Positions 1 to 64,000 of a stretch of 64,000 nt of DNA are shown piece by piece. The notes beneath the pieces were generated by a model, which saw only the letters and a list, made by a program, of their open reading frames with translations, made no database searches and was not told where the DNA came from. Each line of letters starts with the position of its first letter. The stretch's first letter is position 1. The DNA comes from Actinomyces oris (GTDB lineage Bacteria; Actinomycetota; Actinomycetes; Actinomycetales; Actinomycetaceae). Made by a program: the position numbers and the translations under genes. The DNA lies in contig NZ_MSKS01000009.1 of assembly GCF_001937445.1 (NCBI RefSeq), forward strand, positions 62,001 to 126,000, written 5' to 3'.

Positions 1-65
1 TCGAAGGCGATGCGCACACCGGGACGGAAGTCCGTCGAGGCCGGTTGAGCCGATGAGTCTGTCAC
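1..65 (-). CDS. ruvX: RuvX/YqgF pre-16S rRNA nuclease, N-terminal fragment
   Basis: Partial gene leaving the window at base 1. Read on the minus strand from a GTG at 65-63 it encodes VTDSSAQPASTDFRPGVRIAFD. The FRPGVRIAFD segment matches the first strand of RuvX/YqgF proteins (RNase H fold, first catalytic Asp in the D-x-G motif, which is cut off here). Being directly downstream of alaS on the same strand is the usual actinobacterial position (alaS-ruvX-mltG). Only 21 residues are visible, so the call rests on one short motif plus context. The start is 40 bases after the alaS stop, so the two genes are probably cotranscribed. Confidence 0.6.
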   Translation of the reverse strand, partial: MTDSSAQPASTDFRPGVRIAF

Positions 66-105
66 GGGATCTGCCAGGCGGTACGGGGCGAGCCAGCTTA
101 CCGGA

Positions 106-2817
106 TCAGGCCTGGATCTGCTCGGCGACGGCGCGCAGCGCCTCGTCCAGAGCATCTGGGTTCTGACCGCCCCCCTGGGCCAGGTCGTCCTTGCCGCCAC
201 CACCGCCGCCCAGCACCTGAGCGGCGGTGCGCACGAGGGCCCCGGCGCGTATGCCCTGGTCGCGGGCACCGGCATTGGTGGCCACCACCACGACCGGACG
301 CGAGCCCACGACCGCGCCGGCGGCGACAACGGCCGGCTCGGCATCACCGAGCCGGCTGCGGGCGTCGAGGACCAGCGAGCGTACGGCGTCGGCCGAGCCG
401 ACGGTCCCGAGGTCGGCCGAGGCAAGACGGACGTCACCCAGCCGGACGGCCTCTGAGACGATTCCGGCGGTGCGTGCGGACAGCGCTGCCTGTTCAGCGG
501 CGGCCAGGCGCTTCTCGGCGTTCTTCAGGCGCGTCATGAGGCTCTCAACGCGCTCGGGCAGGTCGTCGGGACGGCCCCCGACCATGGTGGACAGCTGGGA
601 GACCAGGGCGTGCTCCTTGGCCTGGTAGCCGTAGGCGCCCTCGCCGACGAGGGCGTCAATGCGGCGCACCCCCGAACCGATCGAGGACTCGCCCAGCACC
701 GCGATGCGGCCGATGTGGCCGGTGCTGGGGACGTGGGTGCCGGCGCACAGCTCCTTGGACCAGTCACCCCCGATGGAGACGACGCGCACCTTCTTGCCGT
801 ACTTCTCCCCGAACAGGGCCATAGCGCCCGCGGCGCGGGCGGCGTCAATGTCCATGACCTCGTCGGTGACGGCCAGGTCCTCCGACAGCCTGGCGTTGAC
901 CCGTTCCTCAATGCCGGAGATCTGGTCCGAGGCCAGGGCGGAGCCATGGCGGAAGTCGAAACGCATGCGGGAGGGGGAGTTCTCGCTGCCTGCCTGGGTG
1001 GCGTTGTCGGAGACGATCTCGTGAAGCGCCTTGTGCACCATGTGGGTGGAGGTGTGGGCACGTGCGATCGCCAGACGGCGCGCCGAGTCGATCTGGGCGA
1101 AGGCCTTCTCCCCCACCGCGATCGTGCCCTCGGTCAGGGTGCCGCGGTGGACATGCAGCCCCTTGACGGGGGCCTGGACGTCGTTGACCTCGACGGTGCC
1201 GCCGTCGGCCAGTCGGATCGTACCCTGGTCGGCGAGCTGACCGCCCATCTCGGCATAGAAGGGGGTGCGGTCCAGGACGACCTCGACCTCGGCCGGGGCG
1301 GTGACGACGCTCTGCGGGACGCCGTCGACGAGGATCCCGGCGACGGTGGCATCGGCGGAGGACTCGGTGTAGCCCAGGAAGGTCGAGCCGCCGCCCATCT
1401 CCTTCTCCAGCTCGCGGAAGACGCGGATATCGGCGTGCCCGGTCTTCTTGGCGCGCGCGTCGGCCCGAGCGCGCTCCTTCTGCTCGTTCATGAGGCTGCG
1501 GAAGGCGCTCTCATCGACGTCGACCCCTTGCTCGGCCGCCATCTCCAGGGTGAGGTCGATGGGGAAGCCGTAGGTGTCGTGCAGCTCGAAGGCGCTCTTG
1601 CCCGACACCAGCGGGCGCCCGGAGCGTCCCGCCTCCTTCTTGGCCGAGGCCACCGCGGTGTCCAGGATCGTGGTGCCGGCTGCCAGGGTTCGACGGAAGG
1701 CGTCCTCCTCGCCGTAGGCCACCTCGGAGATGGTGCTCCAGCCGGCCTCCAGCTCGGGATAGGAGGCCTTCATGGCGTCCTTCGAGACAGTCAGCAGAGT
1801 GGGCATGGCGGCCTCGTCGAAGCCGAGCAGACGCATGGAGCGCACGGCCCTGCGGATGAGTCGGCGCAGGACGTAGCCGCGGCCGTCGTTGCCGGGACGC
1901 ACGCCGTCGCAGATGAGCATGAGGGCGGAGCGCACGTGATCGGCGACGACCCGCATGCGCACGTCGTCGTGGTAGGCCTCGCCCGCCTCGGGGCCGGCCG
2001 AGCCGCGGCCGTAGACCTTTCCGGACAGCTCCTCGGCGGCCTTGATGACGGGGAAGACCTCGTCGATCTCATACATGTTGGGCTTGTCCTGCATGATGAA
2101 GGCCAGGCGCTCCAGACCGGCACCGGTATCGATGGCCGTCTGGTCGAGCTTGCCCAGGAGCTCGAAGTCGTGCCCCTTGCCCTCCCCACGCAGGAACTCG
2201 TCGAAGACGAGGTTCCAGATCTCCAGGAAGCGGTCGCCCTGGGTGTCGACGGCGGGACCGCCGTCGGGCCCGTAGGCGGGTCCGCGGTCGTAGTGGATCT
2301 CGCAGCACGAGCCGGCCGGGCCGGGCTGGCCCGTCGACCAGGAGATGTCCTTGAAGGGAAGGAGCTGGATCCGCTCGGAGGGGACCCCGATCTCGCGGGT
2401 CCAGTAGTCGAGGGACACCTGGTCCTTCTCCCAGATCGTCATCCACAGCCGGTCCCCGTCCAGACCGTAGCCGCCCTCCTCACGGCTGCCTGTCAGCAGG
2501 CCCCAGGCGTAGGAGATGGCCCCCTCCTTGAAGTAGTCGCCGAAGGAGAAGTTGCCGTTCATCTGGAAGAAGGTGCCGTGGCGCGTCGTGATACCGACGT
2601 TGTCGATGTCATTGGTGCGGATGCACTTCTGCACCGAGGCTGCCCGGGGCCAGGGGGCCTCCTCGGTCCCCAGGATGTAGGGGATGAAGGGAACCATGCC
2701 GGCCACGGTGAACAGGATGGAGGGCTCGGGAGACACCAGGGAGACCGAGGGCCGGATCTCGTGGTCGTTCGCGGCGAAGTAGTCCAGCCAGCGGCTGCGG
2801 ATATCGGATGTGCGCAT
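106..2817 (-). CDS. alaS: Alanyl-tRNA synthetase
   Basis: Charges tRNA-Ala with alanine in the cytoplasm. 903 aa, normal for the family. The start is the ATG at 2817 (MRTSDIRSRW), preceded by AGGATGAGGA. The open frame runs 92 codons further upstream, but that stretch is Pro/Arg-rich and lacks family similarity. Class II catalytic core occupies the N-terminal half (FFQMNGNFSFGDYFKE region). The editing domain carries HTSTH near residue 590 and CAGTH near residue 690, the zinc-binding editing-site residues. The C-terminal C-Ala domain ends with a glycine-rich GGGGGGKDDLAQGGG stretch typical of AlaRS. All key motifs are present. Downstream neighbour is ruvX; upstream is the rpsD terminator. Confidence 0.97.
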   Translation of the reverse strand: MRTSDIRSRWLDYFAANDHEIRPSVSLVSPEPSILFTVAGMVPFIPYILGTEEAPWPRAASVQKCIRTNDIDNVGITTRHGTFFQMNGNFSFGDYFKEGAISYAWGLLTGSREEGGYGLDGDRLWMTIWEKDQVSLDYWTREIGVPSERIQLLPFKDISWSTGQPGPAGSCCEIHYDRGPAYGPDGGPAVDTQGDRFLEIWNLVFDEFLRGEGKGHDFELLGKLDQTAIDTGAGLERLAFIMQDKPNMYEIDEVFPVIKAAEELSGKVYGRGSAGPEAGEAYHDDVRMRVVADHVRSALMLICDGVRPGNDGRGYVLRRLIRRAVRSMRLLGFDEAAMPTLLTVSKDAMKASYPELEAGWSTISEVAYGEEDAFRRTLAAGTTILDTAVASAKKEAGRSGRPLVSGKSAFELHDTYGFPIDLTLEMAAEQGVDVDESAFRSLMNEQKERARADARAKKTGHADIRVFRELEKEMGGGSTFLGYTESSADATVAGILVDGVPQSVVTAPAEVEVVLDRTPFYAEMGGQLADQGTIRLADGGTVEVNDVQAPVKGLHVHRGTLTEGTIAVGEKAFAQIDSARRLAIARAHTSTHMVHKALHEIVSDNATQAGSENSPSRMRFDFRHGSALASDQISGIEERVNARLSEDLAVTDEVMDIDAARAAGAMALFGEKYGKKVRVVSIGGDWSKELCAGTHVPSTGHIGRIAVLGESSIGSGVRRIDALVGEGAYGYQAKEHALVSQLSTMVGGRPDDLPERVESLMTRLKNAEKRLAAAEQAALSARTAGIVSEAVRLGDVRLASADLGTVGSADAVRSLVLDARSRLGDAEPAVVAAGAVVGSRPVVVVATNAGARDQGIRAGALVRTAAQVLGGGGGGKDDLAQGGGQNPDALDEALRAVAEQIQA

Positions 2818-2992
2818 GGGGTCCTCATCCTGTTCGAGGTGTGCCCGGGCACTGCGGCTCTTGGGCCTGGTGCTGGGGCGTGTGGGCGGTGTGGTGTGGC
2901 CGACCGGCCGGCCCGGTGGACGGCGGAGACGGTGGAACCAGTCGCCTGTGGGCGCGGATCCGGTCGGGTTGCTCCATGGTGAGCGTACTCCC

Positions 2993-3039
2993 ACGCCGGG
3001 GCGCCCCGAACCTCTCATGGGTCCGGGGCGCCCCGGCGT
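2993..3039 (-). terminator. Strong hairpin terminator behind rpsD
   Basis: A 19-20 bp inverted repeat: left arm 2993-3012, right arm 3020-3039, with one A/G mismatch and a 7-base loop (TCTCATG). The stem centre is GGGGCGCCCC. It lies 17 bases past the rpsD stop and ahead of alaS. No U-tract follows on the minus strand, as is common for actinobacterial terminators. Confidence 0.75.
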
Positions 3040-3055
3040 CAGGTGAGCGTGAGGG

Positions 3056-3679
3056 TCAGCGCGAGTAGTACTCGACGACCATCTGGACGTCACAGGTCAC
3101 GGGGACCTCATCGCGCTTGGGGCGGCGCACCAGCGTGGCCGAGAGCTTCTCGAGGTCCACGTTGAGGTACTCCGGGACGGGGGGCAGCACGTCGCGGTGC
3201 GCGCCGGCGGCGGCGACCTGGAAGGGCACCATCACCTGGGAGCGGGGACGGACCTGGATGGTCTGGCCGGGCTTGACGCGGTAGGAGGGGCGGTCCACGA
3301 CCTTGCCGTCGACGAGGATGTGGCGGTGGACCACGTCCTGGCGGGCCTGGGCGATGGTGCGGGCGATCCCGGAGCGCAGAACGAGAGCGTCCAGACGCAT
3401 CTCGAGCAGCTCGACGAGGGACTCACCGGTCAGGCCCTGACCGCGACGGGCCTCCTCGAAGACGCGCTGGAGCTGGGCCTCGCGGATGCCGTACTGGGCG
3501 CGCAGGCGCTGCTTCTCCTTGAGGCGGACGGCGTAGTCGGACTCGGTGCGGCGCCGGGCGCGGCCGTGCTCACCGGGGCCGTAGGGGCGGCGCTCGAAGT
3601 AGCGCACGGCCTTGGGGGTCAGCGGGATGCCCAGGGCGCGAGAGAGGCGCACCTGACGGCGGGAGCGTGAAGAGCTCAT
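3056..3679 (-). CDS. rpsD: 30S ribosomal protein S4
   Basis: Primary 16S rRNA-binding protein of the small subunit body; in many bacteria it also represses its own mRNA. 207 aa from the ATG at 3679 (MSSSRSRRQV), chosen because AGGAA lies 8 bases upstream; the ATG at 3688 (MTHM) would sit on top of that SD. The N-terminal rRNA-binding domain is followed by an S4 RNA-binding domain at about residues 95-160 (MRLDALVLRSGIA...). The protein contains a single cysteine near its C-terminus and none of the N-terminal zinc-knuckle cysteines, so it is the zinc-independent C-minus form. A single-gene unit closed by the hairpin at 2993-3039; 258 bases separate it from rarA upstream, enough for its own promoter. 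Confidence 0.96.
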   Translation of the reverse strand: MSSSRSRRQVRLSRALGIPLTPKAVRYFERRPYGPGEHGRARRRTESDYAVRLKEKQRLRAQYGIREAQLQRVFEEARRGQGLTGESLVELLEMRLDALVLRSGIARTIAQARQDVVHRHILVDGKVVDRPSYRVKPGQTIQVRPRSQVMVPFQVAAAGAHRDVLPPVPEYLNVDLEKLSATLVRRPKRDEVPVTCDVQMVVEYYSR

Positions 3680-3937
3680 GTGTGTCATTCCTGTCGGATC
3701 GGTGGTCGCACGCCGTGGCTGGTGCCGACGGCGCGGGGTCAAGCCTCGGTTCGGGCCGGGACCCCAGGAGGTCCGCATCGTCGTCGGCCGGTGGCACCCG
3801 CGGGAGCCGCCAGTCGTCCCCGATGTGGACAGCTCGAGAACTTTAGCGTGCTCACCGTCGAATACCTATGTCGGAACCGCCCGGTGTGAGACGGTCCTCA
3901 ACCTCCGCTCGAGTCAGGACCCCGCGGTGGGCACGCG

Positions 3938-5341
3938 CTATCGCTCATCGAGGATGCGCCGCACCGCCTCGAGGCGGGAGGCCAGCTGCTTCTCGAAGCC
4001 GTTGCCGGTGGGCCGGTAGTACCGAGCGCCCTCGAGCCCGTCGGGCAGGTACTGCTGGCCGACGACGGCGTGGGGGAAGTCATGGGGGTAGCGGTAGTCC
4101 TTGCCGTGCCCGAGCCCCTCGGCCCCGGCGTAGTGCGCGTCGCGCAGGTGAGCGGGTACGGCCGCAGCCTTGCCGGCTCTCACATCGGCCAGTGACTCGT
4201 TGAGCGCCACGGTGACCGCGTTGGACTTGGGGGCGGTGGCCACGGCGAGCGCGGCCTCGGCCAGGATGAGGCCGGACTCCGGCATCCCGATCATGGCGAC
4301 CGCCTGCTGGGCGGCCACGGCGGTGGACAGCACCGTGGGGTCGGCGAGCCCGACGTCCTCGGCTGCGTGGATGACGATGCGGCGGGCGATGTAACGGGGG
4401 TCCTCCCCGGCGGCGATCATGCGCGCCAGGTAGTGCATCGTGGCGTCAGGGTCCGAGCCGCGCATCGACTTGATGAAGGCGCTGATGACGTCGTAGTGCT
4501 GGTCTCCGGCGCGGTCGTAACGCACCGCGGCCACATCGGCTGCCCGCTCGACGTCGGCGACCTCGATGAGGGGCGACGTGCCGGAAGCCGGTGCCTGCGC
4601 CAGGACAGTGCCGGCGGCGGCCTCCAGTACCGTGAGCGCCTTGCGGGCGTCGGAACCGGCCATGCGCACGATCTGACTGCGCGCCTCCTCGCTGATGTCC
4701 ACTGTGCCGGCCAGGCCCCGCTCGTCGCTCACGGCGCGATCAACCAGGCGCCCGATGTCATCGGCCCCCAGAGGCTGGAGCGTCAGGAGCAGGGAGCGGG
4801 ACAGCAGCGGCGAGACGACACTGAAGGACGGGTTCTCCGTGGTGGCCGCGATGAGCGTCACCCACCGGTTCTCCACGCTGGGCAGCAGGGCGTCCTGCTG
4901 CGAGCGGGAGAAACGGTGCACCTCGTCAATGAACAGCACCGTCTCCTCCCCTGCTGCCAGACGGCGCCTGGCATCGGTCACGACGGCGCGCACGTCCTTG
5001 ACACCGGCTGTGACCGCCGACAGCTCCACGAATCTGCGGCCGCTGCCCCGTGCCACCAGGTAGGCCAGCGTCGTCTTGCCGGTTCCGGGCGGTCCCCACA
5101 GGATGACTGAGGACAGGGAGGATCCGGAGGACCGTGCGGCGCCGCTCTGCTCGCCCGCACGGGAGCCCCGGTTCGCCTCGGCCGGCTCCACGAGGCGGCG
5201 CAGAGGCGATCCGGGGGTGAGCAGATGCGTCTGCCCCTGAAGCTCATCGAGTGTGCGCGGACGCATCCGTACTGCCAGCGGTGCGTGGGAGTCCACGGGA
5301 ATCCCGGCGTCATCCGTGCCGGCCGACTCGAACAGGTCCAT
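3938..5341 (-). CDS. rarA: Replication-associated recombination AAA+ ATPase RarA/MgsA
   Basis: AAA+ ATPase of the clamp-loader-like family that acts at stalled replication forks and interacts with single-strand-binding protein. 467 aa, starting MDLFESAG at 5341. Residues around 80-95 hold the Walker A motif GPPGTGKTT, followed by Walker [10 protein letters not shown] and sensor 1 (TTENPSF). The C-terminal MgsA tetramerisation region is complete through the conserved [11 protein letters not shown] segment. An insert just before Walker A ([20 protein letters not shown]) is Ser/Gly-rich and likely a flexible loop. Same strand as rpsD but well separated. Confidence 0.93.
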
Positions 5342-5458
5342 GAGCCGACCCTATCTCCCCGCCACCAGCACCGCGGGCGCACGATTCACGGGTTCCTGCC
5401 AGACCTCACGTCGATGCGGACCCGGCGAGCAGCACGAGCGCGGCGATGGCCGAGTCGG

Positions 5459-6076
5459 TCACAGGAGGCTGATGTCTCCGGCCCCCTCACGCAGCACCTC
5501 GGGGACGTCGTCGGTCAGGTCGATGACGCTGGTGGGCTCGCCCTGCCCGACCGGGCCCTCGATCACGACGTCGATGAGGTGCCCCAGGGACTCCTGGATC
5601 TCCCAGCCGTTGGTCTCGGGCTCCTCCTGGCCGGGGCGGATGAAGGTGGAGGACAGGATGGGGGCGCCGAACTCGGCGACGAGGGACTGGGTGATGGCGT
5701 GGTCGGGGATGCGTACGCCCAGCGTGTGCTTCTTGGGGTTGAGCGTCATCCGGGGCACGTCCTTGGTGCCCTTGAGGATGAAGGTCCACGGCCCCGGGGT
5801 GAGTCGCTTGATGAGCCGGAAGGCGTTGTTGCCCACGATGGCCAGCGGCCCGACCTGAGCGAAGTCGGCGCACACAAAGGTGAAGTTGTGCTTGCCGTCG
5901 AGCTGGCGGATGGTGCGGATCCGGTCCAGCCCCTCCTTGTTGCCCGGTGCGCAGGCCAGGGCGTATCCGGAGTCGGTCGGGTAGGCGACCAGGCCGCCGT
6001 CGCGCAGCGTGTCGACAACCTTCTCAACCAGACGCGCCTGCGGGTTGACGGGGTGGAGCTCGATGTAACGTGCCAT
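5459..6076 (-). CDS. YciO-type Sua5/YrdC-domain protein (threonylcarbamoyl-AMP synthase family)
   Basis: 205 aa YrdC-fold protein. Sua5/TsaC enzymes make threonylcarbamoyl-AMP for t6A37 of tRNA; the YciO branch shares the fold but its role is less certain. YciO-like traits are the short length, the KRLTPGPWTFILKGTKDVPR segment and the NPKKHTLGVRIPDH segment. RNA/nucleotide-binding Lys/Arg residues are retained. The start MARYIELHP at 6076 has no SD. A TAAGGT hexamer lies 6 bases upstream (6083-6088, minus strand), suggesting a leaderless mRNA. Another TsaC gene probably exists elsewhere in the genome. Confidence 0.85.
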   Translation of the reverse strand: MARYIELHPVNPQARLVEKVVDTLRDGGLVAYPTDSGYALACAPGNKEGLDRIRTIRQLDGKHNFTFVCADFAQVGPLAIVGNNAFRLIKRLTPGPWTFILKGTKDVPRMTLNPKKHTLGVRIPDHAITQSLVAEFGAPILSSTFIRPGQEEPETNGWEIQESLGHLIDVVIEGPVGQGEPTSVIDLTDDVPEVLREGAGDISLL

Positions 6077-6132
6077 GCCCCAACCTTACCCCGGGTGACG
6101 GTTCTCACATAGCGTTCCGAGGGGAGGGGGCG

Positions 6133-6855
6133 TCAGCGGCGAGGGATCTGGTGAGCGACGTCGGAGAACACGCCGGTGACCCCCCAGTTGAAGAGCTCGT
6201 TGGCCCGGCTCGGCGAGTTGACGGTCCAGACGTTGACGCCGTAGCCCTCGGTTCGAAAGGCCTGAACCTGCTGCCGGGTCAGGCCGGAGTCCTCGGGATG
6301 GATGAAGTCGGCGCCCACGATCTCAAGGGTGCTCCTCCAGTCGTCGGACAGCGACCGGCTCTCGTAGAGGCACCCCACGGGAACCTCCGGGGCGCGCTGC
6401 TTGAACAGGTGGAGCAGCAGGTGGCTGAAGGAGGAGACGATGACCTCGACGCCCGGACGCAGTCGCTCGAGCTGGGCGATGACGCCGTCGACGAGACGCA
6501 GGCTCGCCTCCTTGCCGGTCTCGTTGGGCTTGATCTCGATGTTGGCGTTGAGGCCGGTGTCGTTCATGAGGTCGATGAGATCCCTCAGGGTGGGCAGCGG
6601 CTCGCCCTCGAACCGAGGGGAGAACCAGCCCCCGGCATCGATGCCGCCCAGGTCGGCCACCGTCAGGTCGTCGTACCGACCGGCACGGTTCGTGGTCCGG
6701 TCCAGGGTGGAGTCGTGGCAGATGATGACAGTTCCGTCGCCGATGACGTCGACGTCCGCTTCCACCCAGCCCACCTGGTGGTCCACCGCGCAGCGGAAGG
6801 CGGCCATGGTGTTCTCCGGGGCGAGCGAGCTCAGGCCCCGGTGCCCGAAGATCAT
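6133..6855 (-). CDS. Glycerophosphodiester phosphodiesterase (GDPD family)
   Basis: Hydrolyses glycerophosphodiesters released from phospholipids to sn-glycerol-3-phosphate and an alcohol. 240 aa from the ATG at 6855 (MIFGHRGLSS). The family signature HRG...ENT sits at the N-terminus, followed by the E-x-D pair (WVEADVDVI) and the catalytic His of HDSTLDRTTN; the C-terminal beta strand GVNVWTVNS is typical. No signal peptide, so cytoplasmic. A GGTGA SD lies 7 bases before this start. An alternative start at 6906 (MSSVTSSS) has a TAGCAT hexamer 7 bases upstream and could be leaderless. Divergent from the metal sensor gene at 6991. Confidence 0.9.
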   Translation of the reverse strand: MIFGHRGLSSLAPENTMAAFRCAVDHQVGWVEADVDVIGDGTVIICHDSTLDRTTNRAGRYDDLTVADLGGIDAGGWFSPRFEGEPLPTLRDLIDLMNDTGLNANIEIKPNETGKEASLRLVDGVIAQLERLRPGVEVIVSSFSHLLLHLFKQRAPEVPVGCLYESRSLSDDWRSTLEIVGADFIHPEDSGLTRQQVQAFRTEGYGVNVWTVNSPSRANELFNWGVTGVFSDVAHQIPRR

Positions 6856-6955
6856 GCGCTCGTCACCACACGTGCGTCCACCACTGCTTGAGGTCACCGA
6901 TGACATGGCCCAAATGCTACACGGGCCGCACGAGCACGCTCCGCGGAAGACCGCT

Positions 6956-6983
6956 TTGACATCAAGACAAGTTGATATAAAAT
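6956..6983 (+). promoter_or_regulatory. Promoter of the metal-sensor/metallothionein operon
   Basis: A consensus -35 TTGACA (6956-6961), a 16-base spacer and -10 TAAAAT (6978-6983). The sensor ATG begins 8 bases after the -10 box, so the transcript is probably leaderless. The spacer contains the palindrome reported separately. Confidence 0.75.
6961..6976. promoter_or_regulatory. Candidate ArsR/SmtB-family operator
   Basis: Inverted repeat ATCAA-gacaag-TTGAT lying exactly between the -35 and -10 boxes. ArsR/SmtB repressors bind imperfect dyads overlapping their own promoters and are released by metal. Binding by the adjacent sensor is an inference from position and symmetry. Confidence 0.6.
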
Positions 6984-6990
6984 CTCTTGT

Positions 6991-7320
6991 ATGCGAAAGG
7001 TCGCCACGCCCCCGGAGGCCCCTCTCGGAGAGGACTCCGCCGTGGTGCAGCTGTTCAAGGCGCTGGCTCACCCCATGAGGGCGAGCATCGTCCACCGCCT
7101 CATCAGCTCACCTGCTGACGTCACCGAGCTGGTGACGTTCCTCGGGGTGTCCCAGCCTCTGGTCTCCCACCACCTACGAGTACTGCGCAACGCCCACCTG
7201 GTCGAGTCGGTTCGCGAAGGAAAGCGCCAGAGCTACTCCCTCATTGACGACCATGTCGCATCCATCTTCATCGACACCCTTGAGCACACGAAGGAGCACG
7301 ACCATGACTGCCACCACTGA
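6991..7320 (+). CDS. ArsR/SmtB-family metal-responsive repressor (alpha-5 site)
   Basis: 109 aa winged-helix repressor. The HTH lies at about residues 44-72 (DVTELVTFLGVSQP, then VSHHLRVLRNAHLV). The C-terminal helix carries D86, H88, H99 and E102. These spacings (+2, +13, +16) are identical to the D104/H106/H117/E120 alpha-5 zinc site of SmtB and the equivalent site in CzrA. There is no alpha-3 Cys-x-Cys motif. The tail EHDHDCHH adds further metal ligands. Predicted to repress its own operon and be released by Zn(II), or possibly Co/Ni. It overlaps the metallothionein-like gene by 17 bases, recalling the cyanobacterial smtB-smtA pair. No SD; leaderless start likely. Confidence 0.9.
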   Translation: MRKVATPPEAPLGEDSAVVQLFKALAHPMRASIVHRLISSPADVTELVTFLGVSQPLVSHHLRVLRNAHLVESVREGKRQSYSLIDDHVASIFIDTLEHTKEHDHDCHH

Positions 7321-7627
7321 GCACCGCCCCGCCGAGGCCCACCAGCACACCCACGGCCCGGACTGCGGGCACCCCGCCGTCATCCACGGCGACCACGTGG
7401 ACTACATTCACAACGGTCACGCCCACCACGAGGACAACGGTCACTACGACGAGTGCGACGTCTGCTCGTGCGAGCACTGCTCGGACTCCTGTGCCGTGTG
7501 CGAGTGTGAGGACTGCTCCTGCCCGACCTGCAACCACAACACCTGCTCGTGCGAGCACTGCTCGGACTCCTGCTCCTCGTGCACCTGCGAGGACTGCTCC
7601 TGCCCGACCTGCACGCACGCCGCCTGA
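7304..7627 (+). CDS. His/Cys-rich metallothionein-like metal-binding protein
   Basis: 107 aa, acidic. The start is the ATG at 7304 with GGAG seven bases upstream. Two parts: residues 1-50 are His-rich (HQHTHGPDCGHPAV, HGDHVDYIHNGHAHHEDNGHYDE), a pattern I recall from short actinobacterial zinc-associated proteins. Residues 51-107 are a cysteine-rich module built of two 27-residue repeats (54-80 and 81-107), each with nine cysteines as CxC/CxxC motifs (CSCEHC, CSCPTC). There are 20 Cys in all, 19 of them in the last 57 residues. No signal peptide or membrane segment. Overlaps the SmtB-type sensor gene, so a role in zinc (or copper/cadmium) buffering is the simplest reading; the metal is unknown. 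Confidence 0.88.
   Translation: MTATTEHRPAEAHQHTHGPDCGHPAVIHGDHVDYIHNGHAHHEDNGHYDECDVCSCEHCSDSCAVCECEDCSCPTCNHNTCSCEHCSDSCSSCTCEDCSCPTCTHAA
7463..7624 (+). repeat. Two tandem 81-bp repeats encoding the Cys-rich units
   Basis: Units 7463-7543 and 7544-7624. Their first 29 bases are identical, and most differences are in the middle (codons for AVCECE versus SSCTCE). In-frame duplication extends the metallothionein module without breaking the frame. Confidence 0.85.
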
Positions 7628-7729
7628 CGCGCTGCACCCGGCCCCCGCTCAGCGATACCGCGACGGCAACGCGCTCGCCCAGGCTCTGACTCGGGTCGGA
7701 GACACTGATGACCAGATCGATACCGCAGG

Positions 7730-7747
7730 CGTCGGCCGGCGCCGACG
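7730..7747. terminator. Short hairpin between convergent genes
   Basis: CGTCGGC-cggc-GCCGACG, a 7 bp stem with a 4-base loop, between the metallothionein gene (plus) and the hydrolase gene (minus). No T-run on either side, so a terminator role is tentative. Confidence 0.35.
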
Positions 7748-7772
7748 TCAGCAGGGAAGCCCCAGGGGCGGG

Positions 7773-8540
7773 TCACCGGCCGGTACCGGCGAAGACTTCC
7801 TCGATGAAGGGATCAACCAGCCCGTGGTAGGCCTCCGGGGCGTCCCGCCGCACGCAGTGGCCGACGCCGTCAAGCAGCACCAGGCGCACAAGCGGATTGG
7901 TCACCTCAGAGGGGTCAGGAGCCATGCTGCCGCGGCGGGGCGCCAGGTAGAGCGTCGGCATCCTCAGCCGGTTGACCGCGCTGATGAGGTCGGCCTCGCC
8001 GAGATAGGTACCCTCGCGGATGTAACGGCGGTCGACCTGCCTCTTGCACGCGGCCCAGCCCTCGATCTCGGATTCGCTCCATGAGGTCTCGAGCCTCATG
8101 CGTTCCCGCTCGGCAGCGCCGCCGTCGGCGAAGGCGTCCAGGAAGCGCTCCTGGTGCTCCACGAACCAGGGGGCCGGGGCCCAGTGCCCGGTGGGACGCG
8201 CGGCGTCCTCCAGGACCAGTGCCCGAACGAGCTCGGGCCGGGCGACGCTCACCCGCAGCGACATGAGCCCTCCCAGACTGTGCGCCACGACGACCGGCGG
8301 CTCCGAGAACAGGACCAGTGTCTTCTCAAGGTCCTCTTGCATGGTCTGCGGCGCCCGGGTCAGGGTCTCGTCGTCCCACCGCGGGGAAGCCCCGTGCCCC
8401 CGCTGATCGATCGCCAGGACGTGATACCGGGAGGACCAGCGGGCCACGGCGTCGGGCCAGGCGGTAGCCGATTCGGTCAGGCCGTGGACTAAGAGCAGCG
8501 GCGGATCCGCTGGATCGCCCCACTCGTGCAGCGCGAGCAT
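7773..8540 (-). CDS. Alpha/beta-hydrolase fold protein
   Basis: 255 aa. HGLTE near residue 20 is the oxyanion-hole HG motif; AHSLGG near residue 87 is the nucleophile elbow (Ser). The catalytic His lies in GVGHCVRRD near residue 230, with the acid likely just before it in the last third (LAPRRGSMAPD region). The lid has several Trp and acidic residues. The substrate cannot be told from the sequence; relatives include lactone, ester and haloalkane hydrolases. The ATG at 8540 has GAGG five bases upstream; a GTG at 8546 is the alternative. No signal peptide. Confidence 0.82.
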   Translation of the reverse strand: MLALHEWGDPADPPLLLVHGLTESATAWPDAVARWSSRYHVLAIDQRGHGASPRWDDETLTRAPQTMQEDLEKTLVLFSEPPVVVAHSLGGLMSLRVSVARPELVRALVLEDAARPTGHWAPAPWFVEHQERFLDAFADGGAAERERMRLETSWSESEIEGWAACKRQVDRRYIREGTYLGEADLISAVNRLRMPTLYLAPRRGSMAPDPSEVTNPLVRLVLLDGVGHCVRRDAPEAYHGLVDPFIEEVFAGTGR

Positions 8541-8586
8541 CGTCACCTCATCGAGTGTAGGCGACGAGCGGACGCGACCGGCGAAC

Positions 8587-10404
8587 TCAGCTCTGCTTCA
8601 TCCCGCCTTCTTTGCCCTGCGCCGCAGAGCCGGACTCGTTGTCCGGGACGGCGTCGACCCCGGCCTCCTTGCGCTGCTCGGGCGTGATCGGGGCGGGCGC
8701 CTCGGTCAGCGGGTCGAAGCCGCCACCGGACTTGGGGAAGGCGATGACGTCGCGGATGGAGTCGGCCCGGGTCAGCAGGGAGACGATGCGGTCCCAGCCG
8801 AAGGCGATGCCGCCGTGCGGCGGAGCACCGAACTTGAAGGCGTCCAGCAGGAAGCCGAACTTCTCCTGGGCCTCCTGCTCGCCGATCCCCATGACGTTGA
8901 AGACACGCTCCTGGACGTCGCGGCGGTGGATACGGATGGAGCCGCCACCGATCTCGTTGCCGTTGCACACGATGTCGTAGGCGTAGGCCAGGGCACTTCC
9001 CGGGTCGGTGTCAAAGGTCTCCAGGCACTCGGGCTTGGGCGAGGTGAAGGCGTGGTGGACCGCGGTCCAGGCGGACTTGCCCAGGGCCACGTCGCCGTCG
9101 GCCCTGGCCTCGGCGGAGGGTTTGAACAGGGGCGCGTCCACGACCCACACGAAGGACCACTCGTCGTCGTCAATGAGGCCGCAGCGCTTGCCGATCTCCA
9201 GGCGGGCGGCGCCCAGCAGTGCGCGCGAGGAGTCCACGGGACCCGCGGCGAAGAAGATGCAGTCGCCGGGCTCGGCCCCGGCCGCCTGGGCCAGGCCCTC
9301 CCGCTCGGCGTCGGTGATGTTCTTGGCGACGGGCCCGCCGAGGGTCCCGTCCTCGGCGACGGTGACATAGGCCAGGCCCTTGGCGCCGCGCTGCTTGGCC
9401 CACTCCTGCCAGGCGTCGAAGGTGCGTCGGGACTGGGAGGCCCCGCCGGGCATGACGACGGCGCCCACGTAGGGGTTCTGGAAGACCCGGAAGGTGGTGT
9501 CCTTGAAGTAGTCGGTCAGGTCCACCAGCTCGCAGCCGAAGCGCAGGTCGGGCTTGTCCGAGCCGTACCTCTCCATGGCGTCGCGGTAGGTCATGCGGGC
9601 GATGGGCGTGGGCAGCTCGTAGTCGATGAGGGCCCACACCTCGCGAAGCACGTCCTCGGCGACGGCGATGACGTCGTCCTGCTCGACGAAGCTCATCTCC
9701 ACGTCGAGCTGGGTGAACTCGGGCTGGCGGTCGGCGCGGAAGTCCTCGTCGCGGTAGCAGCGGGCGATCTGGTAGTAGCGCTCCATGCCGGCGACCATGA
9801 GGAGCTGCTTGAACAGCTGCGGGCTCTGCGGCAGGGCGTACCAGCAGCCCGGTGCCAGACGAGCCGGGACCAGGAAGTCACGGGCCCCCTCCGGGGTGGA
9901 GCGGGTGAGGGTTGGGGTCTCGATCTCCACGAAGTCGTGGGAGTCCAGGACCCTGCGGGCGGCCTGGCTGACCTTGGCGCGCAGGCGGATGGCGTGCTGC
10001 ATGGCGCTGCGCCGCAGGTCGAGGTAGCGGTAGCGCAGTCGCGCCTCCTCGCCGACCTGCCCGGCGTCCTCGGCGTGGTCGGAGATCTGGAAGGGCAGCG
10101 GCGCGGAGGCGTTGAGGATCTCGACGTCGGAGACGACGACCTCGATCTCGCCGGTGGGCAGGTTCGGGTTGGCGTTGCCCTCGGGCCTGGCGCTCACCTC
10201 CCCGGTGACGGCCAGGACATACTCGGCGCGCAGGTCGTGGGCGACCTCCTCGCGGATGACGACCTGGGCGATCCCCGAAGCGTCCCGCAAGTCGATGAAG
10301 GCCACGCCTCCATGGTCACGACGTCGATCCACCCATCCGGTGAGGGTCACGACCTGGCCGATGTCTGAGGTGCGCAGAGAGCCTGCGGTACGGGTTCGCA
10401 GCAC
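8587..10404 (-). CDS. aspS: Aspartyl-tRNA synthetase, probably non-discriminating (Asp/Asn)
   Basis: 605 aa class II synthetase of the long bacterial type: N-terminal OB anticodon-binding domain (residues 1-105), catalytic core with motif 2 ([19 protein letters not shown]), a GAD insertion domain and motif 3 (GIAFGWDRI). GTG start at 10404 with AAGGAA nine to ten bases upstream. Residue H31 in RRRDHGG and G76 in RPEGN correspond to the His31/Gly81 pair reported for the non-discriminating Pseudomonas aeruginosa enzyme; discriminating E. coli AspRS has Leu and Lys there. It would therefore also make Asp-tRNA-Asn, to be amidated by GatCAB, which is not in this window. The Lys/Gly-rich tail ends KEGGMKQS. 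Confidence 0.96.
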
Positions 10405-10510
10405 GGTGCTGGGTTCCTTCCGTGTGGGGCACTGAGCCGGTGCCCGTCGGGGCGCACCACGAGACGGGTGGGCGCCGGCGGCAGTTTACAAGGACCTCGG
10501 CTCTCAGGCC

Positions 10511-11305
10511 TCAGGCCATGGCCCGACGACGTTGATAGGCCGCCATCCTGCGACGGTTGATCGCTACAAGTACCGACAGCACCACCAGGATCACGCTGAG
10601 CGCGAGGACGGAGGCACCGATGATCGGAAACCCGGTCGACTCACCAGCCGCCCCAGCGGCTTGGATGCCGGAGGCCGCGGCTGCGTTGGACTGCCCCATT
10701 GCCGCGACCTGACGGGGTGGCGGCGTGGGAGCCGGTGGAACGGTGGGAGGGGCGGACCCGCCAATGACCGTGACGCCCGATACTGTGAAGTAGGGGCTCT
10801 TGTTGGTGTAGTCCGCCGCGTTGCCCTCCTGGCCGCTCTCCCCCTGCGCCCCGGAGACCCGGAATCGCAGCCAGTGGTTTCCCTGCTCGACGTACTCAGG
10901 AAGCTCGAAGGAGCCTGCCGCAGTGCCGTCCTTCTTGACGGTGATCGTGGCGACCACCTCGGACTCCGAGGGGCGCGAGGCGACCAGCGCGCCGTCGTCG
11001 ATGAGGACCTGGACCGTCACACCACTGGGAAATCCTGAGAGCGTGTACATGATCGTTCCTCCCACGGCGACCGTCGAAGGGCTGACCGTTGAGGCGGTCC
11101 CTGTGGTGGAGGGACCGGTCTTGGTGTCCGCCCTGGCAGCGGGACTCGTGGAGACCAGCGCCGCCAGGGAGGCCAGGAGGACAGAGCAGACGATGACGAG
11201 CACGCGCGGTGATCCCTGGAGGCGCTGGAAGCCGGTCCGATACCGAGCCGGCGCAGGATGCCGCTCACGCCGTATGCGCTCAGCATTCCGGAGCATCCGG
11301 ATCAT
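10511..11305 (-). CDS. Membrane-anchored secreted protein with an Ig-like domain (unknown function)
   Basis: 264 aa. The start is the ATG at 11305 (MIRMLRNAER), set by a full AAGGAGG nine bases upstream. Residues about 35-60 form a signal peptide or anchor (VLVIVCSVLLASLAALVSTSPAARA). A beta-rich domain follows (GGTIMYTLSGFPSGVTVQVLIDDG, then GTAAGSFELPEYVEQGNHWLRFRVSG), resembling Ig-like or carbohydrate-adhesion folds. Then come a Pro-rich linker (PPTVPPAPTPPPR), a second TM segment near residues 225-248 and an Arg-rich cytoplasmic tail (RRRMAAYQRRR). There is no LPxTG motif, so it would sit in the membrane rather than be linked by sortase. It directly follows the larger surface gene and is probably cotranscribed. 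No known family recognised. Confidence 0.75.
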   Translation of the reverse strand: MIRMLRNAERIRRERHPAPARYRTGFQRLQGSPRVLVIVCSVLLASLAALVSTSPAARADTKTGPSTTGTASTVSPSTVAVGGTIMYTLSGFPSGVTVQVLIDDGALVASRPSESEVVATITVKKDGTAAGSFELPEYVEQGNHWLRFRVSGAQGESGQEGNAADYTNKSPYFTVSGVTVIGGSAPPTVPPAPTPPPRQVAAMGQSNAAAASGIQAAGAAGESTGFPIIGASVLALSVILVVLSVLVAINRRRMAAYQRRRAMA

Positions 11306-11381
11306 CTGCTCCCACCTCCTTTCCACGGCCGCGTGCTCCGGCCCCTTGACGATGTCATTGACGTTCTCCTACCACTCCGGC

Positions 11382-13589
11382 TCAGTGCCTGCGCGGGAGC
11401 CGCGGCTGCTGGGTGGTCCGTGGTGCGCGCAGCGGCATTCCGGAGAACGCGGCGACCAGCAGGCTCACGGCTCCGACGACCAGTAGTCCCCCAGCGGTCC
11501 CCAGGAGCATGTCGTTGGCGCTGAGGCCCTTGGTGGGCGCGGCCGCCGTGTCCGGGAAGGTCAGCAGCTGGGCCTGTGCCGGGTTGCGAGGATCGAAGGA
11601 TGCAGAGGAGATCTCCAGCTTCGCCCACCCCAGGAGGCTGTTGTCTCGATCGGCCACCGCCAGCTCGTAGGAGCCGGAGTTGAATGTCGAGATATCGATG
11701 GAGACGCTGTTGGCATCGTCAACCTGTACCCAGCCCTTGGTGGTGGCTCCGGGGAAGACGAACACCGAGACCCACTCGCCCGCCTGCACCTTGGACTTGG
11801 GCAGGACGAGGTTGACGATGTTGCCCTGGCGGGACCCGGACAGCGAGCCGGCGTTGTCCGCGCTCAGGTGCGCTGCACTGGTCACTGGGGCCACCGGGCT
11901 CCGGTCGGGACGGGTGGTGCGCTGAGAGGCCGCGTCGGCCTCAGGTGAGTCCTGCGCCGAGGCCGCGGAGTCTTCCGGGGCATGGGCGCCTTCGGCTTCT
12001 GAGTCTCCGGCGTTCGGGGCGGGCACCGCATCTGTGTCGGTCTGCTGGCGGGCGGAGTCGTCCTGCGAGGTCGAGGAGCGGGAGTCCGACCCGGCATCGG
12101 TTGTCTGTTGCTCCGAGGAGTCGTCCTGGCCTCCTGCGCCCGCGCCTGAACCTGAACCCGCGCCGGAGCCCGTGCCGCCACCTGGGTTGTTGCCAGGGGC
12201 ATTGTCCGTTCCGGGGCGTCCGCCGCCATTGGGGTTCGGCCTCTGGGCGTTCTGATCGGGGCCGGTGGTGTGCGGCGCGGGGGACGGCTCCGGCTTGGGC
12301 TGCGGAGTGACGGCCTTGTTGAGGGCGAAGATGTTGGTGGCGGCCATCAGCCCGGAATCGATGAGCGAGAGCTGCAGGTAGTAGCGCCCCTTGTCGACGT
12401 TCCCCCCGGTGTAGAGGGCCGACAGGTTGAGCTGGGCCTCGAAGGACCCGTGATGGAAGGTGACGGGAACCGAGAGCGTTCCCGGAACCACGTACCCGCC
12501 GTAGGCCGCGACCTTGATCTCGACCGGCTTCTCGCCGTCGAGCATCGTCCCCTGGGAGCACCAGCCCGTACCGCGGACCTTGACTGCAGTATCCGGGTCG
12601 TAGGCGGGCTCTTCCCCCTGAAGGTCTGAGCCATCGGAGCTGAGCACCTGGACGGCGGGCTTGTCCTGGCACGTCTTAGCGGTGGCGCTCGGCTGAGCGG
12701 AGGCAGTCGGCTCGGGCTTGGGAGACTGGGAAGGCGAGGGCGATGAGCTGGGCGAGGCAGTCGTGGAAGGACTGGCCGACGGGCTGGGCGCCGCAGAGGG
12801 AGTCGGTGAAGGTGTTGGTGCAGGTTCCGGTGTGGGGGAAGCCGAAGGCGCCGCCGACGGTTCAGTCGTGGCTTGAGGAGTCGGTTCTGCGGTGGGTGCG
12901 GCCGTCGGCTCGGGAGCCGGTTCGGGTGCGGGCGCAGCGCTCGGTTCTGAGGTGGGCTCCGCAGTCGGTTCGGGAGCCGGCTCCGGCGTGGGCTCGGGGG
13001 CCGGGGGGTTGATGATGTCCGGGTCCTGCTTGACGAAGGAGAACAGGCCCGTCGTGGCGCTCACCGTTCCGCTGGTGTAGGTGAGGCTGAAGACCTTCGT
13101 GCCGACCTCCCAGCCGCTGTCGCCGGTGACCTGACGCACACCCTTGACAAGGTAGTCAGTCGGGATGAACACGTCCTGCTCGCCGTTGGCGGGAGCCGGA
13201 CGCTCAAGCTCGGCCTTGATGCCGGGGAGCAGGTAGGGGGTGACGGTCTTGCCCTCGACGACGTTGAGCGTGATGGTGGGGTCCTCCAGGACCTTCTCTG
13301 CGGTACTGCACCAGTCCGACAGGATCGATTCGACGCCGTACTTGGTCTCATAGACCGGCACCACGTACTCGGGTGCCGACTGGCCCTCGGGGTAGACCAT
13401 TCTGGCTGCGGGGTGGCAGGCCGAGCTGTTCTCCGTGTCCTCAACGGCTTTGCCTTCGTTCAGGAGGGGCATGGCGGCCACACCAGCGGTGGCCAGAACA
13501 ATGCCGAAGGCTGTCAGAACAGCAAGAATCGATCGCAGGCCACCCCGGGTAGAAGGGAGGGCGGCGAGCAGCCGCTGAGCGTATTGCAT
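11382..13589 (-). CDS. Large Pro/Thr/Glu-rich surface protein with C-terminal membrane anchor
   Basis: 735 aa from the ATG at 13589 (MQYAQRLLAA). Signal segment at residues 20-42. Residues 50-195 form an N-terminal domain with cysteines at 58 and 94. Residues 196-305 form a Pro-Glu/Ala/Thr/Ser stalk (PEPTAEPTSEPSAAP style repeats). Residues about 306-450 form a middle domain (VKVRGTGWCSQGT, VTFHHGSFEAQLNLS). A second low-complexity Gly/Ser/Gln/Asp region follows, then a beta-rich C-terminal domain (VSVFVFPGATTKGW), a TM near residues 695-718 and the basic tail PLRAPRTTQQPRLPRRH. There is no LPxTG. The layout of stalk plus beta domain suggests an extracellular adhesin or wall-interacting protein; function unknown. 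Shares domain style with the next gene, 76 bases downstream. Confidence 0.75.
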   Translation of the reverse strand: MQYAQRLLAALPSTRGGLRSILAVLTAFGIVLATAGVAAMPLLNEGKAVEDTENSSACHPAARMVYPEGQSAPEYVVPVYETKYGVESILSDWCSTAEKVLEDPTITLNVVEGKTVTPYLLPGIKAELERPAPANGEQDVFIPTDYLVKGVRQVTGDSGWEVGTKVFSLTYTSGTVSATTGLFSFVKQDPDIINPPAPEPTPEPAPEPTAEPTSEPSAAPAPEPAPEPTAAPTAEPTPQATTEPSAAPSASPTPEPAPTPSPTPSAAPSPSASPSTTASPSSSPSPSQSPKPEPTASAQPSATAKTCQDKPAVQVLSSDGSDLQGEEPAYDPDTAVKVRGTGWCSQGTMLDGEKPVEIKVAAYGGYVVPGTLSVPVTFHHGSFEAQLNLSALYTGGNVDKGRYYLQLSLIDSGLMAATNIFALNKAVTPQPKPEPSPAPHTTGPDQNAQRPNPNGGGRPGTDNAPGNNPGGGTGSGAGSGSGAGAGGQDDSSEQQTTDAGSDSRSSTSQDDSARQQTDTDAVPAPNAGDSEAEGAHAPEDSAASAQDSPEADAASQRTTRPDRSPVAPVTSAAHLSADNAGSLSGSRQGNIVNLVLPKSKVQAGEWVSVFVFPGATTKGWVQVDDANSVSIDISTFNSGSYELAVADRDNSLLGWAKLEISSASFDPRNPAQAQLLTFPDTAAAPTKGLSANDMLLGTAGGLLVVGAVSLLVAAFSGMPLRAPRTTQQPRLPRRH

Positions 13590-14192
13590 GACGTGGTCTC
13601 GTTCACGGGCGGGGACAGGTGGACTTACTCGTACAGCGAATGGCTGACAACCGAGATGCACGAGGAAAGTACGCGCCACGAAGCAGGCGCGACGGCCTTT
13701 CTCGAACGATGATAGACGGACGCCTCCCTTCTAAGAATCCGCTATCACCCGAAAGCATCGTCCGCGTTGTCGATTCCGGATTAAGTATACACAGCGGTAA
13801 CCCGTCAACCGGTCGGGCTGAGACCGTTCAGAACCGGGAGCCTTGAGGAAACTCGAGCATTGGTAACGATAAATTGGGGTACGTGATCTCTTTGTAGCCA
13901 AGATTTCTTTTGTGTCACGGTTTTATTTGCGCAGTAGATCCGGCCCCCACAGCGCGCTCTCGCCGACGGCGGTCGCACACGAAGCACCTCAGGTGGCCCA
14001 GCCGCAGGACCCCAGGTCCTGCTCGTGAGCATCGAGCCCCCGCGATCCGCTGCGCACACCATGGAGACTGACCGGCACCGTCCGAAGGTGAGCCGGTCAC
14101 GCAGCCCGCTACCAGTTCTGCAGCGATCCGGCGATGGGACGCTCCCATCATGAGACGAATGGCAGGCTTGCATTGTTCCGGGGAGGGTGGCG
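13590..14192. other. Long divergent intergenic region
   Basis: About 600 bases between the surface-protein operon (minus) and the poly-Cys leader (plus). The 13680-13930 part is AT-richer than its surroundings. A TATACT hexamer on the minus strand (13784-13789) could be the -10 of the surface operon, giving a leader of about 190 bases; no good -35 accompanies it. Short open frames here lack SD sequences and family similarity. No convincing gene or repeat seen. Confidence 0.5.
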
Positions 14193-14198
14193 TAGGGT
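14193..14198 (+). promoter_or_regulatory. -10 element of the transporter operon leader
   Basis: TAGGGT ending 7 bases before the ATG at 14206, as expected for a leaderless transcript. A weak -35 (TTGCAT) lies about 19 bases upstream. Called mainly from spacing. Confidence 0.5.
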
Positions 14199-14205
14199 GG
14201 CCTTC

Positions 14206-14301
14206 ATGACGCACATCGTTCTGACGACCACAGCCGCTCGAGGCGCACAGGCGCTCGCGGTCATGTGTGGTGCGCAGATGTGTTGCTGTCGGGCCTGTTG
14301 A
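14206..14301 (+). CDS. Poly-cysteine leader peptide (putative cysteine-responsive attenuator)
   Basis: 31 codons: MTHIVLTTTAARGAQALAVM then CGAQMCCCRAC and TGA. Five of the last eleven codons are Cys, including three in a row. It has no SD but starts 7 bases after a -10 hexamer, so it is probably translated from a leaderless mRNA. It ends 293 bases before an SsuA-type transporter gene on the same strand. Leaderless short ORFs with C-terminal Cys runs upstream of sulfur genes have been described in mycobacteria as cysteine-sensing attenuators: slow decoding at Cys codons under Cys limitation exposes the downstream start. Function here is inferred from that precedent and from position. Confidence 0.65.
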   Translation: MTHIVLTTTAARGAQALAVMCGAQMCCCRAC

Positions 14302-14594
14302 TCCCTTCCCCTCCCCCAGTGCTGCACCTGCCCGGGGATCGCGACGACGCCTCACTACAGCTCTGACACCGGCCGAGAACGATGACCGGCCATGACCTTC
14401 AGGGCTCCCGTGCCGCGTGTTCCGCTCGTCAGAGTACGGGGACGCCCTTCCACAAGCGCTGATGGCCTGAGGCTGTGTCCGCTCCTACCCAGCTCACTCT
14501 GCTCGGGCTTCTCGTGCTCCTCCTCCACCGTTTTCACAGGGACGCCTCAGCGTCTTGCGCATCGCGGTCCGTTCCCACCACCACAGGAGAAACC

Positions 14595-15776
14595 ATGTCC
14601 ACGTCCTCTTCTTCCTCCCATCCGCCCCAGTACTCCGACTCCTTGACCTCGGTTCCATCGGACGCCGAGGTCGTGGAGTCTCAGGAGGTCACGGCTGACA
14701 ACGCCGCCGCGATTCTGGCAGCCGATGACGACATCGACGATCTTGGCACCAATGAGTCGGACCGGTCGCATCACGGCAAGCCGTCACGGCGCACGCTGCT
14801 CACGTTTGGGGGGCTCGCAGCCGCTGCCGTGGTCGGCACCGGCGCGTACCTGACGATTCGGCGCACCAACCAAGGAGTCATCGGGGCCCACGAGGCACTC
14901 CCCCTGGTGATTGGCGGCGACATCTGCGCCGCACCGCTGTACGCCGCCTACCATCAGGGTTTCTTCGACGACGCGGGACTGAAGGTCACGCTGGCGCGCA
15001 CCCAGCAGACCGAGGACACCAAGGACGGCGTGGGCGCCGGCAAGTACATTGGCGCTCCTGGGATCTTCTTCTCCTGGCTGGAGCCGATCTACAACGGCCT
15101 CAATGCCAGGCTCACCGCAGGGCTCCACGCCGGCTGCCTGCGCCTGGTGGTGCGCAAGGACTCTCCGTATCAAAAGCTGGCTGACCTGAAAGGCGCCACC
15201 ATCGGCGTGCCGTCACTGTCGTCATCCGCTTTCGCCTACTTCGCGATCGGGCTGTCGGAGGCCGGCATCAACGTCAAGCCGGATGGAGGCGACATCACGT
15301 GGCGCACAGTCGATGCGGACTCCTTGGGGACCGCGCTGAGCGACGGTCAGGTGGACGCCATCATGGGCTCCGACCCCGGACCGCTGCTTCCCGTCTTCAA
15401 CGGGACGGCCCGTGAGCTGGCCAACAACGACGCTGAGGAGTTCTGCTGCTCGGTGGCACTCAACGGGGACTTCGTACGTCGGCAGCCCCAGGAGGCGAAG
15501 GCTCTGACCGAGGCCTGGTTGAAGGGCTCGGCCTACGTTCCGGACCACATCGAGGAGATCGCCAAGATCGAGGTCGACAACGACTACGTCGCCGCGGACC
15601 AGGACGTCGTCGTCCGGGTGCTCAAGACATACGGGTTCAAGGCCTCGGCCTCCAGGTTCCGGGCCGCGATCGAGCCCGGCATCGAGAAGTTCAAGGGGAC
15701 CGGTTTCATCGCATCCGACGTCTCCGCCCGGAAGCTGACCGACACCGTCGTCGCCGACCTCGGCATCAAGGACTGA
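14595..15776 (+). CDS. SsuA/NMT1-type ABC transporter substrate-binding protein (Tat-type signal)
   Basis: 393 aa. The ATG at 14595 has GGAG five to six bases upstream; upstream codons in the same frame lack a signal and are ignored. An unusually long Ser/Asp-rich N-terminus (residues 1-63) precedes a twin-arginine motif SRRTLLT at 64-70 and a hydrophobic stretch to about 88. The mature part has the NMT1/THI5 periplasmic-binding fold (GGDICAAPLYAAYHQGFFDDAGL, then DLKGATIGVPSLSSSAFAYFA). The family binds sulfonates, taurine, nitrate, thiamine precursors and others. The upstream poly-Cys leader favours a sulfur compound. A CC pair at FCCSVALNG is distinctive. First gene of a three-gene importer. 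Confidence 0.85.
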   Translation: MSTSSSSSHPPQYSDSLTSVPSDAEVVESQEVTADNAAAILAADDDIDDLGTNESDRSHHGKPSRRTLLTFGGLAAAAVVGTGAYLTIRRTNQGVIGAHEALPLVIGGDICAAPLYAAYHQGFFDDAGLKVTLARTQQTEDTKDGVGAGKYIGAPGIFFSWLEPIYNGLNARLTAGLHAGCLRLVVRKDSPYQKLADLKGATIGVPSLSSSAFAYFAIGLSEAGINVKPDGGDITWRTVDADSLGTALSDGQVDAIMGSDPGPLLPVFNGTARELANNDAEEFCCSVALNGDFVRRQPQEAKALTEAWLKGSAYVPDHIEEIAKIEVDNDYVAADQDVVVRVLKTYGFKASASRFRAAIEPGIEKFKGTGFIASDVSARKLTDTVVADLGIKD

Positions 15777-15782
15777 TTGACC

Positions 15783-16850
15783 ATGCCCACTGAGGTGAGC
15801 CCCACGACCGCATCCTCCAAGCCCATCGACGATCGGCTTCCACAACCGCCCTCCTCCACAGCCAGGCAGAGCGCACCAAGCGACCGCCGTTCCAGCGCAG
15901 GTCCTCTTGTGAGCACGACGGCACTGTTCCTGTGGCTGGCCTACCTGGTCATCGTCATCGCCCTGCCGCAGGCAGACCTTCTCCGCAAGGAGTCAACCAC
16001 TCCAGTCGCAGTTCTTGCCGGGACATGGCTGATCGCCCTGATCGCGTGGACACTCACGGCACGGGTCCGACCGGCCTCTCCGGCAGCGAGGTCACTGACG
16101 CACTTCCTGCCCTGGATCAACGCCACCGGCGCATGGTTCATCGTCTGGCAGCTGACAACATCCAAGCTCGGACTGCTCACGCCGCCGTACTTCGCCGCCC
16201 CAGAGGTACTCATCGCCTCCTTCATCGGTGACTGGAGGCTGCTGCTCAGCTGCCTGGGCGCCTCGGCGCTGCTGTTCATCATCGGGTACACGGCCGGATC
16301 GGTGCTGGGGTTCTTCACGGGCCTGCTCATGGGCTGGTCGAGGCGCGCCGACTACTGGCTCCATCCGCTCCTTCAGACCATCGGCCCAGTTCCAGCGGCC
16401 TCGCTCCTTCCGCTGGCGCTGCTGCTGCTTCCGACGACGTACGCCTCAGCAGCCTTCATCGTCGGCTTCGGCGCCTGGTTCCCCATGGCGACCATGACCC
16501 GCGCGGGCGTACGCTCCGTGCGCCGCGACTACATCGACATGGCCCGCACGCTGGGAGCCGACGAGCTCTTCCTCATCAGGCGGGTGGCCGTGCCCTCAGC
16601 GTTACCGGACATGCTCACCGGCCTGTTCACAGGCCTGGGCACCTCGCTCGCCGCCCTCATGACCGCCGAGCTGACCGGCGTCGACAAGGGCCTGGCCTGG
16701 TACATCAACTGGGTCAAGGGCTGGGCGGACTACCCCCGGATGTATGTGGGTCTCATCATTCTGGTGACCTTCTGCCGCACGCTCATGGTCATGCTGTTCA
16801 AGATCCGCTCCTCGCTGCTGGCATGGCAGCAGAACCTTGTGAGGTGGTGA
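15783..16850 (+). CDS. SsuC-type ABC transporter permease
   Basis: 355 aa inner-membrane permease. The start is the ATG 6 bases after the binding-protein stop; AAGGA lies within that stop region. An N-terminal cytoplasmic tail of about 45 residues is followed by two extra TM segments (TALFLWLAYLVIVIALP; TWLIALIAWTLTA) and then the conserved BPD_transp_1 core. The EAA loop reads DYIDMARTLGADELFLIRRVAVPSALPDML, which contacts the ATPase. The C-terminus ends with a TM and a basic tail. Longer at the N-terminus than E. coli SsuC. Confidence 0.9.
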   Translation: MPTEVSPTTASSKPIDDRLPQPPSSTARQSAPSDRRSSAGPLVSTTALFLWLAYLVIVIALPQADLLRKESTTPVAVLAGTWLIALIAWTLTARVRPASPAARSLTHFLPWINATGAWFIVWQLTTSKLGLLTPPYFAAPEVLIASFIGDWRLLLSCLGASALLFIIGYTAGSVLGFFTGLLMGWSRRADYWLHPLLQTIGPVPAASLLPLALLLLPTTYASAAFIVGFGAWFPMATMTRAGVRSVRRDYIDMARTLGADELFLIRRVAVPSALPDMLTGLFTGLGTSLAALMTAELTGVDKGLAWYINWVKGWADYPRMYVGLIILVTFCRTLMVMLFKIRSSLLAWQQNLVRW

Positions 16851-16854
16851 ACCG

Positions 16855-17736
16855 ATGTCTGCTAGTTCTCCAACGGCTGCTGGCGCGCCGCAGGTCTCAA
16901 CTCCGTCCGCCCCCCGTGGCGCACAGGTCGATCTCACTGGTGTCTCCCACAGCTACCCCTTGTCCCATGATCTGGAGCACGGGTGGCTCCATCTGCTGCT
17001 GCGCCAGTTCTCCCCCGCTGCGAGGGCTCGTTATGGGGCAGAGGCTGCCAAGCCGGATCAGCTTGCCGTCCTCAATAACATCGACCTGACGGTTGCACCC
17101 GGCGAGTTCGTCTCGCTCGTGGGGCCCTCCGGGTGCGGTAAGTCCACGATCCTGAGACTGTTGGCCGGGCTGGAGCAGCCCGTCGAGGGCGGCGTCACCG
17201 TCGACTCCACGCAGGTGACCGGGCCCTCGCCTCTGCGCGCGCTCGCGTTCCAGGACGCCACGCTGCTGCCGTGGAGGACAGTGCGGGACAACGTCGCCCT
17301 GGGCCCCGAGGCGAGAGACCGTATGGAGCGCGACCGGCGCCGGGTGGAGGCCGCCCTGCAGATCGTGGGGCTGCGGGACTTCGCCGATTCCTACCCCGCC
17401 ACGCTCTCAGGCGGTATGGCTCAACGGGCCTCGCTGGCCCGAGCCCTGGTCAACCGGCCCCGGCTCTTCCTCCTGGATGAGCCCCTGGGCAAGCTCGACG
17501 CCCTGACACGCCTGCAGCTCCAGGACGAGATCCTCAAGCTGTGGGAGTCCCAACGCTTCACCGCCGTCCTGGTCACCCACGACGTGGACGAGGCCCTGCG
17601 CCTGTCCAACCGAGTGGTCGTCCTGTCCGAGCGCCCCGCGCACATCGTCGCCGACATCGAGGTGCCCGAGCACGACGAGTCAAGTGAGGAGGTTCGCGAG
17701 CTGCGTCGGGAGATCCTCAGCCTCCTGGGCCGGTGA
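16855..17736 (+). CDS. SsuB-type ABC transporter ATPase
   Basis: 293 aa. Walker A GPSGCGKST near residue 93, Q-loop FQDATLLPWR, signature LSGGMAQRASLARAL, Walker B LFLLDEPLGKLDALT, H-loop VTHDVDEALRL. The first 75 residues are an extension with a degenerate hydrophilic stretch before the usual start of the nucleotide-binding domain (LDHGWLHLLLRQFSP... region). Four bases separate it from the permease stop. No operon partner follows; the next gene is 305 bases away. Confidence 0.92.
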   Translation: MSASSPTAAGAPQVSTPSAPRGAQVDLTGVSHSYPLSHDLEHGWLHLLLRQFSPAARARYGAEAAKPDQLAVLNNIDLTVAPGEFVSLVGPSGCGKSTILRLLAGLEQPVEGGVTVDSTQVTGPSPLRALAFQDATLLPWRTVRDNVALGPEARDRMERDRRRVEAALQIVGLRDFADSYPATLSGGMAQRASLARALVNRPRLFLLDEPLGKLDALTRLQLQDEILKLWESQRFTAVLVTHDVDEALRLSNRVVVLSERPAHIVADIEVPEHDESSEEVRELRREILSLLGR

Positions 17737-17852
17737 TCGGGCCACGAGACCGACCTCACCTGTGATCCAGCCCGTGGAGCACGGAGTTCCGCCGATTCTC
17801 CCGTAGCCTGGATATAGGAGCGATCCGTGCCCTGTTGACCCCGTTCGGGTTC

Positions 17853-17994
17853 TGCCGCACCCGGTGTGCGGCATGAGCATCCCGTGAGTCTGTGCGTGTT
17901 AGCCCATGAGTCACCCGGCCAGTCCGGGTGCGGGGCGAGTGTGGTGGGCCAGGTACGGCAAAGAGCGGAGGACAAAAGGTCCTCCCCCACACTC
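17853..17994 (+). promoter_or_regulatory. Hairpin-rich leader upstream of the DEAD-box helicase
   Basis: Three consecutive inverted repeats: TGCCGCAC/GTGCGGCA (17853-17873), CACCCGG/CCGGGTG (17912-17930), and a two-part stem with outer arms GAGTGTGG/CCACACTC (17937-17944, 17987-17994) around an inner hairpin GGAGGAC/GTCCTCC (17967-17985). The helicase start follows 47 bases later. The first hairpin could instead terminate the transporter operon. The rest of 17737-18041 holds no gene. Confidence 0.5.
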
Positions 17995-18041
17995 CGCCGC
18001 GGTCCCCACCATCTTCATGGGGACAGATATGGGAAAACTTC

Positions 18042-20618
18042 ATGACTCACTCCAGCAGCACTGCGCCCGGCACCTCCGACGCTCAGAACGCCGACAGCAA
18101 CGGCCCTCTCAGCCTTGACGCGCTCTTCTCCGCCGAGCTCTCCGGCGGCGAGCCGGCCGACCCGGCCAAGAACGGCGAGAACGACGAGAACGGCGCCGTT
18201 GCCACGCCGCGCCAATCCGATGACACCACCTCCTCCCCCGCGGACTTCGCCACTCCCGCCTCCTCCGACTCCCCCGAGGACCCTGAGGACGTCGACCACG
18301 ACGACGAGGCGGACGACATCGACCGAAACCGCCCCGAGGCCGACCCGGAGGACGGGATCGACAACTCCGACGAGGACGACGGCGTCGACATTGATGAGGA
18401 TGAGGTCGACGGCCATGCCCCCTTCATCGACGCCGATTCCGACACTGATTCTGACGGCCACCGGCACGACGCCGAGCACACCGCCTCCCCGCGCAACCGG
18501 GACAAGATCGAGGTAAGGACCGCTCAGGAGGACGAGGAGATCACCTTCGCCGACCTGGGTCTTCCTTCGGACCTGCTCAAGGCCGTCACCGACATGGGCT
18601 TCGTGACCCCCACCGCGATCCAGAAGGAGGCGATCCCGGTCCTGCTGGCCGGCCGCGATGTCGTCGGCGTCGCCCAGACCGGTACCGGCAAGACGGCGGC
18701 CTTCGGGCTGCCGCTGCTCGACGCCGTCGACTCGCGCGACAGCGTGGTTCAGGCACTCGTCCTGGCCCCCACCCGCGAGCTCGCGCTCCAGAGCGCCGAG
18801 GCCATCACCGACATGGCCGCCCGCTCCCGCGGCCTGGAGGTGGTGGCCGTCTACGGCGGTGCCCCCTACGGCCCCCAGATCGGCGCGCTCAAGGGCGGCG
18901 CCCAGGTCGTCGTCGGCACCCCCGGCCGCGTCATCGACCTCATTGACAAGGGCGCGCTCCAGCTCGACGACGTGCGCTACTTCGTCCTGGACGAGGCCGA
19001 TGAGATGCTGCGCATGGGTTTCGCCGAGGACGTCGAGACGATTGCGCAGTCCCTCCCCGCCGATCGACGCACCGCCCTGTTCTCAGCGACAATGCCTCCG
19101 GCCATCCAGGCCGTGGCACGCCAGCACCTTCACGAGCCCGTTCAGGTCGAGGTCTCCAGGCCTGCCTCCACGGTCGCCACCGTCCACCAGACCTACGCGG
19201 TGGTTCCGTTCCGCCACAAGATCGGCGCCGTGTCCCGAGTCCTGGCCGTCACCGACGCCGAGGCCGCCATCGTCTTCGTGCGGACCAAGTCCACGGCCGA
19301 GGACGTCGCCATCGAGCTGGCGGGCCGGGGCATCCAGGCCGCAGCGATCTCCGGTGACGTACCCCAGCGCGAGCGCGAGCGCCTGGTGGAGCGGCTGCGC
19401 GCCGGCACCCTTGACGTGCTGGTGGCCACGGACGTCGCCGCCCGGGGTCTGGACGTGGACCGCATCGGCCTGGTCGTCAACTTCGACGTGCCCCGTGAGG
19501 CCGAGGCTTATGTGCACCGTATCGGTCGCACGGGCCGCGCCGGCCGCCATGGTGAGGCCGTCACCTTCCTGACCCCCAAGGAGAAGGGCAAGCTCCGCCA
19601 GATCGAGCGCCTCACCGGGACCCGTCTGGAGGAGATCACCCTGCCTTCCCCCGCGGACGTCTCCGAGCACCGCGCCCGCAAGCTCCTGTCCAAGGCGGCG
19701 GCCCGCCATGAGCGCGGCCGGCTGGACATGTACCTTCCGCTGGTTACCGACTCCTCCCGGCAGCTGGATATCGACGTCGAGGAGCTGGCGGCCACGCTGC
19801 TGGCTCTGGCCGTGGGTGATGAGGGACCGCGCAGGCGCGAGGAGCGTGGCGGTGAGCGCCCCCAGCGCGCCCGCCGGGAGGAGAACCTCGATTCCGAGGG
19901 GACCTTCCTGTCGGCGTCCTTCGAAGGCGGGCGTGAGAAGAACCGTCGCGGCGAACGGGGCGACCGAGGGGAGGGACGCCGCTCGGCCACCCGTTCCGGG
20001 CGCCGCGAGCACGAGGGTCCCGGGACCGTCTACCGCGTAGAGGTGGGGCACCGGGACCGGGTCCTTCCCGGCGCGATCGTTGGTGCACTGGCCAACGAGG
20101 GCGGTATCGAGGGCTCCGACATCGGCAAGATCGACATCCTTCAGTCCTTCTCCCTGGTCACGATCTACGCCGACCTCAGCCCCGAGCAGCTGAGCGTCAT
20201 GGGGCGGGCGACCTTTGGGGGCCGCGAGCTGCGGATCCGCCCCGACGAGGGCCCGGGTCACGGCTGGTCCGGCCCCAATGGCGCAGAGCGTCGTCCCAAG
20301 CGCCGTGACTGGGAGGACCGTAAGGATCGCGGTGAGCGCGGCTTCCGTCCCCGCCGTGATGACGGCGAGCGCGGTTGGAAGGACCGTGATGGGCGCGGCG
20401 GCAGGGGCGGTTACGACCGCTCGGAGCGCCGTGACAACCGTCGGTGGGACGAGCGTCGTGGCGACCGGGACGGCTTCCGCGGCCGACGCGAGGACCGGGG
20501 CGGTCGCGGCTATGACCGCGACGGTTACCGGGATGACCGCCGCGGCTACGGCGAGCGCAACCAGAACCGCTTCGGCGGCAACCGGGGCGGCTTCCGCGGC
20601 CGACGCGGCGACCGCTGA
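18042..20618 (+). CDS. deaD: DEAD-box ATP-dependent RNA helicase (DeaD/CsdA type)
   Basis: 858 aa, longer than typical DeaD (about 600-630) because of both ends. Residues 1-150 are strongly acidic (runs such as DVDHDDEADDID). The helicase core follows: Q-motif MGFVTPTAIQ, motif I AQTGTGKT near 209, Ia PTRELALQ, II DEAD near 316, III SAT, VI HRIGRTGRAGR. A DbpA-like RNA-binding domain spans about residues 660-735 (HRDRVLPGAIVGALANEGGI), and the tail from 740 on is Arg/Gly/Asp-rich. Such helicases unwind rRNA and mRNA structure in ribosome assembly, especially in the cold. The start ATG at 18042 has only a weak SD (GGGA). A bidirectional-type hairpin ends the transcript. Confidence 0.94.
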   Translation: MTHSSSTAPGTSDAQNADSNGPLSLDALFSAELSGGEPADPAKNGENDENGAVATPRQSDDTTSSPADFATPASSDSPEDPEDVDHDDEADDIDRNRPEADPEDGIDNSDEDDGVDIDEDEVDGHAPFIDADSDTDSDGHRHDAEHTASPRNRDKIEVRTAQEDEEITFADLGLPSDLLKAVTDMGFVTPTAIQKEAIPVLLAGRDVVGVAQTGTGKTAAFGLPLLDAVDSRDSVVQALVLAPTRELALQSAEAITDMAARSRGLEVVAVYGGAPYGPQIGALKGGAQVVVGTPGRVIDLIDKGALQLDDVRYFVLDEADEMLRMGFAEDVETIAQSLPADRRTALFSATMPPAIQAVARQHLHEPVQVEVSRPASTVATVHQTYAVVPFRHKIGAVSRVLAVTDAEAAIVFVRTKSTAEDVAIELAGRGIQAAAISGDVPQRERERLVERLRAGTLDVLVATDVAARGLDVDRIGLVVNFDVPREAEAYVHRIGRTGRAGRHGEAVTFLTPKEKGKLRQIERLTGTRLEEITLPSPADVSEHRARKLLSKAAARHERGRLDMYLPLVTDSSRQLDIDVEELAATLLALAVGDEGPRRREERGGERPQRARREENLDSEGTFLSASFEGGREKNRRGERGDRGEGRRSATRSGRREHEGPGTVYRVEVGHRDRVLPGAIVGALANEGGIEGSDIGKIDILQSFSLVTIYADLSPEQLSVMGRATFGGRELRIRPDEGPGHGWSGPNGAERRPKRRDWEDRKDRGERGFRPRRDDGERGWKDRDGRGGRGGYDRSERRDNRRWDERRGDRDGFRGRREDRGGRGYDRDGYRDDRRGYGERNQNRFGGNRGGFRGRRGDR

Positions 20619-20642
20619 GTCCAGAGGACTCCACTGATGCGG

Positions 20643-20674
20643 CTGGGGGCGGCAACGCGTGTTGCCGCCCCCAG
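20643..20674. terminator. Perfect hairpin between convergent genes
   Basis: Arms 20643-20656 and 20661-20674 (CTGGGGGCGGCAAC and its complement), perfect 14 bp, loop GCGT, followed by TATTCT on the plus strand. It lies 24 bases past the helicase stop and 34 bases before the end of the convergent DUF4097 gene, so it can serve both. Confidence 0.85.
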
Positions 20675-20708
20675 TATTCTGCCGGCTGGCCGCCGCATTG
20701 GTGGGTGC

Positions 20709-21443
20709 TCAGCCCCTGCGCACCCGCACAGTTCCCATCTGCGCGCGAGCCCTCAGCTCGAGGCGCCTCTCGAACAGCTCGGGGTGATCCTGGCGGGGCA
20801 GGTCGATCGTGACTCGACCGAAGTCGGAATGGCAGTCCGCCAGGACCGCAGTTCCCTCAGGCACCCCCACCGACACGGTTCCCATCTCACTGGACAGATC
20901 CAAGGATCCTTCATACGCCTCAACGATCTTGACCGAGCCGGCCTCCGTGTGGGCCAACACGGTGCCGGAGGTGGAGCGGATGCGCACCGAACCGGCTTGG
21001 GCCCGCACGTTCCCGTCATGCAGGGCACCGATGACGATGGAGCCGGCGTCGGCGTGCACCTGCGCACTCGTGCAGTCGCCCAGCCGGATCGATCCCGCCG
21101 AGGTCCGTATCTGCACCTGCTCCCAGGAGTGCTCAGCGCTGATCGATCCGGCATCGAGGCGGGCATCCAGGCGCGTACCGTGCGGCACCGTGACCCGAAC
21201 CCGAGATGTCTGCGGGCCCCATGGCCAAATGCCCGCAAATCGCTCACGTCCCACGAGAGCGATCTGACGGATGCTCACCTTGGCTCCGTCGGCGGTGACA
21301 TCCAGGAGGGGTTCCAGGATCTCGTCGGCCTCGACGGTGATCGTGCTGCTCACCCCCGGCGCGGTCACCACACTCAGGGTGGACAGGTCCAGGACGAGGT
21401 TCGGCTGAACGTCGTCGGGAAGGTCAAAGGTCCATATCGGCAT
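20709..21443 (-). CDS. DUF4097 family beta-strand repeat protein
   Basis: 244 aa, no signal peptide or membrane segment. The sequence is a ladder of short beta repeats with recurring AGSI/AGSV and GTV motifs (DAGSISAEH, SAGSIRLGD, DAGSIVIGA, QAGSVRIRS, EAGSVKIVE), the hallmark of DUF4097 right-handed beta-helix-like proteins. In Actinobacteria such proteins usually lie next to a small HicB/RHH gene, as here. Biochemical role unknown. The ATG at 21443 has GGAG seven bases upstream. The gene follows the RHH gene by 111 bases on the same strand and probably shares its promoter. Confidence 0.85.
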   Translation of the reverse strand: MPIWTFDLPDDVQPNLVLDLSTLSVVTAPGVSSTITVEADEILEPLLDVTADGAKVSIRQIALVGRERFAGIWPWGPQTSRVRVTVPHGTRLDARLDAGSISAEHSWEQVQIRTSAGSIRLGDCTSAQVHADAGSIVIGALHDGNVRAQAGSVRIRSTSGTVLAHTEAGSVKIVEAYEGSLDLSSEMGTVSVGVPEGTAVLADCHSDFGRVTIDLPRQDHPELFERRLELRARAQMGTVRVRRG

Positions 21444-21554
21444 GGGTGGTCTCCTCAGGTTTCAGGTGTCTGCGCGGACTGCCGCACTGGTCAGGCAGCG
21501 GAGAAGTGATTGGGCTCGGACCAAGTCGGTGGCACGACGGCGCGGTGGCACGGA

Positions 21555-22181
21555 TCAGCCGAACCACCCAGTGAGCTTCACCCCCGAGGTCTGCCGCCCT
21601 GTCGGTCCAGTGGGCCGGCCGGAGCGGTTTCCGACGCCGTCGAGCTCACTGCCACCACGAGCGGCCCCACTGCCAACGCTCCAGGTACCCGCTGAGCTCC
21701 AAGAGCCTGACGGCGACTCATGTCCTGCCAGCGCGCTGCGAGCCGCCTCGACGAGCCAGGCATTGACCGAGCGTCCCTGGCTCCGGGCTGCGGCGTCGAT
21801 CTGCTGCTTGAGCGACTCGGGCAGGCGCAGCGTTGTACGGACCTCCGGTCCCTCCTGCACCTCAGGTGCCGCGTGCGCCGGAGTATCGGTATAGCGTTCC
21901 GTCCCCGTCACGTAGCCCTGATCCTGCTCATCAGACCGATCAGCCTGGGTTACCAGAAGATGAGGCGTCGAGCCGTCCATCACCACGGTGACATGTGCTC
22001 CGTCGAGCTCGCTGTTGAGCTCATCAGCGGTGTCCGTCAGCATCTGCAGGGCCACGAGGCGCAGAGCCGGATCGAGTGCCGCCGTCAGGGAGCGGGCCAC
22101 CTCCTGGGTCCGTTCGTCGCCCAGGGACGAGGTCTCCACAAGGGTCCGGCGCAAGGTCTCGGTGTAGGCATCCACACGCAT
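21555..22181 (-). CDS. Ribbon-helix-helix (HicB-like) transcriptional regulator
   Basis: 208 aa. An N-terminal domain (residues 1-70) of unknown fold, a variable acidic linker, then an RHH DNA-binding motif at about residues 113-150 (VRTTLRLPESLKQQIDAAARSQGRSVNAWLVEAARSAL; split: beta strand TTLRLP, helix A, turn GRSVN, helix B). The C-terminal 55 residues are Gly/Ser-rich and disordered. No HicA toxin is nearby, so this is a stand-alone regulator of the DUF4097 pair. No SD; CAAAAT lies 6 bases upstream of the ATG, so translation is probably leaderless. The promoter is covered by TGGYGYCA boxes, which argues for autoregulation. Confidence 0.8.
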   Translation of the reverse strand: MRVDAYTETLRRTLVETSSLGDERTQEVARSLTAALDPALRLVALQMLTDTADELNSELDGAHVTVVMDGSTPHLLVTQADRSDEQDQGYVTGTERYTDTPAHAAPEVQEGPEVRTTLRLPESLKQQIDAAARSQGRSVNAWLVEAARSALAGHESPSGSWSSAGTWSVGSGAARGGSELDGVGNRSGRPTGPTGRQTSGVKLTGWFG

Positions 22182-22265
22182 GGCACCATTTTGACACCAT
22201 CAGTCATGCCTGTCCAGAGAGCATGACGCCACAATGGTGTCATTCAATGTGAGTGAATGGCGTCA
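22181..22265. promoter_or_regulatory. Array of five TGGYGYCA boxes (putative RHH operator)
   Basis: Eight-base boxes on the minus strand at 22181-22188 (TGGTGCCA), 22192-22199 (TGGTGTCA) and 22224-22231 (TGGCGTCA), and on the plus strand at 22235-22242 (TGGTGTCA) and 22258-22265 (TGGCGTCA). Successive starts differ by 11, 32, 11 and 23 bases, close to whole helical turns. Boxes two and three flank the putative -10, and boxes three and four form an inverted pair. Confidence 0.6.
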
Positions 22266-23962
22266 TTCGAGATGATTCGATCCAGAGTCCGTGCAAGCTC
22301 CACCCATCCGTGCGTCTCGGCCTTGAGCGGCTCGATGAGCTCGGCGTTCACGACCTCGTCGGTGGCCCGGCGCAAGCGCTCAATGATCCGTCTGCTGTGG
22401 CGTCTGGCCTGAAGGCGGGCCAGGAACGTTCCCAGCCCTGCCAGGACCAGTCCGGTCAGCAGGCCTCCGAGCAGGAGGATGGTGGGCCAGGGGACTGCCC
22501 CCCAGCGCGGAACGTCGATGCTGATGAGCAGGAGGTAGTCCTCCAGGACGTGAATGGTCACCAGCCACAGCCCGCCGATCAGTGCCGTCAGCGCGGTCAC
22601 CCACTGCAGCACGTTGGCCAGCCTCCACCAGACCGGGCGCTTCCACGTCCCGTAGTCCACCTGGGCCACAGCCAGTTCCAGAGGCTCGGCAAGCCTCTCA
22701 GCACGCTCGTCACTGCGCAGGACGGCCTGGGCGGCCAGGTCGCCGGGCAGAGCGGAGCAGGCCGCCACGGCGTAGACGTGAGCGCTGCTGCGCAGCCTGC
22801 CCCTTGCGGCAGGTCCTGCGGGGGGCAGGGAGGTCAGGTCGATGACGTCGGGGCCCGTGGCGCCGTCGGATTGTTCGGCGTCTGCGGACTTCTGGGCCGG
22901 TGGTCGCCCGGTTCCCAGGTGAAGGGCTCGAAGCGGGTCGCGCCGCAGGTGCTCGATCCACCGCAGCCAGAACCAACCGACTCGGGTATGGGCCCGGTGA
23001 CGGTCCGATCCTTCAACCGCCTGCGAGACGACGTCGACTCCGGCGAGGCTCGCGGCCGCCAGCCGAAGCGTATCGAGGGACTGACGTACCTGCGGCGCCT
23101 GCCGAGCGGCCGGATCCGGTGTTGGCGCACCGAGGCCTAATGGAGTGATGAGCCCCGTGCGTTCCCCCAGCTCACTGGCTGCGCGCCTGGCGTGGGCGAC
23201 GAGACTTCGAGCGCTGGCCAGCCTGCTGGAGGCGACGGAAGCCACGGCGTGCGCCAGGGTCTCAACGCCCTGTCCGGTGCGGGCACTGACGGGAATCACT
23301 GAGACGGTTCCAAGACCTTCCCGGTCCAGAATCCTCCTGAGGTCGCTGAGCACCGCGTCCCGGCTCTCAGGGTCGAGCCGATCCACCTGGTTGAGGGCGA
23401 CCACCATGACCTCGGCGTGCGCCGCCATGGGAAGGAGGAAATCACGATGAACGACGCCATCGGCGTACTTCTCCGGATCGAGGACCCACACCAGGACATC
23501 GACCTTGCCCGCCATGCGCTGGGCGATGACCCGGTGCGCGGGTTCGTCGGAGTCGATGTCGGGCAGATCGACCAGCACCGTGGACCCGCCCAGGGCCCAG
23601 TCACCGTCGACGCGCACCCTGTGGCTGATGGAGAGCCAGTCCAGCAGCTCAGTGGCCTCGACAGCCGTGTCTGGGACGACGGCGAGGGGCTGGGTGGTCG
23701 TCGGACGGGTGCGGGCGGTTCGGGACACCTCGGAGCCGGCCATGGCGTTGGCGAGGCTGGACTTGCCCGACCCGGTCGCCCCGAGAAGGGCCGCCACGGT
23801 GGTCTGCGGCGCCAGACGCCGTCGGTGGGAGGCCTGCGTGAGGACGTTACGGGCCTGGGTGAGCTCTTCGCCCAGACCGAGCCGCTCGCCCAGGTCGACG
23901 GCCCTGGCCAGGTCCTCAAGAACCTGCGGCAGGTCTAGCGCGCCGGGGCCGTCGGTCGTCAC
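22244..23962 (-). CDS. Membrane-associated Era/dynamin-like GTPase (second of a pair)
   Basis: 572 aa. GTG start at 23962 overlapping the previous stop as GTGA, with AGGAGG upstream. G1 GATGSGKSS near residue 51, G2 Thr in RPTTTQP, G3 DLPDIDSDE (DxxG degenerate, Gly replaced), G4 NQVD, G5-like VSARTG. The C-terminal half has two TM segments about residues 460-520 (ALTALIGGLWLVTIHV; TILLLGGLLTGLVLAGLGTFL) with an Arg-rich cytoplasmic tail. Layout resembles bacterial dynamin-like or YfjP/Era-like membrane GTPases. Function unknown; paired expression with the neighbouring GTPase suggests a hetero-oligomer. Confidence 0.8.
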   Translation of the reverse strand: MTTDGPGALDLPQVLEDLARAVDLGERLGLGEELTQARNVLTQASHRRRLAPQTTVAALLGATGSGKSSLANAMAGSEVSRTARTRPTTTQPLAVVPDTAVEATELLDWLSISHRVRVDGDWALGGSTVLVDLPDIDSDEPAHRVIAQRMAGKVDVLVWVLDPEKYADGVVHRDFLLPMAAHAEVMVVALNQVDRLDPESRDAVLSDLRRILDREGLGTVSVIPVSARTGQGVETLAHAVASVASSRLASARSLVAHARRAASELGERTGLITPLGLGAPTPDPAARQAPQVRQSLDTLRLAAASLAGVDVVSQAVEGSDRHRAHTRVGWFWLRWIEHLRRDPLRALHLGTGRPPAQKSADAEQSDGATGPDVIDLTSLPPAGPAARGRLRSSAHVYAVAACSALPGDLAAQAVLRSDERAERLAEPLELAVAQVDYGTWKRPVWWRLANVLQWVTALTALIGGLWLVTIHVLEDYLLLISIDVPRWGAVPWPTILLLGGLLTGLVLAGLGTFLARLQARRHSRRIIERLRRATDEVVNAELIEPLKAETHGWVELARTLDRIISNDAIHSH

Positions 23963-25755
23963 CTGGCCCTCCTGCCGGCCGTCCGACGGCCGCGGGCCGC
24001 CGGCAGGGCGCGCAACGACGTGGCCGCCTCCTGGCAGGCCTGAAGCTGTTCTCGCAGCGTGTCGGCGCTGGGGGTGGGTAGCGGAAGAGCATCGGTGAAG
24101 CACTTCGCCTGGTTGGCGAACAGGGCCGTGGCACGCTCGCAGAGGTCCTCCCGGGCCCGCTTGGTCATGCCGCGCATCGCCTGGTCTCCGAAGACGGCCT
24201 CCAGAACGCGCTGAGCCAGGATGGCAGTGCCGCCCGCGATCCCCACCTCTCCCCCGGACAGTCCGCCGGTGTGGGCGAAGACGAGGATCATGAGAACGAC
24301 TCCGGCGCCGTTGATCCCCAGGGACAGCAGGCGGGCGGTGAGCCGCTTGTCAGAGCCCTCGGCTCGAACGAGCGTGAGAACCTGACGCTGCCAGTCGTGG
24401 ACGAGGGCCGCGGCGACGACCTCCAGCCCGGTCTGACTGGGCACCTCAGCCAGAGCCCGGTTCAGGGCCTGCTGGGAGGTGCCGGCCCGTCTCCAGGAGC
24501 GTTCCGTGGCCAGACAGGCCCGTTGGGACTCGGCGACCAGGAGCTCGACCAGGGAGGAGCCGATCGCCTGCTCAACGCGCTTGGCGGGCGCCGGACGTCC
24601 CCGCAGGAGCGACGTGACGCGGTCGCGGACCCTCCCCACCTGCGCCTCCAAGGACCGGAACAGGTCCCCGGTTCCCACGAACTCCTGCCAGCGGGCCAGC
24701 ACCTCACCGTGCAGCATGGAACCGTCCTCGGTGGCCTCGATGACGCGTTCCAGAGCGTCATCGTGCTCGGAGGTGGCTGCTCGACGCAGCTCGGCGTGCT
24801 CGGCCTCCTGGGAGGCCAGCTCGACGGCGAGCAGCTCGCTCTGCGCCAGGAGGGAACCGATGGCGCCGGTCAGGCTGCGGTGCGCGACGTCCTGGCGGGC
24901 GGCCGCATCGGAGGCCAGTGCCCCCAGCCACTGGCGCAGCGGCGATACGTAGGACTCAGGCAGGAAGCCGTCATCGTCCAGAGCGGTCTCGGGAATCGTG
25001 AAGACGGGCGCCTCAGCCAAGTTCGCCTCCGCGAGCCGGCGCCGCAGGTCGGCCTCCACCTCGATCTGCGCGCCCTGCGGTACGCGGTCCAGGACGATGG
25101 CGGCCGTGATGTGCCGCTCGGCCGCGGCCCGAAGGTGCTCCCAGGGGACGGCGTCGGCGTAGCGCGCCGCCGTGGTGACGAAGATCCACAGGTCTGCCCC
25201 GGCCAGGAGCGTCGCGGCCAGGTCCCGGTTGTCCTCGACCACGGAGTCGACATCGGGTGCGTCCACGATCGCCAGTCCCTCGGGCAGCCCCTCGCAGGCC
25301 CGCAGCTCGAGCTCTCTGGGGGTGTGGTCGGTGGCAGGGCTCGCCGGTGCGTCGGCGTCCACACGCATGCGCGACAGGGAGCCCAGGACCCGGTCGGTGT
25401 CGAACCAGGCGGCGTCGGTCGGTGCGTGCAGCAGCAGGGGGCGACGCGTGGTGGGGCGGATCGCCGAGGCCCTGGCCACGTGCCTGCGAACGAGTGAGGA
25501 CACGAGGGTCGACTTGCCGGCCCCGGTCGAGCCGCCGACCACGGCCAGCAGCGGGGCGTCCAGGCTGGCCAGGCGGGGAAGGATGTAGTCGCCGAGCTGG
25601 TCGCGGATGAGCGTGGCCTTGTCGGCGGCGGCGGCGGTTCCCTGAAGGACGTAGGGCATGGACAGGGCCGTCAGGCTGTCCCGGAGGGCGGACAGCGCCA
25701 TGGTCGCCTGCTGGACGTGGTGCGTGCTGCTGGACTCGCTCCGGCTGGGGGTCAT
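23959..25755 (-). CDS. Membrane-associated dynamin-like GTPase (first of a pair)
   Basis: 598 aa, ATG at 25755 overlapping the hisS stop as ATGA. G1 GGSTGAGKST near residue 73, switch region RPTTRRP, G3 DAPDVDSVVEDN, G4-like VLDRVP. The middle is helical and charged (LASQEAEHAELRRAATSEHDD). A hydrophobic segment lies near residues 475-500 (GINGAGVVLMILVFAHTGG) and a second one near 505-525 (VGIAGGTAILAQRVLEAVF), with a helical C-terminus. G3 lacks the usual Gly of DxxG, as in its partner. In Streptomyces two adjacent dynamin-like genes (dynA, dynB) stabilise division rings; this pair shows the same arrangement, but homology is not proven here. Confidence 0.8.
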   Translation of the reverse strand: MTPSRSESSSTHHVQQATMALSALRDSLTALSMPYVLQGTAAAADKATLIRDQLGDYILPRLASLDAPLLAVVGGSTGAGKSTLVSSLVRRHVARASAIRPTTRRPLLLHAPTDAAWFDTDRVLGSLSRMRVDADAPASPATDHTPRELELRACEGLPEGLAIVDAPDVDSVVEDNRDLAATLLAGADLWIFVTTAARYADAVPWEHLRAAAERHITAAIVLDRVPQGAQIEVEADLRRRLAEANLAEAPVFTIPETALDDDGFLPESYVSPLRQWLGALASDAAARQDVAHRSLTGAIGSLLAQSELLAVELASQEAEHAELRRAATSEHDDALERVIEATEDGSMLHGEVLARWQEFVGTGDLFRSLEAQVGRVRDRVTSLLRGRPAPAKRVEQAIGSSLVELLVAESQRACLATERSWRRAGTSQQALNRALAEVPSQTGLEVVAAALVHDWQRQVLTLVRAEGSDKRLTARLLSLGINGAGVVLMILVFAHTGGLSGGEVGIAGGTAILAQRVLEAVFGDQAMRGMTKRAREDLCERATALFANQAKCFTDALPLPTPSADTLREQLQACQEAATSLRALPAARGRRTAGRRAR

Positions 25756-27188
25756 GAGGCTGAGTCGCCCTCGCGGCCGTCCTGGCCACCGGCCGGGGAA
25801 CAGGCTGCGGCCGGGCTGACGGTGATCCGTGGGGCGACGTCGTCGGTGGGCGGCTGCCAGGAGGCGGCGTCGGCCTCGACCTGCTCGCCGGAGCGGATGT
25901 CCTTGACCGAGTCGGGGGCTCCGTCACCGCCGGGGAACCACACGAAGGGGATGGACCGTTTGTCCGCGGCCTTGATCTGCTTGCCGAACTTGGCGGCGCT
26001 GGGGGCCACGTCGGCGCTGATGCCGCGGGCGCGCAGCGCATCGGCGATGGCGTCGGAGGCGCAGCGGTGGGCCTCGTCGGTGACGGCCACGAGCACCGCT
26101 GTGGGCACGGAGCGGCTGACCTCCACCAGGCCCTCACCGATGACGCGGGCCAGGAGCCGGGACAGGCCGATGGAGATGCCCACACCGGGGAAGGTGCGCT
26201 TGCCGTTGGTGGCCAAGGAGTCGTAGCGGCCTCCGGAGCACACCGAGCCGAGGTCCTCGTGGCCGGCCATGAAGGACTCGTAGACCGTGCCGGTGTAGTA
26301 GTCCAGCCCGCGAGCGATCTTGAGGTCGGCGATGACGGCGCCGGGGCGGCGGCGTCCGGTGGCCTCGAGCAGGGCGGTCAGCTCAGCCAGGCCCTCGTTG
26401 AGGAGCTCGGTGGGCTCGGCGCCAGCCAGCGCCCGCAGGACCTGATCGGAGACGTCCTGGCCATCGGTGCCGGTGATGGTGGCGAGTCTGAGGGCCTGCG
26501 CCGCCTGCTGCGCGCTGATGCCGACGCTCTGGGTGAGCTCGGCGGCCACCTTCTCGGGGCCGATCTTGTCGAGCTTGTCGACCACGCGCAGGACTTCGAT
26601 GAGCCGGTCCGTGTCGATGCCGATCGACTGGTAGAAGCCCTGAGCGACCTTGCGGTTGGAGACGTGGATGGTGACCGCGGGCACCGGCAGGGCGCTGAGC
26701 GCCTCGTGCATGATGAGGGGGACCTCGACGTCGTGGTGGAGCGGCAGGGCGCCGTCACCGACGATGTCGATATCGGCCTGGATGAACTCGCGGAAGCGCC
26801 CCTCCTGGGGCCGTTCCCCGCGCCAGACCTTCTGGATCTGGTAACGCTTGAACGGGAAGGTCAGCAGCCCGGCGTTGTCGACGACGTAGCGGGCGAAGGG
26901 GACGGTCAGGTCGAAGTGGAGCCCCAGCTGCTTGCGCGGATCCGTCTCAGACTCGGCGTCGGCGGGATCGGCCTGCAGGCGGCTGAGCAGGTAGACCTCC
27001 TTGGAGGTCTCCCCCTTCTTCGTCAGCTCGCTCAGCGGCTCGACGGCACGGGTCTGGATGCCGCTGAAGCCGTGGAGCTCGAAGGTGCGGCGCAGGATGT
27101 CGACGAAGTGCTGCTCGACGATGTGGCCCGCAGGGAGCCACTCGGGGAAGCCGGACAGTGAGGAGAGAGCTTGTCGTACCTGTGCCAT
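25752..27188 (-). CDS. hisS: Histidyl-tRNA synthetase
   Basis: 478 aa class II synthetase. ATG at 27188 (MAQVRQALSS); a second in-frame ATG is 9 bases upstream. Motif 2 region WRGERPQEGRFREFIQ, HisA motif RGLDYYTGTVYE, motif 3 GVGISIGLSRLL, and a C-terminal anticodon-binding domain (SVPTAVLVAVTDEAHRC onward). The last 40 residues are a disordered Pro/Gly/Asp tail. It is somewhat longer than E. coli HisRS (424) owing to the insert PADAESETDPRKQ and the tail. Heads an operon with two GTPase genes by ATGA and GTGA overlaps. Confidence 0.95.
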   Translation of the reverse strand: MAQVRQALSSLSGFPEWLPAGHIVEQHFVDILRRTFELHGFSGIQTRAVEPLSELTKKGETSKEVYLLSRLQADPADAESETDPRKQLGLHFDLTVPFARYVVDNAGLLTFPFKRYQIQKVWRGERPQEGRFREFIQADIDIVGDGALPLHHDVEVPLIMHEALSALPVPAVTIHVSNRKVAQGFYQSIGIDTDRLIEVLRVVDKLDKIGPEKVAAELTQSVGISAQQAAQALRLATITGTDGQDVSDQVLRALAGAEPTELLNEGLAELTALLEATGRRRPGAVIADLKIARGLDYYTGTVYESFMAGHEDLGSVCSGGRYDSLATNGKRTFPGVGISIGLSRLLARVIGEGLVEVSRSVPTAVLVAVTDEAHRCASDAIADALRARGISADVAPSAAKFGKQIKAADKRSIPFVWFPGGDGAPDSVKDIRSGEQVEADAASWQPPTDDVAPRITVSPAAACSPAGGQDGREGDSAS

Positions 27189-27248
27189 GGTCCGCATTGT
27201 GTCATGACGAGCAGTGAGCCTGCGCGTCGCCGTCGGGCCCTGGCGCCA

Positions 27249-28064
27249 TCAGGCCTTGAGGTCTCCCCCACGGATCTTGGCCTCGGCGAGGTAGGGGTTG
27301 CCGTGGTGCTCGTGCTCCATGGTGGTCACTGCACCGTGCCCGGGCAGCAGGATGGTGGCCGGGTCGACGGCGTTGGCCAGGAAGCGCAGGGTGGCGAGCA
27401 TCTGCACCTGGTCTCCGCCGGGCAGATCAGTGCGTCCCACGGATCCCTTGAAGATGACGTCGCCGTCGAGGGCCATGAGGTAGGTGTGCTCCTCGTCGGC
27501 GACGGCGGGGTCGTCATCGATGACCTCGGCCTCGTAGAGCAGGGCGTTGTCGGCCAGGCGGGCCTCGAAGAAGAACAGCGTGGAGCCCTCCGAGTGGCCC
27601 GGAGCGGGGACCGCGCGCAGCGCGATGCCGGGGACCAGCTCGATGGCCTGGGAGAAGCCGTCTGCCGGGAAGAGACGGATATCGGCGGGCTGCTTCCACT
27701 CGCTGCCGGCCATGTCGGTGAAGCTCATGCCGTTGGCGCTGATACCAGTGGTGATGTCGGGCTCCTCGAGCCGGTAGCGGTCGCGCTCGGGGATGTAGAC
27801 CGGCACGTCGACGGCGTCGTCACTGGTGAGCAGGCCCTCAGCGTGGGCGGCCTCGATGAGCGCCTGGCTGTCCCACACGTGGTCGGCGTGACCGTGGGTG
27901 AGCAGGATGGCGCTCAGGGTCAGGTGATTGGACCGCAGGAGGGCCATGGCGCCCCGCACGGAGCCGGCTCCGGGGTCGACGACGAGGGCGGGCTCACCCG
28001 GGCCTGCGGCCAGGACGTAGCAGTTGGCGGCGAACACGGGTGCGATGGTGCGCTCCAAGATCAT
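27249..28064 (-). CDS. Metallo-beta-lactamase-fold hydrolase (glyoxalase II-like)
   Basis: 271 aa. Metal-binding motif THGHADHVWD near residue 56, then PAPGHSEGS (third His), GSVGRTDLPGGD (bridging Asp) and LPGHG near the C-terminus: a complete dinuclear site. Family members hydrolyse glutathione or mycothiol thioesters and related compounds; the substrate is not evident. A hydrophilic insert between residues 85 and 125 (VPVYIPERDRYRLEEPDITTG) is unusual. TAGGCT lies 6 bases before the ATG, so the transcript may be leaderless. 60 bases separate it from hisS downstream. Confidence 0.88.
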   Translation of the reverse strand: MILERTIAPVFAANCYVLAAGPGEPALVVDPGAGSVRGAMALLRSNHLTLSAILLTHGHADHVWDSQALIEAAHAEGLLTSDDAVDVPVYIPERDRYRLEEPDITTGISANGMSFTDMAGSEWKQPADIRLFPADGFSQAIELVPGIALRAVPAPGHSEGSTLFFFEARLADNALLYEAEVIDDDPAVADEEHTYLMALDGDVIFKGSVGRTDLPGGDQVQMLATLRFLANAVDPATILLPGHGAVTTMEHEHHGNPYLAEAKIRGGDLKA

Positions 28065-28144
28065 GCCCCCAGCCTACTTGGGCCGTCTGGGAACAGTGTC
28101 GATACGGGTCAAAGAGCTGCTCAGGTCCACAGGACCCGGCTGGC

Positions 28145-29758
28145 TCACCGAAGGTGAAGCCGCCGCCCCCACCAGTGCTCAATGAGCCAGCGGTCGTGGC
28201 TGGCGACGATGAGCGTGCCCGTCCATGTCCTCAAAGCGGCCTCGAACATCTCGAGGGCGTCCAGGTCCAGGTAGTTCGTGGGCTCGTCGACGACAAGCAC
28301 CTCAGGCCCCGCAGCAGCGGCAAGGGCCAGCTGAACGCGGCGCTGGTTGCCGTCGGAGAGCTCGCTGATGGGACGGTTCCACAGGCGCGGGTGCAGGGCT
28401 CCCCGGCCGCGGTCCCCGATCCCCTCGGTCCACACGCTCTCATCCACCCCAGGGTCGCCGAGTTTCGGCAGGTGCTGGGGTATCCGGAGCACCGAACCGG
28501 ATACCGTGAGGCTGCCGACGGAGTCCTCCGTGGGTGCTGACCGCCTACCCATCCAGGCCAGAAGCGTGGACTTGCCGCTGCCATTGGCGCCGGTGACCAG
28601 CAGGTGCTCGCCTGCCATGACATCGACCGTGACCGGCGCAAGGCGCCCGGGTACGACCGCTGACCGGGCCGAGACCGCCATCCCTGTTCGCTGCGCCGGT
28701 TCAGTCAGACGCAGCTGCAGGTCGTAGGAGCGGGGCCTGCGCACCTCGGTACTGGCGAGTGCCTCCAGCCGGCGGTCGTCCTGCGTCTGGCGCCGGGTGG
28801 AGACGCGCTGGGCGCGGTCGGCGTAGAACTTCCGGGCTATGCGGGCCTCGGTCCGGGGCGCTGCCCCGCTGTGCCCAACGATCTCGGAGTCGCGACGGTG
28901 ACGCACGAGCTTGCGCCGCTGCTCCTGCTGACGCTGGTGAAGACTGCGGTGGGACGACCTGGCGTGCGCCTTGTCCACGAGGTAGTCGCTGTATCGCCCC
29001 GAGCACCGGTAGGCACCCATGGGGCCGCTGTCCCCGGAGGCGGTGGCCAGTGCCTGCCACGGCGCCGTGTCGAGGTCGACGACGGCGGTGGCCACCTCGT
29101 CAATGAAGGCACGATCATGAGAGGTGAACAGGACCGGTCCGGGCCATGACACCATCATCTCGCTCAAGTAGCTACTGCTACCGGCATCCAGGTGGTTGGT
29201 GGGCTCGTCGAGCACCAGCGCCTGACCGGCTGAAAGAAGCAGAGCCGCGATCTCCAGCCTCCCCCGTTGGCCCGGCGACAGGGAGGAGACGAGGCGGCCT
29301 GTATCCACGCGCCCCAGTCCCAGCCCGGCGAGCGCCTCAGCCCGTCGAGCCGGCAGGTTCCAGGCGTCGAGCGACTCAAGCCGGGTCAGTAACGAGTCGT
29401 ATTCCTCGGCGAGGGAGCCGGCTTCAGCTCCGGCCTGGGCAATGGCCTCGCTCATGCACTCGAAACGACCAAGCGCGTCCAGGGTCTCAGCGCAGACGGC
29501 GTCGAGGTAGCCCGCGATCGACGTTGCAGTCGACTCCTCCGAGTCGGCCGCCGGCGGGCCGTGATGCTCAGGCACGCTGACAGTCCCGTGATCAGGGAAC
29601 AGCTCACCGGTGGCCAGGCGCAGGAGCGTGGACTTCCCCGATCCGTTGGGGCCGACGACGCAGACGCGTTCGTCGTCGGAGACCGTAAGGTTGATGTTCT
29701 CCAGCAAGGGGGCGGAGGTGTAGGAGAAGCTGACATGGGAGAAACTGATCGCAGGCAT
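28145..29758 (-). CDS. ABC-F family ATPase
   Basis: 537 aa with two ABC domains and no TM segments. The start is the ATG at 29758 with AAGGA eight bases upstream. Domain 1: GPNGSGKST, LSPGQRGRLEIAALLL, LVLDEPTNHLD. Domain 2: GANGSGKST, ELSDGNQRRVQLALAA, LVVDEPTNYLD. An Arg/His-rich linker (KAHARSSHRSLHQRQQEQRRK) joins them. ABC-F proteins bind the ribosomal E-site and either ease stalled translation or protect against antibiotics; the linker length suggests a possible antibiotic-protection member, but the class cannot be settled by eye. The C-terminus RRLHLR abuts no extra domain. Confidence 0.9.
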   Translation of the reverse strand: MPAISFSHVSFSYTSAPLLENINLTVSDDERVCVVGPNGSGKSTLLRLATGELFPDHGTVSVPEHHGPPAADSEESTATSIAGYLDAVCAETLDALGRFECMSEAIAQAGAEAGSLAEEYDSLLTRLESLDAWNLPARRAEALAGLGLGRVDTGRLVSSLSPGQRGRLEIAALLLSAGQALVLDEPTNHLDAGSSSYLSEMMVSWPGPVLFTSHDRAFIDEVATAVVDLDTAPWQALATASGDSGPMGAYRCSGRYSDYLVDKAHARSSHRSLHQRQQEQRRKLVRHRRDSEIVGHSGAAPRTEARIARKFYADRAQRVSTRRQTQDDRRLEALASTEVRRPRSYDLQLRLTEPAQRTGMAVSARSAVVPGRLAPVTVDVMAGEHLLVTGANGSGKSTLLAWMGRRSAPTEDSVGSLTVSGSVLRIPQHLPKLGDPGVDESVWTEGIGDRGRGALHPRLWNRPISELSDGNQRRVQLALAAAAGPEVLVVDEPTNYLDLDALEMFEAALRTWTGTLIVASHDRWLIEHWWGRRLHLR

Positions 29759-30066
29759 GACTCGTCCTTGGCATGAGGCGGTGGGGGCACAGGGGCAAGT
29801 CACGCGAGCATGGTCACATGCTAACAGCGCCAGTCGTCGACAAGGCCTGGGGAACCGACACCGGCCCGCTTGTGAGGGGCATCGGCGCTCAACGAATCAA
29901 CGGAAATCAGTGGGGCGAAGGATGGTGAATGCTGCCGGCGGGAACGTAGACTTTCGGCACTGCCGTCCTCCGACGGCACCTCACCACCACCCGGCTTGAC
30001 AGCCGGGCGCGAACGGAACGGAGCGGTCACGCCGCTCCCTCCCCGTCAACCATGAAGGAGCATCCC
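29759..30066. other. Divergent promoter region between ABC-F and DUF349 genes
   Basis: 308 bases without a gene. A TAGACT (29947-29952) could be a plus-strand -10. A GC hairpin CCCGGC-ttgaca-GCCGGG lies at about 29991-30007, in the presumed leader of the DUF349 gene. No SD-equipped short ORF seen. Confidence 0.4.
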
Positions 30067-31608
30067 GTGACTGAGCGGATCCAGCCCGACAACCGGTCTG
30101 ACAACCAGCCCGAGGCTGAGCAGACCATCCAGCCGACCGACCTGAGCGAGTCGGCAGCGCCCAGCCCGACGGAGCAGCCCACAGCGGCGTCCTCTGACGA
30201 GCCGGCATCTCCCGCCTCCGAGGAGCCCGCCCAGACCGAGCAGCCGACAGAGAAGGTTCAGGCCTCCGAGGCCACCCCGCAGGACGCCACGCCGACCCCG
30301 GCCGAGGTTCCCGCCCCTGCAGCGGCGCCTGCGGCACCTGCCGAGCCGGCCGTCGACCCGCAGGAGGCGATGGACGCAGCCAAGTGGGGGCGCGTGGACG
30401 GCGAGGGCCGGGTCTACGTCCAAGACGGCGGCGCCGAGCGCGAGGTCGGCCAGTTCCCCGATGCTCCGATCGCCGAGGCGATGGCCTTCTATGTGCGCCG
30501 CTACCTGGATCTCAAGGCGACCATCGACCTGTTTGCCACCCGTCTGCCCCAGCTCAGCGTCCGAGAGATCGACTCGACCCTGTCCTCGATCTCCGAGTCC
30601 CTCACCGAGCCGGCCGCCGTCGGTGACCTGGAGGGACTGCGGGCCCGTTTCGCCGCCCTGAAGACTGTGGCCGCCGAGCGACGCGAGGCTGTCTCCGCTG
30701 AGCGCGCGGCCGCCAAGGAGCAGGCCCTCAAGGAGCGTACGGCGATCGTCGAGCGCGCTGAGGCCATCGCCGAGCAGGACCCGGCTCGCACGCAGTGGAA
30801 GAACTCCGGCGCCGAGCTGCGTGAGCTGCTCGAGTCCTGGAAGGCCGCGCAGCGGCGCGGGCCGCGCCTGGACCGTCCCACCGAGGACGGGCTGTGGAAG
30901 CGCTTCTCCCACGCGCGCACCACCTTCGACCGTCACCGCCGCCAGTTCTTCAGCGAGCTGGACGCCAAGCAGGCGCAGGTGCGGGCCGCCAAGGAGGCGC
31001 TCATCAAGCGTGCCGAGGAGATGCAGACCTCCACCGACTGGGCCGGCACCTCCGCGAAGTACCGTGACCTGCTGGCCGAGTGGAAGAAGGCCGGACGCGC
31101 CTCCCGCAAGGAGGATGACGCCCTGTGGGCCCGTTTCCGTGCCGCCCAGCAGGTCTTCTACGATGCCCGCCGCGCCAAGGACGAGGCCGTCGACGCCGAG
31201 TTCGCCGAGAACCTCAAGGTCAAGGAGGCGCTGGTGGCCAAGGCCGAGGCGCTCCTGCCCATCAAGGACATCAAGGCCGCCAAGAAGGCACTGCGCCCCA
31301 TTCAGGACGCCTGGGAGGAGGCCGGGCGGGTCCCGCGCGGCGCGGTGCGTCGTATCGAGGGCCGCATGCGCGCCGTCGAGGACGCGATCCGTGAGGCCGA
31401 GAACGCCGAGTGGCGCCGCACCGACCCGGAGACCAAGGCCCGCGCCGAAGGCCTGGCCGGTCAGCTCCAGGACGCGATCGCCGGTCTGGAGAAGGACCTG
31501 GCTGCTGCCCAGGCCACCGGTGACGCCAAGAAGATCGCCGAGACCGAGGCCGCGCTGACGGCTCGCCGGGCCTGGCTCGAGCAGGTGCTGCGCTCGGCCA
31601 AGGCCTGA
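30067..31608 (+). CDS. DUF349 domain-containing protein
   Basis: 513 aa cytoplasmic protein of several DUF349 helical repeats (WKKAGRASRKEDDALWARFRAAQQVFYDAR is one; others at WKAAQRRGPRLDRPTEDGLWKRF and the AWEEAGRVPRGAVR segment). Residues 1-105 are a disordered Pro/Glu/Gln/Thr region. DUF349 proteins are widespread in Actinobacteria with unclear function. Start: GTG at 30067, because AAGGAG lies six bases before it; the upstream ATG at 30052 overlaps that SD and lacks its own. Closed by a hairpin at 31654-31688. Confidence 0.85.
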   Translation: MTERIQPDNRSDNQPEAEQTIQPTDLSESAAPSPTEQPTAASSDEPASPASEEPAQTEQPTEKVQASEATPQDATPTPAEVPAPAAAPAAPAEPAVDPQEAMDAAKWGRVDGEGRVYVQDGGAEREVGQFPDAPIAEAMAFYVRRYLDLKATIDLFATRLPQLSVREIDSTLSSISESLTEPAAVGDLEGLRARFAALKTVAAERREAVSAERAAAKEQALKERTAIVERAEAIAEQDPARTQWKNSGAELRELLESWKAAQRRGPRLDRPTEDGLWKRFSHARTTFDRHRRQFFSELDAKQAQVRAAKEALIKRAEEMQTSTDWAGTSAKYRDLLAEWKKAGRASRKEDDALWARFRAAQQVFYDARRAKDEAVDAEFAENLKVKEALVAKAEALLPIKDIKAAKKALRPIQDAWEEAGRVPRGAVRRIEGRMRAVEDAIREAENAEWRRTDPETKARAEGLAGQLQDAIAGLEKDLAAAQATGDAKKIAETEAALTARRAWLEQVLRSAKA

Positions 31609-31653
31609 CCCGAGCACCTTCCGCTCAGTTCTGAGACTGAAGGAACACCTGAG

Positions 31654-31688
31654 GCGGGGCCGACGCCACCCACCGGTGTCGGCCCCGC
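31654..31688 (+). terminator. Terminator of the DUF349 gene
   Basis: Perfect 11 bp stem GCGGGGCCGAC/GTCGGCCCCGC (31654-31664 and 31678-31688) with a 13-base loop, followed by TTCGTGTCTCGT. It starts 45 bases past the stop codon. Confidence 0.8.
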
Positions 31689-31820
31689 TTCGTGTCTCGT
31701 CCTGGCATCCCTAGTTGTTGTGAGTCATGAGGTTGTAGTCGTGGGTGAGGGCAGCGGGACTTGAGCTGTCAGAATGAGTGGCGCTGAATCATCGTTCTGA
31801 CAGTAGAAACCCCCGCTGCC

Positions 31821-31979
31821 ATGACCCACCGTAACGCTGTGTTGACGCCTCGGAGCCGCTACCGGCTCGTGATGCGTGTCCAGGCCGGTCACCCCATCGC
31901 CCATGTAGCCGCCGAGGGCCGAGTCTCCGTCGCGGGCATCCCTGATGAGCCTCGTCGGGATCTTGACGTCGATCACTAA
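31821..31979 (+). pseudogene. IS481-type transposase N-terminal remnant
   Basis: A 52-codon frame: MTHRNAVLTPRSRYRLVMRV, then QAGHPIAHVAAEGRVSVAGI, then unrelated residues to a TAA. The first 40 residues match the helix-turn-helix start of IS481-family transposases (T/S-H-x-N-A-x-L-T-P, then a Rxx-L...AAxxGVS pattern). The DDE catalytic domain is missing, so the element is dead. Upstream, CTGTCAGAA/TTCTGACAG (about 31767-31804) forms an inverted repeat, and a possible IS left end lies at 31711-31760, but a terminal repeat could not be proven. Confidence 0.65.
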
Positions 31980-31991
31980 TATGTGCATAGT
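31963..31991 (+). promoter_or_regulatory. Promoter of the EXLDI gene
   Basis: TTGACG (31963-31968), 17-base spacer, CATAGT (31986-31991); the ATG at 31999 follows 7 bases later. The -35 lies inside the end of the IS remnant, so the insertion may have reshaped the promoter. Confidence 0.55.
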
Positions 31992-31998
31992 CATGTTC

Positions 31999-32504
31999 AT
32001 GCCAACACGAAACGTCTATGTTTCAGAGGATGATGTGAGCCTTTTCGCTGAGGCGGGGGAGATCGCCGGTAGTCTCTCGTCTGCCATCGTTGAGGCCCTC
32101 CGTGACTATGTCAAGAAGCGTGGCACTCGGCCGAGGGCTATCAGGAGATCGAACTGAAGCTGTCTACGGGCGACGTGGATCGTCGGGTCACGTTCGTCGG
32201 TCGACGCCTGGTGCGCCTGACGAGACCGGATCCTGAGGGAACCCGCATCGACACGGTCTACCTCACAGCCAAGGGCCAGCTGGCTGTAGCGACAAAGGTT
32301 CAGAGGAGGCTGCCGGACTGGACTGCTGGCCAGGACGACCTTTGGTCCAACCCGGAAACATGGAGTCGGGACTTCTGGATCGCCGGGGACAGAACTCTGA
32401 GTGTCTTCCCAGACATTGATCACCTTCAAAAGGAGGATCCGGTTATGGCAGAGCAAGCCCGGGCGGCGCTGGCCACTCCGGCTCTCGAGGTCTTGGACAT
32501 CTGA
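31999..32504 (+). pseudogene. EXLDI family gene, broken by a frameshift
   Basis: Two frames together encode one EXLDI protein. Frame 1 from the ATG at 31999: MPTRNVYVSEDDVSLFAEAG, then EIAGSLSSAIVEALRDYVKK, then out of frame to a TGA at 32157. The continuing frame gives EGYQEIELKLSTGDVDRRVT, FVGRRLVRLTRPDPEGTRID and so on to the family's closing motif, here EVLDI, before the TGA at 32504. The shift of one base (a -1 or +2 change) lies within about 32115-32140. N- and C-terminal signatures are both clear, so this is a recent loss or a sequencing indel rather than an old relic. EXLDI proteins are small actinobacterial proteins of unknown function, often near toxin-antitoxin or ABC genes. Confidence 0.75.
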
Positions 32505-32885
32505 CATGCAACCTTCAACCCCAAAACAGTACGTCCAGGCTCCTACTTTATCTGTCCTGGATGTTGCCAAAATATAAAATCGGAAGTTGCTACGAGGTGC
32601 CAGCGCTTAATGGAGTATTCTGGTTCTTCAGTACCCAATGGAGTGGGTAACACAACTCTCGTCAGAATCGAGATTCATCCCTCTCCCTGGCCTCATCGAC
32701 CGATGTGGCGACGAGTCATTTCTCCCCCATCCCATGGGAGGTCACCCCTCCACTAGCAGCATCGCAGCATCGCAGCATCGAGGCTGCCAACTACCAGCTA
32801 CGTAAGGATCGTCGACGAACCGGGGACACTTCTCCTCTGATAAGCCGGAGGACAAACCGCTGAAGACTGGTGATCTGCGACACCT
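32505..32885. other. Intergenic stretch with a short tandem repeat
   Basis: About 380 bases without a supportable gene, AT-richer than the chromosome (for example AAAATATAAAATCGG near 32570). An 8-base unit AGCATCGC repeats nearly three times at 32758-32780. AATGGAGT occurs twice (near 32610 and 32638). Nothing else is recognisable. Confidence 0.5.
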
Positions 32886-33254
32886 GTGGGCAAAAGAGTC
32901 CGAGAACGCGACAAGGAGAAAAGGCTAGCCCCGTCCAAGCGCAAGGCCAAGAGCAAACTCGTCGACGGACAGGTCGCCACCGACTGGAACAAGACCCTGA
33001 CCCAGTTCACCGCCGCCTACCTCAACCAAATCAATCTAAACCTTGCACAAAACACTGGACAGGCTCATGAGGGATTCACCGACTACCTCGTCGATATTAT
33101 TTCAGACCTTGAGACGGTGGACTGGGAGATACCGGACTCATTGCCCAACGTCTGCATGAGGTCACCAGACCTTACGGCTGGAAATCCCTCGATTCAGGCT
33201 TGGCAGATCATGGCGGTGGTGCCAGCGTCGCTCAGGTCCTGCAGACCGATCTGA
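32886..33254 (+). CDS. Orphan hypothetical protein, possibly a frameshifted fragment
   Basis: 122 codons from a GTG (no SD). The N-terminus is Lys/Arg-rich (GKRVRERDKEKRLAPSKRKAKSK), the middle acidic and helical (TDWNKTLTQFTAAYLNQINL, then YLVDIISDLETVDWEIPDSL). After about 33137 the -1 frame looks more protein-like (IAQRLHEVTRPYGWKSLDSG, LADHGGGASVAQVLQ, ending DLKQTVDASS at 33280), so the true product may have been longer and broken by an indel. No family recognised. Codon use is less GC3-biased than in neighbours, consistent with acquired DNA. Confidence 0.4.
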   Translation: MGKRVRERDKEKRLAPSKRKAKSKLVDGQVATDWNKTLTQFTAAYLNQINLNLAQNTGQAHEGFTDYLVDIISDLETVDWEIPDSLPNVCMRSPDLTAGNPSIQAWQIMAVVPASLRSCRPI

Positions 33255-33336
33255 AGCAGACAGTGGATGCGTCATCATAGCCAGGTCCGGATCAGTCAGG
33301 ACTTCCTGGGTCAGCGTGGACACAGCAGACTGGTGA

Positions 33337-33400
33337 GGAGGCATCATAGGAGTACCTCCTAGTGAATCTTGATCGAGAAACCGGGTCCTATGATGCCTCC
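33337..33400. repeat. 15-bp perfect inverted repeat
   Basis: GGAGGCATCATAGGA (33337-33351) and its exact complement (33386-33400) with a 34-base loop. It lies 97 bases past the 3' end of the TipA-like gene and at the edge of the decayed patch. It could be a terminator for that gene or the ends of a small mobile element. Confidence 0.6.
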
Positions 33401-33496
33401 CTGACTCTCTTCTCAGCCAGGAACCTCGCAGGAACTACCACCACACTAAGAGACTCACCCCGCGTCTCGTCCTGGTGTCGCTGGTCGAGCGATCTG

Positions 33497-34369
33497 CTAC
33501 TCCCAGGTGGCGGTCGCGGGGTCCACTCCCTCAGACCTGGCGCATGCGTCGATGACGTCCTTGAGCCAGGCCGCCAGACCAGGCGCGCGTTTGTCGTAGT
33601 AGCGGGCATAGCGTTCGTCCGCCACATAGCCGCGGGCGATGATGACCTGCTTGGAGGTGGAGACCTCGAACCACCGGTTGAAGTCCTTGCGGTGCCACCG
33701 CGCCAGGGCATTGGCCTCGGGGCTGCCCGGCTCAACGCCGCTGCGCATCGCCTCGGCAAGCGCGGTCTCCAGAGCGACGGTCTCCTCGTGCGCCTGCTCC
33801 CAGTTGGCGCGAGACATCCGGGCCTTGCGCCGGTAGGACTCGGCCCACTCCGGTGTATCACCCCACTGCGCGCGGGCCTCCTCGACATAGACGGGGTCCC
33901 AGTCGGTCCCCCAGATCTCCGCCATCTCAGCCACGGAGATCCTCGCCCCCAGCTGCTGTATGTCTATCACCATGTCGATGGAGCTGAGCTTGTGCTGCAG
34001 GTGGGAGATCTGTCCTTGCACCAGCTCGCGCTGACGGCGCAGGTGCGTGAGCGCGTCAGTGCCCGGCTCGTCGAGGACCGTCTTGATGTCGGCCAGGCTC
34101 ATGCCGGTCTGCCGGTAGACGAGAACCTGCTGGATGCGCATGATGTCCGCCTCGCTGTAGAGCCGGTAGCCGGCGGCACTGCGCCGGGAGGGATGCACCA
34201 GACCGGACTCGTCCCAGTGATGCAGCGCCCTGACGCTGACGCCCAGGAGCGTTGAGACCTCACCGACCGTCATAGCGATGTCCGCGTCGTCGGGCACGGC
34301 GCTCATTGCGGTGTCGGCTGCTGTGTCATGTCTCCCGGTTCCGTCATGACGCTGTTGAGAGTCCTTCAC
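33497..34369 (-). CDS. TipA-like MerR-family regulator with TipAS ligand domain
   Basis: 290 aa. GTG start at 34369 with AGGAAGGA upstream. N-terminal MerR winged helix at about residues 33-100 (TVGEVSTLLGVSVRALHHWDESGLVHPSRR), a coiled-coil dimer helix (LTHLRRQRELVQGQISHLQHK), then a TipAS-like domain (about 155-290: WGDTPEWAESYRRKARMS, and NRWFEVSTSKQVIIARGYVADERYARYYDK). In Streptomyces TipAL this domain binds thiopeptide antibiotics covalently and activates transcription. No thiopeptide target operon is adjacent, so it may control distant genes. Confidence 0.87.
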   Translation of the reverse strand: MKDSQQRHDGTGRHDTAADTAMSAVPDDADIAMTVGEVSTLLGVSVRALHHWDESGLVHPSRRSAAGYRLYSEADIMRIQQVLVYRQTGMSLADIKTVLDEPGTDALTHLRRQRELVQGQISHLQHKLSSIDMVIDIQQLGARISVAEMAEIWGTDWDPVYVEEARAQWGDTPEWAESYRRKARMSRANWEQAHEETVALETALAEAMRSGVEPGSPEANALARWHRKDFNRWFEVSTSKQVIIARGYVADERYARYYDKRAPGLAAWLKDVIDACARSEGVDPATATWE

Positions 34370-34538
34370 CCTGTGTCCTTCCTCAGTACTCGCTCCGGCC
34401 GGCAGGTGTCCTGGCACATGCCGTCCACCGTGATGCCTCCCGCTGCGTGAGGGTCAACTCCTCACGGTCACCACGAGGTTATCCACAGGCGGCCGATTCA
34501 CTGTGGCGCCGACGGCCGGTTGACGTCCACGATGGCGT

Positions 34539-35135
34539 ATGGCTCGTTTCGTCCCGGTTCCCGGTCACGCCGCCGTGGCCCACCTGTCCGCCCGCCCACT
34601 CTCCCCCGTTCTAGGCACACTTCCACCCCAGGATATGCAGGTACTCAGGTGCGCCGGGCTCGACCCCCGGCTGCTGGTCAACATCCTGGGCAACCTGCAA
34701 CCGGCCGACACTCTGCGCTCGGCCGAGGGACGTATGCGGGCCATTGCCGCTGCAATGCCCTGCCGGGGTGTGCTTCTGGCGAGCACCGCCCTGTGGGTGC
34801 ACGTCGGCGGGCCAGCTCCCGACGCCCTGGAGGTGAGCCTGCCCGGAGGCCGTCGAAGTCGACTGCCCTACCTGGTGACCAGACGAGGCCGGCTGCCCCA
34901 CTGCGACACGACCGTGATCAGTGGTATCACCTGCGCCACGATCGCCCGAGCCGCCGTCGACATCGCCCGCCTGGGGCCGCCGGTGCAGGCAGTGCAAGCC
35001 ATTATGGCGGCCCGCGACCATGGAGTGAGCCGAGTCCGTCTCCTGCTCACGCTCAACCACTGCCGTGGGGCCGCCAGCAGAGGCTGCCCGCGGGCGCAGC
35101 ACATCATCGAGGAGGTCATGACCGGCGCGTCATAG
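34539..35135 (+). CDS. AbiEi-like (type IV antitoxin-related) protein
   Basis: 198 aa. The central part resembles the C-terminal domain of AbiEi-type proteins: a conserved STALWVHVGGPAP segment, then LPYLVTRRGRLPHCDTTVISGITCATIARAAVDIARLG. The N-terminal winged helix of AbiEi antitoxins is not evident and no AbiEii nucleotidyltransferase is nearby, so it is an orphan. It converges with relA, whose stop is 18 bases away. Start at 34539 has no clear SD; the next candidate is MQVLRCAG. Confidence 0.6.
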   Translation: MARFVPVPGHAAVAHLSARPLSPVLGTLPPQDMQVLRCAGLDPRLLVNILGNLQPADTLRSAEGRMRAIAAAMPCRGVLLASTALWVHVGGPAPDALEVSLPGGRRSRLPYLVTRRGRLPHCDTTVISGITCATIARAAVDIARLGPPVQAVQAIMAARDHGVSRVRLLLTLNHCRGAASRGCPRAQHIIEEVMTGAS

Positions 35136-35153
35136 CCGGCGCCCAGAATCTGC

Positions 35154-37481
35154 TCAACTGGAGCGGCGCGCGGCGGACAAGCTTCTGCGCGCCTCGAAGA
35201 CGCCGTCGATGCGCCGCAGGGCCGCCAGCGTGTGGTCCAGGTGCCCGGCCTCGGCCAACTCGACGACGAACCGCCCGGTGACAACCCGGTCCCGGCTCGT
35301 ACCGATGCTGGCACTGACAAGGTTGACGTGGCTGTCCGCCAGTGCCCGGGTGATGTCGGCGAGAAGGCCCCCACGGTCCAGGGCCTCAACCTCCACCTGG
35401 ACCAGGTAGGCCGACTGGGCGTGATCCGCCCAGGAGACGGTGATGAGGCGCTCGGGCTCGCGCTGGAGCTGATCGACGTTCTGGCAGTCGGCCCGGTGTA
35501 CTGAAACACCCGAGCCCCTGGTGATGAAGCCGACGATGGGGTCGCCCGGCATGGGGGTGCAGCAGCGCGCCAGCTTGACGTAGACGTCGCCCTCATCCAT
35601 TCCTGCGACGACGACTCCGGCATCGGCCGTTCGTGGACGCCGGTGCGCCGTGGCCCGAGTGGGCAGGACTCCCTCCGCGAGAGTCTCCTCGGCGCCGTCC
35701 TCCCCGCCCATGGTGGCCACCAGAGTGTCGACGACGTGCTGGGCCGACACGTGCCCCTCACCCACCGCGGCGTACAGGCCGTCGATGTCGACCTTGTCGA
35801 GGGTCTTGGCCACGTTCATGAGGGTCTCATGGCTCATGAGGCGCTGAAGAGGCAGGTTCTGCTTACGCAGGGTGCGGGCAATGGCGCCCTTGCCCTCCTC
35901 GATGGCCTCCTCACGGCGCTCCTTGGAGAACCACGAACGGATCTTGTTACGCGCGCGGGTGGAGGCGACGAAGGAGAGCCAGTCGCGCGAGGGACCGGCG
36001 TTAATGGCCTTGGAGGTGAAGACCTCCACCGTGTCGCCGTTCTCCAGGCGCGTGTCCAGGGGCACCAGTCGGCTGTTGACGCGCGCCCCCACGGTACGGT
36101 GGCCGACCTCGGTGTGGACGGCGTAGGCGAAGTCCACCGGGGTGGCTCCCGCAGGCAGGGCCAGGACATCGCCCCGGGGGGTGAAGACGTAGACCTGGTC
36201 CCCGGCCATCTCGTAGCGCAGGGCGTCGAGGAACTCGGTGGGGTCCTGGGTCTCCTTCTGCCAGTCCACAAGCTGACGCAGCCAGCCCATGTCGCCCTGG
36301 TCGGAGTCTCCGGGTCTGCCTCCCAGGGCGCTGGGGCCCGAGGCGTTGGGGTCCTCCTTGTAACGCCAGTGCGCCGCCACGCCGTACTCGGCCATGCGGT
36401 GCATCTCGTGGGTGCGGATCTGGATCTCCACCGGCTTGCCACCCGGCCCCACGACAGTGGTGTGCAGCGACTGGTAGAGGTTGAACTTGGGGACGGCGAT
36501 GTAGTCCTTGAAGCGCCCGCTCATGGGGGTCCAGCGCGAGTGCAGGGAACCGAGCACCGCGTAGCAGTCCTGGACGGTGTCGACGATGACCCGCACCGCC
36601 ACCAGGTCGTAGATGTCGTCGAACTCCTTCCCCCGCACGATCATCTTCTGGTAGATCGAGTAGTAGTGCTTGGGTCGCCCGGTCACGGCGCCCTTGATCT
36701 TGTTGACCCTCAGGTCCTCCTCGATCTGGAGGCGAACCTGGCGCAGGTACTCCTCGCGAGCCGGGGCCCGCTCCGCCACCATGTGCTCGATCTCCTCGTA
36801 CACGCCCGGGTAGAGGGCCTTGAAGGACCGATCCTCCAGCTCCCACTTGATCGTGTTCATCCCCAGGCGGTGGGCCAGAGGCGCATAGATCTCCAGGGTC
36901 TCCTTGGCCTTGCGGGCGGCGTTCTCCGCAGAGACGTACTTCCAGGTGCGGGCGTTGTGAAGCCGGTCGCCGAGCTTGATGACCAGGACCCGGATGTCCT
37001 TGGACATCGCGATGATCATCTTGCGCACCGTCTCGGCCTGGGCGGCCTCCCCGTACTGGAGCTTGTCGAGCTTGGTGACGCCGTCGACGAGCAGGCTGAT
37101 CTCGTCACCGAAGTCGGCGCGCAGGCGCTCGAGGGTGTAGTCGGTGTCCTCCACGGTATCGTGCAGGACGGCTGCCGCCAGGGTCTGGGCCGTCATCCCC
37201 AGCTCGGCCAGGATGGTCGCCACTGCCACCGGGTGGGTGATGTAGGGCTCCCCGGACTTGCGTCGCTGGCCGGAGTGAGCCTTCTCCGCCACCTCGTAGG
37301 CGCGCACGATGAGGCTCGTGTCGGCCTTGGGGTGGTTGGCGCGCACCGCGCGCAGCAGCGGCTCGATGGCCGCTGGCGTGGAGTGCCCCCGGGAACCGAA
37401 CCACGCCAGACGGCTGCGCACGCGCGAGCCGGGGACAACACTGTCACCTGACGTGTCCGGGGTGTTCTTCGTCTCCGTCAT
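35154..37481 (-). CDS. relA: Bifunctional (p)ppGpp synthetase/hydrolase RelA/SpoT
   Basis: 775 aa. Makes and degrades the alarmone (p)ppGpp. N-terminal HD hydrolase domain with [12 protein letters not shown]; synthetase domain with [16 protein letters not shown] and the [20 protein letters not shown] segment; TGS domain ([27 protein letters not shown]); zinc-finger and ACT domains ([35 protein letters not shown]). All catalytic motifs for both activities are seen. The ATG at 37481 follows TATGAT by 6 bases, so a leaderless mRNA is likely; upstream codons are Arg/His-rich and unrelated. Sits downstream of apt in the usual actinobacterial order. Confidence 0.96.
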
Positions 37482-37487
37482 TAACGC

Positions 37488-37493
37488 ATCATA
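37488..37493 (-). promoter_or_regulatory. -10 element of relA
   Basis: TATGAT on the minus strand, 6 bases before the relA ATG. No consensus -35 at the expected distance (ACGCCT). Indicates relA can be transcribed separately from apt. Confidence 0.6.
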
Positions 37494-37628
37494 TAGCGGC
37501 CGGCACACCGAGGCGTGTCGGCGCTGCCGATGGCCGTGTGGTGTCGCGTCCTTCAGGGTCACGACACCACACCGGAATCAGCAGTGGCAGAGGACAGGGC
37601 GAAGCGAAGGCGCCGCCCGATCCTCGTC

Positions 37629-38186
37629 TCAGAAGATGACGATCGAGTCGACTTCACGCCCCTGGAGCCGGCCGCGACCGCCGAGGTCCGACAGCTCCAG
37701 AAGCATGCAGATGGCCTCCACCGAGGCGCCGGCCTGCTCAATGAGGGAGATGGAGGCGGCGGCCGTCCCACCTGTGGCCAGAACGTCGTCGATGACCAGG
37801 ACGCGCGCGCCCTTGGTGACGGTCTCGGGCCTCAGCTCCATCCTGGCCGTGCCGTACTCGAGTGCGTAGTCCACGCCAATGACCGGGCCGGGCAGCTTGC
37901 CACCCTTGCGCACCGTGATCATGCCGACCCCGAGCCGAACCGCCAAGGGCGCCGCCAGGATGAAGCCGCGCGACTCAAGCCCCGCGATCGCATCGATCCG
38001 CCCCCGGTAGTGATCGGCCAGCCCCTCGACGAGACCGGCGAAGGCCTGTCCATCGGCCAGGAGCGGAGTGATGTCCCGGAAGAGGACCCCCGGCTCGGGG
38101 AAGTCGGGAATCTCGCGCAGGTGGCTCAAGACCAGCCTGGTCAGAGACTCGGGCACCGAATCGGAATGGGCCACGGGAGCGGTCAT
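37629..38186 (-). CDS. apt: Adenine phosphoribosyltransferase
   Basis: 185 aa salvage enzyme converting adenine and PRPP to AMP. PRPP-binding loop VLVIDDVLATGGTAAA near residue 130; adenine-site residues ESRGFILAAPLA; PDFPEPGVLFRDITPLL at the N-terminus. The ATG overlaps the secF stop (ATGA), so translation is coupled. Confidence 0.95.
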   Translation of the reverse strand: MTAPVAHSDSVPESLTRLVLSHLREIPDFPEPGVLFRDITPLLADGQAFAGLVEGLADHYRGRIDAIAGLESRGFILAAPLAVRLGVGMITVRKGGKLPGPVIGVDYALEYGTARMELRPETVTKGARVLVIDDVLATGGTAAASISLIEQAGASVEAICMLLELSDLGGRGRLQGREVDSIVIF

Positions 38187-39286
38187 CTGCGCTTCTTCTT
38201 CCTTTTTGGCTGAGCCGCCACGCCGAGGTGGTGGCCGGGAGTGACTGGTGAGGCGGCCGGAACCGCGTCAATCTTAGCCAGTTCCTCGACGTCGTCACCG
38301 GCCTCCTCCCGACGGTGCTGGCGCGCTGCGGCAACCTTGGCGGCCTGCTCCTTGATGCGCTTCTCACGTGAGCGCAGGTCCACCAGGAGCGGGGTGGCCA
38401 GGAAGATCGAGGACAGGGTCCCGGCGATCATGCCGATGAACAGTGTCAGGGCGATGTCACGCAGCGTTCCCGCGCCCAGGATGAAAGCGCCGACGAACAG
38501 CAGCGAGGCCACCGGGAGCACACCGACCACGGAGGTGTTGATCGAGCGGATGAAGGTCTGGTTGACCGCCAGGTTGGCGAGCTCGGCGTAGGTGGAACGG
38601 CTCTGGGACTCAAAGCCCTCGGTGTTCTCCCGGATCTTGTCGAAGACCACCACCGTGTCGTAAAGGGAGTACCCCAGGATCGTCAGCACACCGATGATCG
38701 TGGCCGGGGTGACCTCGAATCCGGACAGGGCGTAGATGCCCACGGTGACGATGATGTCGTGGCACAGAGCGAGCAGGGCTGCAGCCGCCATCTTCCAGGT
38801 GCGGAAGTACGCCCAGATGAGCAGCCCGACGAAGATGAAGAACAGGACCAGCCCTCGAACCGCCTTCTTCGTGACGTCGGAGGACCAGGTCGGTCCCACG
38901 GTCGTCGCTGAGACGTTGGAGGCGTCGGTCTTGTAGGCGGTGGCAATCTGACCGGCCAACGAGTCGAGGCGCTGCTTGCTCAGCTGAGTGGTCTGCACCC
39001 TGACCGATGACGACCCCATGGTGGTCACCGAGGAGCCGGCCGCCAGGTCGCTCTTGGAGAGGACCTCGTTGGCGGGACGCTCTGAGGGGGAGGACAGCCC
39101 GGTGACCGTGATCTCCGAACCGCCCTTGAAGTCGATGCCCGGAGTGAGTCCCACGGTGCTCAGGAGCGTGGCCGAGCCCAGGATGATGACGACGGCGATG
39201 AGGTACCAGACTTTCCGTTTGCCGACGAAGGCGATGGATGTCTTAGCCGAGTAGAGCTCGTTACCGAGCGTGGCGAGAGACTTCAC
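38183..39286 (-). CDS. secF: Protein translocase subunit SecF
   Basis: 367 aa inner-membrane protein that with SecD uses the proton motive force to pull proteins across the membrane. Six TM segments; the first at about residues 27-45. Signature GIDFKGGS near 50 and the SDV-type segment; TM4 with GYSLYDTVVVFDKIRE. The C-terminal tail is long and basic (EKRIKEQAAKVAAARQHRREE, ending PKRKKKRR). GTG start overlaps the secD stop as GTGA. Confidence 0.95.
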   Translation of the reverse strand: MKSLATLGNELYSAKTSIAFVGKRKVWYLIAVVIILGSATLLSTVGLTPGIDFKGGSEITVTGLSSPSERPANEVLSKSDLAAGSSVTTMGSSSVRVQTTQLSKQRLDSLAGQIATAYKTDASNVSATTVGPTWSSDVTKKAVRGLVLFFIFVGLLIWAYFRTWKMAAAALLALCHDIIVTVGIYALSGFEVTPATIIGVLTILGYSLYDTVVVFDKIRENTEGFESQSRSTYAELANLAVNQTFIRSINTSVVGVLPVASLLFVGAFILGAGTLRDIALTLFIGMIAGTLSSIFLATPLLVDLRSREKRIKEQAAKVAAARQHRREEAGDDVEELAKIDAVPAASPVTPGHHLGVAAQPKRKKKRR

Positions 39287-41334
39287 TTCGTCTCACCGTC
39301 CTTTCCCTTGTCGGCCGCGACATCGACCGCGTCGCCCTCCTGCTGCTCAGCCTCACCGTCGGACTCTTCAGCTGCGCGCTGCGGGCTCTCGGCGTTCCTG
39401 CGGGCCTCGGCCTTTCGGCGCGCCAGCGACCCGGCCACGCGGTCGGCGACGGCCTCGCGCCCCCTGCCGTAGGTCGAGGACGTCGCCCCGAGGTGCTCGG
39501 GGTCAAGGCCGGAGAGGCGGTGCCCCTCACCGAAGAAACGGAATCGGACGATCCACTCCATCATCGGGTGGGTGAAGAAGATGATGATGGCCAGGTCCAC
39601 GCACGTGGTCACCCCCAGGGTGAAGGCGAATCCCTGGACCCCGCCGACGGCCAGGAAGTACAGGACGATCGCGGCCACGAGGTTGACGGCGTCGGACACG
39701 AGGATCGTGCGCCTGGCGTGCTTCCATCCCTCATCGATCGCAGTCCTCAGGGTCCGTCCCTGACGCACCTCGTCACGGATGCGCTCGAAGTAGATGATGA
39801 AGGAGTCGACTGTGATGCCGATGGAGATGATGAGTCCGGCGACCCCCGCCAGGGACAGGCGGTAGCCCATGGTCGCGCTCAGGGTCGCGATGACCAGGTA
39901 GGTGCCGGCTGCTGCCACCACCAGGGAGGCCACGGCCACCACCGCCAGGCCACGGTACTGCCAGGCCAGGTAGAGGATGATGAGAGCGAAGCCGATGAGC
40001 CCGGCGATCAGGCCGTTGCGCAGCTGCTCGGTTCCCAAGGTGGCGGAGATCTGCTGCTCGGACTGCACCGTGAAACTCAGCGGCAGCGAGCCGAAGGAGA
40101 GCTGGTTGGCCAGCGTGTTGGCCTGGTTCTGGGTGAAGCCACCGGTGATCTGGACCCGCCCGTCGGTGATGGGCGAGTGGACGGTCTCGTTGAAACCGGA
40201 GGCCATGATGGTCAGGCCGTCCAGGACGATGGCGAACTGGGCCTTGTCACCACTGCTCTGAGCCTGCTGGTTCTGAGCGCCCTGCGCGCCGGCGGCGCTC
40301 GCCTGGTCGCGGTAGGCCAGCAGCCGCTTGGACAGCTCGGCGAACTTCTTGGTGCCGTCAGCGTTGAAGGCCAGCGAGACGACCCACTGGTTGGTGGCCT
40401 GCCCTCGGGAGTCGGTTTCCAGGCCCGAGTTGGCGCTCTTGAGCTCGGTCCCGGTGATCTCGGCCGGGCCGAGGATGTAGGCGCCGTGTTGCCGGGAGCC
40501 GGCCTCCTTGGAGCAGGAGATGACGGCGACCTTGGGGTCCTGCGTCTGCCCCGTGAGGTTCTTCGGGTCGGAGCAGTCGGTCATGTAGCCGTCGTAGAGG
40601 AGCTTCTCGGTGATCCAGGAGTCCGACGAGTTCGTCTTGTCCTGAGCGGGAAGCGGGGCGGAGGAGATGACGCCGTCCTGGTTGACGTCCGCCAGCTGCT
40701 TGGCGATCTCCTCGGGAGTCCTGGGCTGTGCCGTCGACTGAGCCGTGGGCTGCGCGGTGGGGGCCGGGGTTGCGGCCGGCTGCTCGCCCTCGCCTGCGCC
40801 CTCCTCCTCGGCGCCCTCCGAGTCCGCTGCCGGCTGAGTAGCCTCGCTGGTGGCGCTCGGGCTGGGCTGAGCCGTCGGCGCCGGGGTCGCCGCACCGGAG
40901 GGGTTCTGGCTGGCGATGCTCTTGGCGGCCTGCTGGGCGCTGCCCGGCAGGATGCGAAGGACCGGTCGGAAGTACATGACGGCGGAGGTCCGCACCAGCT
41001 CCAGGGTGGCCTGGCTGGGCTTGCCGGGCAGCGAGACCACGATGTTCTGTCCGCCCTGGCGGGAGATCTGCGCCTCGGAGACGCCGGAGGCGTCGACGCG
41101 CTGGCGGATGACCTCGATGGCCTGCTCGACGTCCTCGTCGCTGATGGCCGAGCCGTCGGAGGTGGTGGGCGTCAGAATGAGCTGGGTACCACCCTCGAGA
41201 TCGAGGGCGAGTCCGGGGGTGAGCGAGGCCTTGTGCCTCATGCTTCCCGCCACGAGCGCACCGAAACCGATGACGAGGACGAGGATGAACATCAGGAGGC
41301 GGCGCCCTGGGCGCTTTCGCTGCTTACTGGACAC
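39283..41334 (-). CDS. secD: Protein translocase subunit SecD
   Basis: 683 aa. TM1 near residues 13-30; P1 periplasmic domain with LDLEGGTQLIL and RVDASGVSEAQI; C-terminal five-TM RND core (GLIGFALIILYLAWQYRGL, then GITVDSFIIYFERIRDE). A low-complexity insert at residues 148-205 (Ala/Pro/Thr/Glu) interrupts the periplasmic domain, common in actinobacterial SecD. The tail after the last TM is highly charged (ARRKAEARRNAESPQRAAEE). GTG start at 41334 with AGGAAGGG upstream; codons further upstream are not SecD-like. Confidence 0.95.
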   Translation of the reverse strand: MSSKQRKRPGRRLLMFILVLVIGFGALVAGSMRHKASLTPGLALDLEGGTQLILTPTTSDGSAISDEDVEQAIEVIRQRVDASGVSEAQISRQGGQNIVVSLPGKPSQATLELVRTSAVMYFRPVLRILPGSAQQAAKSIASQNPSGAATPAPTAQPSPSATSEATQPAADSEGAEEEGAGEGEQPAATPAPTAQPTAQSTAQPRTPEEIAKQLADVNQDGVISSAPLPAQDKTNSSDSWITEKLLYDGYMTDCSDPKNLTGQTQDPKVAVISCSKEAGSRQHGAYILGPAEITGTELKSANSGLETDSRGQATNQWVVSLAFNADGTKKFAELSKRLLAYRDQASAAGAQGAQNQQAQSSGDKAQFAIVLDGLTIMASGFNETVHSPITDGRVQITGGFTQNQANTLANQLSFGSLPLSFTVQSEQQISATLGTEQLRNGLIAGLIGFALIILYLAWQYRGLAVVAVASLVVAAAGTYLVIATLSATMGYRLSLAGVAGLIISIGITVDSFIIYFERIRDEVRQGRTLRTAIDEGWKHARRTILVSDAVNLVAAIVLYFLAVGGVQGFAFTLGVTTCVDLAIIIFFTHPMMEWIVRFRFFGEGHRLSGLDPEHLGATSSTYGRGREAVADRVAGSLARRKAEARRNAESPQRAAEESDGEAEQQEGDAVDVAADKGKDGETK

Positions 41335-41542
41335 GTGGTCCCTTCCTGGGGTGGAGTGTGCTCGAGCGCATGGCCCGAAGGCTGAGGTGAGTGTGGGGGT
41401 TGGGATGCTAGGCGGGCACCACCATGAGACGCACCGTTTCCGGTGGACTCGGCGAGTCGGGTCGCCAAGCGCGAGTGGGGTCTGCGGGGCTCCGCTGGGA
41501 GCCGCCGCGCTCACATCGTGGGTGAACGGTCGTTTCGCGATG

Positions 41543-41905
41543 TCAGGACTGCGGCTCGGCCGCGTCCTGCTCGGGCTCACGGCTGTCGTCGTCAGCCTGC
41601 TCGACGTCTGAACCGGGCTCCTCATGGGCGGAGGCGGAACCGAAGGGCGGCTCCTCGATAGCAGCGATCGCCCGTTTGCTCCACAGGGTCTCGTCGCCCA
41701 GCGGTGTGGCCAGGGTGACCACATCGCCGTCGACCTCAACGACCGTGCCGTAGAAGCCTCCGATGGTGCGAACCCAGTTGCCGGGCACCAGGCCCTTCTC
41801 AGTACGGCGCTTCTGCTCCTCCTGCACCGCGCGCTGCCTGCGGCTGACGAACCACATCATCAGGAGCATCCCGATGAGCATGATCCAGAGGAAATACGAC
41901 GACAT
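41543..41905 (-). CDS. yajC: Preprotein translocase subunit YajC
   Basis: 120 aa. One TM at residues 3-19 (SYFLWIMLIGMLLMMWF), then the conserved RRQRAVQEEQKRRTEKGLVPGNWVRTIGGFYGTVVEVDGDVVTL core, and an acidic Glu/Asp tail. Partner of SecDF. SD GGAAGAGG seven bases upstream. 208 bases to secD. Confidence 0.92.
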   Translation of the reverse strand: MSSYFLWIMLIGMLLMMWFVSRRQRAVQEEQKRRTEKGLVPGNWVRTIGGFYGTVVEVDGDVVTLATPLGDETLWSKRAIAAIEEPPFGSASAHEEPGSDVEQADDDSREPEQDAAEPQS

Positions 41906-42062
41906 GGAGGCCTCTTCCGTTTCGACTAGGCAGTCTCGGCTGATGCAGACCTACGACTGTCACAGGCCGGCAGTGGCGAGTCTATGGCACGTGGGCCAGA
42001 GCTTTACCTACCGTTGGCGAGTGGTCGGGCACAACTGGGTACCAGCCGGTTACAAAGTGATC

Positions 42063-42080
42063 ACATTACCCGGTTGTCGC

Positions 42081-42092
<12 letters not shown>
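42063..42092 (-). promoter_or_regulatory. Candidate promoter of the yajC-secDF-apt block
   Basis: On the minus strand TTGTTC (42092-42087), 18-base spacer, TAATGT (42068-42063), giving a leader of about 150 bases before yajC. It overlaps the ruvB stop codon. Weak consensus. Confidence 0.35.
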
Positions 42093-43113
<1,021 letters not shown>

Positions 43114-43130
<17 letters not shown>

Positions 43131-43767
43131 CCCCCAACCACCTCAGGGAGGCCCGCAGCAGTGCCGCCATGTCCGGTTCCTGGTCGGCCTGGACGGTATC
43201 AGCCGTCACGGAGGTGACGGCCTGGCGCGCACTGGCCTCGTTCCAGCCGAGCTGCACCAGGGCGGCGACGACCTCGGCGTGGGGCTCGGGACCGCCTGCG
43301 GTCATCGTCTCCGTCCCCCCGGCTGTCTGCGCAGCGGTCCGCGCGGTCCCGAGATCATCCCCGGTGACAGGACCCAGCTTGTCGGCCACGTCCAGGATGA
43401 CGCGCTGAGCACCCTTGGGGCCGAGGCCTGGCACCCGCGTCAGGGCGGCGACGTCCTGCGAGGCGATGGCCCGCCTGAGCGCGTTAGGTGTGTGGACGGC
43501 CAGCATCGCCAGCGCCAGCTTGGCCCCAACCCCTTTGGCGCTCATCAGGGTGCGGAAGCTGTCCCTCTCATCGGTGTCGGCGAAGCCGAACAACGTCAGC
43601 GAGTCCTCACGGACCACCATCTCGGTGTGGACGAGGGTCTCCTCACCGACCTTGAGGCCGGACAGCGTGGTGGGCGTGGCCTGGATACTCATGCCGACGC
43701 CGCCGGCCTCAATGACGGCACTGGTGAGGCCGACACTGAGGACAGTGCCGCGCAGGGAGGCGATCAT
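43114..43767 (-). CDS. ruvA: Holliday junction DNA-binding protein RuvA
   Basis: 217 aa. Domain I OB fold ([13 protein letters not shown], then [17 protein letters not shown]), domain II helix-hairpin-helix pair ([14 protein letters not shown] and [14 protein letters not shown]), domain III UBA-like RuvB-binding segment at the C-terminus ([16 protein letters not shown]). AGGAG eight to nine bases upstream. Confidence 0.96.
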
Positions 43768-43881
43768 GGGCGACTTCTCCTGGGGTTCTCAGCGGGTTGA
43801 GCGCCCTCAGGTCGACTTGACGGACGCCGACGGGGCTCGAACAGACGTTCGGATCCTAGCAGCCTGAGTCCGGCGGTGCCC

Positions 43882-44562
43882 TCAGCGCCGCACCCGTCGC
43901 GGGTCAACGGCACCGGTGCGCCGGGCCGCGGCCTGGGCGGCGGCCCACTGGCGCTGTGCCGGCGTGCGGGCTGAGACACGCACCGCTCCCCCGGCGGAGA
44001 CCATCTCGGTGGCATCGTCCGTCCCCGTTCCGCCGCCGCGCCAGCCGTGGCAGATCGCCTGGGCCAGGGCGTCGGCGGCGTCGGCCGGCCGGGGCGGGGC
44101 GTCGAGGCCGAGGATGCGGGTGACCATGGCCTGGACCTGGGTCTTGTCAGCCGTGCCCGAGCCGGTGACGGCGGCCTTGGCCTCGCTGGGCGTGTGCTGA
44201 GCGACCTCCAGGCCTGCGCGCGCCGCCGTGGCCATCGCCGTGCCCATGACCTGGGCGACCCCGATGACGGAGCGCAGGTTGTCCTGCGCGAAGACCCGCT
44301 CGATGGACACCACGGAGGGGCCCAGGCGGGCGATCCAGTCCTCAATGGCCTCCGTGATGGTCAGCAGCCTCAGCTCGGGGCTCTGGGAAGGCGGCGTGCG
44401 AACCACGCCAACCTCCACCAGGCGGACCTGACGGCGAGGGTCGACGTCCACGCATCCCAGACCGCAGCGGGTCAGTCCGGGATCGATTCCCAGGACCCGC
44501 TGCTGGGCGACGACGGCGCGAGCCGAGCGCGGCCGGGAGTCGGCGAGGTCCAGGGGGCTCAG
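43882..44562 (-). CDS. ruvC: Holliday junction endonuclease RuvC, apparent CTG start
   Basis: Resolvase that cuts Holliday junctions bound by RuvAB. The family start motif, here [17 protein letters not shown] (catalytic Asp codon at 44484-44482), is encoded, yet no ATG, GTG or TTG lies between it and the in-frame TGA upstream at about 44574. The GTG at 44451 would delete this Asp. The best candidate is CTG at 44562, overlapping the yebC stop as CTGA, with GACGAGGA just upstream; this gives 226 aa. The other three catalytic acids are in place (SIERVF, and D/D in the [12 protein letters not shown] region). Alternatively a base is lost here. Same strand as ruvA and ruvB. Confidence 0.85.
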
Positions 44563-45323
44563 TCCTCGTCGCCTGCGAACTCAGCGGCCACCTCCGGGCT
44601 GAGGTCCACCGAGGTGTAGACGTTCTGGACATCGTCGGAGTCCTCCAGGGCGTCGATGAGGCGGAAGACCTTCCGGGCTCCTTCGATGTCGACCTCCACC
44701 TTGGTGCCGGCGACGAACTGGACCTCGGCGGAGTCGTAGTCCATCCCCGCCTCCGTCAGGGCGGTACGCACAGCGACGATGTCGCCGGGCTCGGAGTAGA
44801 TCTCGAAGGACTCGCCCATGTCCTCGACCTCCTCGGCGCCGGCTTCCAGGACGGCCATGAGGATGGAGTCCTCGTCCACGCCGTCGGCCTTGGCGACCTC
44901 GACGACGCCCTTGCGGGTGAAGTTGTAGGCCACCGAGCCCGGGTCGGCCAGGTTCCCGCCGTTGCGGGAGAAGGCCACGCGCACGTCGGAGGCGGCCCGG
45001 TTGCGGTTGTCGGTGAGGCACTCGACGAGGAAGGCAACCCCTCCGGGGCCGTAGCCCTCGTACATGATGGTCTGCCAGTCGGCGCCACCGGCCTCCTCGC
45101 CACTGCCGCGCTTGACGGCGCGGGTGATGTTGTCCGCCGGCACGGAGTTCTTCTTGGCCTTCTGGATGGCGTCGAACAGAGTGGGGTTACCGGTGGGGTC
45201 ACCGCCGCCGGTGCGGGCGGCGACCTCGATGTTCTTGATGAGGCGCGCGAAGAGCTTGCCGCGCTTGGCGTCAATGGCGGCCTTCTTGTGCTTGGTGGTG
45301 GCCCACTTGGAGTGACCCGACAT
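44559..45323 (-). CDS. YebC/PmpR family transcription or translation factor
   Basis: 254 aa. N-terminus [36 protein letters not shown] is the family hallmark, with domain 2 ([20 protein letters not shown]) and the acidic C-terminal domain. YebC proteins were long annotated as DNA-binding regulators; recent work assigns some a role in relieving ribosome stalling at proline runs. AAGGAG five bases upstream of the ATG. First gene of the yebC-ruvCAB run. Confidence 0.93.
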
Positions 45324-45367
45324 TAATGCTCCTTGGGAGTCGATGCTGAGGGCGCGGCCGAACGTAC

Positions 45368-46105
45368 TCAGGCCCGGCGCGTCACCATGGAGACGAAGAC
45401 GTCGTGGACCCGGTGGTCGCTTCCGACCTCCGGGTGGAAGGACGTGGCGAGCAGGGCCCCTTGACGAACCGCGACGATCCTACCGCCGTCGGCCCCACCG
45501 ACCCCAGCCGCACGTCCAGCGCGGGTCGTGGCGAGGATCTCGACGCCCGGGCCCACCTCCTCCACCCAGGGCGCCCGGATGAAGACGGCGCGCAGCGGTC
45601 GGTCCCGCCCCGCACCGAGTACCGGGGCGATGAGGTCCTCCTCGTAGGAGTCCACCTGACGGCCGAAGGCGTTGCGGCGCACCGTCATGTCGATGCCCCC
45701 CAGGAAGGCCTGGCCCTCCTGCGCCCCCTCGACGCGGTCGGCCAGCATGATCATCCCGGCGCAGGACCCGTAGGCGGGCAGGCCCGCACCGATGAGCTCA
45801 CGCAGGGGCGCGAGCATGTCGAAGGCGACCAGCAGCGTGCTCATGGTGGTCGACTCCCCACCGGGGATCACCAGGCCGTCAAGCCGGTCGCCGGGGGCGT
45901 CACCCAGATCGGCGGCGCTGCGTACGACGACGGGTCGCGCTCCGGCCGCCTCGAGGGCCAAGGAGTGCTCACGCACGTCGCCCTGAAGGGCCAGGATCCC
46001 GATCGTGGGGCGGGAGTCGGGTGCTGCGAGCGCGGGGAACAGCGCCCGGGGGTGGTGGGCGTCCATCGTCTGGACCGGGCGGTGGGCATGGCTCTGGTCG
46101 GTCAT
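45368..46105 (-). CDS. pdxT: PLP synthase glutaminase subunit PdxT
   Basis: 245 aa class I glutaminase releasing ammonia for PdxS. Catalytic Cys in YGSCAGMI, catalytic His/Glu in SFHPEVGSD, and GGESTTM. The first 33 residues are an extension rich in His/Pro ([17 protein letters not shown]) not seen in most PdxT; an internal start near [11 protein letters not shown] lacks an SD. Ends 44 bases before yebC. Confidence 0.95.
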
Positions 46106-46114
46106 CGGGTTCCT

Positions 46115-46822
46115 TCAAGTGCTGGGGTCGAAGTGACGGGCCGGGTTGCTCGCGAGCTCGGCCAGGACTTTGCAGTCCACCGGATCGGTCAGGTCGAGGC
46201 GTCGGCCGTTCCAGCCCGAGGCGAGCTCCCCCACGATCTCGGGCAGGCGCACGGGGTAGATCTCCCGCCCCCGCTGCTGGGCGGCCCGCAGCTGCTCGAC
46301 GTTCCACCAGGAGATGGAGTCGACGACGTCGCGCTCCAGGCACGTCCAGCCGTCCTTCCTGACCGGGCGCCGGGTCGGCAGGTGCAGGAGGAAGAAGATC
46401 TCGTCCTGACGGCACGTGACCGAGGCGAAGCGGAAGATCGCCTCCCGGTGGGCGACGGGCCCCTCCAGGTCCGCGGGGGCGACCTCGATCCCGGATTCCT
46501 CAACCAGCTCACGCACGGCCCCGGCACGGGGGTCCTCACCACTGTGGATTCCTCCTCCCGGGGTGAAGATCCAGCTGTGAGCCGGGTCCGCGGCGTCGTG
46601 CCCCACCAGCAGCAGCACCTCGCCGTCCTGGGTCACGGCCAGAACCCGGGCAGCTGTCCTGAAGGGCAGACCGTCCTCCCCCAGGCTCCACTCGGTGGCG
46701 TCGAGGTGCTGGTCCCAGTCCTCGGGGACCAGCACCGGGTGGCGTCCACCGACCAGGCGGCCGGTGGAACCGTTATCCGTACCGACGACGAGGTGACCGG
46801 CGTCCTGCGAGGAGCCGGTCAC
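46115..46822 (-). CDS. NUDIX hydrolase
   Basis: 235 aa with a complete NUDIX box [22 protein letters not shown] near residues 86-107 (all three Glu present; written here split: [22 protein letters not shown]). The C-terminal part has an extra [19 protein letters not shown] segment. Substrate unknown; GTG start overlaps the pdxS stop as GTGA, and the pdxT ATG follows its stop by 9 bases, so it is embedded in the PLP operon. A NUDIX gene also sits here in mycobacteria (next to pimA and pdxS), so the link is old. Confidence 0.88.
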
Positions 46823-47721
46823 CAGCCGCGTTCCGCCAGGCGGTGGGGCTCGGGGATCTCGTCGACGTTGATCCCCACCATCGCCTCGCCCAGTCCGCGC
46901 GAGACCTCGGCGATGACGTCGGGGTCGTCGAACTGAGCGGTGGCGCGCACGATGGCGGCGGCCCGCTTGGCGGGGTCACCGGACTTGAAGATGCCCGAGC
47001 CCACGAAGACGCCCTCGGCCCCCATCTGCATCATCATGGCGGCGTCGGCCGGGGTGGCGATGCCACCGGCGGTGAACAGCACGACCGGCAGGTGGCCGGT
47101 GCGGGCAACCTCGGCGACGAGCTCGTAGGGAGCGGAGAGCTCCTTGGCGGCCACATAGAGCTCGTCCTCAGGCAGCGAGGTCAGGCCACGGATCTCATCG
47201 CGGATCGTGCGCATGTGGGTCACTGCGTTGGAGACGTCCCCGGTTCCGGCCTCCCCCTTGGAGCGGATCATGGCCGCGCCCTCGGTGATGCGGCGCAGCG
47301 CCTCGCCCAGGTTGGTGGCTCCGCACACGAAAGGAACGGTGAAGGACAGCTTGTCGATGTGGTGGGTGTAGTCGGCCGGGGTGAGGACCTCGGACTCATC
47401 GATGTAGTCCACGCCGAGGCTCTGGAGGACTTGGGCCTCCACGAAGTGGCCGATACGGGCCTTGGCCATCACCGGGATGGAGACCGCCTCGATGATGCCG
47501 GTGATGAGGTCGGGGTCGCTCATACGGGCAACGCCGCCCTGGGCTCGGATGTCGGCGGGGACGCGCTCGAGCGCCATGACGGCGACGGCTCCCGCGTCCT
47601 GAGCGATACGGGCCTGCTCGGGCGTGACGACGTCCATGATGACTCCACCCTTGAGCATGTCCGCCATGCCGCGTTTGACGGTGAGGGTGCCGGTGCTGGG
47701 GGTGATCTGCTCTGTGCTCAA
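46819..47721 (-). CDS. pdxS: PLP synthase subunit PdxS (TTG start)
   Basis: 300 aa TIM barrel that builds pyridoxal 5-phosphate from ribose 5-phosphate, glyceraldehyde 3-phosphate and ammonia. Start TTG at 47721 ([20 protein letters not shown]), chosen since AGAGGA lies six bases upstream and the protein then has the family length; frame upstream codes no PdxS residues. Active-site lysines in [12 protein letters not shown] and MAKARIGHF are present; C-terminal ERGW matches the family end. Upstream TAGCAT at 47801-47806 (minus) may be the -10. Confidence 0.96.
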
Positions 47722-47885
47722 TCGTGGTCCTCTGGCCGTGAGCCGTGGCTGCCGCTCGGGGGGCGACAGCAACGTCTCCGTGAAAATGCTGACGCCACGC
47801 ATGCTACTCCGTGCCTGCGCAACAGTCCCCGGTGCTCGCGCAGCAAGACCTGAACCGTCGCAGGACATTCGGCTCCTGACGCCTC

Positions 47886-49187
47886 CTAACCGGCCCCGAG
47901 GAAGGATCGGCGCGCCGAGCTGATTCGGGTGAGCAGCTCGGTCTCCTTGACCGACAGCTCACCCTGAACATGGCTGTCCACCGCCTGCTGGCGCAGCTGA
48001 GCGAGCTCCGCAGCGCCTTTCTGGAACGTGTTCATGGCCGCTGCGGCCTGCGGCCCCCTGGTGACGGCCCACCGTCTGCCCGCCCGACGCCCCCCACCGG
48101 TGGTGAGCATCTGAACCTCGGCCGGGGAGAACCAGCCGGCGTGGGCGTAGTCCTCTATCCCCCGGCGCATGGACCGACGCTCACTCCAACGCAACCACGA
48201 GACCAGCCCGGCGCACAGAGCGTAGAAGGGGAACTGAAGCAGCAGATACACCCCGAAGTTCTCGGCGACGAACCCGTTCCAGGTCGCGTGAAGCACAATG
48301 GCACCGACCAGGCCCACAGGAGCCATCCACGCCCAAGCGTACTGGGACCGCCTGCGAGAGGAGACGCCGATGGCGACCCCAGTGCAGGCAGTGAACGTCA
48401 GGTGAGCGAATGGAGACAGCAGTGCGCGCATGACGAAAATGGTCCTCACGTACTCCCATCCCTGAACGAAGTAGAGAATATTCTCAACGAAGGCGAATCC
48501 GGCGGCAGTGAACGCCGCATACACGACCCCGTCAATCGTCCCATTGATCGCGCGGCGCCAGATGAGGAAGACGAACAGGACACCCAGCCCCTTGGTCAGC
48601 TCCTCAACCAGAGGCGCTGAAATCACACCAGCTGCACCCGGGTCCCCCATGGCCTCGGTGATGACCCGAGCCACCCAGCCGTTGACCACCATGGAGCACA
48701 GGGTGGACACGCTCGTCCCCCACAGGAATGCCACTATGAGAGTGACCGCTGTGAACACCCCGGGAGGCCTAGGCTCCCAGCGAACGTACCAGAACACTCC
48801 CGCGAGCAGCATCGTGACCACCAGCACACCGCATAGCGGGATGAGTGCCAACAGAAACGACGGGAGCACGACCGGCCCGAAGTCCTTATGAAGCCCTGAG
48901 AAGAAATACAGGGTGTACAGAGAGAAGAGAACGATCGCGGTCAGCATGACGAGTGCCCCGACCTTCGCCGGGATGCCAGGTGGGATGAGGGAGGCCACCT
49001 GCGCGTGCTGCTGCCGGCCATCCTGAGAATCTGAGTCCCGCGAAGGAGGCGTGCCCTGAGAGTCACGATGAACCTGGTAACGCTGCCCGACTCCGGTCAG
49101 GGGACCGGAATCGGCTGAGATCTGCGGCAGGGCGCTGGAGCGCCGGTATCCGGGGCGGGGGGCCCAGGGGCTGGGGGGCATGCTCAT
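47886..49187 (-). CDS. PrsW-family intramembrane protease
   Basis: 433 aa. About eight TM segments. PrsW motifs are present: VEELTKG (EExxK type), GFAFVEN, and the later His cluster ([14 protein letters not shown], and HATWNG). The first 85 residues are a soluble Gln/Ser-rich tail and the last 75 a cytoplasmic helical tail. B. subtilis PrsW cleaves the anti-sigma factor RsiW; the substrate here is unknown. ATG at 49187 with GAGGTGA just upstream, 4 bases after the stop of the LemA-like gene, so the two are coupled. Confidence 0.88.
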
Positions 49188-49191
49188 GGAT

Positions 49192-49959
49192 TCACCTCGG
49201 TTGCACCTCGTCGTCGCGCTCGGGCTGCGTCTCGGGGGTAGTGTCGTCGTCGGCATCGAAGGTCTGGGGCATGGGCGCGTGCCCAGCCAGGTGGAACATC
49301 CGGACGAGTAGCCGTCCCCTGAGCGCCTGGGCCTCACTGACGTGGGTGTTGTGGAACCTTCGGGCCAGGACCAAGCGGGAGCAGGCCCGGTCCAGGCGGT
49401 TGAGCGCGGGCACGCTCAGCGGGTCGGCGGACAGCTCGCGGCGTGCGGGCTCGCAGACCACCGTCCGCAGAACCCTGCTGAGATCGGACTCGATGAGGGC
49501 CCGGCTGCGGGTGGTTGGCGCCGGGAGCGCTGCACCGCCTGAGGCAGGATGAGAGGAGGGGGCGCACTCAAGAGGCGTGGAGGTGTCCAGACCGTCGTCG
49601 ACGAGAGGCCCCTCGGCATCCAGTGCCTCGCGCGCGGCCCGGCTGAGCAGCAGTCCGGAGGCCGGATCCAGGGCCGGGACGGTGGCCAGCTCCGCCGCGG
49701 CCTCGGCCCGGTGCACGAGCTGGGCCTCAAGCGTGGCTCGGGCTCCCAGCACCTGCCGGTGCAGCCGGTCGACTCGCACCGCCCTGGCATAGAGGGCCCA
49801 CCCGGTGGCCACGGCCAGCCCGACCAGCAGCACGACGATGCTCCACATCAGCGCAGTCGTCACACCGGCCCCCGCGGAGGAGAGCGCTGGTAGGGCAGTA
49901 GTCGCACCGGCCGGGATATCAACGGGCTGCGTCATGGCCGTCGTCATGGTTGCTGCCAT
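49192..49959 (-). CDS. LemA-like membrane protein, actinobacterial type
   Basis: 255 aa. One TM at residues 36-57 (ALMWSIVVLLVGLAVATGWALYA), then an amphipathic helix (RVDRLHRQVLGARATLEAQLVHR), a disordered acidic loop, and helices ending RRFHNTHVSEAQALRGRLLVRMFHLAGHAPMPQTFDADDD. The spacing of paired helices resembles LemA-type proteins; I recall similar proteins beside PIM genes in other actinobacteria. Function unknown. 32 bases after pimA. Confidence 0.65.
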   Translation of the reverse strand: MAATMTTAMTQPVDIPAGATTALPALSSAGAGVTTALMWSIVVLLVGLAVATGWALYARAVRVDRLHRQVLGARATLEAQLVHRAEAAAELATVPALDPASGLLLSRAAREALDAEGPLVDDGLDTSTPLECAPSSHPASGGAALPAPTTRSRALIESDLSRVLRTVVCEPARRELSADPLSVPALNRLDRACSRLVLARRFHNTHVSEAQALRGRLLVRMFHLAGHAPMPQTFDADDDTTPETQPERDDEVQPR

Positions 49960-49991
49960 GGTCGGTTCCTCATCACTCCTGAGATCAGCTG

Positions 49992-51173
49992 CTAGTCATC
50001 CAGGGCATCGCGCAGCCGGCCCAGCATGGTGCGCGAACCGGGGGCGGGCTCCACCCGGGTGTGGGCGGTGGACAGAGCCATGTCGTAGACGTCAAGGACC
50101 TCGTCGGTGACCGCGGACCAGTCGTAGCGGCCGACCACCTGACTGGCCGCCTGGACGCGGGCCTGGGCGGCGGTGGCGTCCTGCAGGGTGTCGATGATGA
50201 CTCGGGCCAGGTCGCCGCCGTCCTCGTTGTGGAACAGCGCCCCGTAACGGCCCTCGCCGAGCACGTCGGAGAAGGCCTTGAGGTCGGAGGCGATGACCCG
50301 GGTACCGGCGGCCATGGCCTCCACCAGGACGATGCCGAAGGACTCCCCTCCGGTCTGCGGGGCCACGTAGCAGCTGGCCGAGGCCAGCATGGCGGCCTTG
50401 TCCTCGTCGCTGACCCCTCCCAGGAAGACCACGGAGTCACCGAAGCGGGCCAGCTCCTCACGGATCTCCTGGGCCTGCCCTCGTCCTGCGACGAGGAAGC
50501 GCGCTCCCGGCACCGATTCCAGCACCGTCGGGATGGCGTCGGCCAGGACCCGCAGTCCCTTGCGGGGCTCGTCCAGGCGCCCCAGGAAGGAGATGGTGGG
50601 GGCCTCGTCCGTGCCCCGGAACCGGGGGTCGTCCTTGGGCGCGTCGGCGAAGGGCCCCACATTGACACCGTTGGGAATGACGACGGCGTCACCGCCGTGG
50701 TACTGGATGAGGGTGCGGCGGGCCTCCTCGGAGACGGCGATGCGGGCCGAGAGCTTCTCCATGAGCGGCACCGTCGCCGGACTCAACAGCTCGCGGGCCA
50801 GCGAACGGTCCATGGCGGCATGGAAGGTGCCCACAACCGGTCCGGTGGCGGCCTGCAGGGCCAGCATCCCGACACTGGGGGTGATGGGCTCGTGGATGTG
50901 AAGGATGTCGAAGTCCCCGGCATCGAGCCAGCGTCGGGCCCGCCTGGCCACGAGGGCACCGAAGTTGAGCCGCGCCACCGAGCCGTTGTAGGGAATGGCG
51001 ATGGAGTCACCGGCGCTGGTGACCCAGTCCGGCAGGTCGGTGTCCTGGGAGGCCGGCGCAAGGACCTGGACCTCGTGGCCACGGCGGAAGAGCTCACTGG
51101 CCAGGTCCATGACGTGGACCTGGACTCCTCCGTGAGCGTCGAAGGAGTAGGGGCAGACGATACCGATCCTCAT
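49992..51173 (-). CDS. pimA: Phosphatidylinositol mannosyltransferase PimA
   Basis: 393 aa GT4 glycosyltransferase, GT-B fold, cytoplasmic face of the membrane. It adds the first mannose from GDP-mannose to phosphatidylinositol, committing to PIM synthesis. N-terminal MRIGIVCPYSFDAHGGVQVHV (Gly loop), HIHEPITPS, HAAMDRS; C-terminal GRLDEPRKGLRVL, and ESFGIVLVEAMA (E-x7-E). Start overlaps the acyltransferase stop as ATGA. Two genes upstream make its lipid acceptor. Confidence 0.9.
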   Translation of the reverse strand: MRIGIVCPYSFDAHGGVQVHVMDLASELFRRGHEVQVLAPASQDTDLPDWVTSAGDSIAIPYNGSVARLNFGALVARRARRWLDAGDFDILHIHEPITPSVGMLALQAATGPVVGTFHAAMDRSLARELLSPATVPLMEKLSARIAVSEEARRTLIQYHGGDAVVIPNGVNVGPFADAPKDDPRFRGTDEAPTISFLGRLDEPRKGLRVLADAIPTVLESVPGARFLVAGRGQAQEIREELARFGDSVVFLGGVSDEDKAAMLASASCYVAPQTGGESFGIVLVEAMAAGTRVIASDLKAFSDVLGEGRYGALFHNEDGGDLARVIIDTLQDATAAQARVQAASQVVGRYDWSAVTDEVLDVYDMALSTAHTRVEPAPGSRTMLGRLRDALDD

Positions 51174-52168
51174 GCGTCCTCCTCGTGGGCGATCTGCTGG
51201 TCACGGGCGTGGCTGCGAGCCAGGCGCTCCTGGTCCAGGTCGGCGTCGAAGACGGGCTGGAGCATGTGCCAGTCCTCAGCGTGCTCGGCGATCAGGGGCT
51301 CCAGTGCGGCGACCCAGGCGCGAGTGTGCGCTACAACCTGCTCGCGTCCCTCCAGGTGCCGGGGCGCCGGAACCCTGCGGGCGGTCAGCACGAGCCCCCA
51401 GGGCGATCCGGCCAGGCGGCGTCGCCGGCCGCTCAGTGGCTCGTAGTGGATCGAGGCGGCGTACAGGGGGCGTCCCAGGCGCTGGGCGATCGCCGCGGGA
51501 CCGGCGGCCACCCGGGCGGTGGCGCCGCCCAGCCGCGCGGTGATGCCGGCCGAGGACAGGTCCCGATCGGCCAGGAGCGCGACGACGTAGTGCCCCTGGC
51601 TCGCCGTTTGCAGGAGGCGGTCGAAGACCTTCTCCCCGTGGGCCTGGCCGATGATGCGCATGCCCAGCAACTGACGGAAGGACACGAACTGTTCAAAGAG
51701 GTCCTCGGGCTCCAGGCGCTCGGCGACGGTCAGGACGGTGGCCAGCTCACGGCAGGCCCAGGCTCCGATGAGGTCCCAGTTGCCCATGTGCGGCAGGGCC
51801 ATGACGACGCTGCCGGCGCGCACGTCCTCATGGAGCTGGGGGTCGATGTCGGTGCGCACGCGCGCGAGGACCTGTTCCGGGGTGATTCCGGGCAGGGCGA
51901 AGGCCTCGTAGAAGTAGCGCATGTAGGAGCGCATGCCGGCTCGGGTGGCCTGGCGCAGAGCACGTGGCGGAGTCCCCGGGGGGAGGATGCGCGCCAGGTT
52001 GCGCTCGAGCTGTCCCACCCCGGTGGCTGAGCGCCTGAGGCGCTGCCAGGCCCACAGCGCGTCCGCGACGGTGTGCGCCAGGCCGTAGCCCACCGGCGCG
52101 GGCAGGTGGCGGGTACCGCGCCAGGCCAGGCGGTAGGCGTCGGAGACGGCGGGCAGGCGCAGCCTCAT
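51170..52168 (-). CDS. PIM acyltransferase (LpxL/HtrB superfamily)
   Basis: 332 aa acyltransferase of the LABLAT superfamily, like mycobacterial Rv2611c (PatA), which acylates PIM1/PIM2 mannose from acyl-CoA. Signature H-x4-D/E: MALPHMGNWDLIG near residue 126, with a second motif LADRDLSSAGI. N-terminal residues are amphipathic rather than TM. ATGA overlaps on both sides (pgsA upstream, pimA downstream) mean all three are translated together. Confidence 0.88.
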   Translation of the reverse strand: MRLRLPAVSDAYRLAWRGTRHLPAPVGYGLAHTVADALWAWQRLRRSATGVGQLERNLARILPPGTPPRALRQATRAGMRSYMRYFYEAFALPGITPEQVLARVRTDIDPQLHEDVRAGSVVMALPHMGNWDLIGAWACRELATVLTVAERLEPEDLFEQFVSFRQLLGMRIIGQAHGEKVFDRLLQTASQGHYVVALLADRDLSSAGITARLGGATARVAAGPAAIAQRLGRPLYAASIHYEPLSGRRRRLAGSPWGLVLTARRVPAPRHLEGREQVVAHTRAWVAALEPLIAEHAEDWHMLQPVFDADLDQERLARSHARDQQIAHEEDA

Positions 52169-52797
52169 GCCGGATCATCCGCCTGACGGACCTGCTGGGA
52201 GACGGTGCGCACGCGTTGGATCACGGTAATGAAGGAGGCGATCGCCACATAGAGCAGACCGATGGTGAGCACCCACTGGGGAGCCCCGAGCCCCACGATG
52301 AAGGTGGCGCCGAGCGCTACGAGGAGCCGGTCGGTGCGCTCGGCGATCCCCACGGAGGCGGTGGCGCCGATGGACTCGGCCCGCGCCCGGGCGTAAGGAA
52401 CCGTGGCCGCCATGACGACGGCGACCAGGGCCGCTGCGACAGTCACGGTGCGCAGCACGCCGGTGGGCATGGACAGGGCCGCCCAGGCCGCGAGGGAGCC
52501 CAGGACGGCCCCGTCGGCGAGGCGGTCCATGGTGGAGTCCAGGAAGGCTCCGAAGACTGAGCTCTTCCCAGTGGCTCGGGCCAGAATGCCGTCGAAGGAG
52601 TCGGCCACCAGCACCACGAGCAGGACGAGGGGCCCGGCCACGAAGTGTCCCTGCGGCAGCAGGGTGACCGTTGCCGTCACGGACAGGACCGTTCCGGTGA
52701 CAGTGAGCATGTTGGGGGTCACCCCGAGCCGCCCGAGCGCGAGGGCGGGACGGGTGAACAGGGCCTTGGTCAGGCCGCGGCCGTGGTTGCCGAGCAT
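52165..52797 (-). CDS. pgsA: Phosphatidylinositol-phosphate synthase (CDP-alcohol phosphatidyltransferase)
   Basis: 210 aa, six TM segments. CDP-alcohol motif ADSFDGILAR...GAFLDSTMDR (D-x2-D-G-x2-A-R-x8-G-x3-D-x3-D) at about residues 66-92. Its place next to the PIM acyltransferase and pimA marks it as the inositol-phosphate enzyme rather than PgsA2. AAGGA five to six bases upstream of the ATG. Confidence 0.9.
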   Translation of the reverse strand: MLGNHGRGLTKALFTRPALALGRLGVTPNMLTVTGTVLSVTATVTLLPQGHFVAGPLVLLVVLVADSFDGILARATGKSSVFGAFLDSTMDRLADGAVLGSLAAWAALSMPTGVLRTVTVAAALVAVVMAATVPYARARAESIGATASVGIAERTDRLLVALGATFIVGLGAPQWVLTIGLLYVAIASFITVIQRVRTVSQQVRQADDPA

Positions 52798-52915
52798 GAG
52801 ATCCTTAGGTCTCGGGTGGAGCAGTCAGAGAGACGAGCCGTGATGGCACGGTATAGACTGGGACGGAGGGTGTTGCCCTCATCCTGGCGGAGTGCGTCAA
52901 GAAGGGCCAAGGAGA

Positions 52916-53530
52916 TCAGTCCCCGCTCTGCCCGGTCCGGGCGGACCAGGCGGCGGCGAGCATGTCCCGCTGCTCGCCGAGCAGCTGGGGCACGGGCTTG
53001 GTCCGGCCGATGATGGGCATGAAGTTCGCGTCCCCCTTCCAGCGTGGCACGATGTGCTGGTGGAGGTGAGCGGCGATCCCCGCACCGGCGACCTCGCCCT
53101 GGTTCATCCCCAGGTTGAATCCGTGGGGGTGGCTCACCGAGCGCACGACACTCATGGCCGTGGCGGTCAGCTCACCGATCTCCTGACGCTCGGGCGCGGT
53201 GGCCTCAGTCCAGTCGGAGATGTGTCGGTAGGGGCACACCAGCAGGTGACCGGTGTTGTACGGGTACAGGTTCATGATGACGTAGCTGGTCTGGCCCCGG
53301 TGGACGATGAGGGCCTCCTCATCATCGCGTTCCGGCCCGGTGCAGAACGGGCACTGTGCGGGGGTGTCGTCCGAGGGCTTGTTCTGCCCCCCGATGTAGA
53401 CCATGCGGTGCGGGGTCCACAGACGCTGAAAGGCCTGCGGAGCGCCCTCGTGGTAGAAGGGCGCCTCCACCTCGACGTGGTCACCGGCTCCGGGGGCGCT
53501 GATCATCGCTCCAGTCGCTTCCTCAGTCAC
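52916..53530 (-). CDS. HIT family hydrolase (AP4A phosphorylase-like)
   Basis: 204 aa. HIT motif HLHQHIVPR near residue 152; N-terminal CPFC...[13 protein letters not shown] zinc-associated segment; [18 protein letters not shown]. Closest in architecture to mycobacterial Rv2613c (Ap4A phosphorylase). Start GTG at 53530 overlaps the end of thrS by 8 bases; a later ATG (MISAPGAGD) is possible. thrS-HIT-pgsA is conserved in Actinobacteria. Confidence 0.9.
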
Positions 53531-55574
53531 TGTGCAGCTTCTCCCCTGCCGGGTCGTTGATACGGGCGTTGATGACACTGACGATGTGGCTCACGGCCTC
53601 CTTGACGGGCACGCCGTTGGTCTGCTGACCGTCACGGAACCGGAAGGAGACGGCACCGGCCTCGGCGTCCTCTCCCCCGGCGATGAGCGTGAAGGGGATC
53701 TTGTCCTTCGAGGCGTTGCGGATCTTCTTGCCGAAGCGGTCATCGGAGTGGTCCACCTCGACGCGCACTCCCTGAGCGCGCAGCTGGGCGGCGACGTCGT
53801 CGACGTAGGCGTCGAAGGCCTCGGCCACGGGGATGAGGCGGACCTGCACCGGGGAGAGCCAGGTGGGGAAGGCCCCCGCGTAGTGCTCGGTGAGCACCCC
53901 GATGAAGCGCTCCACACTGCCCAGCTTGGCCGAGTGGATCATGATGGGACGCTGGTGGGTGCCGTCGGCGGCCGTGTACTCCAGGTCGAAGCGCTCGGGC
54001 TGGTTGAAGTCGTACTGGATGGTGGACATCTGCCAGGTCCGGCCGATGGCGTCCTTGACCTGGACCGAGACCTTGGGGCCGTAGAAGGCGGCGCCGCCCG
54101 GGTCGGGAACGACCTTCAGGCCGGAGGCGTCGCAGGCGTTCTGGAGGGCCTGCGTGGCGGCGGCCCAGTCGGCGTCGGAGCCGATGAACTTGTCCTTCTT
54201 GGCTCCGTCCTCATCGCGGGTGGACAGCTCGAGGTAGAAGTCGGTCAGTCCGAAGGCCTGGAGGATGGACAGGAAGAAGTCGATCTGGGCGCGGATCTCC
54301 TCACCGGCCTGCTCCGGGGTGCAGTAGGTGTGGGAGTCGTCCTGGGTGAAGCCGCGCATGCGGGTGAGCCCGTGGACGACGCCGGACTTCTCGTAGCGGT
54401 AGTCGTGGCCCATCTCGAAGAAGCGCAGCGGCAGCTCGCGGTAGGAGCGCCCGCGGGAGCGGAAGATGAGGTTGTGCATCGGGCAGTTCATGGCCTTGAG
54501 GTAGTACTCCTGGCCGGCCTTGGTGATGTTGCCCTCGGCGTCGCGCTCCTCGTCGGCGAGCATGGGCGGGAACATGGTGTCGGCGTAGTAGGGCAGGTGG
54601 CCCGAGGTGTGGAAGAGCCCGCCCTTGGAGATCTCGGGGGTGTGGACGAAGTCGAAGCCGTAGTCCAGGTGTCGCTCGACGACGTACTGCTCGATCTGGT
54701 GGCGCAGCATGGCGCCCTTGGGGTGGAAGACCACCAGGCCGGGGCCGATCTCCTCGGGGAAGGAGTAGAGATCGAGCTCGGCGCCGAGCCTGCGGTGGTC
54801 ACGCTTGGCGGCCTCGGCCAGGCGGGTCTGGTAGGCCTTGAGCTCGTCCTTGGTCGCCCAGGCAGTGCCGTAGATGCGTTGGAGGGAGTCGCCGGACTGG
54901 TCGCCCTTCCAGTAGGCCGAGGAGGACTTGGTCAGCGCGAAGCCCTGCCCGATGAGGCGGGTCGAGGGCAGGTGCGGGCCACGGCACAGGTCGGTCCAGG
55001 CGACGCTGCCGTCGCGTCGGACGTTGTCGTACATGGTCAGCCCGCCGGCGCCGACCTCGACCGAGGCGCCCTCGGCACCCGCGCCCTTGGTGGTGATGAG
55101 CTCGAGCTTGTAGGGCTGGTCGGCCAGCTCCTCACGCCCCTCGGCCTCGGTGATGTCGCGGCGCACGAAGCGCTGCCCCTCCTTGACGATGCGCTTCATG
55201 CGCTTCTCGATCTCGCGCAGCATCTCGGGGGTGACGGCGTCGATGGCTCCGAAGTCGTAGTAGAAGCCGTCAGTGATGAAGGGGCCGATACCCAGGTTGA
55301 CGCCCGGGAACATCTCCTGGACGGCCTGGGCCATGACGTGGGTGGCGCTGTGGCGCAGGATGTTGAGTCCGTCCTCACTGGACAGGGTGATCGGCTCGAC
55401 GACGGCGCCGGCCGGGATCTGACGCTCCAGATCCCAGGGCTCGCCGTTGACGCGCATCGCGACGACGCCGTCCTTCTTGACGGCGTCCTGCAGGAGGAGC
55501 GCCCCCGTGCTGCCCGCCTCAATGGTGCAGGGCGCGCCGTCGAGGGTGATCTCAATCTTGGGCTGGTCTGACAC
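53523..55574 (-). CDS. thrS: Threonyl-tRNA synthetase
   Basis: 683 aa. TGS domain ([16 protein letters not shown]), editing domain [11 protein letters not shown] (HxxxH) with its Cys/His partner later, catalytic core with motif 2 ([35 protein letters not shown], split here as SYRELPLRF and [11 protein letters not shown]), motif 3 and the anticodon-binding domain. GTG at 55574, AGGAG eight bases upstream. Zinc ligands (MNCPMHN) are present. Confidence 0.97.
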
Positions 55575-55661
55575 GGGCTCGTCTCCTCTACTGCATCGGT
55601 GCGGGGCGCTGTACTGGTGCACCCCGGCTCGGCCGCGAGTCTACGTCGTGGTCGCGCGGGC

Positions 55662-56972
55662 TCAGTCCTCCCGTGAGCCGCGCCGCGCGCGCAGTGCGTC
55701 ACGCAGGCGCTTGGCGACGGACATCCCGGAGTAGATGACGCGGGAGACGGGGACGTCCCAGGCCCCGTCCACCTCAGTGACGTGCTGGGCATAGCGCTTC
55801 TTGTACTGGCCCACCGTGTAGAGCGCGGGGACGCGGGTGGAGCCGGCGCCCATGAGATCGAGGCCGCGGTAGCCCTCCTGGGCCAGGGTGCAGGCGGCCC
55901 ACCAGTCCAGGGCCTCGGCCCCGCGGAAGGTGCGCGACTCGTTGGAGGAGGCGCCGTAGTAGGCCACGGCGTCCTTGCCCGAGGTGAGGATGAGGTCCCA
56001 GGCGTGGGGCACGCCGTCCTTGCGCAGGACGAACAGGCGGGCGTTGCCCTCCCCCAGGGACGTCAGCATGGTCCAGTAGACCTCGGCGTCGTGGGGCTTG
56101 AAGCCGTCGCGCTCAGCGGTCTCGCGCAGCACCTCGTAGACCTCGTCGAACTCCTCGCGGCTCAGGCCGGTCTCGTCGCTGATGGTGCAGCCGGCCTCCC
56201 GGGCCACGCGCTCGGCGCGCTTGACCGCACGGCGCCCGTCCTTGGGCATGACCGCCGCCATCTTCTCCGGCGTCTTGGGCACCAGGTCGATGACGTAGGT
56301 GCGGTCGTAGGTGATGGTGGACAGCAGCTCGCGCAGGTCGGCAGCGCGGTAGCGGGCGTGCATACGGATGAAGCGCACCGAGCGGCTGCGCTCCTTGACC
56401 ACTGAGCGCAGCAGACGGCGCAGGTGGGCCTCGCGCTCGGGCGACTGCTCCTTGAGCCAGACCGGGCCGTGCTTGGCCCACAGGAAGGTCTGGCCGCCCA
56501 TCTCGTAGCGGTACAGGGCGATGGCGGCCACGGGCTTGCCCTCGTCCTCATAGAGGTAGCGGCCCCACAGGGGGCGGCCCATGGCCTCCTCGAAGCGCTC
56601 CCAGGCCTCGGTCTGCTCCACGGGGAAGGGGCTGTTGCCCACGGCCAGGCGCATCTCACGCCCATCGACCCGCCGCAGGGTCTCGGAGCGGTCCGGGGTG
56701 GAGTGCACCGGCTCGGGGTGCGTGAGCCGAGGCGCCTTGGGCTTGTCAGCCTTCTCGGCCCTGGCGGGCTGGGCGGGCTTGTCGGTCGTGTCGACCTTCT
56801 GCCTGGGCTGCTCGGGCCCGTCGTCCTTGTGCCCCTTCTCCTTGGGTTCCTTGAGTTGAGCCGTCTGAGCCTTCTCGGGGGTCGGTGCGCCGGCCTCGAC
56901 CGTGGCGTCAGTCGCGGAATCAGTCGTGGCGTCGGGGGTGGTGCTGTCGGGCATGTTCTCGTTCTCGGGCAT
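55662..56972 (-). CDS. FemX/FemA-like tRNA-dependent peptidoglycan bridge aminoacyltransferase
   Basis: 436 aa. The first 95 residues are a Lys/Pro/Glu-rich disordered tail. The remainder is a double GNAT-type (GCN5-like) FemABX fold with the family traits: VIDLVPKTPEKMAAVMPKDGRRAVKRAERVA, GDAVAYYGASSNES (here GKDAVAYYGASSNES), and GAGSTRVPALYTVGQYKKRYA. FemX enzymes transfer an amino acid from aminoacyl-tRNA to the peptidoglycan stem. The amino acid is not predictable by eye. It starts at the base after the stop of the ATP-grasp gene. Confidence 0.88.
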   Translation of the reverse strand: MPENENMPDSTTPDATTDSATDATVEAGAPTPEKAQTAQLKEPKEKGHKDDGPEQPRQKVDTTDKPAQPARAEKADKPKAPRLTHPEPVHSTPDRSETLRRVDGREMRLAVGNSPFPVEQTEAWERFEEAMGRPLWGRYLYEDEGKPVAAIALYRYEMGGQTFLWAKHGPVWLKEQSPEREAHLRRLLRSVVKERSRSVRFIRMHARYRAADLRELLSTITYDRTYVIDLVPKTPEKMAAVMPKDGRRAVKRAERVAREAGCTISDETGLSREEFDEVYEVLRETAERDGFKPHDAEVYWTMLTSLGEGNARLFVLRKDGVPHAWDLILTSGKDAVAYYGASSNESRTFRGAEALDWWAACTLAQEGYRGLDLMGAGSTRVPALYTVGQYKKRYAQHVTEVDGAWDVPVSRVIYSGMSVAKRLRDALRARRGSRED

Positions 56973-58220
56973 TCAGCGGGACCTGTCGACTCGTTGCGGA
57001 TAGTTGCGGGCGAACTTGCGGTAGTGGTTGAGGCGCTGGAGCTCGATCGTCACGCGGCGGCGCAGCGAGCGCTCGGCCGGGTCGCGCAGCGGGTCGATGC
57101 CCCGCCCCAGGCCCTTGGCCTTGCGGCGCAGCGCCGCATCGGACACGTAGCGTGCGATGACGCCGTCGGGAACCAGGGAGTAAAGGACCTGCCGGGAGAC
57201 CTCGATGGGCTCGTCACGCTGGTCCAGGACCAGATCCTTGAGCATGACGGCCATGGGGTTGGCGCCGGCGGCTGTCAGGTAGAAGGAGTTGCGGCCGATG
57301 CGGGGGTTGACCTCGAAGAAGAGCTCTCGCCCGTCGCGGGGGTCGACCTTGATGTCAAGGTTGGCGAAGCCGCGGTAGCCGGCGTGACGCAGCAGGCGGC
57401 CGGTGGCCTCCCACAGGTCGGGGAAGGCCTCGGTGATCATGGCCACCGGGTTGCCGATCATGGTGGGCGCGTGGTCCTGCAGCAGGACGCGCGCCGAGCC
57501 GATGAGGCGCAGCTCACCGGTGGAGTCCATGTAGGCGGTCACCGAGCGCATGGCGGTGTCGTCACCGGGGATGCACTCCTGAACCAGGAAGGTGGAGCGG
57601 TAGCCGGCCTCCTTCAGGCTCCTCCACATGCCGGCCAGCTCAGCGGCGTCGTCGATGAACCAGATCTTGCGCTTGCCGGGGAAGGAGATGCGGTCGTAGT
57701 CGGCGCCGATGGCCGCCTTGGCCACGAGCGGGAACTCCAGGCCGAGCTCGCTGACGCTGGTCGGCGGCTCGCACTCGGGGTCGGCCAGGTCGACGACGAC
57801 CTCCCGGGGCGTGAGCACCCCCACCTCGGCGCACAGACGGGAAAAGGAGGCCTTGTCGCTGACGGCGTCGAGCACGTCGATGTCCGGGAAGGGCAGGACG
57901 TAGGTGGGCTCGAGCTCGCTGCGGTGAGCGGAGATCATGGCGGCCGCGGCATCGGTGTTGGCCATGAGCACGGCACTGCGGGGCCCTCTGCCCTGGACCA
58001 GCCGTCGCAGCAGCGCGATGGTCCGCTCCGGTGGGGCCCCGGCCTCCTGGTGGACCACGGTGATGTAGACCGACTCGGAGATCGCGACGATCGGTTCCGA
58101 GGCCACGACCGTCACCGATGTGCCGGTGACCTCGTGAAGCTGCCGAGCCAGGGCGTAAGCGCCGATATCGCCGCCGAGGACCACGGGCAGCAGGTGCCTG
58201 AAGCGTTGCGTCATAACCAT
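56973..58220 (-). CDS. ATP-grasp ligase, D-amino acid (D-Asp/D-Glu) peptidoglycan bridge type
   Basis: 415 aa. N-terminal Rossmann-like segment LLPVVLGGDIGAYALARQLHEV resembles the D-aspartate ligase Asl of lactic bacteria (similar GSDxxxYxxARxF start). ATP-grasp core: PLVAKAAIGADYDR, VQECIPGDD, and FANLDIKVDPRDGRELFFEVNPRIGRNSFYL (metal ligands E and N). Predicted to couple a D-amino acid to the stem Lys using ATP. The next gene is a FemX-like transferase with no gap, so both likely serve the same bridge. Start region MVM; the second ATG is 6 bases on. Confidence 0.82.
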   Translation of the reverse strand: MVMTQRFRHLLPVVLGGDIGAYALARQLHEVTGTSVTVVASEPIVAISESVYITVVHQEAGAPPERTIALLRRLVQGRGPRSAVLMANTDAAAAMISAHRSELEPTYVLPFPDIDVLDAVSDKASFSRLCAEVGVLTPREVVVDLADPECEPPTSVSELGLEFPLVAKAAIGADYDRISFPGKRKIWFIDDAAELAGMWRSLKEAGYRSTFLVQECIPGDDTAMRSVTAYMDSTGELRLIGSARVLLQDHAPTMIGNPVAMITEAFPDLWEATGRLLRHAGYRGFANLDIKVDPRDGRELFFEVNPRIGRNSFYLTAAGANPMAVMLKDLVLDQRDEPIEVSRQVLYSLVPDGVIARYVSDAALRRKAKGLGRGIDPLRDPAERSLRRRVTIELQRLNHYRKFARNYPQRVDRSR

Positions 58221-58456
58221 CCGTTTCTTGCCGCAGGGACCAACTCCTCCCCAGATGGTAGAGCACGCCGGGACGCCCCGTTCCCGACCACCCCAGGAAC
58301 ATCACGATCCGGACACGGGGCCACCCCCTAACCCTGCCGCCCCACACCCGCAATCCAGCAGGAATCCAGGCGATTGTCCGCGACTCGACGACGACAACGC
58401 GGCCTGACGGTGACACATGCCACCCGGTGCGCAGCCACCTCCCCGGAGAATGACAA

Positions 58457-58484
58457 GAGCCCGGGCCGCTGTGGCTCCGGGCTC
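58457..58484 (-). terminator. Terminator of the tRNA pair
   Basis: Stem GAGCCCGG/CCGGGCTC (58457-58464, 58477-58484) extended by a GCC/GGC pair inside, followed on the minus strand by TTGTCATTCT. 18 bases past the tRNA-Val 3' end. Confidence 0.75.
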
Positions 58485-58501
58485 GTTTCGACCGTCGGTT
58501 C

Positions 58502-58576
58502 TGGTGGGCGATACTGGGATCGAACCAGTGACCTCTTCCGTGTCAGGGAAGCGCGCTCCCGCTGCGCCAATCGCCC
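58502..58576 (-). tRNA. tRNA-Val(GAC)
   Basis: Minus strand. Acceptor GGGCGAT/ATCGCCC; anticodon loop CTGACAC inside the CTTCC/GGAAG stem gives GAC; T-arm with GGTTCGATCC. The 3' CCA is encoded (58504-58502) with discriminator A at 58505. 75 nt including CCA. Confidence 0.95.
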
Positions 58577-58577
58577 G

Positions 58578-58650
58578 AGCGGATGACGGGACTCGAACCC
58601 GCGACCCTCACCTTGGCAAGGTGATGCTCTACCAACTGAGCCACATCCGC
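58578..58650 (-). tRNA. tRNA-Gly(GCC)
   Basis: Minus strand. Acceptor GCGGATG/CATCCGC; anticodon loop TTGCCAA within TCACC/GGTGA gives GCC; T-loop TTCGAGT. Discriminator U at 58578; no encoded CCA. Only one base (58577) separates its 3' end from the tRNA-Val 5' end, so a single RNase P cut would release the second tRNA and leave almost no trailer for the first. Confidence 0.95.
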
Positions 58651-58864
58651 GTGACACCCTTGTGGGGTGCGGGAAGAAAGTTAGCAGAGGTATCCCTCGG
58701 AGGCAAAACGCACCCGAGCCCGTGTCCCATGAGGTGTCTCACGCCGCGCCGACCCGCCTCGCTCACCGGGCAGCGCCCGGGGACTTCTCAGGAGACGCTC
58801 GGACGTGACATGTCTTTCTCCTACTGTCCTGCCTTCTCACCTCAGTCGTGGCAGGGTAGTCCCT

Positions 58865-61072
<2,208 letters not shown>

Positions 61073-61162
61073 GGACTCTCCGCGGCCCTGCGGCACGAAA
61101 CCAGACACATCATCCATCAGCAGCACCACCCGACGCAGACCAGACGAGCTTCAGGAAGTGAC

Positions 61163-63790
61163 ATGACCGACGCAGTGGACGCAGCAGTGGATCAGGCAGG
61201 TTCGGCGGATTCCGCGGAGACACCCGCCTACGCGCCCTGGTCGGGGCACGTGCCGGCTCCGGAGCACCGCACGCCGGTGACCACCTACCGCCTCCAGCTC
61301 GGTGAGGACCTGACCTTCGCCGATGCCAAGGCCCTGGTCCCCTACCTGGCCGATCTGGGAGTCACCGACCTCTACCTCTCCCCGATCCTCACCGCCGCGC
61401 CGGGCTCCACCCACGGCTACGACGTCGTCGACCACCGCAGGGTCTCGGCCGTCATGGGCGGGCGGGAACAGCTGGAGGCCCTGGCCGCCGAGGCCGACGC
61501 CCATGGAATGGGCGTCGTGGTGGACATCGTTCCCAACCACATGGCCGTGCCCACCCCCGGCTGGCACAATCTGCCCCTGTGGTCGGTGCTGCGCGAGGGA
61601 CCGGACTCCCCCTACGCCGCCTGGTTCGACCTCTCCCTGGACGAGCCCATCCTCATGCCGGTCCTGGGCAAGCGCATCGGCGCCGTCCTGGCCGACGACG
61701 AGCTCACCCTGGAGCAGATGGTGGTTCCGGGCCAGGAGGACCTGGGCGAGCAGTGGGTGCTGTGCTACTACGACCACGTCTACCCCGTCGCCCAGGGTAC
61801 CGAGTCACTGCCGATGCACGTCCTCGTCGACCGCCAGCACTACCGCCTGGCCTACTGGAAGGTCGGCGACGAGGAGATCAACTACCGGAGGTTCTTCGAC
61901 GTCGGCACCCTGGCCGCGATCCGCGTCGAGGATCCCGACGTCTTCGCCGGAAGCCACGGCCTCATCCTCGACCTCATGAGAGACGGAGTCATCAGCGCCC
62001 TGCGGGTCGACCACCCCGACGGCCTGGCCGACCCCGGCGGCTACCTCACTCAGCTGGCTCAGGCCACCGGCGGGGCGTGGATCGCTGCGGAGAAGATCCT
62101 GGCGCCCGACGAGTCCCTGCCCACCTCCTGGCCAGTGGCCGGAACCACCGGCTACGACGCCGCCTGGCGGATCGACCAGCTCCAGGTGGACCCCGCCGGC
62201 GCGGCCCGCCTGGGCGCACTCATGCATGAGCTCACCGGGGACGCACCCGTGGACTACGACAGCATCGTCGAGGAGGCCAAGCGCGAGGTCATCGCCGGCT
62301 CACTGGCAGCCGAAGTCGACCGCCTGGCCCGCATCCTGGACTGCCTGACCTCACAGGACGTGCGCCTGCGCGACCACACCCTGCGCGACCTGCGGGCCTG
62401 CGTCGTCGAGCTGCTCGTGGCCGCGGACCAGTACCGGGTCTATGTCGTTCCCGGCACGCCTCCCGGCCCGGAGACGGCCGCCGTCCTCCAGGCCGACGCC
62501 GAGCGGGCCCGCCAGCGCCTCGAGCCGGACCAGGGAGAGACCCTCGACCTCGTGGTCGCCATCCTCCTGGGTGAGCCGGTCGGCTCCGAGGGACTGTCGG
62601 AGTCCCCCGAGCGAGCCGAGGCCATCATCCGTTTCCAGCAGGTGTGCGGAGCCGTCACCGCCAAGGGTGTGGAGGACACGGCCTTCTATCGCTGGACCCA
62701 CCTGACCAGTCTCACCGAGGTCGGCGGCAACCCGGCCGGCTTCGCGCTGAGTGCCGACGAGGCCCACGCCTGGGCCGACCGGGTCCAGAACATCTGGCCC
62801 GACACGATGGTCACCTCCACCACCCACGACACCAAGCGCGGTGAGGACGTGCGCGCCCGCCTGGACGTGCTGGCCTCCTACGCCGAGGAGTGGAGCGACC
62901 TCATCCACCGGCTGCGCGCCATAACCGCGCAGGTCCGCCCCCCGGACCTCGACGGCCGCAGCGAGAACCTGCTGTGGCAGACCCTGTGGGGAACCTGGGC
63001 ACCCGACAGCGACGACCCCATGACCCCCGAGCGGCTCAGCGCCTACCTCATCAAGGCCTCCCGGGAGCAGAAGATCTGGACCACCTGGACCGCCCCGGAC
63101 CTGGCTCGGGAGCAGGCCCTGACCGACTACGCCACCCATCTGCTCACCAGCGAGGAGGTCTCCGGCGAGCTCGAGGCCTTCGCGGCCCTGACAGCCAGGT
63201 CCGTGCGCACCGCGATCCTCGCCGGCAAGGCTCTGGCCCTGACCTGGATGGGCGTGAGCGACATCTATCAGGGCAGTGAGACCACCCGTACCTCACTGGT
63301 GGACCCCGACAACCGCCGCGCAGTCGACTACACCGGGCCCTCGGGCCTCATCAGCGCCCTGGAGCGCCTCGACTCCGGAGCCGCACCGCGCAGTCTCGAT
63401 GAGGACAAGCTCTTCCTCACCTCGCGCCTGGCTCGCCTACGTGCCCGCCGCCCCCACACCTTCGTCGGTCCCCGCTCGGGCTACCGCACGATCCCAGTGA
63501 CCACCTCCTTCGCCTTCGCCTACGCCCGTCTGCTCGACGAGGTCCCCGACGTCGTCGTCATCGTCAGGCGCCTGGCCCGGCGGCTCGAGCAGCTGGGGGG
63601 CTGGCGCGAGGAGAGCATCGTGCTGCCGGAGGGGACCTGGGAGCACGTCCTGCGCAGCGGCACCGTGGAGGGAGGCAACCAGCCTCTGACCGAGGTAGTC
63701 GGGGACGATGCCGTCGTCGTCCTGGCCAGGGTCGTCTCCCCCGACTCCCAGACCGACTCGGAGCACGCCGCCCAGGAGGCCGCCCGATGA
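61163..63790 (+). CDS. treY: Maltooligosyl trehalose synthase
   Basis: 875 aa GH13_26. Turns the reducing-end glucose of maltooligosaccharides into alpha,alpha-1,1 linkage. N-terminal VTTYRLQLGEDLTFADAKALVPYL; NHMAVPT; nucleophile Asp in ALRVDHPDGLADP; Glu in IAAEKIL; third Asp in STTHDTKRGEDVRARL. Some insertions relative to shorter TreY. GGA seven bases upstream of the ATG. ATGA overlap with treZ. Confidence 0.95.
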   Translation: MTDAVDAAVDQAGSADSAETPAYAPWSGHVPAPEHRTPVTTYRLQLGEDLTFADAKALVPYLADLGVTDLYLSPILTAAPGSTHGYDVVDHRRVSAVMGGREQLEALAAEADAHGMGVVVDIVPNHMAVPTPGWHNLPLWSVLREGPDSPYAAWFDLSLDEPILMPVLGKRIGAVLADDELTLEQMVVPGQEDLGEQWVLCYYDHVYPVAQGTESLPMHVLVDRQHYRLAYWKVGDEEINYRRFFDVGTLAAIRVEDPDVFAGSHGLILDLMRDGVISALRVDHPDGLADPGGYLTQLAQATGGAWIAAEKILAPDESLPTSWPVAGTTGYDAAWRIDQLQVDPAGAARLGALMHELTGDAPVDYDSIVEEAKREVIAGSLAAEVDRLARILDCLTSQDVRLRDHTLRDLRACVVELLVAADQYRVYVVPGTPPGPETAAVLQADAERARQRLEPDQGETLDLVVAILLGEPVGSEGLSESPERAEAIIRFQQVCGAVTAKGVEDTAFYRWTHLTSLTEVGGNPAGFALSADEAHAWADRVQNIWPDTMVTSTTHDTKRGEDVRARLDVLASYAEEWSDLIHRLRAITAQVRPPDLDGRSENLLWQTLWGTWAPDSDDPMTPERLSAYLIKASREQKIWTTWTAPDLAREQALTDYATHLLTSEEVSGELEAFAALTARSVRTAILAGKALALTWMGVSDIYQGSETTRTSLVDPDNRRAVDYTGPSGLISALERLDSGAAPRSLDEDKLFLTSRLARLRARRPHTFVGPRSGYRTIPVTTSFAFAYARLLDEVPDVVVIVRRLARRLEQLGGWREESIVLPEGTWEHVLRSGTVEGGNQPLTEVVGDDAVVVLARVVSPDSQTDSEHAAQEAAR

Positions 63791-64000
63791 GCCCGGCGGC
63801 CCCCCAGACCTGGCGTTCCCCGGCCCTCCCCGTGGGCCCCCGCGTGCCCGTGTGGGCCCCCGCGGCGAAAAGGGTCGAGCTGCACCTGCCCGGCAATGAG
63901 CGGACGGACGACCGGCTGGTCGACATGGTCCCGGCCCCGGACGGCTGGTGGACCGCCCCCTTCGACCTGGAACCGGGCACCGACTACGCCTTCCGCGTCG
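63787..64000 (+). CDS. treZ: Maltooligosyl trehalose trehalohydrolase, N-terminal fragment
   Basis: Partial; runs off the window. ATG at 63787 overlaps the treY stop (ATGA). 71 residues seen. VGPRVPVWAPAAKRVELHL and a later DGWWTAPFDLEPGTDYAFRV are the CBM48-like start of TreZ/GlgB proteins. treYZ is the normal pair; TreZ releases trehalose from the TreY product. Confidence 0.85.
   Translation, partial: MSPAAPQTWRSPALPVGPRVPVWAPAAKRVELHLPGNERTDDRLVDMVPAPDGWWTAPFDLEPGTDYAFRV

Follow-up and report, generated by a model that had tools for sequence, protein, structure and literature searches.

A gene pair in Actinomyces oris encodes an SmtB-like repressor and a two-module, metallothionein-like protein (MT), which belongs to a family that is widespread in Actinomycetota. 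The pair lies in the window, by which we mean the whole 64,000-nucleotide stretch that was analyzed, taken from a genome of 3.2 Mb in 88 contigs. We propose, with a probability of about 0.7, that the pair is an autoregulated zinc-excess operon whose MT would buffer zinc upon release of SmtB, and that the MT genes of sister loci would be activated by Zur. The broader proposition, to which we give somewhat better than even odds, is that the control of an undescribed actinobacterial metallothionein family was swapped in place within one genus, between a cotranscribed SmtB and a Zur activator acting on a promoter of fixed layout (box, 3 nt, −35, 18 nt, −10), and more than once in the history of the neighboring genes. 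The smtB–MT pair itself looks ordinary in its logic, and the novelty appears to lie in the regulator exchange, which looks new for actinobacterial metallothioneins, and in a protein family for which no description was found. Such an exchange, if real, would resemble the split between SmtB and Zur control that is seen in cyanobacterial metallothioneins.

The coordinates of the features are collected in Table 1. The pair is flanked by a GDPD-type gene and an alpha/beta hydrolase gene; we take these names, and those of sua5/tsaC and aspS used below, from a reading of the translations without a family search. The first-pass annotation, made from the sequence alone, had described a 107-residue protein overlapping the repressor, and this was borne out, as the two reading frames share 17 nt. 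A GGAG or longer match lies within 22 nt before the MT match in 31 of the 43 loci with an adjacent ArsR gene, and with such a good Shine-Dalgarno sequence more MT than repressor could be made. The repressor tail EHDHDCHH, which had been noted as an addition to the ligand set, is present, but it is not a clean sign of added ligands, because the last smtB codons sit within MT, whose Shine-Dalgarno sequence is formed by the K101 and E102 codons, so that the tail is partly dictated by the overlap. No terminator was found downstream of MT in a scan of 6850–7850. Operons with the 17-nt overlap also occur outside the genus (L072, L073, and L078), suggesting that the smtB form is probably old.

Table 1. 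Positions in the window of the features of the smtB–MT locus.
Feature	Position	Strand	Detail or basis
Sigma-70-type promoter of the operon	6956-6983	+	TTGACA 6956-6961, 16 nt, TAAAAT 6978-6983
Putative SmtB operator, dyad ATCAA-GACAAG-TTGAT in the promoter spacer	6961-6976	.	arm conservation
smtB-like ArsR/SmtB repressor gene	6991-7320	+	109 aa
Shine-Dalgarno sequence of MT, AAGGAG	7291-7296	+	formed by smtB codons K101-E102
Two-module metallothionein-like (MT) gene	7304-7627	+	107 aa, 20 Cys, 16 His
His module, residues 13-51	7340-7456	+	HTHGPxCGHxAVxHxDHVDYxHDGHxHxxxxGHYDEC; from alignments
Cys repeat 1, residues 52-78	7457-7537	+	CxCxxCx3CxxCxCxxCxCxxCxH, one extra Cys before; conserved in alignment
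Cys repeat 2, residues 79-105	7538-7618	+	same pattern as repeat 1, 27 residues on

The sigma-70 scan of 6850–7850 returned a single site with 11 of 12 matches (mean of 0.0 in 50 shuffles), in agreement with the near-consensus promoter that had been annotated, together with a dyad in its spacer. The pattern TTGACATCAA-N6-TTGATATAA occurred once in the window at up to three mismatches and in none of 100 shuffles, and TTGACATCAA-N6-TTGATATAAAAT joins the promoter and the dyad. In the whole genome, the putative operator was found once with zero mismatches, and sites with two or three mismatches numbered seven (its own site and the reverse reading of that site excluded) as compared with five for a reversed control pattern, so the operon looks self-contained. 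The predicted operator, which overlaps the promoter of its own gene, is conserved among some relatives. Twelve loci (L009, L011–L020, and L022) share identical arms, TCAA and TTGA, around six central bases that take 10 forms, and several other smtB-type loci (e.g., L023–L027) have a degenerate left arm, which leaves the footprint clean only among the nearest relatives. Among the 26 loci with the 17-nt overlap, L037, L072, and L078 do not fit the promoter pattern, and TATAA starts 15 nt upstream of the smtB ATG in all 23 that do. The −10 TAAAAT would place the start of transcription at or beside the ATG, so that the smtB mRNA is likely leaderless, as had been annotated, with the spacing kept among relatives.

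The repressor matched the ArsR/SmtB models PF01022 (E 7.3e-12, 45.4 bits, cut-off 22) and NF033788 (86.6 bits, cut-off 55) above their curated cut-offs, confirming the assigned sensor type. Its nearest solved structures are 8qkf, NmtR (2lkp, the second-best), and SmtB (1r22), and its residues 17–102 align without a gap to residues 35–120 of the 1r22 chain. D86, H88, H99, and E102 therefore correspond to SmtB positions 104, 106, 117, and 120, which we take to be the alpha-5 ligand positions, and the ligand spacing claimed earlier is exact. The pattern D-x-H-x10-H-x2-E is kept in all 43 ArsR proteins encoded directly upstream of MT relatives and in all 11 that are nearby and non-adjacent. The search for ArsR neighbors used a profile built from 10 Actinomyces-type sequences, which could miss regulators that diverge further. 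A second ArsR-type match adjoins a CDF exporter in the window genome (G000:C26:15505-16460; L001 and L232) and is probably a separate metal-efflux pair.

The MT protein has 19 Asp/Glu and one Lys/Arg residue besides its Cys and His residues, and 19 of the Cys residues fall within the 55 residues 51–105. Cys 54, 56, 59, 63, 66, 68, 71, 73, and 76 together with His 78 recur exactly 27 residues later as Cys 81–103 and His 105, with C51 and C21 as additional Cys residues, and the His module ends in HYDEC. The His module, the two 27-residue Cys repeats, and the internal duplication reported from the first reading were thus all confirmed in the sequence. The protein fits the general traits of metallothioneins, being small and Cys-rich, with CxC and CxxC motifs, few aromatic residues, and no Phe or Trp. 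AF2 gave no confident fold (mean pLDDT of 57.8), with four short strands in the His module. Alternatively, MT might be a metallochaperone or docking factor, whose His module hands zinc to partners and whose Cys repeats form a structural zinc domain. This role would suit the occurrence of the His module both in ZnuB tails and in stand-alone proteins of one or two modules; the density of Cys residues, the strict CxC/CxxC motifs, and the exact duplication fit a cluster-type store, and in the Actinomyces loci examined the only neighbors tied to MT besides the regulator are sua5 and aspS, two genes without an apparent link to zinc. We consider a chaperone role quite improbable.

Besides its place in MT, the His module was found singly, as a tandem pair, and at the C-terminal end of membrane proteins. 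All three of the His-tailed membrane frames tested (L115:4200-5162, L121:4101-5123, and L128:4200-5147) are ABC-3/ZnuB permeases (PF00950, E 1.9e-61, 1.5e-58, and 7.4e-54), and four plasmid records label a gene matching the His module as a zinc transporter permease. As the tail of a ZnuB importer, the module points to zinc; it joins zinc importers and likely zinc stores, and is a common module without a Pfam model. By eye, L114–L126, L128–L131, L133, L134, and L139 resemble His-tailed ABC-3 permeases, whose tails might serve in cytoplasmic zinc sensing or docking. Tandem pairs of the His module make up stand-alone proteins at L127, L132, L135–L138, and L140–L143, half or more of them in Streptomyces. 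The two stand-alone His-module proteins tested (L062 and L143) matched no Pfam family at E ≤ 0.01.

The main metal of the sensor might also be Cd, Co, Ni, or Pb, with MT detoxifying that metal. Cys-rich metallothioneins bind Cd tightly, and the second-best PDB relative of the repressor, NmtR, is a Ni/Co sensor. In vitro, seven metals can release AzuR, a sensor of the alpha-5 type (PMC8790569, excerpt), so that the alpha-5 ligand set leaves the metal specificity unfixed. Against a main metal other than zinc, all 43 adjacent proteins share with SmtB a Glu as fourth ligand, the His module is that of ZnuB tails, and sister species appear to use Zur. We regard such a metal as improbable, if marginally less so than the chaperone role.

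For the locus in the window, we favor control by zinc through SmtB. Apo-SmtB would bind the dyad between the −35 and −10 elements and block a strong promoter, and zinc bound at the alpha-5 site would free it from the operator. The bicistronic message would then yield little extra repressor and much MT, which would buffer zinc (possibly also Cd) through its two Cys9His units and through a His module with faster exchange. Loss or exchange of smtB would have occurred in eight Actinomyces loci, where zinc-loaded Zur would probably activate MT from a box just upstream of a weak −35 element; six or seven of these loci show the arrangement clearly.

The MT family was examined in 74 distinct loci selected for having a Cys part (83 minus nine repeats from the same strains), and hits to the His module only were set aside. 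The complete Cys pattern was present in 70 of the 74; L094 and L103 deviate at single Cys positions, and L111 (2059-2295) and L113 (2391-2594) have a single Cys repeat. The one-repeat forms might predate the duplication or have lost a repeat later. A family-level search gave some match in 79 of 200 genomes (37 full-length), with at least eight genomes of the same genus showing none, and an order-level search gave matches in 78 of 297 genomes, adding two full-length proteins from beyond the family (G257 and G317). In a thin draw across the phylum, 45 of 396 genomes matched, mostly in the His module, and full-length proteins were limited to G000 and G694, with G522 nearly so. Among the best 80 of at least 577 confirmed stretches, the closest named record was the A. 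oris S64C locus L064, whose MT is 96% identical, and the named relatives included Mobiluncus, Boudabousia, Pseudonocardia, Nocardioides, Lentzea, Kibdelosporangium, Rothia, Cutibacterium avidum, and Alloscardovia. The two-module layout therefore exists as annotated but is not peculiar to the window organism, since the family spans Actinomycetota.

No Pfam family was matched at E up to 1 by any of 47 MT members, although HMMER filters may drop weak, biased matches. The Cys module thus aligned to no family of non-metal-binding proteins in Pfam, and the MT profile gave two weak hits only in the PDB (2csz, E 0.11; 6ydh, E 0.75). Membership in the known bacterial metallothionein families of the SmtA/BmtA type, which we presume to be represented in Pfam, was set aside, as none of the 47 members matched their profiles. 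The one member tried against NCBIfam and as a single sequence against the PDB (P0001) matched neither. An open-literature search found no description of the MT family and no paper in which the His-module motif (four variants) is printed. Schmidt et al. (2010), cited in PMC4531530 for an in silico set of actinobacterial metallothioneins and metallohistins, might hold a bare prediction of such proteins. A mobile-element origin was likewise rejected, since the matches in the plasmid and phage collections (10 and 2 records) were all partial, without any place that covered 80% of the query. Some unannotated records labeled as phage or Enterococcus plasmid (MT836058, MT837699, and LR962140; H11, H12, and H1) match the His module or part of MT, and are possibly stray actinobacterial fragments.

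The link between smtB and MT, drawn from the window alone, proved to be common but not universal, since eight Actinomyces loci (L028, L030, L032, L034, L035, L036, L038, and L068; the zur-type loci) carry MT with no ArsR gene found in the flank, most of them with Zur-like boxes. No smtB homologue was found at E 1e-8 in any of the seven whole genomes of zur-type loci that were searched, L068 lying outside this set. In the genus, 24 of 49 genomes have smtB homologues, with identities of at least 63% in 23 of them and of 36% in the last; 22 of the 23 close homologues adjoin MT, and the 23rd (G477) is outside the loci examined. Upstream sua5 and downstream aspS enclose MT in all eight zur-type loci, and among the 23 smtB-type loci (1.5-kb flanks), seven have both genes, nine have one, two have GDPD only, and five have none. 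These data suggested that, for most loci, the chromosomal slot is the same and the control is different. Orthologous MT genes in the same slot under two kinds of zinc switch are a natural experiment.

A tree of sua5 and aspS was built from the 18 of 31 loci with more than 150 residues in the flanks, two rows being less than half filled; the MT-only tree was too poorly resolved for use. The sua5–aspS tree needs three changes of regulator type, with six of its 15 inner branches open, and the strongly supported branches alone force one change only. A single clade of smtB-less loci was rejected at a cost of 15 log units (p-AU 0.022), yet again the supported branches force one change. Recombination of the MT region may lie behind the tree pattern, and the promoter geometry shared across separate groups suggests common descent or promoter exchange rather than three inventions.

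Zur-like boxes were scored by their matches at the ten fixed positions of TGANAANNNTTNTCA, which is the core of a published actinobacterial znuA motif (PMC5472717, excerpt). The two-box score was unreached by 300 shuffles in six of the eight zur-type loci; the boxes are weak in L028 (17 of 300 shuffles reach the score) and L038 (9 of 300), the proximal box of the latter scoring 7/10 only. In seven of the eight, L028 being the exception, the promoter reads box, 3 nt, TTGNNN, 18 nt, TANNNT, with varying spacer letters and no other spacer from 14 to 22 nt fitting, so that the box adjoins the −35 element without covering the promoter; L035 has an additional Zur-like box within the promoter spacer. 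The same scan upstream of smtB in the 23 smtB-type loci gave at most 7/10, except for L037 at 10. Among eight smtB-type loci picked by eye, without a shuffle control, six had a Zur-like site of 8 or more, and such sites upstream of smtB in L037 (10), L106 (9), and L078 and L109 (8 each) might reflect double control by SmtB and Zur.

A single FUR-family match was found in each of eight genomes (the window genome and seven zur-type genomes), at most 3 kb from a znuA gene, and the best box at the znuA near zur scored 8 to 10. This box runs into a candidate ATG in seven of the eight and lies 17 nt before one in L144. The scan covered 18 of 28 ZnuA-family loci, and of the ten others five had a site of 8 or more and five had none. 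The composite MT element had 10 matches in the seven genomes, seven of them at MT in six genomes, and the reversed pattern had none; one further match lies 140 nt before the znuA match of G174, two are in G193, and G083 has no match. The seven hits at MT are expected, because the element was derived from these promoters, and it is the rarity elsewhere and the znuA hit that are informative. Zur control of CDF exporters was rejected as a parallel, as 16 exporter loci in these genomes showed no Zur box save one chance-like site of 8/10. The likeness to zitB of Streptomyces coelicolor thus stops short of the exporters, which argues against a simple copy of the Streptomyces scheme.

The direction of Zur control was weighed against published cases. 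In S. coelicolor, Zur activates zitB from a box 8 nt upstream of a TTGCCC −35 element (as compared with 3 nt from a TTG-type −35 in Actinomyces), and its footprint spreads upstream (PMC5472717, excerpt); zitB encodes an exporter with one box described in that excerpt, and the Actinomyces genes encode MT, with two sites scoring in six of the loci. The metallothionein gene bmtA of Synechococcus WH8102 is activated by Zur at high zinc (PMC9337993, excerpt), through Zur boxes at the MT promoter, as would be the case in the smtB-less Actinomyces loci; bmtA encodes a cyanobacterial BmtA and its activating proximal box overlaps the −10 and −35 elements, whereas the Actinomyces box ends 3 nt before the −35. 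The smtB-less MT promoters resemble that of zitB and have a poor −10 element, and on these grounds we favor activation over repression by roughly three to one.

Zur might instead repress MT in the smtB-less species, so that MT would be made in zinc starvation as a scavenger, reserve, or chaperone. Zur is mostly a repressor and activation by it is rare, according to the excerpted WH8102 text (PMC9337993), and the boxes upstream of MT have half-sites like those of the znuA boxes. Against this, the znuA boxes meet the ATG in seven of eight cases, whereas the MT boxes sit upstream of TTGNNN-18-TANNNT and leave it uncovered, except for the extra box of L035, and in the window the orthologous gene has a sensor of the zinc-excess type as its partner. 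Geometry is a weak guide to direction and alone proves neither, as the excerpt reports no correlation between two Zur boxes and activation and the bmtA box partly overlaps the −10 and −35 elements yet activates (PMC9337993). We judge repression to be unlikely, although less so than the two alternatives considered above. Activation by Zur is made directly testable by a candidate promoter of fixed geometry.

By a count of 2020, only two bacterial metallothioneins had had their biological function investigated (PMC7387436, excerpt). Before the WH8102 work, the control of bacterial metallothioneins was known only as SmtB-type repression, and that 2022 paper called Zur control of a bacterial metallothionein unprecedented and its mode of Zur activation without precedent (PMC9337993, excerpt). 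The smtB–smtA pair of Synechococcus elongatus shares with the Actinomyces pair an alpha-5 repressor beside a metallothionein gene and the logic of release in zinc excess; smtB is divergently transcribed there (PMC7387436, excerpt), but overlaps MT in the same direction in Actinomyces, and unlike SmtA the Actinomyces MT is a two-module protein of 107 residues whose Cys unit is duplicated and which matches no Pfam family. In Anabaena PCC 7120, the alpha-5 ArsR repressor AzuR acts on the metallothionein gene nmtA via an inverted repeat (PMC8790569, excerpt), as proposed here for SmtB; azuR is distant from nmtA, and the protein differs from the Actinomyces MT. An actinobacterial CXXC protein of Frankia, with many His residues, has been mentioned as a possible metallothionein (PMC4531530, excerpt) and might belong to the MT family.

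The remaining 12 of the 74 loci, outside the eight zur-type ones, also have no ArsR gene in the flank, some of the flanks being short. By eye, several of them carry ArsR-like dyads. Dyads that resemble or are related to GCGCATATGAGCAT were seen, also by eye, upstream of the MT start in the Pseudonocardiaceae-type loci L075, L076, L081, L088, L092, and L099; these dyads are probably operators of a non-adjacent ArsR.
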